A DNA stretch of 64,000 bases from Caenorhabditis elegans (taxonomy: Eukaryota; Nematoda; Chromadorea; Rhabditida; Rhabditidae), in NCBI RefSeq assembly GCF_000002985.6, contig NC_003284.9:14694001-14758000 (forward strand), given 5' to 3'. The notes under the pieces are model-generated. The model searched no databases, had not been told where the DNA came from, and saw only the letters and a list, made by a program, of their open reading frames with translations. The number at the start of each line of letters is the position of its first letter. Within the stretch, counting starts at the first letter, position 1. Below, one piece after another: positions 1-64,000 of this stretch. The position numbers and the translations under genes are program-made.

Positions 1-2518
1 TTTAAATACCTAAATGATGTATCAAAACTTTCAAAATCAATTTGAAATTTTAATAAATATGTAGAGTATCTTTAGTATGGATAAACTTAAGATAATCCAA
101 CGTGATTGAATGTTATAGGAAAAAATTGAAAACTTTAGATTTAACAAACTTTGCAATCAAATTTTGGTAAATTGTTTAATATATGAAAAATTTGGGCTTC
201 AAGGTACTTAGAGTATTGCCGCTTGTTTGAACTACTATTAAAAACAATTGGAAAAAAATTAAAATATACTACTCCTAGTGAAAAAGTTTTTTGGTCGACT
301 TCAAAATTATGATAGGTAAAAGCTTTTTGACTGTGTATATATAAAACGTTTTACAGTGATATTTGGAAATTATAGCATTATAAGGCATATGCTCATGCTT
401 AAATACTGTTATCCTATTTTTAATTTTCAAGCATATGTATATGAGTTATGAGGCATATGTATATGAGAACTGAGTCCCTTATTGTACCTCTAACTGGAAA
501 ATGTGTAATGTTTCACGTTCTAGACTACATTTTCTCTGTACTCATTACCTCCGTACCTCACCCTGTACCTTGAAATTCTACAGTACCCCTCTCCTGTAAA
601 CATTAGCTACTCACACAAAAAACAATACACTTCACATGACAAAAACTATTATTTTTACAAGAATTGAGAAAAGAAAGGGAAAAATGGGAAAGACAAAGCT
701 GGCGGATCCGAGGTCCAGCACGCTTGAAAATGGTTCCTTTCTACAATGTAAATTTGCGATAACTTCGTTTTCGGCCCCTCCATCCCCCTCTCTTCTCTCA
801 CTTCTCCAGCACACCGCCCGAAGGCACCCACCACACTACCAGCACTTCAGAACACTTCTGGAGGACACGAGTTAATAAAGAGGAGAAGAGCTGTGATGGA
901 TTAAACAGTTAATTTGATGATTGCTCGCGCGAAGGTTTTGTGCAGATTATAAGCCAATTTGTTGTTTGAATAGATTTCATTGGCGTTTATAATTGAGATG
1001 AAGTTGAGATGCCACTAACACTTTTGTTTGTTTGTTGAGATGTTGTCCTGAAATTCAGAAAAAAAAGAAAATGATAACCGTTCTAGTCTGACATAGCTTA
1101 AAGTATTGGCACAGGTTGGAAAGAAGATCATGTACGTAACTTGTCTATCGTGCATTTTTTCTTCCCCGGACACTGTTTCAACATTTTTTTTAATTACCAG
1201 ACAGCTTTTGAAGGCTGAAATTCATAACTTAAAATGTGTGTATTTAACAGGTACTCGCTTCAATTTTTGTGGAATTTAATCGAAAACATACTCAGAATAA
1301 ATGAATAAATGAATAAAGTTACAAATAGATTTTTAAACTTTTTCTGTTTTTTGTCAGCATCTAAAAAGTTTTTGAAAAATTTGTAGTTGTTTTCTTTTTG
1401 GAACATTTATGCATGTTCGAAGACCTAAAACTTTTTAAGATAAGTAATTGAGTAATTGACCATAAAATAATACTCGGAGAAGTTTTTTTACTGATTTTCA
1501 AAATTATGACATGCAAACTGTAAATTAAATTTTTTTTTCAAAAAACACACACTTTTAAATTGTTTAAAGTAATATAATTCCAAAAGTTTGCCAACTGGTG
1601 ATACCCTTTTTTTAAGTACAGTAGGCACAAATAGTGGTTTTTTCTCCACTCATTTATGCTAGTAACAAAAAGGAGACCGGTCAATTGGTGCCACCCATCT
1701 GACTTTTTTAAATATTTTTTACATTGTTTGCATAAGTACCTCTTGGTTCTTATTCACATAAAAAATTGAATTTAGATTATATGTTTAGTTTTGCCGATTT
1801 TATTCTAAACATTTTCTACATATCACTCCACTTTTCCATAATATTGTTTGATATCCATTAGCATAAAACATACGATTAAATGATGACACTTCATTAGCCA
1901 TTGTCATACGGTATTTGCAAACACACGCCGCTCTCTCTCTCACTGCCACTTTGCTTCCGATCTTTGATAAAAGCCAAGTTTACAAGACGATTTAATAAAG
2001 GGTTTTATGAACTTTGACATTGTTGAATGCTCAACATTGTTGCAATTGACTTCTATTGTGTTGATGACCGTAACCACTGAAAAGCCCCCAAAGCTTACAT
2101 TTTATTAGATTTGACTGATGCCGGATGGGAGTCATATAATAGATTTGTAAATTGAATCATGTATTCTTCTTGGCGTGGATTCTTGACATAATCCTTTGGG
2201 AATATCACTTATTATAATTTGGCTTTGGTTCCTCTTTTCTTGGAAATGTAGAAATAGCGTCATTTTATAAAAAACAGGATTTGAAAATTATTCTTGAAAA
2301 ACTACTGAAAAAAGAATCGGATCTTACGTCAGATTGGAATTCCAGAAATTGTCTTCGTTTAAAGTTTTTTGGATAGATTTTAATATTTTTGAGGGTAAAA
2401 AGTTTGCAAATAAGATGAAAAAAGGTATTTATTAGATAAATTAAAATTTTAAATATTGTTATTGATCAAAATACTGTTGAGATTGGTATTGAAAGAACAT
2501 TGAGAAATTATCTAAAAG
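1..2518. other. Intergenic stretch downstream of the astacin gene
   Basis: I see no convincing gene here. The DNA is AT-rich with homopolymer runs. A more GC-rich patch at about 690-880 gives short open frames on both strands, but neither has splice signals or recognisable protein character. A CT-rich patch lies near 1920-1980. The reverse-strand AATAAA at 2428-2433 is the likely poly(A) signal of the astacin gene, about 90 bases past its stop codon. Confidence 0.6.
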
Positions 2519-5500
2519 TTAGCCTTTTCTCTGCTCAACATATCGTTGTGGAGCCGCTGGTGTATCTGCTCCTGGCCGTCTACAGTATCCAGTGCCGAAC
2601 GATGTTACGTAGAAGAACGGACGGCAGCAATATCCTCCAGTACATGGGTTGGTGTTACAGTAGACAGTTTCCACGTAGGTACCGCATCTGTAATTCATAA
2701 AATAAGTATCAGAATAAATCGCATTCAGTCACCTTCTCGATTGAGTTCCACATCCTCCACATTGTGCGGAACAAGCCGACCAGGATGCACATTGCGATGT
2801 TGACGTGGTGGTCGTAGGTGGAGCTTGGGTAGTGGTGGTTGTTGTAGATGTGCGAGCGGTAGTTGTGGTTTGCCTGGTAGTAGTTGTAGTTGGGGAAACG
2901 GTTGGAACCGTTATTGGAGCCGTGGTCGTGGTGGTGGAAGTGGTTGTTGGGGCAGATGTTGAAAAAGTTACAGGATCATAACGATAGTTCAATGAGAACC
3001 TCGCTCCGTTTACTCCTTTATAAATCACAACAAGAGTATTGGTTTCAGATAAGGAGATAGTTGGATAAGATGCACAGAATCGTGCTCCAACTCTGCTGAA
3101 ATCTCTTCCGTAGTTGATTTCCAGGTAGTTGGTGGTGCATGGAGAGTATCGGGAGAATGTGGCAGCTGTCATTTGGAAGTAGACTTTTGCGCCAACTGGG
3201 GCCTGAAAGAAATGATGTCAGTTCAAGATTTTTAACGAAATTCTGTTTAGAACTGTTTCAGTTCCAATAAAAGTAAAAATGATGTGTTTTCTAACAAGAC
3301 CACAAAATTTTGATCGTAAATTTTAAAGAATTTATTTATATTTTATGTTTACAGACGTTTTGATTTTATCACTCGGCATTTGGCTCTAGCTTCTTGTCCG
3401 AATTTGGCCAAAAAAAGCTTGGATCAGAAGCTGGCTAAACTTGGGCAAAACTTTGGTAAAACTTGGATTCAGGTTGCGCCAAAGTTTAACCCAAGTTTCA
3501 CCAAACTCTTGCCCAATTTTGAAACTAGGCCTTCCGCGAAGGCGAGGCGCAAAAAAGGGCACACCACGCCTGTGCGCCCACATTATCACACTCTGTGTAC
3601 TGCGGCCGACACTGCGCGGGACCTCGCGTAGTGTGGAGCGGTCGGGCTAGAGTTGCGCCTTCTTGGAAGACCTATTTTAAAAAAACCAAGAAAAGTTTGA
3701 TCCAACGTTTGGCAAGAGTTGGATGACACTTGGGTTAAACTTTGGTGCAGTCAGAATCCAAGTTTAGCCCAGCCTTTGGCCACCTTTGGCCAACTTCTCA
3801 TCCAAGTGACTATTATTTGAGCCAAACTTGACAAGAAGCTAGAGCCAAATGCCAAGCTCATAGCGGCTTTGTCATCGTTATTATGTTCGAAATTTAATAT
3901 CTTACAACTTTGGTGTACATTGATCGAAAATATAAATCTAAAATCTTCAAAAATCAGCACACTTATTCCAAAATCTCGAGGTAAATACAATTTGCTCACC
4001 TTGATAACATAATTACAAGTCAAGGCACCTGATGCAGAAATAGTTTGAATGGAACTTGTCGCAGTGATATCTCCTGCACCACACCCATTACTATTGGTTC
4101 CGGCAACATCACAAAGTTGTCCACCGAAACCAGGTGGACATTTGCAGTTGTTACAGTCATTTGGATTGATGTACCCACCATTTTGACAGTCGAGGTAATT
4201 AGAACAAGTAGCTGAAAATTCAAACTAAGAATCAGTTATGTGATAGTTTAAAACTTACAATTACAATAAGCAAAGTTAATTCTCTTGACATCTGCAAAAG
4301 ATGGAGCGACTCTCTGCCCAATAGTTGCTTGAAAGTTTGGATCACGTGTAGCAATTGTGTTTCCGCCGGTAGAGGAGAACGCCGCCTGGTCATAATGCAT
4401 AACAGATCCGTAATCGTAGCCAACTCCGTAGTCTACCATACTAGATGCGGACTGTTTCGTAAATTGAGAAAGATACATGTCTTGAATGTTTTGGGTGAGA
4501 ATTGAAACATAGTCATCACGATCGTAACGAGCTTGTTCGTGGTAGAATCCAAGGGCGTGACCTGAAAAATGAGTTGTGTCAATTTATTTTGGCTTGGGAC
4601 GTTTACCTATTTCATGGCACACTGTTCCAAGCGAGGTGCATCCCCATCCAATTGACACGTCTTGAGGAAATCGGCTCACCTTGCCAATATTCGAATAACA
4701 CCTGTAGTTTTTTCCCAATCACGGAATGTAAATGTGTACGTTTGGACAAAAAAATTGTCAGGGCAGAAAGCGAAAATACGAATTTTAACTGTTCACTTTT
4801 AGTATTATTTTTTCTAAATTTCAGCGTTTCTCAAAACTGTTATGATTTTTTTGAATTTATTCGATTAATTTATAATTAGAAATACAATTTTACAGCTTTT
4901 AGATAAACTTTTATAAACTTAAAACTCTATTAATCCTACACAGTTAACAAATATTTTTGTTTTAGTGTTTAAAGTATTTTTAAAAAACTGCGCTAAAAAT
5001 GTAACAAATTTACAATAAAATATATATGCCTTGTGTGTCATCTATTTTTGTTATTTCCATTTCAACACCAAAATCTGTGAAAAGTCACTATTTTCAATCT
5101 TCAAAATTTGAATCGGAGAGAATCATATATAACCTGCTTGAACTGTCCGTAATTCCAAGTGGAACATTTTTCAAAAAATAAAATTTGCATTTGAGATAAC
5201 TGCATTAATTCCTACAGTTAAAAAATTGCTGAATTTTAAATATTTGCATTATTAAAATAGTAATCTTAACAAAGATTAACTGTTTTTGAATTACAATTCA
5301 CTCACCCGTTGCCAGATATGAATCTTAAGGCATTTTGCCTCGACGAGGAACTATAACTATTCAATCTTGTGAATCTTGCGCACGTTTCCTGCTCCCATTT
5401 TGCTACTCCGGCCAGAACCGCATTCGTGTTTACTGAAAATCAATATTATGACAATATGCTTAATTATATTAGTCACCTCCTGATGATGTATCAATATAGT

Positions 5501-5965
5501 ATGGCACTGGGAATGACCAACGTTCTGACAAGAATGAAGTCATTGATCTCTTTCCACGAATTGCGTAGAGGAATTCATTAGTTGAAGATTTGCGAGCCCA
5601 GTATTGATCACGGACGTTTTTAATAATCAAATCCATTTGTTCATCGGTAAGTACCATGTCTCCTTCGAAAAGATACGGAATTTCATCGGGTTTGCTTTCA
5701 ATTTTGTCTTCAAAATCCAACGCTGAAAATTCATCGGGTTGTGGAATGCCAAGAATATCAGCTTGAAGTTTGTTCAAAATGGTCATTTTGTCCATGAATT
5801 TTAGGGCATCTGCTTGTTTGAAAGGTCCCTTTCCATTAACGAAGTCGGCAAAATAGCTTTTCTGAAACAATATTGTTTTTTATTAAGAACAAAAGAAACA
5901 CAACTCACAGCATGACAAATTGGAAGAAGGCACAGAACGATCAGCACCGGCCAGTAGGAAACCAT
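2519..5965 (-). CDS. hch-1: Astacin zinc metalloprotease with EGF, CUB and TSP1 domains (NAS-34/HCH-1 type)
   Basis: Eight exons on the minus strand (5909-5965, 5477-5861, 5306-5432, 4607-4701, 4259-4561, 4000-4211, 2733-3202, 2519-2687) give 605 residues. Residues 1-19 are a signal peptide and are followed by a propeptide. The astacin domain carries the zinc motif HEIGHALGFYHEQ (His219, Glu220, His223, His229) and the Met-turn SVMHYD. Then come an EGF module (about 323-365), a CUB domain, a Thr-rich linker (about 475-530) and a Cys-rich TSP1 end starting CASWSACSAQCGGCG. All catalytic residues are present, so it should be an active secreted protease. This domain order is nematode astacin subgroup V. 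The 605-residue length and linkage to let-7 point to hch-1/nas-34, which family knowledge links to hatching and neuroblast migration. The symbol is inferred; the family is certain. Confidence 0.93.
3375..3853. repeat. Foldback element in astacin intron 6
   Basis: A 24-bp inverted terminal repeat starts GGCATTTGGCTCTAGCTTCT at 3375 and is repeated in reverse complement, ending at 3853. The interior is itself an imperfect palindrome (motifs like AAACTTGG and CCAAGTTT facing each other). It encloses a GC-rich block (about 3530-3665) related to the GC-rich dispersed repeats found elsewhere in the window. No coding capacity. It looks like a non-autonomous DNA transposon. Confidence 0.8.
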
Positions 5966-6389
5966 CGCGTTCGAATGACAGAAATTTGGAGTTGTTGCCA
6001 GACGAGATGTCTTATCCCATCCAGAAATCTTATCGGGACTATGCCGTGGTATAATATACGGTAAACACCCTCATTATTACTCATTTTTCTGATATCTCTT
6101 TGAGATTATTAAAGGATGCGGGCCATGGTGGGTCAAGGTTTCTCTAGGATTGGCCAGAACACACGTTTAAAGATCAAAGAAACATTGAACGTGATATTTG
6201 ATCATTTTGTGGGAGCTGGACGTTACTATCATTTTTCAGTGTGATCCCTGTTAAAAAAATGTGGGCAAAAAGCCATGATAACTCCTCTTGTTGACTATTG
6301 ACATATCTGGAATCAGCAAGTGTAAATGCGTTTTTCTATCATTTTGAAATTACATTGGTCTGATTTTAAAAAAAACTTAAGAACAATCT

Positions 6390-6619
6390 GTTTTTTAACC
6401 GCTATGCACTGCGAATCTGGGAGCCAGGTACGCTGTCTGGTGGGGCTCCCACTGAGCTATAATTTAAGCCAAGTCCTGGCTGGAACTATGGCCAATAATC
6501 CAGTCGTGAATTGCTCCACTTTCCAATAGAGGCTGGGTGAACCTAAAGAGTGAGGCCGAACTTGAACACGTGACCTCTAGATTGCTAGCGGTCACCACTG
6601 CCGACTGAGCTAATATCTC
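6390..6619 (-). repeat. tRNA-like SINE copy 1
   Basis: On the minus strand this begins with a tRNA-like head: an A-box-like TAGCTCAGTCGG near 6600-6612, then a B-box-like GTTCAAGTTC. The shared body follows and ends near the GCAGTGCATAG-type sequence. It matches the copies at 8278, 34784, 37165 and 47519. It lies between the astacin gene and the next gene. Confidence 0.7.
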
Positions 6620-7599
6620 CCAAATATTATACAAAATTCGACTTGAGAATCTATTGGATGTTATATTTGTAATCTGATTCAAATTTCAATTTTTTAGTTT
6701 TGTGTTTAATATGTACAGTGTTCATGCTTAAATTATGTAATCGAGAAAAAACCAATAAATAATTTTTTTTCATAAACATATTCAGTTTTGGAGTTCATCA
6801 TCGGAGTCGTGTTTTAAGCTAAAACCGGAAATTACAAAAAATTTTAATTGCCCCTAAAAATATATTGAAGGCTATTTCCAGTTTTCTTCATACAAAACTT
6901 TTGTTATCGTGTATTCTGATGTTTTTCAAAATTTGATAAATAGTTGGATTTAATAAAATATCAGCTTGAATATTTTTAATTTAAAAAATTGTTCCAAAAT
7001 CACACGATCAAAGTTTAGTAAGAAAAAAAATACGTGTTTATTCTCTTCGCCAATTTTGAAAATTGATAATACTAGATTCATTCAAAAAAGTTGCACATAT
7101 TCGCTTCTGATATGCTCCATGAAACTACCTTTGTTCTAGACGTACTGAAACAGTCATATACTGTGACCGTGCCGTGAAAGTCCAAACCGTGAAAGTTATA
7201 CAATTTCCGTTTGAAATAAAATTTATTTCTGAATATCTAGGAAAAACTTTACGAAATGTGATGGTAATTTTTCGATTGTTCTATCAAGCCATGTCACCTT
7301 TTCTATTTCTTTTTTCAATTTTTTAAATCGAAATGTGTCTTGACCTTATCACGCTTATAGTCTTGAGCAAAACTCATTTCCCTTCAATTAAAAAAAAAAC
7401 AGTCGGAACATTGCCATCCGGGCATTCCTTTGTTACCAACAAACAGGCCGCTTATTCGTTTCCCACACTTGTCCGGTCAAAGAAACCAGCTTGCCCACTC
7501 TGTCTGACCGCTTGCCAAGCCAAGCGCGCCCTTTGCACACTGTCGTCCGCAATCTTTTGCCTGTGGGTCGTGACCGGCTCGTCTGCTCCAAATGTTTGT

Positions 7600-7862
7600 C
7601 TTAGTTAAATTCGTTCGCGTTTATTCGCGCACATTTGCGGACATTGCTATTGGAGGCGGTTACGGAGGCGCGGCAGGGAGGCCGGCTAAAAATAGTGAGG
7701 ATTGCGTAGATGGCGCAGACAAAAATCCGTTTTTTAGTCACCGCCGACTGTTGTTGCACTATAAAAGAGCCTTGTTGAGATGGAGAAGAAGAAGACGGAT
7801 AGCCTCTCACTTTTCATATTTCTTCAAAAACTTTTCCTAGTTTCTTCTTATCACTACCAACA
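7600..7862 (+). promoter_or_regulatory. Promoter with TATA box before the 284-residue gene
   Basis: A TATAAAA motif at 7760-7766 lies about 100 bases before the start codon at 7863. It is preceded by GC-richer sequence (7400-7700), unlike the AT-rich surroundings. Spacing and strand fit the core promoter of the downstream secreted-protein gene. Open frames in the GC-rich part have no splice context and look accidental. Confidence 0.5.
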
Positions 7863-9520
7863 ATGCAAACTTTAATATTAGCCATTTTCCTTCCCTGTAT
7901 TGTTTTGGCATTTCCACCTCGTCACTCCGATCCTTTTAACCCATTAGGCCCATGGCACAAGAGAGTAAGATTGTTTCCAAGTTTACTGTATGATTTTGTT
8001 ATCTGATTTTAAGACAAAACCATGTGGAATTCCAAAATTCATAAATGAACTCCCATCCGAGGCAGCTGAGAAGATTACCAAGATTTGGGAAAAATATGTG
8101 GAGGGAAATACTTGCGAAAAGGAACATGAAGAGACAAGGTGAGATTAAATTTTTTAGTTGGTAGGAAAAGTTTTTAAAAAAGTTAGAAAAGTACTGTAAT
8201 CGAAATAATCGGATCAAGTTGTCAAATTATCATTGTTTTTGCTTGGAAGAATTTAAGAGTTTTAGAAATAACATCCCAGGGGCATTTTAGCTCAGCCGGT
8301 AGTGGTGGCCGCTAGCAATCTGGAGGTAGAGTTCAAGTTCGGCCTGACCCCCCTAGGTTTACCCAGCCTCTATTGGGAGGTGGAGCAATCCACGACTGGA
8401 TTATAGGCCACAGTCCCTGGCTAGGACGTGGCTTAAAAAATAGACCAGTGGGATCACCACCAGGCAGAATCCTCCCAGCCCGCAGTACATAGCACTTGAA
8501 GAACGGATCGTCCTATAATTATTTTTTTTAATCCTTTAACACTACTTTCAAAAAATCGTGAGCTTGTAAAACCTTGATAACTGAGACCAATTATTGAATT
8601 TAAGTTGTGTCCTTATCATTATATGGCACCCTCTGTTAAAAATAACTCTGTGAAATCGGACATTCGCATTGAACCAAAATGTATAAAACATTTGTAAAGC
8701 GAAAATTTCCAGAAACATCATCCGTGGCCTCACCACCGAGGAACGAGACAAAGTTTTCGCTGGGAGATGTGGACCATCCTTCTTGAAAAACGTGTCATCC
8801 ACTGTGAGAGAGGAGTTCAAGAACGTCTGGTTCGACTATAAACTTAGCGTTGTTGAGAAGGAGCTCGCCCTTCAGAAGTTGGCTTATTCTCTTCTCACTG
8901 GAGAATCTGTAAGTTTAGTGTTCCCTTGTTTTTGGGCAATAATTACTTTCATTGACAAACTTTCATCAAAAAGTGCATTACAGCTTGCTCTGTTCAACAA
9001 ATGGGAGGAGGAGCTCAAGACAAGAAAGGTAGAGGTCGCTAGAAGACTTTCCGAGCTTTCTCCAGATGCCAGAAAAGCCTTCGAAGAATGGAAGGAGCTC
9101 CGTTTGAATGTAAATTTTGAAACGATTTCTTATAACTGAATTTAAAGAGTATTGGTTTAGGAAAAGAAGTTCTTGGCAGGACTTTCCAAGGAAATCCGCG
9201 ATGAGCTTAAGAAAATGTTCATTTCCTCCAAGGATAAGGAAGTTGAAGCTACCACTACTACAACTACCACCACTACCACCACAACTACCACGACCGAAGC
9301 TCCAACTATGCCGGAAGCTGTTTCTTCTACCGTGAGTTTTTGAAAGTTTTGTTGTCATAATATTTAGTTTAAAATTTATTTTCAGACCGAGCAATCTACC
9401 ACCACCACTGCCGCTGCCATCATTGCCGAAGAAACCAAAGAAAAGGAATTCTCAGCCTTCCTTTACTCTCAGACCCCAGAGGAGCTTAACAATGAAGACC
9501 AGTGCTCTTTCCTGGCTTAA
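7863..9520 (+). CDS. Secreted Thr-rich helical protein, family not recognised
   Basis: Six exons (7863-7964, 8014-8138, 8713-8908, 8984-9109, 9161-9331, 9386-9520) encode 284 residues. Residues 1-17 (MQTLILAIFLPCIVLAF) form a signal peptide. The mature part has four cysteines plus long charged, helix-prone stretches such as VVEKELALQKL and LSKEIRDELKKMF. A run of about 14 threonines follows near residue 200, probably an O-glycosylated linker, then an acidic tail ending DQCSFLA. I do not recognise the family; it resembles the nematode-only secreted proteins. The ATG is the first after the TATA box. Exon 2 uses the unusual acceptor TTTTAAG, which keeps the frame. An AATAAA lies at about 9666. 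A SINE copy sits in intron 2. Confidence 0.85.
8278..8535 (+). repeat. tRNA-like SINE copy 2 (in intron)
   Basis: In plus orientation: the head GGCATTTTAGCTCAGCCGGT with an A-box match, a B-box-like GTTCAAGTTC, the family body, then the 3' tail GGATCGTCCTATAATT and a T-rich end. It lies inside intron 2 of the secreted-protein gene, in the same orientation as the gene. Confidence 0.75.
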
Positions 9521-10190
9521 AGCTTTATTTTGAGTTGTGTACCCTAATTTATTCAAATTTGGAATTGTCGAAAGTATTATTCGAGTTCAATTCGCAGAGT
9601 TTAATTTATTGGCAGTGTTTTTTCTATATGCTTTTCTCAAAATCATTCCTGTAAATTACGATATCAATAAAAAATTTCTATCAAAAACTCCATTTGTGAT
9701 TATTATTAACAGAACGCTTTATTCGAACCTCAATAATCTATAGTCATTAGAAAAAAAATATATATATATAAAATGCGATAGATAAAGAACATGGATACAG
9801 GAAAATGAAAATCACCATTAAATTTAAAAAAAAAATGAAGAGCATAAGTATATTGGACAGGTGAATGCGATGATTGAGATTCTTGAAGGGGGAAAGAGCG
9901 ATATGACAGAATCCACATGGTACGCAGATCATCTGAAAGTTTACAAAAAATAATTCTGGCTCATGGGAAGTTGCGTAACATTTTTGTGTTCTCTTTAGAG
10001 CATTATTTTTAAAATAGAACAAAAAATTTTGTTTTTAATTGTAAAATTTTAAAAAAATTAATAAATACATTTTCAAACCATTACATGTGGACAGGGAATC
10101 GGGAGCTGTTGGAGTTGATTTTGCAAGAAAAATTGTGTTAAAGATGCCTTATGTTTTGTGAGAGAGAGAGAGAGGTGTACGAATAAATAA

Positions 10191-12845
<2,655 letters not shown>

Positions 12846-13663
12846 ACTAGCACATTTCTGTAAAACAAGGATGATTTAATTAACTCTGGGAAATTGGGTA
12901 GATGCTCTTGCGAAATAGTTGCACCAAAAGTTGATTGGAAATATAAAAAGAAAACGTCAAGAAAAAAGAGGAAGGAGACACAAAAAAAGTGGAATGGAAA
13001 TTGAAATAAGAATGGCGAATGGAATGGCAAAAAAAACGCAAAGAAGAGGGAGAAATAGAATGACAGATGGTTAGAATCAAGTAAACAAATAGATTGCTTG
13101 AAACCAAACCAATGAGTCAATATCACGTCAATCAAATATCGATCAGTGTGACAGTAGACGAAAACCTGTCCATTGATAAGGGAAAAGAACTTTGCCACTT
13201 CTGTACTTGGGACAGGGGAACTAAAAGGGTATTTGGCCGACAGAACCAGTAATTGGAAATTTGAACATTTCAAACATCCTATTATTTTTATTAGCAAGAC
13301 CTAAAATACTAAATTTTTCGACACACTGAAAAAAAAATTCACGACTGATATATAAGAATTGTCCGAGTTTAAATTTCTTTCCTATATGTTATTACTTGTT
13401 TCCCAAATTTCACCGATATGATAAAGGATTTTATGAACCAAACATTTGAGGTTGCCAATACTATTTTTAAATGGTTAATTTTTGAAACAATGCTAATAGA
13501 GGAATGATAGACAAAATAAGACAACGGAATTGCGTGGGCAAGATCAATAGCCACTTTCAAAACCGGAAAATATTTGAAAAATAAACCGCTGCAATGTGCA
13601 AATTAAAACCTAACCGCAATTTTTTTCTGATAAGCTGAAAATTGAAAATTGTGACTTATAATG

Positions 13664-13737
<74 letters not shown>

Positions 13738-16700
13738 CATTTTCCTTCCCTCATAGTTATTTCGAAATTAAAAAAAACTACAAACCACGCTTCTCCCTAT
13801 ACTCAAATAGTTTTTTATCGCGGTTGTCTTGTTAACATTGCATTTTTCAAAGAGAAACTTTTCGAACGTGGGATTTTTGATTTTTATGCAAAAATTGGTG
13901 CTGGGTACAAATAGATAAAGCCTGAGTAAGTGAGAAATTAAAAAGCAATTGAATAGTAGGAAAACGGAAGGAAAAAGAAACAGAATCGCATAAGGAAGAA
14001 TCCAGTTTTGTCGCCCAATAGTCATTCCTATCCAGCCTAATGACATTGTGGAATGAGATGTCATCGGTTTTTGTTTCTCACATTAGACGACGCCTCTTTT
14101 TAAAACAATGACTAACGATCAAAATGTACACGTGGCACAGTGAAGGGCCTCGAGGCAAAAAAAGGAAATACATAGTGGAGAAAAGGCAATGCGCACTGCT
14201 CTCTCTCTCGCTCTATCTCTATCTTTTTCTCTTTTAGTAAATAACGGGAGAAGGAATGAAATAGAAGGCAGAAAGAAGCAGTGGCAGGCGATCTAGAAGA
14301 AGACGAGTGCGCGGCGTCGGGCAGAAGAAAGCATGGACGTACCCGGCAGCAGCATCCCTCTTCTGTTGCCCATAGAGCGCGGTTGCACCGCTTCGGTCGA
14401 TCGATAGGCAGCTGAGATGACGAGCGGCGTATGTGAGAGGGGGGGGGGGGAGTTGACTCATTGTGTATGAAGCGAGAGAGAGAGAGATCGGCAGAGAACC
14501 GAACGAAAAAACTACTACGGGGGTGGATGAGACGGCAGAGATTATTGTGGTTGGGATCCAAGAGACAAACGTGTTTTGAGGCTGAGTTTTAAGAAGAAAA
14601 AGAAGAAGTGGGAAAGCGGAGGAGAAAATAGGAAAATAGAAAGAAAATGAGGAAAACACAGTTGAAATAAATAATGTTTGTTTTTTTCCCATTTTTTACT
14701 TTCTGTTTTTTTGGCAATTTTTTTTTTGGTTGTTTTGTAAGTCAGTGAGAATAGTAAACAATAGTGTTGTTAATAGACAATCATATCTTATCTGTTGCGA
14801 ACAAACAGCCTGCCAAACTACTGACTCCTTCTCATTTTCTATTTAGCTGTATTTTCAAGTAATAACTTACACAGATGGCACACAAAGAGGAAGACCAAGT
14901 GAATTGTTTTTCAGAATGCCAAAATGGGGAGGGAGCCGCTATGGAAACCTTAGAAGTCGTAAATCACAAATGACAATTTTTACGTTTTCGTTCAAAATTT
15001 AGTTTGTGAAAGTGGCACTTCAGAATGTTGTGCTTAGTTACTAAAACTTTTGAATTTTGAAATTTAAATGTAGGATTCCCGAGTTTTTCAAAATTTGGTG
15101 TGTTAGGCGGGATTCGAAATGTCTATAAGACTGATTTATTCCAAAAAATATAGTTAATCATTTTTGGCTATGGAGAGAAGCAGCCTGTGAAAACAGGAAA
15201 AAATTGTATTTTTTTTTTGTAAACAACCACCTATATTTTCAAAATTTTAAAACATAAAACACAATTCGAATTTCAAAAGAAAAGTTTCAAAAAATATATA
15301 TGCTTTAAAAAAATGAAAATATCTTAGCCACGGTTTTAGCCACACAATTTCCAAAGTTAACTGTAAAAAAATTATTTTTGTCAATTTTACAAGTGAATCA
15401 TTTCTATTCAAACATTGTAAATGTTCCAACGTGCAGCAATTTCCTTAACTTTACAAAAAAAAACCAGCAAAAAAGTTGACTGCATTATGTTTCATATTGT
15501 CTCCAATTGATCTATTTTGTAAGTTCATATCTCTGTAAGTCTTGATCAAAGTATCTGATCTTTAACTACGTTATATAATAGACACTGTCATTGAAATATG
15601 CCAAATTTAAGATATTCCATATCAATTGACTGTAAAAATTGCAAAATATCCTATAAAAAGTAAAAGACAAAAAAGGTAAAAAAAAAAGTGAAACAATTTT
15701 TGAACTTCCTGGTGCGTCATTTAAAAGGAAATTTCGAATGATAAGAAATTGAGATATTTCTTCTCATTCCTTCTCCCCCGATCAATGTTCTATCACTTCA
15801 TATTCCATCCAAATTTACAAATGCAATTGCGGAAAGAAAGTAGAAAAGTAGGAACTTTGAGAGAGATGAATAACCTTGAGAACTAGATTACATGCGTTGC
15901 AAAACGTAAGATCATTGAGAAACTAAGAATTAACGCTGATTTTTCTGTTCTTTCTGTTCCGTTTCCACCCAAAAAAAGCCGCCTGTTTGCTTACTATGCT
16001 CATAGTTTGAATCGAAAAACGACTGCCAAAACTTGATTTCCGCTCTTTCGAACATTTTTTGAACAGACTATTTGCAGAGGCATTGTGCAGAAATAGCGGA
16101 AGCTATTTCAGTTTGTGTTAAGTTTGGAGGGACCTCGAAATGTTTCCTTGTAGCAATACTGTTTTGGTCAGTGCCAGCAGCTTTTTTTTTGGAATGCCTT
16201 ACAATAATTTTGCATTTTAACAGGGCGTTTCTCGATTAGGTATCAACTGATAAAATTCAATACAACATCATTTTCACATTAATATTTAGCTATTGATTTT
16301 AAAAACGCCCTCAATAAAGAATTTTTTGGGTGATAGTGGTGGTTTTTACTTTGTAAGAATAGTGATAATACAAACATTTTTCGGTCTGCTAATTTCAGAT
16401 TTTTTAGTCTATAGATGAAATACTTTTTACGAAACGAAAAAATAAATAAAACAAAATTGGATTGTTTTTTAAAAATGCTCGGAAACATTACACCAGTATC
16501 TTTTTTCAAAACATGGGTTTTAAAAAAGGTTATTATTTTTACTTCTTTCCAGTTTTTTTTTGAATGCCTAATTCATTCTCAAAATCACAAAAAAAATTAC
16601 CTGCCTACTTCTTTAAAATTATAATTTCGAACACTCCATTTACATATAAATTGACAATGTTTCTTGGTCACTTTCCAAAATATTTTTCGATATTTTTATT

Positions 16701-17560
16701 TTATTTCTAATGCCTTGTTTTCATTGGTTGATAATAACTATAATATACCATGTTTTTTCTAGAAAAAAAATCACAGTTACAAAACAGGACGCAAAATGTG
16801 AGCGAAAAGTATTGTCAGATTTCAAACACTTTAGTATTAAATTATTTTTCACTCCAATTTTTTCCCAATGTGAAAATTATAAGTTTGTGATACTACTGAA
16901 ATACTGACACGTAGAAAAAAACAAGCCGTTACTTATTTCAGTGACTGATTAAAATTATAGTTGCTAACCATAAATCTTTTTTGATTTTAATCATTTTTGG
17001 GGACTCAGTTGCTCTCCACTATTTTCCCGGTTATTTTCAATGAATAATTTCATAAATGGTTTGAATTTATTTTCACATTGACCAAAGCTATGTACTTTGA
17101 TTTAATTTAAAAAAAAAAGAAATTTACAGCTTCTTAGAATGTGACGATCAAAAACCACCCGCCTCACACCCAACATTTGTGACCTATTAAAAGCTGAAGA
17201 AACTGCGTTGGTTAAAAAAAAAGAACCGCTCGAATTAAACCAAAAGCGAAGACACACTGACTCATTTCGCGAACGTTTAAAAGCAAATTGGTGTTGTCTA
17301 CCTAGTTTACCCACCTAACGTCGCTTCTCTCTGCGTTCTCTTCTTGCGGCACACTCCTTCTCCGCATCTCTTCGCGCAAGCGTACTATCGATCGATTCAT
17401 TCTGTTCGCAGTGCCTCTTTTCATTCATTATTGTCGTCATCATCATCGCCTTTTTCTTCCTCTACGACGACGTGTCTTCTTCCAAATTAGTCATGCTTAT
17501 AGTGTTGTTCCTTTTTCTCTACTGCGACAATTTTTGCTTATTTTCGACAAGTTTATTCTA
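12846..17560. other. 4.7 kb intergenic region between divergent genes, with an (AT) microsatellite
   Basis: No gene is supported. It should hold the promoters of the TMEM184-like gene (leftward) and the attractin gene (rightward). A pure AT dinucleotide run of about 72 bases lies at 13665-13736. A GC-richer, purine-rich block (14170-14640) includes a 12-G run at 14439-14450; its minus-strand open frames are low-complexity. A CT-rich GC block at 17310-17460 looks like the attractin promoter or 5' UTR. Confidence 0.6.
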
Positions 17561-20500
17561 ATGAAACCTTTTTTACAGACCGATGTGCACGTGATGATTT
17601 CAGCAAGGGAAGTATTCCCATGCTTTATATTTCGAGTTTTCCTCCTTTTTCAAGTATTCTCCCGAGTTCACACACTAACAAATCATGCAAATTTTGAATT
17701 CGAAAAGGTAGGTTGAAACTTTAAAAAAAATGCGGAGTAGTTAATTTTCTTGACTCAAAATTGACAAAAAAGACTGAATTTCATCGTGAATCTATTTGAA
17801 ATTCCTCAAAAACAATTATCAACTTCTCCGTGTTGCAATGACCAGAAATGTTTTTGTTTCTATTTCGCATACTTTTGCAGGGTTTATAACCATTTTTTGT
17901 GAATTTCGGTACATTTTTAATCAATATTTACACAAAAGTAATCAAATATGTATGTAAATGTATCGCCTAAAAACGTACTTCATGCACTAAATAAACATCT
18001 GAAAAGTGTCCAACAAAATATAAATTACGGCCGCAGCTTCAGTTAACTTCAAAAATGATAAAAAATTTTTTGAAAAAATCAAGAAAAATCATTACAAAAT
18101 TTGGTCTTTTTGAGCCATTTTCTGACTTTGAAAGAGCAATTGGAAAAATTTGAAGCCTTTCAAAATTCGAAAAACTAGTGGTGTTGATTTTGTTTATTAT
18201 CAAAAAAATGTTGATAACATTTTCCAAAATATTCCCTCAGGGACTTTTAGCGATAACATCTCAAAGCTTAACAAATTCCCACAACCAAAAATTTTCAGTC
18301 ATTATCATCATGCGATAAACCATGTTACAACGGCGTCTGCTTGAACAAGGCCTGTGTTTGTTCGAAAGGATGGTACGGTTCACAGTGCGATCACTGTTTT
18401 GGGCGGATACGGTGAGCAACATTTAAGCTTTATTTCAAACAAAAAACGAAAGAAAAAAAAACGTTGAATTTCTTTAGAATATCTGACAACGCGAGCTACA
18501 TTTCGGATGGACCTCTGGATTATAGCCCTTCAGCAAAATGCACATGGCTCATTGAACCGGAAAATGTATGTGTTGATGATAGATTGATGTTCTATAACAT
18601 TTAAATTTTGCAGAGCGCTACTCCACTCAAAATTCGGATAAACAGCTTTTTCACCGAGTGCGGCTGGGATTATTTGTATATTTACGATGGTGATAGTGTT
18701 TATGGAAAGCAGCTTGCCGCACTATGGTTGGTTTTGAAATTTTAAAATTTTATGTGAAAATGAAATATTTCAGCGGAGAACAACCATCACAAGAGTTCAC
18801 TGCGGCTTCTGGTAAAGCACTGGTGCACTTTTTCAGTGACTTAGCCATTAATTTAAACGGGTTCAATGTTTCATACGAGTCAAATCGGTGAGTTTTCGAC
18901 ATATTTATTGAAGTTGAGATTGTTGAAGTTTTTAAACGTGAATTTGCAGCTGTGCGTATAACTGTTCAAACCATGGAAGCTGCCTGAATGGAAAGTGTGA
19001 TTGCGAAGATGGATACAAAGGTCTCAACTGTGAGTATCAAGTCTGCCAACTCAGCGGAAAATCCACGGAAAGTCCGTGTCATGAAGGTCAATGTGTTGAT
19101 GGAAGATGTGAATGTCTCTCGGCAAGGGTTCATGGAGAAACCTGTCAAATGCCAGTGTCTTCATCGGTGTGGGACCTGATTCACCCGACTAACAATGCAC
19201 CAACCGGAAAAGCTTCCCACGCGTCAATCGCTATCGATGATGTTGTTTGGAGCATCGGTGGAGAGTTTTTCGATGGAAGCTCTGATCCGAATAACATTGA
19301 CGTGTACAACGTGACAAGTCGGATTTGGAGTAAGGTGGAGGTGTCCGGAGATATGCCGAAACCTCGCTTTGATCACACAGTTGTCAAGTATAAGGTTTGT
19401 ACATTCTATTTCGAGACTTCTCTACCAATTTTTTTGAATTCAGAACAAGCTGTACATGTTCGGAGGAGTTACAAAAACCCAAGTCCGTCACCAAACGACA
19501 CAAGCCGCAACAAACGAGCTTTGGATCTTTGACATGGGCTCTAAAAAATGGGCTCAACAGATTCACAAGAATGAGACAATTATTGCTGCGCCATTCGCAG
19601 TTGCAGGTCACTCAGCTCATGTGATTAGATCCGAGATGTTTGTGATATTTGGCTATAACCCACTGTTTGGCTTTATGCATCACGTGCAGATTTATAATTT
19701 TGGTAAGGAAACAAAAAAAGAAGTCGGAAAAAACAAAAAAAATGCTTTCAGAAACCGAAGAATGGACGGTGGCCAACACAAGCGATCATGTTTACGGAAG
19801 GTTTAAACATTCCGCAGTGGAATACACAACACCAACAGTAAGTTTTTTAGAGTCCTACTAATTTGAGTTAATTAACTGAGTTTGGTTTTAAAAAATGCGA
19901 TGTCGTAGTGACGTCATTGAAGGTATTTAAAAACAGGGTTAGATGTTTTTTTTTTGATTTTTAACAATTGTGAACCCCCAATATTTTTGCCAAAACTGAC
20001 AGCCGATACCTCGCTAGTGCTACACATATTTTAACAAATTTTGATGACAGCATAATGTCGGCTGCTTGTTGAATTATTACTAGACGTAAGACAGTTTTAC
20101 GAGGATAACTTAGATTTTGTACATAATTCAAAACTTTTAGTAAAACAATTCCAATACCATTCGGAAAATCATTTCATTTCAGGGAGCCACTGCAATTCTG
20201 GTTTATGGTGGTAGCATGTGGAACAACACCATCACCGACAGCTTGATGCAATTTGACACATCTACCAAGAAATGGTCGAATCTTCCACAGTCTGGAGTTC
20301 AACTATATCTTCATGCTGCTGCATACCTTAATGGCTTGATGGTAGTCGTTGGAGGTCGAGGATCGAATGTGACGGCGGGAAGTAAAAGCGAATGCTTTTC
20401 AAATATGGTGCAATCCTATGACGTTGGTGAGTCAATTGAGTGATGCAATTTTTAAGCCGTCTACTTTTAATTTTTCAGCTTGTAAGCAATGGTCCAACAT

Positions 20501-23500
20501 GTCAACTGCTCCAGTGGATTTGAAAAGATTTGGCCATTCTGTTCATGTTATCGGCCAGAAGCTTTATGCTCTTGGTGGTTTCAACGGAAAAATGAAGAGC
20601 GACGTTTGGACATTGAGTCCAGGTACTTTTAACTTAAAGCAACTCAAGTGTTCAAGTTTATTATTTTAGCAAAATGCTCATCAGCTACAAGACCTGATGA
20701 ATGTCGTCTAATCACCGATGGCACAAAATGCGTTTTCGTCGACAGTTCCTGCGTTCCATTTGACCCAACAGTCTCCTACAAATCATCGTTCGCCTCAATG
20801 ATTAAATCATCGACACCTAAATCTTTTGATGAATGCACAAATACACCATTAAGGTAAAAATTGAAAAAAAAAACATCGAATTTCAACTTGCAAGCTTTAC
20901 ATTTTCAGACTCGCTCTGAAAACGTGTGAAGAGCAAACGGATTGTGTCTCTTGCGCCTCTAAATCCGGATGCGGATGGTGCTCCTCAGGAGAGCAATGTC
21001 TTCCAAATGAGCAAGAGTGTGTGGATGGACCGGTGAGAAAAATTTTCGGTTGACTAGTAAATTATGCGATCGTTTCAGGGCATGCTAACATCCTGGGAGA
21101 AGTGCCCGCAAAGAAATAGTGTTGCAACAATGCGTCCATGCAATATGGAGAACAACTGTGGTAGCTGTAGAATCTCACCACACTGCACTTGGTACCCAAT
21201 TGATAAAGCATCGCCTTGTGTGAGCAAGGAGGATTTGAGTATGTTTTTTGTATGATATACACGAGGAATAAACTAGAGAACTGAGAGCTTACAAAATGAG
21301 GCCAAGCACAATTTTATGAAAACTTTATATATACTTTGATAAAAACCGGAGAAACATTTTTGAGAAAAGTTTGACAGAACGAACATGTTTCTATGTATTA
21401 TATAGTGCATGAAATAATCACCTGCCAGAAACAAGTGAGTTTTACACTCAAAATAAAAAAAACTGCAAGGCGTGTACTGCAGAAAACCTAATATTTAGGC
21501 CCCGCCTTTTTTCTTGTCCACTCACGGAGAAAAGGCAAAAATCGGGATCCCAACCAATATCAGGCCGCCGACATGTCACGGGTTCCGCGCGCCGCTGCGT
21601 TTAACTCGCTGTGGGCGTGGCGAGCTGTCTCCGCCCGCTGCGAGTTAAACATAGCGGCGTGCGGAACCCGTGAGATGTCGGCGGCCTGATATTGGTTGGG
21701 TTCAGATTTTTGCCTTCCACTCCCGTGAGTGGACGAGAAAAAGTACACGCCACACAATGTTTTTATTTTGAGTTTTTTTTTTTGAATTAACTAAAAAACA
21801 CTGTTTAATTTGGTATTTTTCAATAAATAGGACAGTTATTGATTTGAAAAAAAACCGCCCAACACTTGGAATCACAAACTTTTAACAATTCAATTTTATT
21901 TTCAGTTGCCGTCGTCTACGAATATGAGACCAAGTCAGTTCTTGCTGATCGCAACAAGTTTCTCTCACCTTCGCATTTCCCATCTTTCTTCCGTAACGCT
22001 ACCGAATGCCCAATGCCTTGTGCTCAGCGGAACAACTGCAGCGATTGCACCGATCTTGAGCAGTGCATGTGGTGTCCGAGCACGAATAGATGCATCAACT
22101 TGGAAGCATACACGCTGTCATTCGCTTATGGACAATGCCACTCGTGGGTTACATCTGGCTCAGGAAGTGTTATCAATCGAGTTTGTCAAGCTGGTGAGTA
22201 ACCTCTTTGAAGCGTTTGCATTCCGATTTTTATTCGGCGTTTCAGAGTCAGTTGTTTGCGAAGAGCACAAGACTTGCGGAGAATGCCAGAGAGATCCAGG
22301 ATGTGGATGGCTTGCAGACGACTCCAAGACTGGTCTCGGACTTTGCATCCGTGGTACATCAACTGGCCCGTTAGAGCCAAAACCAGAAAACAGTACCTGG
22401 TATTTTATAGACTGCCCTGGTAAGTTTTGATAACATTGGTTAATTGATTTCATTAAAACCCAACTTTTCAGCGTGCCAATGCAACGGACACTCTACGTGC
22501 TTCACTTCTGTTGGTTCCTTCCCTCCGGTCACAATTGAAAAATGCCAAAGTTGTCAAAACCACACCACCGGTGCTCACTGTGAGCGATGTGCTCCAGGTT
22601 TTTACGGCGACGCCAGAAACGGAGGAGTTTGTTCACGTAAGAACATTGAATCAAAATTTCAACAATGATCAATTATAATTATTATTTCTAGCATGCGATT
22701 GCCATCATCAAGCTGATATGTGTGACCCAGTGTCTGGCCAATGCTTCTGCAAAACTAAAGGAGTCACTGGAGACCGCTGTGATAAATGTGAAGCGAAATA
22801 TGTGGGCAATCCGAGAAATGGAACACCATGTTTCTGTAAGTTGTTTTATGGTTTAATGAAATTCAAGTTCAAATTTCAGATGAGCTAGCCGTAGACTTCA
22901 TATTCACCTTCAAGTTGAGAAGCGACGATAAGGATAATCACACGAGTGAAATTTACCTATACAGTGTTCCATATAAGGTACATCTTAACTTGTCATGTTT
23001 ATTTGATAAATTATAATTTTGTTCTTTTCAGAAAGACACTGACGTCACATTCCAAATCAGCTGTGAATCTCCAAAGGGTAACGCACTTGTTGCTTTGAAC
23101 ATGACCTCGTCTTATGTGAACGGGCTCGCGGATAAGTCTCAAGCCATGATGGTGGATACAATTTGTGACTCGAAAGGATTCCGACGTGTCTATGTGGCAT
23201 CAGATAAGGGATATCCATTTGGTCCAGATTCGAACACTACCTTTTTCGTAAGTTAATTGCAATACCATTAAGAAGTTTACACATTTATGTTGTTCAGGTT
23301 CGAGTATACAACTTCAACACGCCAGTTCAAATTGTTGTCAGTTTTGCACAATCACCGCCGATCAACTGGGTCCTGTTTTTCGTGATATTTGCAGCGTAAG
23401 CTTTGAAAACTATTTTAAATGGTTTCCTAGAAAACGAAATTCCAGATGCTTCATTGTCCTTCTAGTCGTTGCCGGTCTGCTGTGGATGATCAAAGTTAGG

Positions 23501-24552
23501 ATAGAAGCTTATCGCAGGAATCAGCGGCGGATAGATGAAATTGAGCATGTAAGCTTTTACAAAAAAATGAAAACTGAAAAAAATAGAAGTTTTTTTTGGA
23601 ACCCATTTCTCAACTATGTTCAAGTTAGTAATAATATTATCAAAATATTAAAAGTATCACATCAAATTTGAATCCAGCCAATCCCGAGTAAGAATCCCTC
23701 TCAAGTTCGCATGCCGAAAATTGGCTCGAATTGAGAGATGAAAAATTCGGGAGATGCTGGAATCAAATAATACTCCGTCCACTTTTGCCGGACAACGCAA
23801 AAATGAAAAGAGTGGGTAATACCTAGGGGCCGACAACCCACGGCTTCCGCGTCTCGGTATATAGTTATAAATATCATTAGCATGCCCCGCCCATTCAGTT
23901 GGTGTGTATTTAGAAGGGCGTGGCATGCTAGCGTTACTTATAACAAGACGCGGAAGCCGTGGGTTGTCGGCCGCCAGGTATCACCCACTCTTTTCAACTT
24001 TTGCGTTGTCCGGCAAAAGTAGATGGTGTCTTATTTGATTCCAGCATCTCCCGAATTTTTCATCTCTCGATTCGAGCCAATTTTTAGCATGCGACATTGG
24101 GAGGAAATCTTTCGCGGGGTTGTCTGGATTCAAATTTGACGTGACACGTTTAATATTTTTTTGTAATATGTCAACAAGATTTTGAACTGTTTTTACTTAA
24201 CTTTTTCATATTCCAGATGGCATCCCGTCCTTTTGCATCGACAAAAATGGAGCTCAGCATGCTAAGCCAATTCTCATCGGCCGGAGGTCCAACACCTCTA
24301 TCCATCGAACCGTGTAGCAACTACCGTGCCGGAGTCTTCACCCTGGCCGTACGCCTCCCCACCGGAGGCAAAGCAGTAACACCTAGTGGAACATCTGGAT
24401 TAGCAGTTGCTTCATCGTTGTGCCTTCTCACTCCCCAACAGGTCGGTGTGCTCCAAGCACAAGACAACGGGGAGAGCAATAGTGGGCGGAAAAGTAATTT
24501 CCGAAATTTGTTAAGGTTGACGATACGACAACGTCCCAACAATAATGATTAA
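17561..24552 (+). CDS. tag-53: Attractin-like transmembrane protein (CUB, EGF, kelch, PSI, laminin-EGF)
   Basis: Twenty-two exons give 1280 residues. They are 17561-17707, 18299-18411, 18478-18565, 18614-18726, 18774-18887, 18950-19394, 19444-19702, 19752-19837, 20183-20426, 20479-20622, 20670-20853, 20909-21032, 21079-21238, 21906-22193, 22246-22419, 22472-22636, 22692-22835, 22880-22977, 23032-23247, 23298-23395, 23446-23548 and 24217-24552. In order: signal peptide, EGF, CUB (about 88-190), EGFs (about 191-245), kelch propeller (about 260-585), PSI/plexin-type Cys repeats (about 590-890), two laminin-type EGFs, a membrane segment (about 1122-1148) and a cytosolic tail. The tail holds MASRPFAS and IEPCSNYRAGVFTL, the attractin signature shared with mammals. 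The attractin family acts at the cell surface and the tail is thought to recruit an E3 ligase. The start is uncertain: a second ATG at 17594 follows a good trans-splice acceptor at 17578 and gives 1269 residues. AATAAA lies at 24765. Confidence 0.93.
21447..21772. repeat. GC-rich foldback element in attractin intron 13
   Basis: This is a near-perfect palindrome of about 325 bases. The outer arms start CTCAAAATAAAA and end TTTTATTTTGAG. The inner arms contain CCAACCAATATCAGGCCGCC and its reverse complement around a short GC-rich centre near 21620. It would form a long hairpin. No coding capacity. Confidence 0.85.
23653..24150. repeat. Foldback element in the last attractin intron
   Basis: The arms are about 200 bases long. 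The left end is TCAAATTTGAATCCAGCCA (23662) and the right end TGTCTGGATTCAAATTTGA (to 24139). Inner parts such as CCGACAACCCACGGCTTCCG face CGGAAGCCGTGGGTTGTCGG. The centre near 23890-23920 includes GCATGCC and GGCATGC. It almost fills the intron between exons 21 and 22. Confidence 0.88.
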
Positions 24553-24890
24553 GTGTTTCAAATTTCTTATTTTTAAGTTTTTGTTTATGAATCCACTCAC
24601 TTTCCATGCCCTAACCTCATTTTCCCTGTTTTTTTGTCATTTTCCATTTTTTCTTGTGTATTTTTTTCTCTCATTCACTTTCAAACTGTCGATCAATCAA
24701 ATACTTGCATATGAAAATTACGAGTTGTCATTTTTAACACTTTGTATTTTATAAGAAACAGATCAATAAATATTTTTCCTAATGCTCTATCTTTTTGGAA
24801 ATTGAGATAAAGAAGTGGGATTATTTCATGGAGCTTGTATTGATTTAGCTGCGCTTTTACTTAAGTCGGAACAGTAACAAACGCAGATTT

Positions 24891-25374
24891 AGGGGTGGGC
24901 GGCAATTGCCGTTTGGTAAATTGATTTGTCGACAAATTCGACAAGTTGGCCAATGGGTTGCCGGTTTGCCGATTTGCCGGAAATTTTCATTTTCCGTAAA
25001 ATGCCGATATGCCGTTTGCCGGATATCAGATTTCCCGAAAATGTTTAGAGGAATTTTCTATAAGACAAAAACACTTAAAACTGTGTCTTTTTGAATTTTT
25101 TCCGTTTTTCTACATATTTTCATAGAATTTTCTTACTTTTTAAAATAAATGTAGGAACATTCTAGGATGCGTACAATTTTGTCATTTGAAATTAAAATTC
25201 TGACCTTTCCAAAAAAATAAGTGCGAAACAACAATTTGCCGAAAAATTTTTGGAAAATTGCCTTTTTTCCGGCAACTTCGGCGAATCGGCAATTTGCCGA
25301 TTTGCCGATTTGCAGGAAATTTCAATTCCGGCAATTTGCCGATTTGCCGGAAAAATCGTTTGCCGTCCACCCCT
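24891..25374. repeat. Inverted-repeat element rich in GCCGATTTGCC
   Basis: The ends AGGGGTGGGCGGCAA (24891) and TTGCCGTCCACCCCT (to 25374) are inverted copies. The inside carries many overlapping GCCGATTTGCCG and CGGCAAATCGGC words on both sides of an AT-rich middle (about 25030-25230). It lies about 120 bases after the attractin poly(A) signal. Confidence 0.8.
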
Positions 25375-27397
25375 GCGCAAATTCATGTGGTGACAGTCTT
25401 GCGACCAGAGATAAAGTAGGTTTACTGAGAAATGCAAGTTTCAGAAACGCCCATACACTATTCTTGATGTCTTGGTATTTACCGACAAACGTTTTTTTTT
25501 AAATTAAATCCTAATGTTATATCTATGAATATTGTTAATACGTTCTACAATAAATTAACTGATTTTTCCTTTTGCATTTGACCTTGATAATCAAAATATG
25601 TTTTCCATGCTCCTTGGCTAATTTCTAATTTTAGTTGTTCTTATTGTTCCTAAAATTTTAATTTAATATTTCTCGACTTATTAGTGATAGCATAATTTTG
25701 AGATAACAATTGTTCAGATTCCAAAAACAGCTATGGCTGTTTCCTTTATCGATATGTGTTTGGAAATTTGAAAAAGCACAACCGTATTAGTATGACCGCT
25801 CCGTACACATAATCTAACTATGAATCAAACTGAATGGTTCCGATACACTTGAATATTTTGTCCTTCTTATTGAAACTACTACTTCATCCCTAACTTCCAT
25901 TTGTAAAAATTTCTGAAGGATATCTTCTCGCCCGCTCGCACGTTTCTGTTTTCACATTATCCAATGTCTCTCAATTATTGTTATATTTTTTGTCTTTGGA
26001 ATACGTTGCTTCCCCTTCTATCAGAGTGCCTCTCTGTCTTGTGACTCAAAAAGGCTCTCTGCAAACACACACACACACACACAGGTTGGCTATCCCCTAC
26101 TTCCCACGAATGCAGTTGCTAGGCGATTTTTAGACAGGACGACGCCTTCCAAATATACTCACAACCTATTGTGTGAGTAAATCTCTTCATCACGACTCGG
26201 TTTCCAGAGCGTCGCGCAGCTGGGCACCGGGCTCTGTCTTCTTTGTCTATAAACCGTGGTCTCTTATCTGATGTGATATTTTCTCACAGTGAAAAATCAA
26301 TCGGCATCAGTGGAGACTCTGCTTTGTGATTTCAAAATTCGACGCGTCTGACCGCCAACAAGCAGATGGGTGAAGATGTACTTCGTATGCAAATATTTGG
26401 AGTGGAAGAAAAAAGGAAAAAAAAAGAGTGTGTAAAAATTATAGGTGAAAAGTAGGCTCCAAGTTGCAATCAGCCATTGGGGGTAGTTGAACAGAAATGT
26501 ACAAGAAGAAACCAACAAAGATGACAATTCAAGTATCTCATATCAATGCTTGGATGTATAAAAATTAGTTTTGGTAATTTTCCCAAAAAGCCTGAAAAGT
26601 ATGAGTATCCTAATACCAGATTCAAAAAAGCGAAGGAGAACAACATGAGGTGCGATTGGATTCTACTAAACAGGGTATACAAGATTGGTTTGAAGAGTCA
26701 TCTTAATTCTACAGAGAAGGTAACCAGCAAAACAAAATCTTCTTCCATTAAGTTTTCTATGATAAACAGTGTATTCGTAGATTCGCACTTCCACATAATC
26801 GTTGATAACATTGTCAAAATCATCCATAAACTGAGTGACGCCCACGCAGCTAGACAGGTCTGAGGAGAAAACTGATAATCATTTTCTGACACAAACCAAC
26901 ATTCTCCGGGTCCTTGTTTCTGAATATTGCCAATAAATCTGGAAAGTCACCACTATTACTTTCCTCTTTTGTTTGTATGTTTCGGATTAGCGGCTACAGG
27001 TCAGCCAATAAACTAATGCGACATGATGTACGCCTTTATTCCAATTACTTGTGGGAAAGTCTGCTGACAATAAATACACTTTTCACACATCCGAAAGTTG
27101 GCTGTTAGTATCTTACACTATTTTTTTCCGATTCATATCACATGCTCATTACAAATGTCTACCTATTATTATCTTTTTTCCAACATTGTAAGCCGTACTT
27201 CCCTCCCTTCTCTTACCAGTATCTACATTCGAAACACGATTGAACTAGTGCTGCGCACTCAGCTATCACTTCTTCTTCCCCACGCACATTGTTGCCAGGC
27301 AGTTTTGTGAGCTCTTGTTTCTTTTTTTGTTCTGCTCAAAAGCTTATCATTGACGTTTATGAGTAAATTTATGAATTTCAACTTTCAGGAAGTCAAC
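25375..27397. other. Intergenic region, with a CA run
   Basis: No firm gene. An (AC) run is at about 26068-26085. A patch at 26150-26270 is GC-richer and promoter-like. The hydrophobic minus-strand open frames at 26297-26892 are listed separately. A CT-rich stretch near 27180-27310 leads up to the FBXA-like gene. Confidence 0.45.
26297..26892 (-). pseudogene. Possible decayed multipass membrane protein gene
   Basis: Three minus-strand open segments in a row are hydrophobic and protein-like. They lie at 26698-26892, with TCLAAWASLSLWMILTML and a Cys/Trp-containing loop, at 26470-26682, with MLFSFAFLNLVLGYSYFSG, and at 26297-26527. A TTTCCAG acceptor precedes the first. I could not join them: the first runs into TGA without a donor in the right phase, and the joins tested hit stops. 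This suggests either a broken receptor-like gene or exons I have misread. The family is not recognised. Confidence 0.3.
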
Positions 27398-30300
27398 ATG
27401 GATAGAGAGAATACTGAGAAACTGTGTAGACGGTTCTCCATTCTTAATGAATTTCAAAATAAGCAGCCCGCTCAATATGCTTTTCAAAAACTCAAGAATG
27501 CGTTCCCAGATCTTCAAATTGAAGAAGTCGAATATTGGTACAAACAAGGAACCCGTGGATTCGAGGAGGTGTTTCGAAACACTTGGTATGGTATTTTTTG
27601 ATTTTTATGAACTTTAGAAGTAGTTTTAGAACGCCAAACCGTGTGCTGCCATTTGGCATATGATAAAGGCTAAGGCATATGCTTTGGCTTAGACTTTAGC
27701 ATAGGCGTAGGCTTAGGCTTAAACGTTTGCTTAGGCTTAAGCTCAGGCTTAGGCTCAGGCTTTGTCCTAGGCTTAGGCTTAGGCTTAAACTTCGGCTTAG
27801 GCTAAAGTTCAGCTTTGGCTTAGGCTTAGGCTCAAACATTGGCTTGGCGTCAGTGGCGAGCGCACGCTATGAAGGCTTAGGATTTTCCGGTTTTTTTTTT
27901 TGATTTTTGAGGCGGTTCCTGTTGGCCGATTAAGCTTAGGCTGAGGCTTAGGCTTAGGCTTAAGCTCAGGCTCAAGCTTAGTTTCTTCCCAAAAAAAGTT
28001 TCTTTCCGAAAGGGTTTGTTTACAAGGGGTCTCACCACAAACGGAAAGCAAAAATTAGCAAAACAAAGCGAAAATTTCGGAAACATTGAGGTTTACGCCA
28101 GAATTGTTTTCTGTGACGTCCCAGATAATGACGTTGAAGGTAATGACCAAGCTAGTGATGACATTTGTCTAGGAACTCATTTTTTTGCGTTCTGGGTCAG
28201 TTTCCAAATTATTTTTGCTTGTTTTTTTCATTACGTTTAATCATGAAAACGCTGAATTTTTAGTTGAGATGAATTACACTGTAATTGACACTTTTGTGCA
28301 ACTTTGAAAAAAAAGGTAATTTAGATGTCCTAGTCTTCATCCTTCAAAATTTTGTAACCCAATTCATTTTCAGTCTCGACAGTAGCTCACTGTTCCCAGA
28401 ACCGAAAGAACATCACATACACAGGAGAATGCCCGAAAATTTTAAGTAAGTGAATGACGATTCAGAACAACTTTATCTACATAAAATTTCAGTTATGTAC
28501 TTCCACTAAAAATTGAGAAAATCAGTTTGTGTTTGGGTCGCAATTTCGTAGAAATCAATGTGAGCAGAGATGGAAGTTATGAAACAAAGGAATTTATGGC
28601 TTTTTATCATGTAGACGCCAAGAAATGCAAAATTCAAAAACAAGGAGAACCTTTCCAGAAATTATCTGCAAAAAATTACGTAGACGCGGCTTTGGACATC
28701 TTTCAAGAAATATGTGATGCACCAAAATTGGAAGTTAATGCTCTACGTGTTGAAGTAGCTGAACAGAATCTGCCAGAGACAACAAGATCCGCTTTCTTCG
28801 AGAAACTCCAAAAAATGCTCTGGGCCATGTATCCATTCAATTTGGAACTGAGACAATTGAAAATGGTGGAAATTGAAGAAAAGGAAATTATGTTGATTTT
28901 GCCATACATAGATCCAAACGAAGAATTTGAACTGTCTATCATTGTGAAAAAACATGAACGGAAGATGGATATGAGAAGAATTATGAACACTGTTCATTGG
29001 GGAAACAAATCTAGTCTAAAAACGAAAGGAGTTCTTATAACGTGCCCAATAACTCATTTCTATAATTGTGCAAAAGTTGATGCCACAGTTTTTGCTTTAA
29101 CACCACAGGAAATTACAGATTATGTCAAGGTATGTTTATTTATTTTTTAAATACACCAGCCGTTCGCACGCGCTGAAGCGCGTGCTCCGACTGGCGTACT
29201 CAAAATTAAAATCAAATTCTGAAATTTCTAAGCATTTCACTGCAGATGGAACGTTTTTTTCCTTGTTTTCCGGAAGTTTTCGAGCAACATAAATATTATA
29301 TACTTAATTTTAAGCAATTACAATTTTAAAACCTCAAGTTTCCTGGAACTTTTATGAGACTTTTTCAGGTCCTTTCCGAAAGTTTTTGGCGAGCGTTTTT
29401 GGAAATTATCTATAACAAATTCTGGTTTTTTTTTTAATTCTTAAAACTTCAGAATATTCTAGGAGTATCAAAACTTGAAAGATTCTAGCACTTCGCAGAA
29501 GTTTCTTGAATTTTTTCAGGGAATTGAACATTCCAGACTTTTCTCGAATTTTCTAGAAAATTCTGGAACATTCGAGAATTTTCCCGATTTTTCTAGAAAG
29601 TTCTGGAACATTCCAGAATTTTTTTTCAGAAATTTTGAATTCCCGCCAAAATTTTTCAAAGAAATTTTGAATTCCCGCCAAAATTTTTCACAGAAAATTT
29701 GAATTCCCGCCAAAATTTTTCACAGAAAATTTGAATTCCCGCCAAAATTTTTCACAGAAAACTTGAATTCCCGTTATAATTTTTCACAGAAAATTTGAAT
29801 TCCCGCCAAAATTTTTCATAGAAATTTTGAATTCCCGCCAAAATTTTTCACAGAAATTTTGAATTCCCGCCAAAATTTTTCACAGAAAATTTGAATTCCC
29901 GCCAAAATTTTTCACAGAAATTTTGAATTCCCGCCAAAATTTTTCACAGAAATTTTGAATTCCCGCCAAAATTTTTCACAGAAAATTTGAATTCCCGCTA
30001 AAAATTTTCACAGAAATTTTGAATTCCCGCCAAAATTTTTCACAGAAAATTTGAATTCCCGCCAAAATTTTTCACAGAAAATTTGAATTTCCCACCAAAA
30101 AGTTTTTCTCAGTAAATTTGAATTTCCCGCCAAAAATTTTTCTCAGAAAATTTGAATTTCCCGCCAAAATTTTTTATCAGAAAATTTGAATTTCCCGCCA
30201 AAACTTATGGGTCTCGCCAAGATGGGTCTCACCACGAAGGGTCTCACCACGAAGGGTCTCACCACGAATTTTCTCGAATTTTCCAGAAGGTTCTGGAACA

Positions 30301-31654
30301 TTCCAGCATTTTCTCAAGTTTTCCAGAAGGTTCTGGAACATTCCAGAATTTTCTCGAATTTTCCAGAAGGTTCTGGAACATTCCAGAATTTTCTCAAATT
30401 TTCCAGAAGGTTCTGGAACATTCCAGCATTTTCTCAAATTTTCCAGAAGGTTCTGGAGCATTCCGGAATTTTCTCAAAGTTTCCAATATCCGTTCAATAG
30501 ACGAAAAGTCAATTTTTCCCAAACTACAGTAATCCTACAGTACTCCTACAGTACCTCTACAGTACAACTACAGTACCCCAACCATATCCCGACACTAACC
30601 CCAAAGCAATATCACTTCAAAAAACGAAAAGCCAATTTTTTTCAAAAATACAGTAATCCTACAGTACTCCTACAGTATTACTACAGTACTACTACAGTAC
30701 CCCGACCATATCCCACCACTAACCTCAAACCAATATCACTTCAAAAGACAAAAAGTCAATTTTTCCAAAACTACAGTAACCCTACAGTAACCCTACAGTA
30801 CCCCTACAGTACTACTACAGTATCCCGACCATATCCCACCACTAACCCCAACCCACAATCCCTTCAACAGCCGGAAACACCTTGCAGGTGTGACGTCACA
30901 GACTACAAACTACAATTGTAACATCCCTCATGTATTTTTTTATATATAAGTAATGATAATGAGGGGTGAATATCATAAGTGAGGATTAAGTCAAAATGCA
31001 CTGACCAACACGACCCATTATAATTTTAAAAAAAACACTCCAAAAATGTTTAGAGTAGGGCTCCCAGCTGAGCGAGGCGCGAAATGGGGGCCTCACGCCG
31101 ACGCCGTGCGCCGCTGTGTGTGTGCAATAAAGCGCGACAGGTATTTGTTAGGAGCGGCCGACACGTTCGGGGTGCCGCAGCTTGGCGTGAAACGAGAAGC
31201 TTGATGTGTGCGCAACGTAGTGCAAAAAAGAGTTATTTGGAAGCGGCCGGGGTTCCGCGTCGCACTATACATTTGGATACAGGCGACGTGAGTGACGCCG
31301 TGAGGCCGGCGCGGCGATCTTATGGCAACCTTGTTTGAAGCAGTAAAACTGAAAAAAAATTGAGAAGTTGCACCCTTTTGTCTTCAAATAAAAATCTCAT
31401 CAAATGCTTCAATCTGTTTCTCATTAAATTACCTAACTATTCAGAAGTTGCTCTACATGGAGACTACTATAACCTCCATCAGTCAAGACTGGAAATCCAA
31501 AATCAAGTTTGAAGGGGACACAGCTCTACACATTTTGGAATCGAACAAGTTTTGCCAACGACTTAATTCAAATACATACAGATGCATGGCAAATGACCGA
31601 TGTGTTTTTGTTACATTCTGCCACCAGGGCGTCAAAATTGCATCACGGCGCTAA
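27398..31654 (+). CDS. FBXA-like protein with HTH and FTH (DUF38) domains, F-box not found
   Basis: Four exons (27398-27585, 28374-28445, 28493-29129, 31445-31654) give 368 residues. Residues about 10-60 resemble the Mos1-transposase-type helix-turn-helix found at the start of worm FBXA proteins (EFQNKQPAQYAFQKLK ... EEVEYWYKQG). Residues about 85-365 match the FTH/DUF38 substrate-binding half (LKIEKISL ..., FFEKLQKML ..., ILPYIDPNEEFELSIIV, TVHWGNKSSLKTKGVLI, ITHFYNCAKVDA). The F-box expected between them is missing; exon 2 is a 24-codon linker instead. So it may no longer bind SKP1, or it may be a decaying gene. The ATG follows a TTTCAG acceptor by ten bases, which favours trans-splicing. 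Intron 1 holds a telomere-like array and intron 3 (2.3 kb) a Helitron-like element plus a GC-rich repeat. The domain family is fairly sure, expression is not. Confidence 0.7.
27655..27990 (+). repeat. Interstitial telomere-like (TTAGGC) array
   Basis: This holds degenerate tandem hexamers of TTAGGC and close variants (CTTAGG, CTCAGG, TTTGGC). Clean runs such as TTAGGCTTAGGC occur at about 27708-27720, 27770-27785, 27818-27830 and 27948-27962. A 70-base interruption at about 27855-27930 splits it. TTAGGC is the C. elegans telomere repeat. It lies in intron 1 of the FBXA-like gene. Confidence 0.85.
29515..29620 (+). repeat. Heat-shock-element-like repeats, left block
   Basis: Tandem units with TTCTAGAA and TTCTGGAACATTCCAGAA. 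The perfect inverted nGAAn array at 29601-29618 fits the HSF-1 binding consensus. Confidence 0.7.
29635..30205 (+). repeat. About 32-base minisatellite carrying E2F-type sites
   Basis: About 18 tandem units of the form GAATTCCCGCCAAAA followed by TTTTTCACAGAAA. About fifteen keep CCCGCCAAAA intact; three are mutated (about 29769, 29992, 30089). The reverse complement TTTTGGCGGGAA is a textbook E2F/DP site. The last three units have one more T (AATTTCCCGCC). Confidence 0.85.
30265..30490 (+). repeat. 40-base minisatellite made of heat-shock elements, right block
   Basis: Five to six tandem units of TTCTCGAATTTTCCAGAAGG followed by TTCTGGAACATTCCAGAA. The stretches 30321-30348 and 30361-30388 each contain six contiguous alternating TTC/GAA units with two-base spacing, i.e. 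perfect extended heat-shock elements. Confidence 0.85.
30517..30865 (+). repeat. Three tandem copies of a roughly 120-base CTACAGTA repeat
   Basis: Each copy has four or five CTACAGTA words followed by CCATATCCC, CACTAACCCCAA and ATCACTTCAAAA-type spacers. Copies start at about 30517, 30641 and 30763. It forms the right part of the Helitron-like element. Confidence 0.8.
31058..31335 (+). repeat. GC-rich dispersed repeat, copy b (FBXA-like intron)
   Basis: GGGCTCCCAGCTGAGCGAGG start, two GCGGCCG...GTTCCGC modules, GCCGCACTATACATTTGG-type end. In the same intron as the Helitron-like element, 160 bases beyond it. Open frames through it are by-products of its GC content. Confidence 0.8.
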
Positions 31655-32353
31655 TAATTCTCATACAGCGCTTTATGGGACTCAGTTTCTATCAACATTT
31701 TTCCAGACTTTAATTCACCTTCTCTAACTTTTAAATTATGCGATTATTTCGTATTTTTGAAGCATTTTTTGGTTGTTTTGCTCTTTTGAATTATTTGAAA
31801 TTTAGTCTTGCTCATTTTCAACTGCAAAACCAATAGTCTCTATGCTCTTCAAAAGTTTTGCACTGTGTTGCAATAATATATTGGAAAGCCATTGTTTCTT
31901 TATTTATAGAAGGAGGATTTTTGCAAAACTCAGAAACCAGAATGTAGTTTAATCTTAATCGCAAAAAAATTTAGTTAAATGTTTTTATTTTGAATTCAAA
32001 AATAATGAATAACACAGATTCGCTGAAAACTCTTTTGATTTTTTTAAACTATAAAATTTTTCATAACTTTTTTATTTTTGAATGGCTTTACACTAATTGA
32101 GAATTTATCATTTTTCGTTTCTGGTTATTTTCCAACCATCTAGTCAAAAAGTATTGGAAAACGCAGAATTTTCCACAAAAAAAACTATTGTGATGTTTGG
32201 AAGCAGGGTGCCAGAAAACCTATTATCCTAAGCTTTTCTGAGTTTATCATAAAATTTAAAACACCCGACTAATAACTCAAAAAAAAAGCTGCGCGTGTGT
32301 GCTATAAGACCCCTGAAAAACCGTAAAAAATGCAAAAAAAAACAAAAAACTCA
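31655..32353. other. Intergenic, nothing recognised
   Basis: AT-rich sequence downstream of the FBXA-like gene. I see no exon, RNA gene or clear repeat. Confidence 0.55.
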
Positions 32354-32571
32354 CTAATATATTTTGACAACAAACATTTTAATTTCAAACGAAAAAATCC
32401 TCTCCCCGATCTCAATCTTATCGACCTGAATAATTCGTACTCCTTCAATTGATTTTTTGATCAAGCTACTCCATTCACTACACTCCTTTCCTGAGAAGTC
32501 AATTATTGCAAATTCGACTTTAATTGTTTCACAAATATTTATCCAACCACTCTTCATCAACTCTACCCAAT
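32354..32571 (-). other. Isolated exon-like open frame
   Basis: On the minus strand, a TTTCAG acceptor (32572-32574) opens a 72-codon frame beginning DWVELMKSGWINICETIKVE and ending KMFVVKIY before a TAG stop. Its composition is protein-like. It lies just downstream of the tetraspanin stop codon on the same strand, with no upstream donor in a matching phase that I can see. It could be the last exon of an unannotated or broken gene. Family not recognised. Confidence 0.3.
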
Positions 32572-32681
32572 CTGAAAGAATTGTTGTTTGTCATTCGATT
32601 ATTTATCTTTACAAATTCCAATAAATCAGAGAGAAAAACATTTATTATTCATTAAAAAACATCTATAAACAAAAAAGGCGT

Positions 32682-35434
32682 TTATTTTTTAGAATTGCCT
32701 TTGCAACAACATAAGGTCATAGATAACACAATTCCAAGGAGTTGAACAATGCAAAGAACCACACAAACTCCTACTATCAAGCTCAATGAGCTGCTCACGC
32801 TTTCGTACACGGCATCGGCGCATCCCTGTAAAAGTTTTGAACTTGATTGTATTTATTTGAAAGTTAGATTAACAAAACTAATTAATAAATCACTGAATAT
32901 TTACATTGTTTTTATCAATATATTTTTGAAAATCTCACCCGTGTATTGATAAATTGAGCATAAGTGTTGAGCGGAGCTTGGCTGAATGATCTTCCACAGT
33001 TATTTGGGTAGGAAAGCTTTCCATGCTCATTACAGCAAGATGATGGGACTCGACCTGAAATATTGTGATTTTTTCGTAAAGTTAGCTAGCTACAAAATTT
33101 ATATACTTTTTCGAATGTCTATGAAATCATTGTATGTAGGAAAACTTTTAAGATTATCTTACTCAGCTTTTTGCGTTTATTACCACGTCACATTCCCCTC
33201 TTTCAACTCACCATATCCAGTGCCTTTGTTCCCGCCGAACGCGCCAATTCCGTGCTCAATTCTGCCAGCATCTTCTTCGTTCACTTCTAATTGAGTGGAT
33301 GGCTCGGCGTCCCATCTTGCGCTAAGCCAGTCCGTGTATGTTTTCACACCACAGCATTCGAACTGAAATGAGAGAAGGATTTTGGAATTGCAAAAATGAA
33401 GTTTATGGTTTTAAAAAAAGCATTGTAAATTTACTGGTCTGCTAAATACGAAAACAAAAGAAAAAATCTACAACTAAAAAGTTAAGCCTATCGCTTCAAT
33501 TATTGAGTTTGGAAAAAAAAAATTTTGTTTTGAATTTTCCTATTTAGACATAAAATATGGAGAGCTTCTTTGGTGCATCGTGAATCTCAAAAGACTTGAA
33601 ATTTTCTGCATAAGCTTGAACTAGGCTAAGTTGTGGTAATAACCATTCGCAGTCTGTTGGAATTTTAAAAAAATTGAAACAGAACAAATGGCAAACAACG
33701 CAAGTTTAAAATTCTATGCAAATGTTTGCTTAACTTTTTTCATGTAGACTTTTTTAAAAATTGGTTTACAATTTGAATTAATTCGAATAAATGATGCAGC
33801 GAAGGAATTCTAGTAAACTATTTGTCCACGCCAATTTAAGTTTAAAATTTTTCCTGCTGAGACTTATTTGGTCTAAAAAGCCGTTTCAGTCCACTATGAA
33901 CCTTACTTTCTCTTGAACCGTGTCAAATGCATCTTTGAAAGCCGTCTCCGACGAGTAGCGATTTCTGATAGTGTCGTACATACTGCTCTCCACATAGTGT
34001 TTGATGTGTTCTTGTTTGTGGAAAAGTGTGACAGCAGCTGCGAGTTCGAGGAAAAACGCGAGGATCAATATGCAGCAGAACTGAAGAAAACAACACGTTT
34101 TTATGCATCTCATGTTGAGGAGATAAATGAGGTATTCACTGACAAATGAAATATAAGATGATGCCATCCCCCCTCCCCCCCCCCCTCCTCCCCATCACGG
34201 GGTGCAAAAATAGGAACAACTCACGAATGCGAGTGCACATTGATTCATTTTCCATGCACCGATGCATCCAAAGTATCCAACCAGAATGATAATTGCTCCG
34301 GCTCCAACAAGAAACCAGCCTACATACCGGAAGGCACCTGGAAAGATAATTTACGTTAGAGGGGGGGGGGGGGGAGGGTGAAGAAGATAAATGGAAAAAA
34401 CCTGGATGTGTGGAGTGAAGAGCAAAGAAGTCAGATGCAGCTGGGTCGAATAAGAGCCATATTCCAAGACCGAATACGACAACTCCTGATAACTGAAAAA
34501 AAAAAACCATTAACTCGAAATTGTGCCAGTGCGAAACAAAATGATTAAAATGATGGCTTAAAAAATGGAAAATTAAAAAAATTTTTCAATTTTTGAATCA
34601 AAAAAATCTCCTAGTTTGATGTGGAAATGCAGCTATAAACATTTTTATGTCACTAATTTGTCATGTATTCTAGGTTCGTAAAAATAACATTAGGCTTTAG
34701 AAGGTTTGCAAGGATTCGAAAAAAAATTTACAAAAATAAAACAATATAAAACACTACTAAAGTCAAAAAAATATGTTTTAATTAAAGGATTACAGGACGA
34801 TCCGTTTTACGAGTGATATTCACTGCTGATCTGGAATTCAGGTACGCTGCCTGATGGTGATCCCACTGGGCTATAATTTAAGCCACGTCCTAGCCGGGGA
34901 CTGTGGCCGATAGCCCAGTCATGGATTGCTTCACTTCTCACTGGAAATTGGGTGAACCTAGAAGGTGAGGCCGAGCTTGAACTCGTGACCTCCAGATTGC
35001 TAGCGGCCACCACTACCGACTGAGCTATCCTGCCCCTGCCCCGCCCCTTAAATACAATTAAAGCAATATTTTCACGAACTTAAGAGTAGGTTTTTCTTGA
35101 AACCTTTTTTTCAAAATTTGGTGCTTAGATATGTAGTCTGTTGCCAAACCCGAAAAATTGATTACAGCACATTTTTATGTATAGCACTTTAGGCTTAAAA
35201 CACTATAACTAATAACTAGCAAAAATATTTTGAATTCTACATGAAACGTTTTAACTGTTTGAAATGTACAGCTCTGGTTACTAAATGAGCAATAACATTT
35301 TTAGTTGGTTTTGAAAAAAAAACTTAGTTTTTAAGATCAACCTAAAAGATTTCGAAAAAAAAACCAAAACTCACCCAGAACGCAAAGTTAAATAAAAAAG
35401 TTACAATACGTAGCGCATTCACGCAGGACCCCAT
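32682..35434 (-). CDS. tsp-8: Tetraspanin
   Basis: Seven exons (35375-35434, 34402-34492, 34225-34337, 33907-34080, 33212-33362, 32939-33054, 32682-32825) encode 282 residues. There are four membrane helices: residues about 10-35, 58-80, 86-105 and 243-268. The large extracellular loop carries the CCG motif (FECCGVKTYTDW), the PSSCC motif and two further cysteines (NNCGR, GCADAV), the layout of a CD63/TSPAN-type loop. The C-terminus is CCCKGNSKK, with membrane-proximal cysteines likely palmitoylated. Tetraspanins organise partner proteins in the plasma membrane or endosomes; no partner can be read from sequence. The family is certain; the symbol rests on memory of the locus order. Intron 1 contains a SINE copy. 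Introns 2 and 3 carry a 14-G and an 11-C run on either side of exon 3. Confidence 0.93.
34361..34374 (+). repeat. 14-base G run
   Basis: A pure G tract in tetraspanin intron 2, one of four long G/C runs in the window (others at 14439-14450, 34175-34185, 51970-51981). Tracts of this size can form G-quadruplexes and are unstable in worms lacking the DOG-1/FANCJ helicase. Confidence 0.9.
34784..35036 (-). repeat. tRNA-like SINE copy 3 (tetraspanin intron 1)
   Basis: The best-preserved copy. On the minus strand it has the head GGATAGCTCAGTCGGTAGTG with a full A-box match (TAGCTCAGTCGG), B-box-like GTTCAAGCTC, body, and tail GGATCGTCCTGTAATCCTTT. About 250 bases, same orientation as the host gene. 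Confidence 0.8.
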
Positions 35435-37164
35435 TTTTTTCTGCTCCGAATGTTGATTGGGAAACAGAAGGAAAGCATGTGTGGGCGTGCCATTTGTCTG
35501 ACAGGAGAGAAGAAATACTGACGATTGTGTTGCTGCTGCTGCTGCGGCTCCTTGGCTCAAGCTCTGATCATTTTGAAGATACTCTCTACTTCTCTTTCTT
35601 CTTCTACCCTTTCTCCTTGTTTCTTCAATCTTTCAATCCTTCAATTCCTGAACGACTGAATTCACCCTGGTTGAGTGAAGTAAGGGGTTTTTATACAAAG
35701 TTTTACGGATGTCAACATGGAAAGGAGGACTAGAAGGAGAAGACATTGAGAGATAACAATTGAAGGGTTCACAAAACTATTCATGAATTCTAAACATTTC
35801 GGTGGTTTGACAAACGGAAATTTTTAACTCTTCTCATGCTGTTTTTGCTATACATCTTTAAAGTGTTTTTCTCACAACTCGGGGGAACACTATGGGAAAT
35901 GGCAGTGGGCGAGAAATAAGTGTTTTCGGCTTTCAAAAGACGAATGTGCTAGTCACGTCCTACCAAATTTGTTTACAAACTATTTTTGAAAAAGAAAATC
36001 AAATTGTTGCTTCAGAAAAAACATCTGTTTCAGATTTGGTAGTGGAAAAAAAAGATATACATTTTCATACATGGTTCTTATTTATCCAAAGTGGGTAACT
36101 GCACTTTTTGACCTTTGTACCTTTTGACCGAAAAATACCCTAATACCCAGAAAGTACAATAAAATATGGTATTTAAATGAAAAATAACATTCAGTTTGCA
36201 AATTTTGTTTCCTTTATCTTGAATACTTTCAACCACGGTAAACCGATTTTCAAATTTTTTTTTTTGGAAAATTGTGTGTTCAAAATTGGTCTTTTGATAT
36301 CATTTCAGGGTTTAGAGGGAACAATACAATTCATTTTTGAACTTGAGAAAAACTGTGAGCAGACGGGCAAAATAACTTAAAACAATTAATTTAGATTTAA
36401 ATCTTCATAAGTATTTTAAAAATCGGAAGAAAACTTTTTTCACAACTACGAGACAATAAACATTGAGGAACGTACTTTTTTTCTGAATTGAATAAATCAT
36501 AAAAAGTATGCTCATAAATGTTTTTGTTTTTTTTTAAATAAAATGAACAACGACAAACTACATTGATATACAATTTGATATAGTCACACAGTTTGAAAGT
36601 AATGGCAAATTTGAAAGTAATGGGCATACAAAGAACAAAAGACAAAGAAAATTAGAACAAACTTCATTTCTATTCAGGTCTAAATTGTTTTCAATGCATT
36701 TTTGCGCCAAGATCAAGCTTCGTAATACTGATTCAATTGTGATTTTTTGCAGAATGTTGTTGGCTTTTAACCTGTTTAGTAAGATACAAAGATCCTATAA
36801 TCTTTTCAAAATTTTTTGTGAACAAAATATTAACCGAACTCGATCGAAAAACTTTGAGCTTAAAAAACACATTTTCTAACTGGCAGAATGGAGGATTTTT
36901 AGTCATTAAAATCTGCAAATAAAAACAAAAATTTTACCAGTTTCGAAAGGCTTAAAACAAAAAAGAAAAATTTCAGATCGGAGTTCAAGAGAGACCAGGG
37001 CTTGAATGTGATTCAACTGTTTCATACTCAGCAACTGTAATAAAACATGTTTGGAACACTTATGCAACACTTGAATTCTTAAAAACATATTAAGATACAG
37101 TTGATTTAAATACTATGATTTTACTATCAAAGTACTATGAAAGAACTATGAATTTACTATGAAA
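35435..37164. other. Intergenic region upstream of the tetraspanin
   Basis: Contains the tetraspanin promoter side (35440-35720, GC-richer). The rest is AT-rich sequence with short accidental open frames only. Confidence 0.5.
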
Positions 37165-37352
37165 CTCAGATACACTGCCTGCTGGTGATCCCACTGAGTT
37201 ATAATTTTAGCCACGTCCTAGCCGGGGACTGTGGCCGATAGTCCAGTCATGGATTGCTCCACCTCCCAATAGAGGCTGGGTGAACCTAGGGGGTGAGACC
37301 GGGCTTGAACTCGTGACCTCCAGATTACTAGCGGCCACCACTACCGACTGAG
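37165..37352 (-). repeat. tRNA-like SINE copy 4, head truncated
   Basis: The family body is in minus orientation. It breaks at the A box (ACCGACTGAG, then unrelated sequence) 18 bases before the stray astacin exon. The 3' tail is also missing. Confidence 0.75.
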
Positions 37353-37370
37353 TCCTGTTTAAATTTTCAG

Positions 37371-37476
37371 CCACTTGCTCTAACTACCTCGATTGTCAAA
37401 ATGATGGCTACATCAACCCAAATGACTGTAACAACTGCAAATGTCCACCTGGTTTTGGTGGGCAACTTTGTGATGT
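37371..37476 (+). pseudogene. Stray copy of an astacin EGF exon
   Basis: Directly after AAATTTTCAG, 106 bases are about 92% identical to the first half of exon 6 of the astacin gene 33 kb to the left (4106-4211, minus strand). They encode TCSNYLDCQNDGYINPNDCN and on to QLCDV. Of nine differences, seven are silent third-position changes. Similarity stops at GATGTT; the frame then runs into unrelated sequence and a TAG at about 37544. There is no protease domain nearby, so this is an orphan exon, probably a duplicated fragment. Confidence 0.8.
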
Positions 37477-38048
37477 TTGTGATGTTAGGAATCATTATTC
37501 AATCAAACTTGCAAAAATGAGAATAGCTTCCTTAATGTATACGTAGTGCCCCTGAGAACTTCTTTACGTAAAGTATAGTTGAACGGCTCCAACAATAGTA
37601 GATCCTGTCTGATTGGTAAAGCGGATTTGCGCTAGCTCTGTACATAATTTAACGTATAGTACATCCGTCTTCGCTAGATGATCGAAGTTATATATTGTTT
37701 TACTCAAGTCAATCAGTGTTAATCCCGTCCGCTGATTTGTTAGTAGTCTTCTCAGTTTTGTTTACTGACAGAAAAGAAAGTAATCACAATCCTTGAGCTA
37801 TGACTCTCTAGATCAGGTTTCCGATTTGGTTACTTCAACTGACCAATGCAATTTTTATTAAATTTCGAACCATTTTTTCTGCGTTTATGACATGTGTGCA
37901 TCTTCATTTCACAAATTTACAAATTCTCAATCAACAAAAACCCCTGTCGGGTGGGGTGTCAATGCCAATTTATTAAGATTTATCCGTGATATCTTGCTCC
38001 CCGGGCAGAAGATTTCTGTTTTCTTACACAACTTTCCGCCCACAAGCA

Positions 38049-38099
38049 TGGAAGACGATTATTACACTGGTGTCATTCCCGAGGCAACCCCTCAATAGA
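38049..38099 (+). promoter_or_regulatory. Possible upstream ORF in a 5' leader exon
   Basis: A 16-codon frame, MEDDYYTGVIPEATPQ then stop, ends 15 bases before a GTGAGT donor (38114). The next acceptor, at 38285-38287, leads straight to the ATG of the 212-residue gene. If this exon is used, the message has a short upstream ORF. The GC content here is higher than in the flanks. Confidence 0.35.
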
Positions 38100-38290
38100 A
38101 CAGATGTGTTTTGTGAGTATCCCATCTCACTCATCTGAAACTTTTTACTCTTTTCGAATGACGTTTGCATGATTCTTGTCAGATTTTCAAATCTTGGACG
38201 AGCAGTTTCAGATATTTGTGTTTTTTTTTTTCGTTTTTTACACGATAATCAGCAGATTTAATACTATTAATATCTAAATTTCAGAAGAAA

Positions 38291-40319
38291 ATGGAACGAA
38301 CAGAAGCCTTCAACAAAGCTAGAGCACAAGCAGAAGCAGGAACACTTGACGATGCTTTTCAAACAATAGAACAATACACCGCAGAAGATGGTATCGAATA
38401 TTCACTTTCTGAAATGCAAACCGTTAATATTATTGTTTGTGAAAAATTAACTAGGTACGAAAAGAAATCTTAACTTAAATTTATAAGGTTTTACATTTCA
38501 GTTGCTCATTTGAAGAAAAGAAAGATGCCTGCCTAGCGTGCTTGCCGTTGCTAGAAGGCTGTAAATTAGTGTAAGTTAAAATTAAAGTTTTGACGAGAGG
38601 CAGAATTATGTCTGTTTTTAGACAAATTTTTTTATTATGTATGTCATATTTTATATGTCATATTTGTCATATGTCATAATTGAGCTAAAAATAAATAGGT
38701 TTAAGTGTGTTTTGGAAAGCACGCGTGCAGGCGAAGGTAATTTTGAAGGCATGTAAGCTGGATTCTTCGGTTCAACAATTCAATTTGAATTTTTTAAAAT
38801 TTTTCAAATTTGCTGTTCTTTCAATGGTAACTTCAAACTAGCGGAGACATATAAATAGTAGCATCCTTTATTGAAAAGTTTGATTATCAATTTTTTTAAA
38901 ATAATTATTTAATTACTTTTGTTTAACATGTACTTTGTAGTTCAGTCAAAAAAATAGCTCACTGGAGTTAAATTTTGAAAATGAGCTATATTGATGTCTT
39001 TAAAAAATTTTCAATTATTTGTAAAACTGTTTTGCATTCACTGTCGAAAAATCATAGATTTTAAACTTTTTATTTTTTTACGAAAAACCTTTTTCGATAC
39101 TTCCAGTGTGTTGTTTTCAAAAAATTATTTGAAGCAGGTAACCAGAAGCTTTCGAGAAAAAACAACAATATCTCTTGACTCAACCCACGCGTGTTTTCTT
39201 TTTGTCTTACACGTTTTATAATGTTTCATTGGTTCCGTTTCTTTTTTCAGAAAATCTGCAGAATGGCTGGAATTGTATTTAGACGCAGTTTACGACGTGT
39301 TCAGCAAACTCAGTCGATATGCTCGAGATGAAGAACGGAGTGAAGCCTGGAATAGAGTGAAGGTTTGATTTTTGAAAAAATCGATTCATGAAAAGAACAA
39401 TTTGATTTCAGGAAATTTACTATGAAGTCACGTTGGCTGCCAGAAAAGTGTGGAAGGAGAAGAATCTGCCAGGAGGGCTTGAGGTTTATGTCAGTTATGC
39501 GAAACTTGTGAAGAGCTATTTAGATGTGGCGGATGAGGATTCATTTAAGGTAAGATTTAAATAGAGTTTGTAGGGGGATATTAAATTAATCTCATAAATT
39601 ATTTTGGAAAAATTAGAAAAAAAAACCATTCAATTTTTGTCGTCACTCGTATTTTCTTCTAGTTTTGATCTAATTTATAAAAATCGGTTCAAATGTGACT
39701 GCAAAATGAGACTTCGAAAAAAATTAGTTTACAGTCTCGATACAACCAAATATACTGTATACTAAAGCTCCCAGCTGAGTGAGGCGCAAAATGCGGGCCT
39801 CACGCCGACGCCGTTGTATGTGTTTGTGCAATGTAGTGCGATAGGTAGTTACTTAGAAGCGGTTGACACGTTCGGGGTTACGCAGGTTGGCGTGAAACGA
39901 GTAGCTTGGTGTCTGCGCAACGTAATGCGAAAAGGTCGTTATATGGAAGCGGCCGGCACGTTTGGAGTTCCGCAGCTTAGCGTGAAACGAGTAGCTTGGT
40001 GTGTGCGCAACCTAGTACAAAAATGTAGTTATTTGGTATCGCCCGACACGTACGGGGTCCGCGCCGCACTATACATTCGGATACATGCGGCTTGAGTGAC
40101 GTCGTGAGGCCTGAATACTCCAAGATCATCACATTGTGTTACAAAAGAAACTCAAATTTATAGATTTGCGAATCATACGCCAAAGAAGCCAAATTCGCTG
40201 GCAAAGGTACACTGGAAGATGAAGACTACAGAGATACCAAAAAAGCCATTGACACTATCAATAAAATGATAACCGATGCAAAACACGAGAAAGAACTTAT
40301 TGATGATGATGAAGATTAA
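38291..40319 (+). CDS. Uncharacterised 212-residue alpha-helical protein
   Basis: Five exons (38291-38454, 38502-38570, 39251-39362, 39412-39549, 40164-40319) encode 212 residues with no signal peptide or membrane segment. It is charged and helix-rich throughout (for example AFNKARAQAEAGTLDDAFQT and EEKKDACLACLPLLEG). It has four cysteines within residues about 52-75 and ends in an acidic tail, ELIDDDED. The repeated helix-pair character suggests a TPR-like or scaffold fold, but I recognise no family. The ATG lies seven bases after an ATTTCAG acceptor. Intron 4 hosts a GC-rich dispersed repeat. It is convergent with the transporter gene; the stop codons are 191 bases apart. Likely cytosolic. 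Confidence 0.85.
39765..40112 (+). repeat. GC-rich dispersed repeat, copy c (intron)
   Basis: The longest copy: AGCTCCCAGCTGAGTGAGGC start, then three modules of GCGGCCGGCACGTTTGG / TTCCGCAGCTTAGCGTGAAA / CGAGTAGCTTGGTGTGTGCG type, then GCCGCACTATACATTCGG. Confidence 0.85.
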
Positions 40320-40510
40320 ACGGTTTTTCATATATTTTTTTCGATTTTTTTTGCATTTCCGATTCACCCCCGTGTAATTAAGTTTTGGTTCTCCGATTTT
40401 TTTTTTCAATTTTCTTATAAACTTTTTCTTTGCCTATAAACATTTAATTTTTCAAATTTTCATTGAAAATATGTTTTTGGTTTCATAAATACATATGTAT
40501 ACACATAGAT

Positions 40511-43375
40511 TTAAAGATCTAACTCGTTCCATTTCTTTCCCTGCTCGTAATTCCTTCGCTTGTACTTAGGCCAGAAGAATGCCACAAAACTAGTTATAAG
40601 GACAGATATGCAAATTAGCCAGATAAGGAATGGCCCTGAAAAAAAGAAATTGAGAATGCATAATTTTTTAATTAAAACAATGAAAACTCTATCTTACATT
40701 TCCAAGTTAACACCGTATGATTCTGAGAGTTGGTGTCCACGCACGTTTGAATGGCCATATCATGAGGGTCCGGTTTTCCGACAGCTAGATTTGTCATAAT
40801 CACATAAAATACTCCTTGAACCTGTCCAATCATGATAATAAGTCCGGTTGACGTGGCCTCTGCCACTGGGAATGTCGCCTCAACTCCCATCTCGAGACCA
40901 ATCGGATAAATTGAGAATCCAGCAGCTCCAAAGATAAAAATCGAGAGTATCACCCACCACTGCACACCCTCGTAGTTGATACAAATTGATAAGGAAGCTG
41001 CTGCAACTCCGGCAATGCAAAATGATACTTTCATTACCTGAAAAATTGTGGAATGTGAAGCTAATGTGTAGAGAGTGTGATCTAAAAGCTATGTTCAGAA
41101 GGAGAAAATAATCTAGTTGTTTTACTGTTTTTTCTAATTGGAAATTGCAGAAATTTTGGTAACTTTTCGGTAACCGGTATTTGGTACGTCGAAGTTCAAA
41201 AATGCATTGCCACCAGATATCCATAGTTTTAAACTAACTTTTTCAAATTCTCCCCACTTGTCAACAATGATCCCACTGATAGCTGCTCCAACGAGTCCAG
41301 ACATGATCAACAAGGTTCCCATTCCTCCATTGAACGTCGGGTTATACCCTTTCACGCACAATGCTGGCTGCAGATTGTTGTACAACGCGTTGAAAAGACC
41401 GACTCCTCCGCCTAAAAATTAAAGCATTTTTGAAAGACATTTACTTGGCAGTTTCTAGGTTGTAAATGTGCATACGTGACATATTGGAAACTAGACTGTC
41501 AAGATGTATGTTAATTCTTCCGCATTTCGAAAAATCAAAAACATTTTAATCTGGCAAGCACAGTTGCCCTGAATACTCCCAGGACTTTGACCTCCTGCTG
41601 GAAAAAGTGTAAGTCTAACGAAAAAGTGAATTTACAAAATGATGATAACTCATGTTTCTCTAGGAAGATCAAAAAATTTTTCTGGTCACTCTGTGGGTAT
41701 TGTGACAATTATGAGCACTATTGTATTAAACTATTGTACTGAACATTAATCAGGCATACTTTTTGGCAATGTTGTTTTAAATTTGACTGTCAACAACTCA
41801 CCCAAACAAATGGATAGCACAATGAACGTTTTCGATTTGAAGCATATTTTGACACCTTCCAAAAATGGCGGGGCATCTACGTCTGTATCTCTGGAAGGTG
41901 TTGCAGGAGTAGGTGGCTTTGACTTGTTGATGAACAAGGAGAGAATTACAGGAATGACAGCCACAGCCGTTACTGCTATGTTCTGCAGGTTTTTTTTTCT
42001 AAGATTCAATTTCAAAGAACGGATTTTCCTACCATATTGAAAAAGTTGTCTGGAGTTGTCTTATTTACAAATACAGGTGCCAATGAGTACATGACAGCGA
42101 TTCCAATGGGATTCGACATTGACGACAGTGTATTTGCAATAGCTCTCTCATTATCCGCAAACCAGTATGCTGCGAGTTTTGTGGGAAGGAACATGACAAA
42201 TGGTTGTGCAAAAGCGGCTACTGCCTGTCCGGTTATAGCAATTGGGAATCTGAAATCTTGAGAGTTTTTTCGCATTCAATAATTTAAGAGAATGGTAGGC
42301 ATTTTTAGTGTCTAGGGTAATCAGTTTTGAACTTAGTCAAGCTTTTGAAACTTGGTGTCTGCGCAACGTAATGCGAAAAGGTAGTTTTTTGGAAGCGGCC
42401 GACACGTTCGGGGTTCCGCAGCTTGGCGTGAAATGAGTAGTAGCTTGGTGTGTGCGCAACGTAGTGCAAAGATGTAGTTGTTTGAAAGTGGCCGACACGT
42501 TCGGGGTTTTGCACCGCACTATGCATCCGGATACATGCGGCTTAAGTCACGCCGTAAAGCCGGTGCAGGTGCCGTTATGGAGACTTTATGAGAGCCCTGG
42601 ACTATACATATAAATTTATGATAATAAACATAGATTGCAATTAGAATTAAAATTTTAAACAATTAAAATAAACATTTTGGATAGAATGAAACCAATATTT
42701 TAAACTTCAATATTCAAATCCCCAAAACCACATACCGTAGTGACGGGTCTATAAAAGTCCCTGACGCAACCAGACGAATAATGTTTCCGATGAAATTTGC
42801 CCATGTTCCAATGTGATACTGCAATACATCTAGCTCTAGATCAGCATTTTTGTCAGATTATCCTACCGCTGATCGGAGTCCAAACTTATCAATCCACCAG
42901 CATGCTAAGAATCCCACCGGAATCGATAAAACCATAAAAATAACGTTGAAAAATAGAGCTGCATTTGAGTTGGAGTAGTAGTTGTTAGTGTAGAAAGTGA
43001 TGGCCGCGTATGTGATCCATGTCTGGAGAAAAGGTTGTTTTTATGATCATGAACATTTTTAATTGATGATAGAACATTTGATTTCTAAGATTTCTAGTTA
43101 TCAGAAGAAGAACGATTTATCATCATTTGTCACTTTCTGTTTAGTTGATATTGGCTATCTTCAATGATATTTGATATGATCTACGACGACATGAAGTCTA
43201 GGTTGAAAATCTATTATAAACAAATCACATGATCATGTTCGTCATTTAATTATTTTCTTCCAATAATGATGTTACTCACATTTCCATTTGAAAAGTTAAT
43301 CATGCTCACTGCCAGCAAATAAATCCATCGTTTGGGGTAAACCCTATAATCCTCGTTCAGCATGCTGTTAATCAT
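40511..43375 (-). CDS. Major facilitator transporter of the SLC49/FLVCR type
   Basis: Eight exons (43280-43375, 42867-43022, 42736-42818, 42033-42249, 41802-41982, 41239-41411, 40698-41037, 40511-40635) encode 456 residues with about 12 membrane helices. Family landmarks are YRVYPKRWIYLLAVSMINFS at the start, FLACWWIDKFGLR in the loop after helix 2, and QPFVMFLPTKLAAYWFADNE. Others are NTLSSMSNPIGIAVM, the GLFNALYNNLQPAL segment and GAAGFSIYPIGLEMGVEATF. These fit the SLC49 group (FLVCR1/2, MFSD7, DIRC2), whose members move haem or choline-type substrates; the substrate here is unknown. A large cytosolic loop (SKPPTPATPSRDTDVDAPP) separates the halves. A second in-frame ATG four codons later (43363) is an alternative start. 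Intron 3 contains a GC-rich dispersed repeat. Confidence 0.92.
42348..42600 (+). repeat. GC-rich dispersed repeat, copy d (transporter intron)
   Basis: A 5'-truncated copy: it begins within a module (ACTTGGTGTCTGCGCAACG), has two GCGGCCGACACGTTCGGGG / TGGCCGACACGTTCGGGG modules, then GCACCGCACTATGCATCCGG and a GC-rich end. Confidence 0.8.
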
Positions 43376-46300
43376 TATCAAGCGATGCCGTCGATGTTAT
43401 CAGTGGAAAACAAATAGTATAAGTTGTGAAAACACTGATCCTCTTCCTCTCTGACAACGTAAGATGTGTGCTCTGCTGCTGAAATAATATGCAATAAATT
43501 GAGGCAAGAGAAAAGGAAGGAAGAGGTAAGGGTGAAGCGTGGTTGTTGTAACCGACTGATCTACGACCAATGGTTTTATCATCGAAAAATGTAAAGCAAA
43601 AAGGAATTGCCTCCTCTACACTGCTTGCAGGTTGATTAGAAAAATGACACTCTACTCTGAAAAATGTGTGCCCTGAGTGCTCACAAACTCTAGGACAATG
43701 TAGTGTAACTATGGAAACTAAAAACTGATTATTATCTCTCTCATTTGAAAGTGAAATTGAGAAGATATCGTGGTTATGATGCTATATCAATTTCTCTTGA
43801 TACATATAATATGTTCTCATATTTTTTTGAGAAGGGGTTTATCGCAGGATTTTTGCAAAGGTAATAAAAAGAGAACAGGTCTCAAATGGTGGGAATTCTT
43901 CGACTGTGAAAGATTAGTAAACAAGACCAAAATACATACTTTGGGTATGGTTAACTTAGTAATGCAATAAATAAAAAAAAGTGATCTGTGAATTGATAAA
44001 CCAAATTAGCGATGTGAACAAGCATTAGGCATTCCTCAGACCACACATGGTGACACTAAGAAATTGGCGAAGAAAAAAGTGAACTGGAAAGACGATTAAA
44101 AGTTTTAAAGTCACCTCTTGACGTGGGTCTGATTAAATTGTGTTAATAGTGTCTAGTCGCAACACAGATTTAAAATCAAAATACAAAAATTCAAATATTT
44201 CAATAGAAAAAGCACTTGTAAGTTGTAGCCAAAAGGTTACTAATTTACATTCTCAAACGATATCGGGGGAAAAAAATGTATAGTTAGAATTTACCATAAA
44301 AAGGTTAATAAAGAATTAAAATACGTAGTAGCATATGTTTTTCATTCCCTTTATTTTAGATTATATTGACAAATTCTCCTACACACATAATACTTTGAAT
44401 TGTATTGTATCTTTTCAAATCTAACTAAAAATTCATCTAAAAATGACAAATGGCAAGGCGGAATAGGAAATTGAACCGATTTTGAACTGGTTGATAAGCC
44501 ATCGTAATGACAATTTATTTACATTTCCTTGTGACTAGAACAACTTACGCCTTGCCCCGCCTTTCCAGAAAAGATTATTCGGTTATGAAAACAAAGAATC
44601 ATAAACAATTTAGAAAACGTTTAATCATCGTTCCGTTGTTTGGAACATTTAAATCGCATTATTGGAAAATTAAGTCAATTTACTAGAGTTTTCGTATATG
44701 TTGATGTGTGATATGAAGGAATGAGTCATTTTGACTTGTGCAGTGTTTGAACAGAATTTTTTAATTTGAAATGTAATTTGAAATTCAGCAAAATGTCTGA
44801 CTGAAAGTATTAGTATTCACTACACTTAAACTTTTTATATATACCCGAATCAAAAACGGAAAATGTCAATGTATTGGCAAGGTCAATTGTAGGAATTTCA
44901 ATTTTTTTTAATATACACATTTTTAGAAGAACTGGTTAACGATAAAAAACAGAAACAATAATGGAGAAGCTATTTTTTAAAAATCCAAAATAAAAAAAAA
45001 GGTTATTTTTGAAAAATTGGAAAAATCTCAATTTTGCGTTTTTGATAAAAAATTTCACCGACTTTTATGATATATTTATGTTTCAAATATTGATACTTAA
45101 CATTTTAAGGATTCGAATTCTCTCTAAAAGTGGCAAAAACTCCGTAAGGCCCCTTTTTGGCAGTCAATAAAAGTTTTTAAAATTAAAAAAAAAAGTTTCA
45201 CTATTATACATGCTTGTAACAACTTCCCAACTGGCGCTACTCCATTTTTAAATAGTCTCCACCCACATATTGGTTTTTTTTTGTTTTCAAGCTCAATTTT
45301 TTATAAGCATTTTCAAATCAGCTTGAGAGAATTTCACTTCGAAATGACATAATTTTTATGAGTTAAGAAAAGTATGTATCATTTATAGGAATTACTGAAA
45401 AATTATGGAATGAGTTATATAAAAATATATTTACCTACTATTGTAATGAGTGTCAAACAAAGAAAAAGTAATGAAAGAATGCAGTACTATTAGAATCGTA
45501 ATTCTAGTAAGTACTTCAAGTGCATTTTCTAATTTTAAATTTTGAGTGCAGACGTGAAACTTCTAAATTACTATACATTTTTCAACAGGGAAAAAAGTTT
45601 GAAGCTGATAAACTCACTATTTGCTTGAAACTTTTAGTGCATTTATCATAAATTTGAAACTTCAGCAAAATGATAAGGACGTCACGCAGGAAGTAAATGC
45701 AACATCAAAATACTACAACCACAGGTCAAAAAACATTTTAAAAAAGCAAAAATTTTAATTTCTCATACATTTTTTTGCATAAAATAGAAAAAATAGTGAA
45801 ATTGCACTATTATTTATTTTTTGTTTTTAGCTTTTGTTTCCTATACCTCTCTCACCTCATGTGTGTTTACCAATCCAACCCAGTAGTACTCGTGCTTTGA
45901 AAAATCAATTTTTCACTGGCTTTCAATCTCTTTGTTCTGGAAATTAATTGAAGACTTTTAAAAATTAATATTGAAGTATTCTTATTAACTTAAAAAAATT
46001 ACTTACTGAAAAAAAATAGATAGCAACAAGAAGAAAAAGCAAATTAAAACTCTAAGTGGTGCGCTTTTGCAACTGATGAATGGTCAGTATTAGAGAAAAA
46101 GGAAACCGCAGAAAAGCACGCTAGGAACTAAATATGTATGCGAGAGTGAGGAGAGCAAACACACGTGTCCAGTAGTTGAGGACATTCCGAAAAATGTAGT
46201 TGAACCACGTTTCATTTCTTTTTACTATCGAGCACAACCGGGAGTCGGTGTGTTTTGTGTGTAGTCTTGTATGGAAGCAAGTATCAGTTTTAAGTTTTGG

Positions 46301-48089
46301 AAAGTGTTTCGACGTTTTTAAAAATGAAGATACATTTTATTGAAACTATTTGGTTGAAATTAATTGAATGCTCTCAAACCCAAAAAAATTCTAAACAAAA
46401 CATTAAAAATGGAATTTCACTGACTCAGTTTCGGCCAGGGTTGCCATTTTTTGGTACAAAAAGTTGAAAATAAATAAAGAGCTCTAAAAATGTTACTTTT
46501 CAGTGAAACTCGAAATAGTTTTTTTTGTTTCCAAAAAAGTATTGTTTGTGTTTCTCTTTTCGGATGATATTTTATGGTTACTGTTTGTAAACTGTTAGTT
46601 AAAATAACAGTGAAAGCTATAGATTCAGATAGCAAACGAAAGTTCCAGAAAATGGTTTAAACCTGTAAGTTGTTTTATGATTTTGTTACCTAATCAATTC
46701 TTGAACCTCATAGCTCTGAAATATCTTTGTTTTCAATAAGACATGCATTTTTGCATTTTTAAAGCCAATATTTATCATTGTCGAGATGTAGACTTAAAAT
46801 TTTTCTGGGGACCTACTGGCCAATATTATTATATGGGGTTTCCTATTCGCTGATCATTGGGCTTACCATACATTGCCCGGCTGATTCAACAATGCAAAAG
46901 TCAATAGAATGATTACAATGAACGGGTGTGAGTTTTGTAATTGTTTGGTGATCCGATTAATAGGAAATATTGCGGCAGACATATTATAAGTTTTTGGGAA
47001 TTTTTATTGCTAAATTAATCATCAGGTGAACACTTATGGAATAATTGCACATAGCGATTTAATTCATTTAAATTCTTTGAATAATCATTGTTGTACTACT
47101 CCTTGAAAGAGCAACAGTTAGAGCCTACCTACCCTGTCGCACGTTTCACAATCTGCAGATAAATAAATTATCACAGTATGTATATTTATTATATTATTCA
47201 AAAACTATGAAAAATGAAACATAATTAGATTGGTTTTGGAAAAAAATTAAAAGGAAATACAGTTTTAACCCTGCAAATTTAAACACTCAAAAATACAGAA
47301 CAGATTACAGAACAGATGTATGCTTTGTTCTAAAAGTATAAAACAGAAATCGTAATTCCATTAGACCCTTATATTTTAACCAAACGAAGAGTACTTGAAA
47401 ACATTAGAGTTTTGAATAAATTGAAACGTAAATAGTAGAATGCCCAGTTATATACTTTTTGAACCATTTTTTCGTAAACCATATTTGAAACTTGCTATAT
47501 TTCGAATGAAATATTTAAAAGGATTAAAAGATTAAAGGGCGATTCGTTCTTCAAGCGCAACGCACTGCGGATCTGGGAGTTAGGTACACTGCCTGGTTGT
47601 GCTCCCACTGGGCTATAATTTAAGCCACGTCCTAGCCGGAGACTGTGGCCGATAATCCAGCCGTGGATTGCTTCACTTTCCAATAGAGACTGGGTGAACC
47701 TAGGAAGTGAGCCCGGACTTGAAATTGTGACCTCCAAATTGCTACCAATACCGACTAAGCTTTTCTGCTCCCTGTCTGCTTAAATGAGGAGCAGAATAAT
47801 CACAATCGCCAATTAAACGTTATACCTTTTTGAACCAATAAATATGACACATTTTCTAATTTATTTTTTAACCAATCAGAATATTCTTCAAAAAATTTTA
47901 AAGATGATTTATGCTTTCTGTTTTCTGTTCTTCAAATCACTGAACTTTGCTGCTAATTATTATGGAACTTTGACTAATCTAGTACATCATTAAAATAGAT
48001 AGACATATTAAAACAGTTTTTTTTTTTCTAATTTTAAACAGTGTTTCTTCCAGCGAAATCAAGGATAGCTAGGAAAATGGTTTAATTGT
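43376..48089. other. 4.7 kb gene-free region
   Basis: AT-rich with no protein-coding exon I can support. One SINE copy lies at 47519. Inverted 9-mers GGCAAGGCG (44453) and CGCCTTGCC about 100 bases apart may mark a small element. The GC-richer part near 46130-46270 could be promoter sequence. Confidence 0.5.
47519..47775 (-). repeat. tRNA-like SINE copy 5
   Basis: Minus orientation: a diverged head (AGCTTAGTCGGTATTGGTAG), the family body, and tail CGAATCGCCCTTTAATC at the left end. Intergenic. Confidence 0.7.
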
Positions 48090-49336
48090 ATTAGGGCGGC
48101 AAATAAGTTTTGACGTATTTCGTCAATTTACGGTTTTCCTTAAATTTTATATGGATGACTTATAGTAGGCAGTGAGTATGTACAAGCTTATTAGTTTCAG
48201 CTATTTCAGCCTGCATCTTGGTACTTTGATCTGAAAAAATTCAAAATTTTTTCGAAATGTTTTTTTGCGATTTTTTGGGTTAGGCGTTTGAGTTTTGATG
48301 TTAATATTTAAATCAATTAAGTTTTGTTTGTAGATTACAAAAAGTGAATCCCGACTCAATTGGTCCACACCCAAAACTTTTATAGCGAATCAAAGTCAAA
48401 AAGTGAAGTGTACTAAAAATTTGTAATTTTGCAGATTCAATCTTTTCTTAAAATTTCAAACTACAAAGTGGATACGCTCATCCAAACAATTCATTTCATT
48501 ACAATTCTGGTCAGATCCAGACTCCGTTGGGGATTTATGAGTTTTAACTTTTGAGTGATCTGCGATGTTCAGAAGACTGTTAAGCTATTTTCCAAATTAT
48601 TTTTATACAAAAAAGCAAGAAATATCATAAATAAAATCTTGTTTCTTTTACAGGAGCACTAATTTTTGCTTTTTTTGTACAAATTAACTTCCAAACACTT
48701 TAAGTTTTTTAACCAAAAGTTCCAATCTTTTTTCTTGGTAGATAACTTGGAACGATATGAAAAACAAGGACAGTACAAAAGAAACAAACATAGTTTCATG
48801 ATATTTGTTGCTTTTTTGTGAAAATATAATTTGGAAAATAGCCTAAAGGTCTTCTGAACATCGCAGATCACTCAAAAGTTGAAACTCATAAATCCCCAAC
48901 GGAGTCTGGAACTGACCAGAATTGTTATGAAATGAGTTGTTTGGATGAACGTGTACACTTTTTAGTTTGAAATTTCAAGAAAATATTGAATCTGAAAAAA
49001 TACAAATTTTTTGTACACTTCACTTTTTGAATTTGATTCGCTATAAAAGTTTTGAGAGTGGACCAATTGAGTCGGGATTCACTTTTTGTAATCCACAAGC
49101 AAAACTTAATTGATTTAGATATTAACATCAAAACTCAAACGCCTAACCCAAAAAATCGCAAAAAAAAATTTCGAAAAAGTTTTGATTTTTTTCAGATCAA
49201 AGTACCAAGATGCAGGCTGAAATAGCTGAAACTAGTAAGCTTGTATATACCCACTGCCTACTATAAGTCACCCATATAAAATTTAAGGAAAACCGTAAAT
49301 TGACGAAATACGTCAAAACTTATTTGCCGCCCTAAT
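48090..49336. repeat. 1.25 kb foldback transposon-like element
   Basis: The outermost sequence TTAGGGCGGCAAATAAGTTT (left) returns in reverse complement at 49314-49334. The arms stay alike for about 500 bases each, for example AACGCCTAACCC against GGGTTAGGCGTT, and TCAATTGGTCC against GGACCAATTGA. The middle of about 200 bases is T-rich. Flanks read GTAT and ATAC. No transposase ORF is seen. Confidence 0.88.
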
Positions 49337-49689
49337 ATACTACATATACTATTTTGTATGCACGAGGCAGGCAAATTCTGCCTGGAAGACTAACATGCAC
49401 GTTTATTATTTTAAAAAACGCTCAAGGTTTTCGATCTCTGTCCGCTTTGAAACTTTTTGAGTTACACAGCTTTTTGCCTATTTTTCTGTGTTTTACACAT
49501 TTTTTTATTTCCTGCTCGTTCTTCACCTCCTGAAACTTTAGAAATTTCTGTCTAATAAGATCTGAAAACTAAAAACACTAACAAAGAATTGTTGTAAATA
49601 AAAAATTTATCTAATTATCAAGAGCAAGTTCAAATGTTTAAATTATAAAAAAGTTTTTATTTGAAGAATTTAAAAAAAATAGGTCCAAT

Positions 49690-49726
49690 CGAGGTAGATG
49701 CGGATGAGGTAGAGGTGTTGAGGTAG
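49690..49726 (-). promoter_or_regulatory. Cluster of let-7-complementary sites at the end of pri-let-7
   Basis: On the minus (transcript) strand, CTACCTCA occurs at 49719-49726 and 49705-49712, and CTACCTCG at 49690-49697. The first two are perfect complements of let-7 positions 1-8. They lie about 30 bases before the inferred poly(A) signal, where let-7 has been reported to bind its own transcript with ALG-1. Confidence 0.75.
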
Positions 49727-49994
49727 AAGTGTGAGATCCTGATGATTTGCGGTGACAGCCCACTTGGTGCCAGACGGCATTCCCTAGGCGACACGCATGT
49801 TGGAGTAGTTGCCCAGCAGATGAGGTTCCCCTGAAAATAAACATGATTTCCACTATCTACAATGGTGAAGACTAGCAATTGGAACTATTGCACATCTTAC
49901 CACTAGAAATGTCAAACGGCTCCATGGATACATTACTCAACAGTACATACGATTAGATTATTCTCTCCAGATACATTACCGATACAACAGTTCT

Positions 49995-50079
49995 CCGAAT
50001 ACAGTTCGTGAAACAATATCTCCGAATACAGTACAAAAGAATATCAATAGGGATCACCGAATACAGTTCTTGCGACTCC
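49995..50079 (-). promoter_or_regulatory. Repeated ACTGTATTCGG words with GGAG after the let-7 hairpin
   Basis: In the transcript, ACTGTATTCGG occurs at 50057-50067, 50022-50032 and 49995-50005. Two copies continue as TTCGGAG, and a further TTCGGAG is at about 50076-50082. GGAG is the LIN-28 zinc-knuckle motif; another GGAG sits at the hairpin base (about 50186-50189). Confidence 0.5.
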
Positions 50080-50172
50080 GAATTGATAGCACAAAATAAA
50101 GAAAAACAAAGAGGTGAAAGTAAGAGGAGGAAGAAAACGAAAAGAAAGTTGTGAGAGCAAGACGACGCAGCT

Positions 50173-50271
50173 TCGAAGAGTTCTGTCTCCGGTAAGGTAG
50201 AAAATTGCATAGTTCACCGGTGGTAATATTCCAAACTATACAACCTACTACCTCACCGGATCCACAGTGTA
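50173..50271 (-). ncRNA. let-7: let-7 microRNA precursor hairpin
   Basis: The minus strand folds into a long hairpin. The 5' arm contains the 22-base mature let-7 (TGAGGTAGTAGGTTGTATAG, then TT; plus 50234-50255). The 3' arm contains the star strand (CTATGCAATTTTCTACCTTA, then CC; plus 50191-50212). The 99-base precursor agrees with C. elegans let-7 as I know it, from TACACTGTGGATCC to CTCTTCGA. let-7 is the heterochronic microRNA that represses lin-41, daf-12, hbl-1 and others at the larval-to-adult switch. Its presence identifies the chromosome as X. Confidence 0.98.
50234..50255 (-). ncRNA. let-7: mature let-7-5p
   Basis: An exact 22-base let-7 with seed GAGGTAG, in the 5' arm of the hairpin. 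It is invariant across bilaterian animals. Confidence 0.98.
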
Positions 50272-50296
50272 GACCGTCCACCAATCGCCTGCTTGC

Positions 50297-53200
50297 CTGA
50301 AAAATGGATTAGTACTTGTTGTTAAATTAGACATATAAATTCAAAGGGAGATGTGTTCTAGGAAGTAAAGTTATTCTAAAAGTCTCTAAATCTAGGTTTC
50401 TAATAAATAAGTGTAACTGAAAATTTTCCTACGAAAAGAGAAAAAAACGACCGCTGCTAGGTGGGCTACTCATCTAGAATAAGAAAAAAAAACTGATGCG
50501 CTTCTCATATATGAACAGAAACCCGCGAGAGGTGGGGCTAAAAGGGCGCCGGCGGCACACGGAGCAACTTGGTGGCTCGCGGTTCGCTGCGTCTCTTCGT
50601 CTCCGTATGCTCCATTGTTGCGAACCGCGGGCCCGGGCGGCAGTACCGGGCGCCGTCGTCCTCCATGGTATCAGGCAAAAGTGCGTGAAACGGGGCAGTG
50701 CCTGCCGCTACATACACATACGCAAACGACGCCTAGACGAATTTAGAAGGAGGGAAATAGGAGGAGAGAGAGAGTGGTCAGTGCACACTTGATTGATGAT
50801 CCAGAAAATGTTGCAAATGTACACGAAAGATGGCAAGAGGGAAACTGATAAGAAAGGTATGGGTGTTGAAAAAATGGGTCTATATTAATTGCTCAATGAC
50901 AGATTTTCAATTATAGCTAGAAAAGTTGCATGTTCGATCATTTTTTCCAATGTTGAGAAGCTAATTTTTAAAATAAAATTATTTAAAATAGGAGAAATGA
51001 TGCCAAAAAATGATTTTGTATTTTTTTTATGGATGTTTAAATGTTTGAAAAATCAAAATTAAAATTAGGTAAACCTCAAATTATACCATTTTTTTGCATG
51101 TTTTTGTAGTTAAAAGTTGTAATTTTTTAGTTTCATTATAGAGCAATAAATTTTGCTATATTGTTTCAAAATCTGCCTTAAAAAAGCCTCAAAGAATATA
51201 TTCACTCGAAGAACACAACATGTTATTTCACGAGAAAGATATACCCACTACTACGTCACAGCAAAAAACGGCTGCACGAATGAAGAGGAATTGAAAGTGG
51301 ACAGACTGTGGACATCCGAGTGACCCAGTTCCCTCCTAGATAGTTTTTTTTCGCTTTCAACTCCGCCCACAAAAAAACAGTGCAAGTTGGTTCCGTGCAA
51401 ACAATGACCTGTGCAACGGCTAGCACTGCGTGACACCCGATTAAATTCGCGTAGATGTTTTTTTTTTCTCTCTCTCTCTTTCGAATCGGATAAAAAAGAA
51501 ATGGAACTTTTGTTCCACTTTTGATGGTATTTTATTGCGGTGACCTGGATTTTGCAACATGTGCATTCGAGGGTAAAGGAAGAAGGGAAATTTGAAAGAA
51601 ACATTTGAAATGGGCATGTAAGTTAAGTTAAAGTTTGTCCAGCTATTCTATTTTTCAGGAAAAAAACTGCATATCTTTTACGAAAGCGATATCAAAACAT
51701 CTTCGAAAGGACAGATTGAAAAGTGAAAAAAAGATAACCTAGTTTTTTTTTGAGACGGAAAAAAGTGACCACCAATTAAAAAAAAACTGTATCGATGCTG
51801 CATATGGGGTCACTTAACAAATGGGCTGCTGTTGCCAAAATAAAAACATAAAATTTATTAGGCATATGGTTTAACAAAAATAATGAATTATGCGGTATTT
51901 TTTTAGGTTCACGCTTCTAAAATTCATGAAATTAACATTCAAAAAACGGTTTAACTATCTCAAAAAATTCCCCCCCCCCCCTCTAAATTTTTACAGGCTT
52001 AAAAGAGGGAGGGTACCGAAATTCGGGCTTTGCTTTTTTAACTCAAATGGTCCAAAACTACCAAATTTCAAAATAAGACGTTCTGTTCTCAAAAAAAAGT
52101 TATGATTTGAAAGAAACGTTCATTTTTTAGCTAATATCTCAACTTTTTTGTAGCTTCCAAAAATGTATAGAAAGTGTGCCCGCATCGGCAAAAAAACATC
52201 TTAATTAACGAGATAACTATAAATTGTGAAGACATTAAAAGATAATAATTGAATGAAAATTAAGCTCCACACTGAAAAATTGCCCAGTTTTTCCAAAACT
52301 TTGAGCGGCACCATAACTTTTGGTTGAGAAATTTTCAGAACGTCTCATTCCAAAATTTGGTAGTTTTAAGCCATTTTGGGCCTAAAAAAAGCTACGTCTC
52401 AAATTTTTGTACTCCACCTTTGAACGATTACACTCGAATTCAGAGTTTTTGGGAATAGCTGGAAGTAAATTTTCGGTCGATTGGTGTGCTAATTTGTCAA
52501 CTTTTGAGCACTTTTCAATCGAAAATGCACATAAAAGAGGAGTATCTACTTTGGGTTTTTTCTTTGTATAAACTCAAAATCTGCCTAAATGCACTAATTT
52601 CGTAATGAGAATTCTCAAAAGTGTCTCAAAAAAAATTTAATTTTTTTATAGAGGTGCAAAATTTCGAGAAAATTATGTCCTTATTTTTAACTTAAAACCC
52701 AAATTTTGCAAATAAGTCCGTGCCGCAAAGGTGAAAAATTTTTTTCTACTTCATTCTTTATTGCACATGTCAATCTCTTTTGAATACCTATTACTTAAAT
52801 TTTAACTTAATCAACGAAATGTTGTAAGATAAACGACCAATTTGGCATTTTTTATAACTATATTTAGGTAACTTTTTTTTTCGGAAACCTTCCAACATCA
52901 TGATGTAAGTTCAATTTTTTCTAACAATATTTTCACCTAATAACTTTGTTTTTTTTTCAACTGTTAACATACAAAAATCTTTAGAACTTATAGATTTTTT
53001 ACATAGTTATAACGTTATTTCCAACATTCTCTGCAATATTTTTTCACATTTCCACAAGACTCCCATTCATCTTTTCTCACTGTGTGTCAGCCGCCTTCCC
53101 TTTTTTGCGTTATCTCGTTCTCTCCACCGCACTCTTTCGCAATGGGCAGCGGCAACACTGCACCGGTAGTACGTCAGCAACTACTCTCGAGAAATGCGCC

Positions 53201-53339
53201 AGCTGCGCACTTTTGTCTGTTTACACAATTGGTTATTATTATTTTTTTATCGGTTCTTGTTCATTACAATTTTTGAATAACTTTGATAGTTACTTATTTT
53301 TATTTCAGAATTTGGTAATTAATAGCCAAACGGGGAAAA
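50297..53339. promoter_or_regulatory. let-7 upstream regulatory region and FAM21-like promoter
   Basis: The left part (50297 to about 51650) holds the unspliced leader and promoter of let-7 (leftward). A published temporal element lies about 1.2 kb upstream of let-7, i.e. near 51.4-51.55 kb, where a CT-rich run (51458-51480) and GC-richer sequence occur. A GC-rich block at 50520-50760 contains the inverted pair CGCGGTTCGC (50578) / GCGAACCGCG (50620). Open frames here are accidental. The right end (53085-53240), rich in CT and GC, looks like the promoter of the FAM21-like gene. Confidence 0.5.
52044..52375. repeat. Small foldback element upstream of the FAM21-like gene
   Basis: CAAAACTACCAAATTTC and GACGTTCTG with AAGTTATG (52052-52105) return in reverse complement at about 52310-52370 (CATAACTTT, CAGAACGTC, AAATTTGGTAGTTTT). 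Arms of about 60 bases are about 80% alike, spacer about 210 bases. Confidence 0.6.
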
Positions 53340-56300
53340 ATGCAACACAATGAGTGCCTTAACACAAATATTAATCCAAACTCATTGAAAGTCGATAAAG
53401 AGGTAAATATATTTTCATTTTCATGGTTTCATAATTCACTCAATCAATATTTCAGCTGACTCAAATGGCTCGTGACATATCAACAAGAATGAACCAAAGA
53501 ATGACACAAGTCGAGCGTAAAGCCAATGATTTGGAAAAGTTTTCGAGACTTGTAGCATTACGAGTTAATAGTGCAGCATCACGGATGGCCAATCTTAAAA
53601 ATCACAAAGCAGTTAGGCAGGTCAGCATTTTTTTTTAATTTTGAAGTCATTGGACCCAAAAATTTCAATTTAAGTACAAGCCTCCCACATACCTCATAAA
53701 TTTTCCATTTTTTCAGGTTATTTCTACCCAAAACATTCCAAATTCTGAAGACATGCGGGTTGATAGCAGAAAAAGCAGCGGGTTCACTCAGGAATTTTTG
53801 GATTCTTACAAAAACGCAATTATCAATGCCGGAAACACTATGAACTTCCTGGTGAGTATTTTCATTCATCAAAAAACTTTTAAAAAATCTCTAACTCCAG
53901 GAAAATCCAACAGTCTTCACGTCCGGATATATTGGAGAGCAGTCTGAAACCAATGGTAATGCAAATGGACAAAGTGCCAGTAGACCACAAGCCAATAGGA
54001 ATAGACAAAGAGCATCTAGCTCAGATGAAGATGAAGTTGTGGAGTCTAGTAGATCACGTGTGGAAATCGGAAATGGCGTAGAGCAGCCAAAAATCGATAT
54101 AGGTCCACGGGTAGCACAAACCGTTGAGGAGCCGGTGACACTGGCAGGTGGGGTTTTTCAATTCGAAAATGATGTATCCAGGAAGTTACATTTTATAACT
54201 CATATTGAAAGTTCAAGGTAGGACAACGGAAAGAACGACGTTTTTCCGTTCATAAGCGGATACGAATTTGTTATCAAGCCTAAATCTTATGGAGTAGTGT
54301 CGGAAATTAAAAAAATGTAGAAAAATGATGTCACGTCTGAAAAACTTGTACTTCAATGTAGCTGTGACGTCATTTTTGTACACTTTCTTATTTTCCGACA
54401 CTTCTTGAATAACCCTTTTACACAAAACGCCAATTCACAGGAACAATTTTTTAGCCACCCGCAACTTCTTCGCCAAACTTTTGCTACTTTCCCAACCAGC
54501 TTTATACATTTTTATTTTATTGAACTTTATTTCTTTATAAATACGAGAATATGCCCTGACATGAGAAATTCACAAAACTAAATTTGTTTTTTTCAGCTCC
54601 GCCACAGCCAAAGCCACCAAAACCATCTCCATCAACTACTGCCATCTTGGTAGATCAAGTCGGTCAAAATGGGATTCAACACTCACCTCAAGACGTACCG
54701 AAAGAAGTTGCTAGTATCACTTCACAAAACGAAAATAGCCTGGCAGAGCATCACAATGAGAAATTGGTATCCGAAAGTGCTATGCCAATTGAGAAGGGCC
54801 CAACGAGACCGGCGGCTATGGCTTCAGTGATTGGGGAAATGAAGAAAAAGGTTGCCGCAAAAGCCAAGCTTTTGGACTCTGATTCGGATACGGATCGTGA
54901 GCCGCTTGGTAGTAGTGAGACCGAATCGGTGACCGTTAAAAAACTGGAGACAAGCACGGTTGAAGTTGTGAAGACCAGTATTTCTGCTGATCCGGTGATT
55001 GTGATTGGCCATCCAAAAATTGAAGTCATCGCTGCAGTTGCAACGGTTGCAAAAACTGAAAAGCCAGCCGCTTCAAAGGTTGTTAAAATATTTATAACAA
55101 TAAACTCGTAATGAAATTGTATTTCAGGTGCTTCCAAAAGCTGTGGCTACTCCTGTGAAACCGGCTGAAGCGACTCCAGCGAAACCAGACGAGTCTGCTC
55201 TGTCAAGAAAAATCTTAGCAAATGAGTTAAAGCCAGTGGACACTAAAAAGCTCGTGTCAAGCTTATTTGACTCCGACTCTGACTCGGACACGGACATCTT
55301 CAAGCCAACTACATCAATCAAGAAGCAGCCAACAGAAGTTGTCAAGAAATCGGTGCCACCCAAGCCTGTTGAGGTCAAGGTTAGTGAATAGAGTGAATAG
55401 TTGTTTGCTCAGCTTTATATTTCGCTCATCACGAAGCCACAATTTTTTTTCCGAAATGTCATGCTCCTATTTTCACAATGTTATATTTTACAGAAAGTAG
55501 AGACTCCAAAACCTTCTCAGCCACCTCAAGTCAAACCCACAAACCATACTGCTGTCCCAGCCACTAAACCAGTTGCGAAAAAATCTTTGTTCTCATCAGA
55601 TTCGGACTCTGATGACGACTTTTTAAAGTCGTTCTCAAAATCAAAGCCTGTTGCTAAAACGGAATCCATTCCCGTTGTGAAGAAGCCTATTGAGCCAGTT
55701 GTTGTTCCAAAAGCTGTTGATATTCCAGCGGTAAGTTTTGTTCTAAATACACTGGACAGAGTATGTAAATTGCAGCCAAAACCAACACCTGTCACCAACA
55801 CTACCGCAGTAATCCCCAAAGTAGAATTCAAAAAACCAGCCGCCAAGTCACTCTTTGATGATAGTGACTCTGACTCAGACTTGTTCTCTCTACCCACAAA
55901 ACCGAAAACACCAATCGCTCCCAAAAACAGAAACTCGTCAATTGTCACTCAACCTGAAATGGTATGATTGATTTCTGAAAATACATATGATTAGCGTTTT
56001 TACTAGCTTTCAGGAACCCTCATCATCTGAACCAGCAAAACCAGCAAAACCATCAATTACCAAAAAAGAGCCACCAAGCGAAACAATGTCTGCAAAAATA
56101 TCACTAATAGGAGACTTACAAAAATCATTCCGTCTCCCGGGTTCTACACCTAACATTCCTGTCAAAAACTTACCGGTTAGCGATGAAAATGATGTCGCTG
56201 CTGAGAATCCAGAAGATCACGTCGGTAGTATTTTGAAGGTAGTACATAGTCTGTTATTTGAAACACCAAGAAAACCTTTCAGAGTCGCTGCCGAGGTCCT

Positions 56301-56348
56301 TCAAACCGCCGTCCACCAACTCGTCCAAATGCGTCGTCGTCAAACTAG
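53340..56348 (+). CDS. WASHC2/FAM21-like WASH-complex subunit
   Basis: Ten exons (53340-53402, 53456-53620, 53717-53851, 53901-54147, 54597-55078, 55128-55379, 55494-55730, 55776-55961, 56014-56238, 56283-56348) encode 685 residues. Residues about 20-125 are a helical head (LTQMARDISTRMNQRMTQVE; DSYKNAIINAGNTMNFL) like the WASH-binding head of FAM21. The rest is a disordered tail, rich in Lys, Pro and Val, with acidic motifs LLDSDSDTD, SLFDSDSDSDTDIF, SLFSSDSDSDDDF and SLFDDSDSDSDLF. These match the leucine-phenylalanine-acidic repeats by which FAM21 binds retromer VPS35. The end reads RRPPTRPNASSSN, like the RRPPTR segment of FAM21. It would recruit the WASH actin-nucleating complex to endosomes. 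The final 44-base intron (56239-56282) is optional: reading through gives another open tail ending at 56352. AATAAA at 56379. Confidence 0.85.
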
Positions 56349-57018
56349 TTGAAATTTTTATAATGGGTCTAACATGTGAATAAATATATGAAGATTGTGA
56401 AAAGTTATGTAAAAATTGCTATATGAACATTTTACAATTTTTTTCTGGTGTGTAAATTGTCTCAAAATATCGAATTTTGTGAAAAGAACTTTTAAAATGT
56501 GGCCAACTAGAATCTAGAACTTCTAATGGCGCAATCTTTTTAGTGTTGTAGGTTCTGTGATTCAGATATATTTTTTGTCGATAGATAACTAGAGAAAACT
56601 AATTTCCGGCCGCTATGCCACAAAAGAGCTGGCAAAGTTTGAGGTTTCAAACTGCCAAAAAGCATTGCCAAGAACTTATTAAAAGGGCACATTAAAGAAA
56701 AAATTAGGTTTTGAATTTGACATTAGCAAGTCCTTTGAAGCTTTCACAAATCTTATGAATTCTCAAAAACTATTTATTAAAAAAAATACAATTTTTTAAA
56801 TGTTTCAGAAATAACTTTATTTTTTTGTGTAATTTATTTTTCACAGTTGATTCAACAGTATTTATTTTTTTTGTACATGGAAGTTATGCGATGATGATCA
56901 TGGGACAAATATCAATTATGGAATGAAGTGGATTGTGAGTTTTTGGTAAAAGTTTGCTGACATGAATTGTTTTACAATACGAAAGTAGCAAATAAAAAAT
57001 AATTAAAAGATTATGTTC
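56349..57018. other. Convergent 3' flanks
   Basis: The 3' regions of the FAM21-like (plus) and MXRA7-like (minus) genes meet here. AT-rich, with no further gene seen. Confidence 0.6.
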
Positions 57019-58002
57019 TTAAAAGTTGTAGAGATTCATTTGCTCTTTGATGTCGTCACTGCTCATGCCGAACTTTTCCTGGTTTTGCATCATCAGTCTC
57101 ATGATTGATTCCATTTGGTTGTTTTTCATTTTTGCTTCCTAAAAGTTAAGTGGTTCATGTTTTAAAAAAAGAGGATTTTTCTCACATATTCTTTCTCCTC
57201 GTTACTCATTTCTGCGGCGATTTGACGGGTTTTCGCCTTTAATTGAGCAGTGGCAAGCTTTCCGTGGAGCTTTCCAATTGTTACATTCATCTTGTCAGCA
57301 TCGGAAAGCTCTTTGGCAAAAGGCTGAAAATACAATTTTAGACTTTGGCCGAAAAATGTTGTGCTCACATTTTCCTGAGACGTTGACGGTTCATCTGGAC
57401 AAAAGTTCTGAGTATTTGTAATTTTTCGGTTATTAAACTGTGGCATCTGCTCCTCTTCTTCATCTTCATCTTGCTCATCAGTTTCTGATTCACTCTCAGT
57501 TTTTTCCTCACTGTTGTCCTTTTCAGAGTTTGAAGCCCTTTCCTTTGGTGGGTCTGAAAATGAACATTTTTTCTGAAAAAAAAACTAAAATTCATACCAT
57601 TTTCGCAAACTTCTGGGCTAAAGATCACACGATTTTTCTTGATGTTTGCCTGCAAAATATGATATTATTATAATTGTTAGGTTGCTCAGCTACTATTTCC
57701 TTGAGTATTTTAGCACGGATTTTAGTGTTATTTATTGAAAAGGTTGGAGTTTAAAACATGCAAAATTTTTTTAATTGTAAACAACTTACCGTATTCATTT
57801 TTCCAGAAAACTGCTCATCATTTTTCAGATTGCTTTTCGAATCTTCCACGCGCCCTTTAAAGTAAAAACGATTGATTAGCCACCCAATCAATGCTCCACA
57901 CTGAATAATTGAATTATATTACAACTACTTCAATGGTGTTTTGCTTACCAGGATAGTAAATCCAATTTGAATATACTCTTCTGTAGTGTAGCCAGTTAAC
58001 AT
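57019..58002 (-). CDS. MXRA7-like single-pass membrane protein
   Basis: Six exons (57949-58002, 57790-57900, 57598-57649, 57369-57553, 57186-57323, 57019-57138) encode 219 residues. An N-terminal membrane anchor (IQIGFTILCGALIGWLINRF, residues about 11-30) is followed by a basic stretch and a long acidic region (SEKDNSEEKTESESETDEQD, then Glu/Asp-rich). A coiled, Lys/Gln-rich C-terminal domain completes it. The last 30 residues (IMRLMMQNQEKFGMSSDDIK, then EQMNLYNF) closely follow the conserved C-terminus of vertebrate matrix-remodelling-associated protein 7. The function of that family is unclear; the topology suggests a cytosolic domain anchored to ER or another membrane. Start: the ATG is the first in the 5' exon. 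The gene is divergent from the succinyl-CoA ligase gene, 2.0 kb away. Confidence 0.85.
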
Positions 58003-60031
58003 TCTGTGACTCTGTAAGAAAACCTTCTAGAAACACGCGCTGAAAAAAAAAGAAACGAGGAAAGAAGGTACTTTCTCAGAGCAGAAGCAGGGGCAGGAGC
58101 AACTAATGAATTTTAAACAAGCGCAATGAGCACATTAGTAACATTCGTGTCGGTTGAGAATGGAAAATGGAGCTCGCTAGTCAAAACTGCCATTTCCGAT
58201 GCATAAGTATGGCTTCCCGCGAAAGATTATCGCAGTTTATCCGCGGATGACATCCGGGCAAACGGACAGCGGATTTGAATGATAATGTGCGGATTCGGGA
58301 GGCTCGGGAGCACACCACCGCCACAAATCAATAAATTGCTGGGAAAGAAGAAGACGAGAGGACGACGGGAGAAAAAAAAACAGCGAAAAACTGGAAAAAA
58401 AACGTTTTCACTGCAAGACACGAGACAACTTTCAAGAAAGTTGACCAAACCGTTGAGAGGAGGGAAAACTATAAATTATTTGTAAGCTTTGAGCATAATC
58501 TCCAAGAGCGATTGTGCGCACGTGAAACGAATGATTGGGTGATAGAAAAATAAAAATAAAGTCAATTTTGCTGACAGAAATGTTAGTTTTAGATATTCCC
58601 TTTTCTCTATGCATATTTTTTTTGTAATTTGAAAACTATTGTTGAAGTTCGTATTTGATCATTGATAGATAAAATGTTCGAGAAAGTTGATTACTCAATT
58701 TTTATCATTTTGCAGAAACGAAAACCGAAGAACAGTTTTCTTTTTTTTCTAACAAGCTACCTAATTTTTTCAGTTAGTTAACAGGTTTTTTTTGATATCA
58801 GACAAAAAAGATTTGAATATTTGAATCGTTATTTTTAAAGTTAATATTTTAAGACCAAGCATACCTAAAAAATTAATGTCCAACTTATTTCTAATTCAAA
58901 TTGTAATTTATTAAAATTTGAGGTTAAATTGAAGTCGTAGGCTTATAAAACCACATCTGAATTTTTTGAAATGATTAAAATTTTTGGGGTACGGCTTCTC
59001 CATAGGTATTCAAAAATGTTGTTTTTTTTTAATTTTTGAATTCTCAGTATTTTTAAGACTGTGTAAACAAGTAGTTAATTCCACATGTTCTTATTGACTA
59101 GCGTATTTTAATAAATGAGTGAACTTATAGACTAAAAATATATGTTTATCAATTTTGAAGCAACAAAAGTATGCAATAAATATTGACAGTTTGGTAAACG
59201 GTTGGACCAGAGATATTCAACTTCAAACGCCCTTAGATTGTTTTAAATAATTACGAGAACGGTCACTATGTAACTAAGTCGGTCTGTCTTGAGACTACTA
59301 CAGCAATAGAAAAATGAAGCTGGAAAACCAATGTTGATTTCTAAAATTGATTACAGATTCAAAGCTGTGATTTGGTTTTGTCTGTGATTTAACAGTGAAT
59401 TCCTTCCCTGGACAAAGAGTGATCAATTAATTTTTGTAGTTATACTGAAAAAAATTTCATAAAATGAGGGACCACTTCGCACTCCACAAATTTCTATAAA
59501 TAATGATAATTAAAAGTCCACTTGCCCCAAACACTTTTCTCAAATGTCCACTTCCTCATCCACTGTGATAACTGCCAAAAAAAAAACTACTCGATTGTCT
59601 TTCGCCGACTTGGTTTCCAACTTGTGCAACCGCACCACTCACACTCTCCCGGCCGCCGCACAACGTGTGCAGGCACGTTGGAAGAGAGCGAGAACGGACG
59701 GGGCAGCGTTGGGCAGTGTCTAATCGTTTGATACTCAGCCAACCAATTGGCTGCGTACGTCCTTGTTTTCTCTGCTGCCTCTCACGCGATACTCACTCTC
59801 TACCCTTTTGTTTTGTGTAACACAAGAGTTAGTTGTTTAGATATCAAGGAATCTATTTTTTTTGTTGGTTTTATTTTTGTTTTTGATAAATCTTATTTTT
59901 GATGATACAACTACTTTAATCTATCTTTTTTTATTGAAAATAAGCTTTTCACATTTTCATTGCATCTTCTCGATTGCACCGTTCATCTTAAATTTTACGG
60001 CAATTGAATAATATCTTTCTTTCAGGGAACC
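58003..60031. other. Divergent intergenic region with promoter-like blocks
   Basis: A GC-richer block at 58140-58480 next to the MXRA7-like start, and another at 59600-59790 (CCCGGCCGCCGCACAACGTG) before the succinyl-CoA ligase gene, are the likely promoters. The middle is AT-rich without exons. Confidence 0.5.
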
Positions 60032-61816
60032 ATGTTGAGTCAGCAAATTGCCAACAATGCTAGAACTTTGCAGAAGGGTATGTTTGCCTATTTCATTTAA
60101 ATCACCTTATTTGTATTTCCAGGAGCTGCTCGTTTCTACAACAGCACTTACAACAACCTGAAAATCAACAAGGACACCAAGGTTATTGTGCAAGGATTCA
60201 CAGGAAAGCAGGTATACCCGAATAAATTTATGAATGGCGTGGGAGCTTCTGGAGCGATAATATAAACTCAAACACTGACAATACGCTTTATGCAAAATAG
60301 AGGTCACAACTCAGCTTCATAAAAAATTACATCTTAAAATGAAAACGCCTGTCTTCGCAACTCACTTTAAATTCAGTGTTTTCAAAGTTCAACGGCTATA
60401 AAATTTTAATGTATTCAGATATGCTTTTGACGTCAATACTTTGCGCATAGCGAACTCTTAAAATATCGAAAATATGTATTTCAAAAAAAAAATTCACAAA
60501 AATTTCAGGGTACCTTCCATGGAAAGCAAATGCTCGAGTACAACACTAAAGTCGTCGGTGGAGTAAATGCCAACAAGGCCGGAACAGAGCACTTGGGACT
60601 CCCGGTCTTCAAGAACGTCTCCGAAGCTCGCAACAAGACCGGAGCCGACGCCTCTGTCATCTACGTTCCAGCCAGTGCTGCCGGTAGCGCCATCGAGGAA
60701 GCCATGGACGCCGAGATTCCATTGGTGGTGTGCATCACTGAAGGAATCCCACAACACGATATGGTCCGTGTTAAGTCGCGTCTTCTCAAGCAGAACAAGA
60801 CAAGACTTGTTGGGCCAAACTGTCCAGGAATCATCTCGGCCGATCAGTGCAAGATCGGAATCATGCCAGGACACATTCACAAGAGAGTAAGTTATAAATA
60901 TTGTTGTAGAACCCTTTAAAATCCTTCTCAAGTGAAGTTGAACTTCGAAAACATGTTCAGAAATTATCAATTAAAAATTTTATCAAAACTGTTTGCTGAA
61001 CTTGTAGGGATGCATCGGAATCGTCTCCCGCTCAGGAACTCTCACCTATGAAGCTGTGCACCAGACTACTCAAGTCGGATTCGGACAGACTTTGTGCGTC
61101 GGAATTGGAGGCGATCCATTCAATGGAACAAACTTCATCGACTGCTTGAACGTCTTCCTTGAGGATCCAGAAACTAAGGGTGAGCTCATGTTTCATGAAA
61201 ATAATACCCTAATGTGAACTCAAACAATGTGATTTTGTATTTATCAGTACCCAGAGTAGCCAGTAAAAATTAAAAAAAAAAAGAATATGAAACCAATTAT
61301 TTTCCAGGAATCATTCTCATCGGAGAAATCGGAGGATCAGCTGAAGAGGAGGCCGCCGCATACCTTAAGGAGCACAACTCGGGAGCCAACAGGAAGCCAG
61401 TCGTCTCATTCATTGCCGGAGTCACAGCTCCACCAGGCAGAAGAATGGGACACGCCGGAGCCATCATTTCGGGAGGAAAGGGAACCGCTGCTGACAAGAT
61501 CAATGCTCTTAGAGAAGCCGGAGTAGTAGTAAGTTTTTACGTTTTTCCAGAATAAAATTTAAAGCTGCACTTTGAAGCTTGGGATATACAGTGTTCTGTT
61601 GCAAAAGTTGTCAAAATAATCTAGAACATTTATGAAGTTACACCTTGTTCATGACGATTTACCTTAGAATTTAACTTGAAAAGTCAGCAGGTTTTTAAAG
61701 ATATTTTGAAAAATTAAACTTGGTTGCTAAAAAAATGCCATAATTTGTTTCAGGTTACCGACTCTCCAGCTAAACTTGGAACCTCCATGGCCACCGCTTT
61801 CCTGGGAAAGATCTAA
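60032..61816 (+). CDS. sucl-1: Succinyl-CoA ligase alpha subunit, mitochondrial
   Basis: Six exons (60032-60077, 60123-60211, 60509-60886, 61008-61179, 61308-61528, 61754-61816) encode 322 residues. The N-terminal 25-30 residues, rich in Asn, Gln, Ala, Arg and Lys, fit a mitochondrial presequence. The CoA-binding Rossmann domain follows: [14 protein letters not shown] for CoA binding, GGVNANKAG and VYVPA-type strands, [12 protein letters not shown]. Then comes the ligase domain with [10 protein letters not shown]. The phospho-histidine is His277 in GHAGAII. It forms the ATP- or GTP-specific enzyme with a beta subunit encoded elsewhere and makes succinate plus nucleoside triphosphate in the citric acid cycle. 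Full length, all key residues present. Third-position-biased codon use in the exons suggests high expression. The ATG follows a TTTCAG acceptor by six bases, fitting trans-splicing. The symbol is recalled from the locus near let-7. Confidence 0.95.
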
Positions 61817-62074
61817 ACAGGAACCCTCGCTGATTTAATACTCAACTTGTCTCCCTCCCCCTTTTCTGTAAGAAAATAGCTTACACACTTTTTAGTGATC
61901 TTGCGTTTTTAATTTCAATATTTCTATGACTTCTCTCTTTTTTCTCTCTTTCTTGTCTCTTTTTCTCTAATTTTTTAATATGTTTGCCTCTAGATAACTG
62001 TGTGGCTGAATTTTTCCGATAAAATGGAAAAATTGCAGTTGTCGCAAACCAATTGATTGAAAGTTGAAAGTTGT

Positions 62075-63626
62075 TCATGGGAAAATGGCAAAGATGGAAT
62101 GTAAAAGAAAAATACACGGAACTAGCCATAATCTAGCAATTCGACTGGACGATGGTGCTACTTCTTCGATGATTATTGATTTTCGACGAACTGCGGTTTC
62201 CTTGGTCCATACACGTTTGAACTTTGCGGTTTGACGGTAGGGAGATCGTAGGGGTTGACTGAAAATTTGCAGATCAAGAATCAAGAAGAATGTCGGTGGG
62301 TTAGATATGATTTCCAAACGCCGTAAAGTTTCATTCGCATGCGGTTTTCAAGTTTGGTAAATCGTCTGATCACGATGCCCATAAACCGCGATCATCTTTC
62401 AAAACATTATTGAAACACTAATTTACCAAATTTTAGAAAATCAAAATTTAATCAAACCGATTTTTTCTGCTGCATTAAAAAATTTTAGCAACTGGACCTA
62501 TGTATCTTTTATATAGTTTCTTCCCTTGTTTAAATTCTGATTCCTATAGAAAAAATGTAAGGCTTTACCTAGGTACCTACTGAGTTACTAAGAGCTTTCT
62601 TCCTTCAACTTTGAAAAACTGTTAAACCAATTTTTTTCGTTATTATTCAATGTAGGTCTCCCTTGAGATCGCCGCAACGGTGCCTCTGCCGGCTTCACGG
62701 CGTCACTCAAGCCGCATGTATTCGAATGCATAGTACCGCGCGGTCCCCGAACACGCCGGCCGCTTCCAAAAAACTGTTTCTTCGCACACACCAAGCTACT
62801 CATTTCACGCCAAGCTGCGGAACCCGAGCGTGTCGGCCGCTCCAAATAACTACCTTTAGCATTTCATTGCGCACTCACAGCGGCGTCGGCGTAAGGCCGG
62901 CGTGAGGCCTGCATTTCGCGTCTCACTCAGCTGTGAGCCCTAGTTCAATTAAAAAAGAAAAAAACAAGCAAACATCCGTAAAACAAAGCAGTACTCCACA
63001 TTGCATTTGTTTTACTCATTAATATTTTTGAATGATCTAATTTTATTTTTATCCACAGGTCTATTTTTAAAAACGTATTTATTTGGATTTTCTGTGTTTT
63101 GGCACATTGTAAAATTTCAAATGTTAGTCTCGATTACAAAATGGAATAAGTAAAAGAAAAACTCACATCACATCTGTATTTTTTAACTTCTGAACTATAA
63201 ATCCGCTCTCTTCAAGATATGTTAACACACTACTGCTTCCAAAAAAGTGTCCAGCGCCTATTGCAGAAAATACAGTGTTACTATTTCGACCCTTCAAAAT
63301 CTTCTCTATCCGTTTGGCCATTCTCAAATTTCGTTTTACAAAAATATCCTGCTTCAACTTTTTGTTGATCTGTAATTGTGAACATTGCAGCGTGTTTAAT
63401 TTGATTTTGACTCACTCACCTCGTCAGCTTTAAACCGTTCTGTTGTTCCAGTTGCATAGTCAATTATAGACATTCCATCTTTATCAAACATATCTTCCTT
63501 CAGAGTCCCACACTTATAATGTTCGACGAGCTCTTTCAAACTGCTTCTAGACTCATTATCCTTTGATGGATTGTCCAAGATTTTATCTTCAAAATAGTGC
63601 ACAGTATGCTCTATTGCAAAGATAAT
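62075..63626 (-). CDS. TIKI/TraB metalloprotease, C-terminal part (gene continues off the right edge)
   Basis: Three minus-strand exons are seen (63420-63626, 63167-63369, 62075-62258), coding for the last 197 residues; upstream exons must lie beyond 64000. The middle exon carries [13 protein letters not shown] and [20 protein letters not shown], the TraB/TIKI segment. The last exon ends with a hydrophobic helix ([19 protein letters not shown]), the membrane or GPI-type anchor at the C-terminus of TIKI proteins. TIKI enzymes cleave the N-terminus of Wnt at the cell surface. Reading past the donor at 63167 gives an early stop, so the last splice (phase 2 on both sides) is needed. The second intron holds a GC-rich repeat, and the intron at the right edge holds a foldback element. 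It is convergent with the succinyl-CoA ligase gene; the stops are 258 bases apart. Confidence 0.85.
62656..62942 (-). repeat. GC-rich dispersed repeat, copy e (TIKI intron)
   Basis: The only full copy in minus orientation. Read on the minus strand: AGGGCTCACAGCTGAGTGAG, modules GAGCGGCCGACACGCTCGGG and AAGCGGCCGGCGTGTTCGGG, then a cytosine-poor end. Confidence 0.85.
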
Positions 63627-63671
63627 CTGTAATAAAACAAATGTGACTCTAATATACCATTCGTGTTTTTC

Positions 63672-63961
63672 AGTAGGGCTGGCACATGGGACGTCAGGAG
63701 CCCGAACCGGACGCACATGCGTCCGGTTTTGGAAAATTGAAAATGTTCCGAGGTGTAGGCTTTCACGGCGGCCGACAATTTCCGAGTTTAGCCACTTATT
63801 ATAAAATTCTATGATTAAGTATAGTGAGTGGCTAAACTCAGAAATGGTCGGCCGCCGTGAAACCCTACACCTTTGAAAATTTTCAAATTTCTAAAAACCA
63901 GACGCCGTGCGTCCGGTCTGTCAAAACCGGACGACCGGACACCAAATATGCCAGTTCTACT
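63672..63961. repeat. Foldback element in a TIKI intron
   Basis: The ends AGTAGGGCTGGCA and TGCCAGTTCTACT are inverted. Inner arms include CGGACGCACATGCGTCCGG, TTTCACGGCGGCCGACAATT / GGTCGGCCGCCGTGAAA and GAGTTTAGCCACTTA / GAGTGGCTAAACTC, around a centre at about 63815. Confidence 0.88.
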
Positions 63962-64000
63962 TTTCAGTAATTTCCCGGCATCCGCTACTTCTTTTTAAAA

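Follow-up and report, generated by a model that had tools for sequence, protein, structure and literature searches.

let-7 is a founding microRNA, and its locus is a well-studied case of a primary microRNA undergoing splicing. The 22-nt mature sequence is common to most bilaterians, and production of the mature RNA by Drosha and Dicer is established for let-7. SL1 trans-splicing of the primary transcript, pri-let-7, was reportedly described by Bracht et al. in 2004, and splicing was said by Mondol et al. in 2015 to aid Drosha. SL1 trans-splicing downstream of the hairpin, giving a short RNA that carries let-7 complementary sites, was reportedly found by Nelson and Ambros in 2019, and the let-7 complementary sites of pri-let-7 are said to have been treated by Zisoulis in 2012. 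Three papers bear on splicing of pri-let-7 (PMC11109986, PMC6071595, PMC9377799). According to one of them, which cites Bracht 2004, two pri-let-7 transcripts arise from two start sites, and both are spliced to yield a third (PMC6071595). In another, SL1-pri-let-7 is described as the trans-spliced primary miRNA and is quantified by an RT-qPCR assay whose forward primer consists of SL1 followed by GC (PMC11109986). Further down the transcript, a LIN-28 site is placed 170 nt below pre-let-7, with sites complementary to let-7 another 200 nt or more beyond it (PMC4408804), and a review describes binding of ALG-1 to the pri-let-7 3' end (PMC3771402).

The window analyzed here, meaning the whole stretch of 64,000 nucleotides, contains this gene on its minus strand. 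The 99-nt stem-loop of the miRBase entry cel-let-7 (gene C05G5.6) is reproduced without a single difference at 50271-50173 (minus strand). The mature let-7, with its TGAGGTAG 5' end, is present and exact on the 5p arm (50255-50234, minus strand), with 0 mismatches over 22 nt. It is the sole match in the window at up to three mismatches (0/100 shuffles gave a match), and an exact-pattern search across the 100.3-Mb genome found one copy, at C6:14,744,234-14,744,255. The let-7* sequence of the 3p arm is likewise exact at 50191-50212 (minus strand). RF00027 (let-7), the only Rfam family above its cut-off in the window, covers 50260-50188 (minus strand) and scores 62.9 bits, above its gathering score of 53.5. 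In the genome search this family recovered the let-7 locus alone, and three sister microRNAs that it had missed were located by exact pattern. The predicted fold of the stem-loop has an energy of -42.5 kcal/mol (z -6.39), with 0/200 shuffles folding as well. RF00027 also hits the plus strand at this locus with 42.7 bits, below the cut-off, and this hit simply mirrors the hairpin. In sequence over 99 nt, strand and genome position, the gene agrees with C. elegans let-7 itself (RF00027), and no difference was found. A sequence-only reading made before this analysis had claimed an exact let-7 hairpin, to be checked for any mismatch in the mature 22 bases; the complete match to the stem-loop and the RF00027 score bear this out, and the check revealed none.

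The genome position is in line with the coordinates on X that have been published for the promoter of let-7. These coordinates (X:14,747,074-14,747,179) are accompanied by a start about 1.7 kb below, which corresponds to about position 51,430 of the window; this would place the start of the long transcript upstream of let-7, given its minus-strand orientation. The identification of the locus as the let-7 gene of C. elegans, chromosome X, is supported, and the species and chromosome named from the letters alone are upheld by the 99/99-nt match, an exactly mapping C. elegans primer and the published X coordinates.

The trans-splice acceptor is an TTTTTCAG octamer at 50304-50297 (minus strand), followed by an exon that starts at 50296 and opens with GC. 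The distance from this exon start to the 5' end of mature let-7 is 41 nt, so that the earlier claim of a strong acceptor 41 bases before the mature end proved right to the base. The interval quoted with that claim (50173-50296) encloses the hairpin and the exon start, and the acceptor octamer itself falls just outside it. When the 80 AGs from 51437 to 49640 were compared with TTTTTCAG, the octamer ranked first with 8/8 positions matched, and three others reached 7/8. Taken alone it is not rare, because the minus strand of the window holds 21 copies, corresponding to a chance of about 2% per given 60 nt. An acceptor scoring 7/8 or 8/8 was found within 400 nt upstream in none of four comparator microRNAs, mir-48, mir-84, mir-241 and lin-4, whose best scores are 6, 5, 6 and 6, respectively.

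Joining of SL1 to pri-let-7 is already published, and the published assay can be placed on the window. The terminal GC of its SL1+GC primer equals the first two exon bases (50296-50295), and its reverse primer maps exactly to 50166-50185, giving a product of about 153 bases. The tie of the forward primer to 50296 rests on these two bases, GC; AGs ending at 51177 and 51188 also precede GC, and from them the amplicon would be about 1 kb. The methods of the same paper also assign to SL1-pri-let-7 a different pair, JKq17 and JKq18, which it lists for actin (PMC11109986); the wording is ambiguous, and this pair is read here as the reference pair. The acceptor at 50297/50296 fits the SL1+GC primer, and no difference from the published SL1 trans-splicing of pri-let-7 was found. 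The claim that the acceptor agrees with the reported trans-splicing is thus supported by the published primer together with the mapped reverse primer, and this indirect evidence agrees with joining of SL1 at 50296. As to the leader itself, a genome search with the 37-mer start of the SL1 RNA gene returned 10 exact matches, all in one cluster on contig C5, and RF00198 (SL1) scored 49.7 bits (cut-off 75) at the same ten places.

According to the proposed pathway, RNA polymerase II would transcribe pri-let-7 from the minus strand, and the spliceosome would exchange the outron for the 22-nt SL1 leader at the acceptor whose last base is 50297, leaving an exon that starts 41 nt 5' of mature let-7. 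Drosha would cut the hairpin, Dicer would trim the product, and mature let-7 would be loaded into ALG-1. The outron would extend over 50297-51437 (minus strand), its upper limit being the presumed start of the long transcript. It includes a GC-rich block at 50500-50799, reaching 62.5% GC in 200-base windows against 36.5% for the window overall, with an inverted repeat at 50574-50587/50620-50633. This block was considered as a structured element and rejected, the fold of 50500-50720 being ordinary (z 0.25, with 119/200 shuffles as good). We hold with near certainty that this is C. elegans let-7, with SL1 replacing the outron ahead of Drosha, Dicer and ALG-1. Direct observations are the identity of the sequence, the acceptor with its spacing, the SL1 genes of the genome and the fit of the published primer pair to the junction; that the locus is transcribed, that the RNA is spliced in vivo and that Drosha, Dicer and ALG-1 act on it comes from established knowledge or inference. 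Both the gene and its acceptor are already known, indeed textbook, and the confirmed content is published; they were placed correctly to the base from raw sequence.

The sequence-only reading had added that trans-splicing "exposes the hairpin for Drosha," and the folding results lend this no support. Stem pairing was followed in 26 unspliced and 5 SL1-joined constructs. Every unspliced construct retained 27-30 of the 30 stem pairs in its minimum-energy fold, and all five SL1-joined constructs had 30/30, so that the stem is predicted to fold with or without the outron. Masking, with a hairpin hidden in unspliced and free in spliced RNA, was not seen in these thermodynamic predictions. Accessibility of the flanks was computed for four unspliced, three SL1-joined and two exon-only constructs, with the 5' flank defined as 50280-50268. 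The unpaired probability of this flank was 0.34-0.36 in the four unspliced and 0.48-0.57 in the three SL1-joined constructs; of the two exon-only ones, the full construct gave 0.50 and the local one 0.38. Lower stem probability was 0.78-0.95 unspliced, 0.97-0.99 SL1-joined, and 0.95 (full) and 0.80 (local) for exon only. The 3' flank hardly changes (0.44-0.57, 0.47-0.54 and 0.51-0.56 in unspliced, SL1-joined and exon-only constructs, respectively).

Among full-length constructs, the 5' flank value is 0.35-0.36 unspliced, 0.48 with SL1 and 0.50 without a leader; the opening is attributable to loss of the outron rather than to the leader, because the exon without leader is as open as the SL1-joined one. 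SL1 stands out only in the local construct, where it gives 0.55, the native 22 nt 0.34 and the exon without a leader 0.38. Even there, shuffled SL1 equals SL1 on the flank in 24/200 cases and on the lower stem in 19/200, and random 22-mers from the window equal it on the flank in 18/200. Folding with shuffled and random leaders demonstrated no SL1-specific effect on the flank, and the flank changes are modest. Any help that splicing gives to Drosha is likelier to come through flank remodelling than through unmasking of the hairpin, as far as these models can suggest; the direction of the flank change agrees with such remodelling, and its size is no proof of it.

Several alternative explanations bear on different parts of the pathway. 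That the hairpin merely resembles let-7 or is a non-elegans copy, and so does not identify the species, could be argued from the mature 22 nt alone, which are shared by most bilaterians; however, cel-let-7 is matched at 99/99 nt, the published C. elegans primer maps exactly and the genome coordinates fit C. elegans, making this almost inconceivable. A different objection concerns the use of the acceptor: 50297 might be joined in cis with an upstream exon of the long pri-let-7, instead of or besides SL1. In this worm a single consensus serves cis and trans acceptors alike, and the long transcript extends far enough upstream to contain a donor, for which a donor-like CAG/GTCATTGT at 51408 is available. 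This site, however, reaches 6/9, and none of the 56 GTs in 51437-50297 exceeds 6/9 consensus positions, by a simple count against the consensus that leaves room for a weak donor. Such poor donors fit an outron, as judged from the sequence, and in the published assay SL1-joined pri-let-7 is amplified from a primer that ends in the two bases with which this exon begins. Cis use of the acceptor is very improbable on this evidence, and trans-splicing of SL1 at 50297 is preferred.

Trans-splicing at this site could nevertheless be a by-product of a strong acceptor lying in the outron, with no effect on Drosha processing. The folding results lean this way: the stem forms whether or not the outron is present, SL1 has no clear advantage over shuffled (24/200) or random (18/200) leaders in opening the flank, and in the full-length construct it has none over an absent leader. 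The lack of such an acceptor within 400 nt upstream in 4/4 comparators (mir-48, mir-84, mir-241 and lin-4) points in the same direction. On the other side, let-7 is reduced by the published allele mg279, which removes 27 bp upstream of the mature sequence. The 2015 paper reportedly found that splicing aids Drosha. Weighing these points, we consider a by-product without such an effect unlikely; that splicing aids Drosha is an inference.

Downstream of the hairpin, the LIN-28 binding region (49993-50023, minus strand) contains two GGAG motifs, starting at 50023 and 49996. It resembles the published LIN-28 site in having two GGAG about 170 nt below the end of pre-let-7 (PMC4408804). Further GGAG motifs are located on either side, at 50079 and 49968. 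The locus here is additionally spanned by three degenerate 19-nt direct repeats (49992-50072, minus strand), which share ACTGTATTCGG on the transcript strand, are spaced 27 and 35 nt apart, and carry GGAG in two copies and GGTG in the third; the repeat is unmentioned in the passages covered (PMC4408804). The predicted fold of 49980-50075 is no better than that of shuffles (z 0.96, 165/200).

A second strong acceptor, TTTATTTTCAG, is found at 49831-49841 (minus strand); it scores 7/8, is one of three such among the 80 AGs, and an exon from it would begin at 49830. This acceptor is presumably in use and is probably that of the published downstream SL1 site. Below it is a let-7 complementary element with three CTACCTC seed sites of the let-7 family (49691-49726, minus strand), whose starts at 49726, 49712 and 49697 are 14 and 15 nt apart; 60 nt held at most one CTACCTC in each of 100 order-1 Markov simulations, compared with these three. 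An AATAAA at 49656-49661 (minus strand) is a candidate poly(A) signal of pri-let-7 by virtue of its position, which alone is suggestive, because this hexamer occurs 72 times on that strand across the window. The known complementary sites and downstream SL1 product thus have as their counterpart here three CTACCTC located below a strong acceptor and before AATAAA. The LIN-28 region, the second acceptor, the seed sites and AATAAA had been absent from the sequence-only reading, and these features too are known.

The second acceptor would also be shared by a candidate 70-nt cis intron (49900-49831, minus strand; GTAAGA...TTTTCAG; 34% GC). Its donor, GTAAGA at 49900, matches 7/9 consensus positions and is unremarkable as one among 40 GTs there, because 46 of the 3,369 minus-strand GTs reach at least 7/9. 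Use of 49831 by SL1 might free a short RNA with the three sites, and removal of the 70-nt intron might instead join the sites to the hairpin exon; such double use of the acceptor is improbable, in our estimation. If it is true, splice choice at 49831 could decide between cis and trans action of the complementary element.

Elsewhere in the window, a weak Rfam match to the cow-rumen-3 family at 52440-52328, with 22 bits where 86.7 are required (E 0.11), was taken as chance. Open frames rich in Ser and Asp, with repeated SDSDSD stretches, are present at 54560-55967 (plus strand), one of them at 55104-55391 between 54560-55111 and 55401-55967; the two outer frames were scanned and had no Pfam match. 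Open frames at 60431-61555 (plus strand) encode CoA-binding (PF02629) and CoA-ligase (PF00549) domains, an arrangement that fits a putative gene for the alpha subunit of succinyl-CoA ligase.
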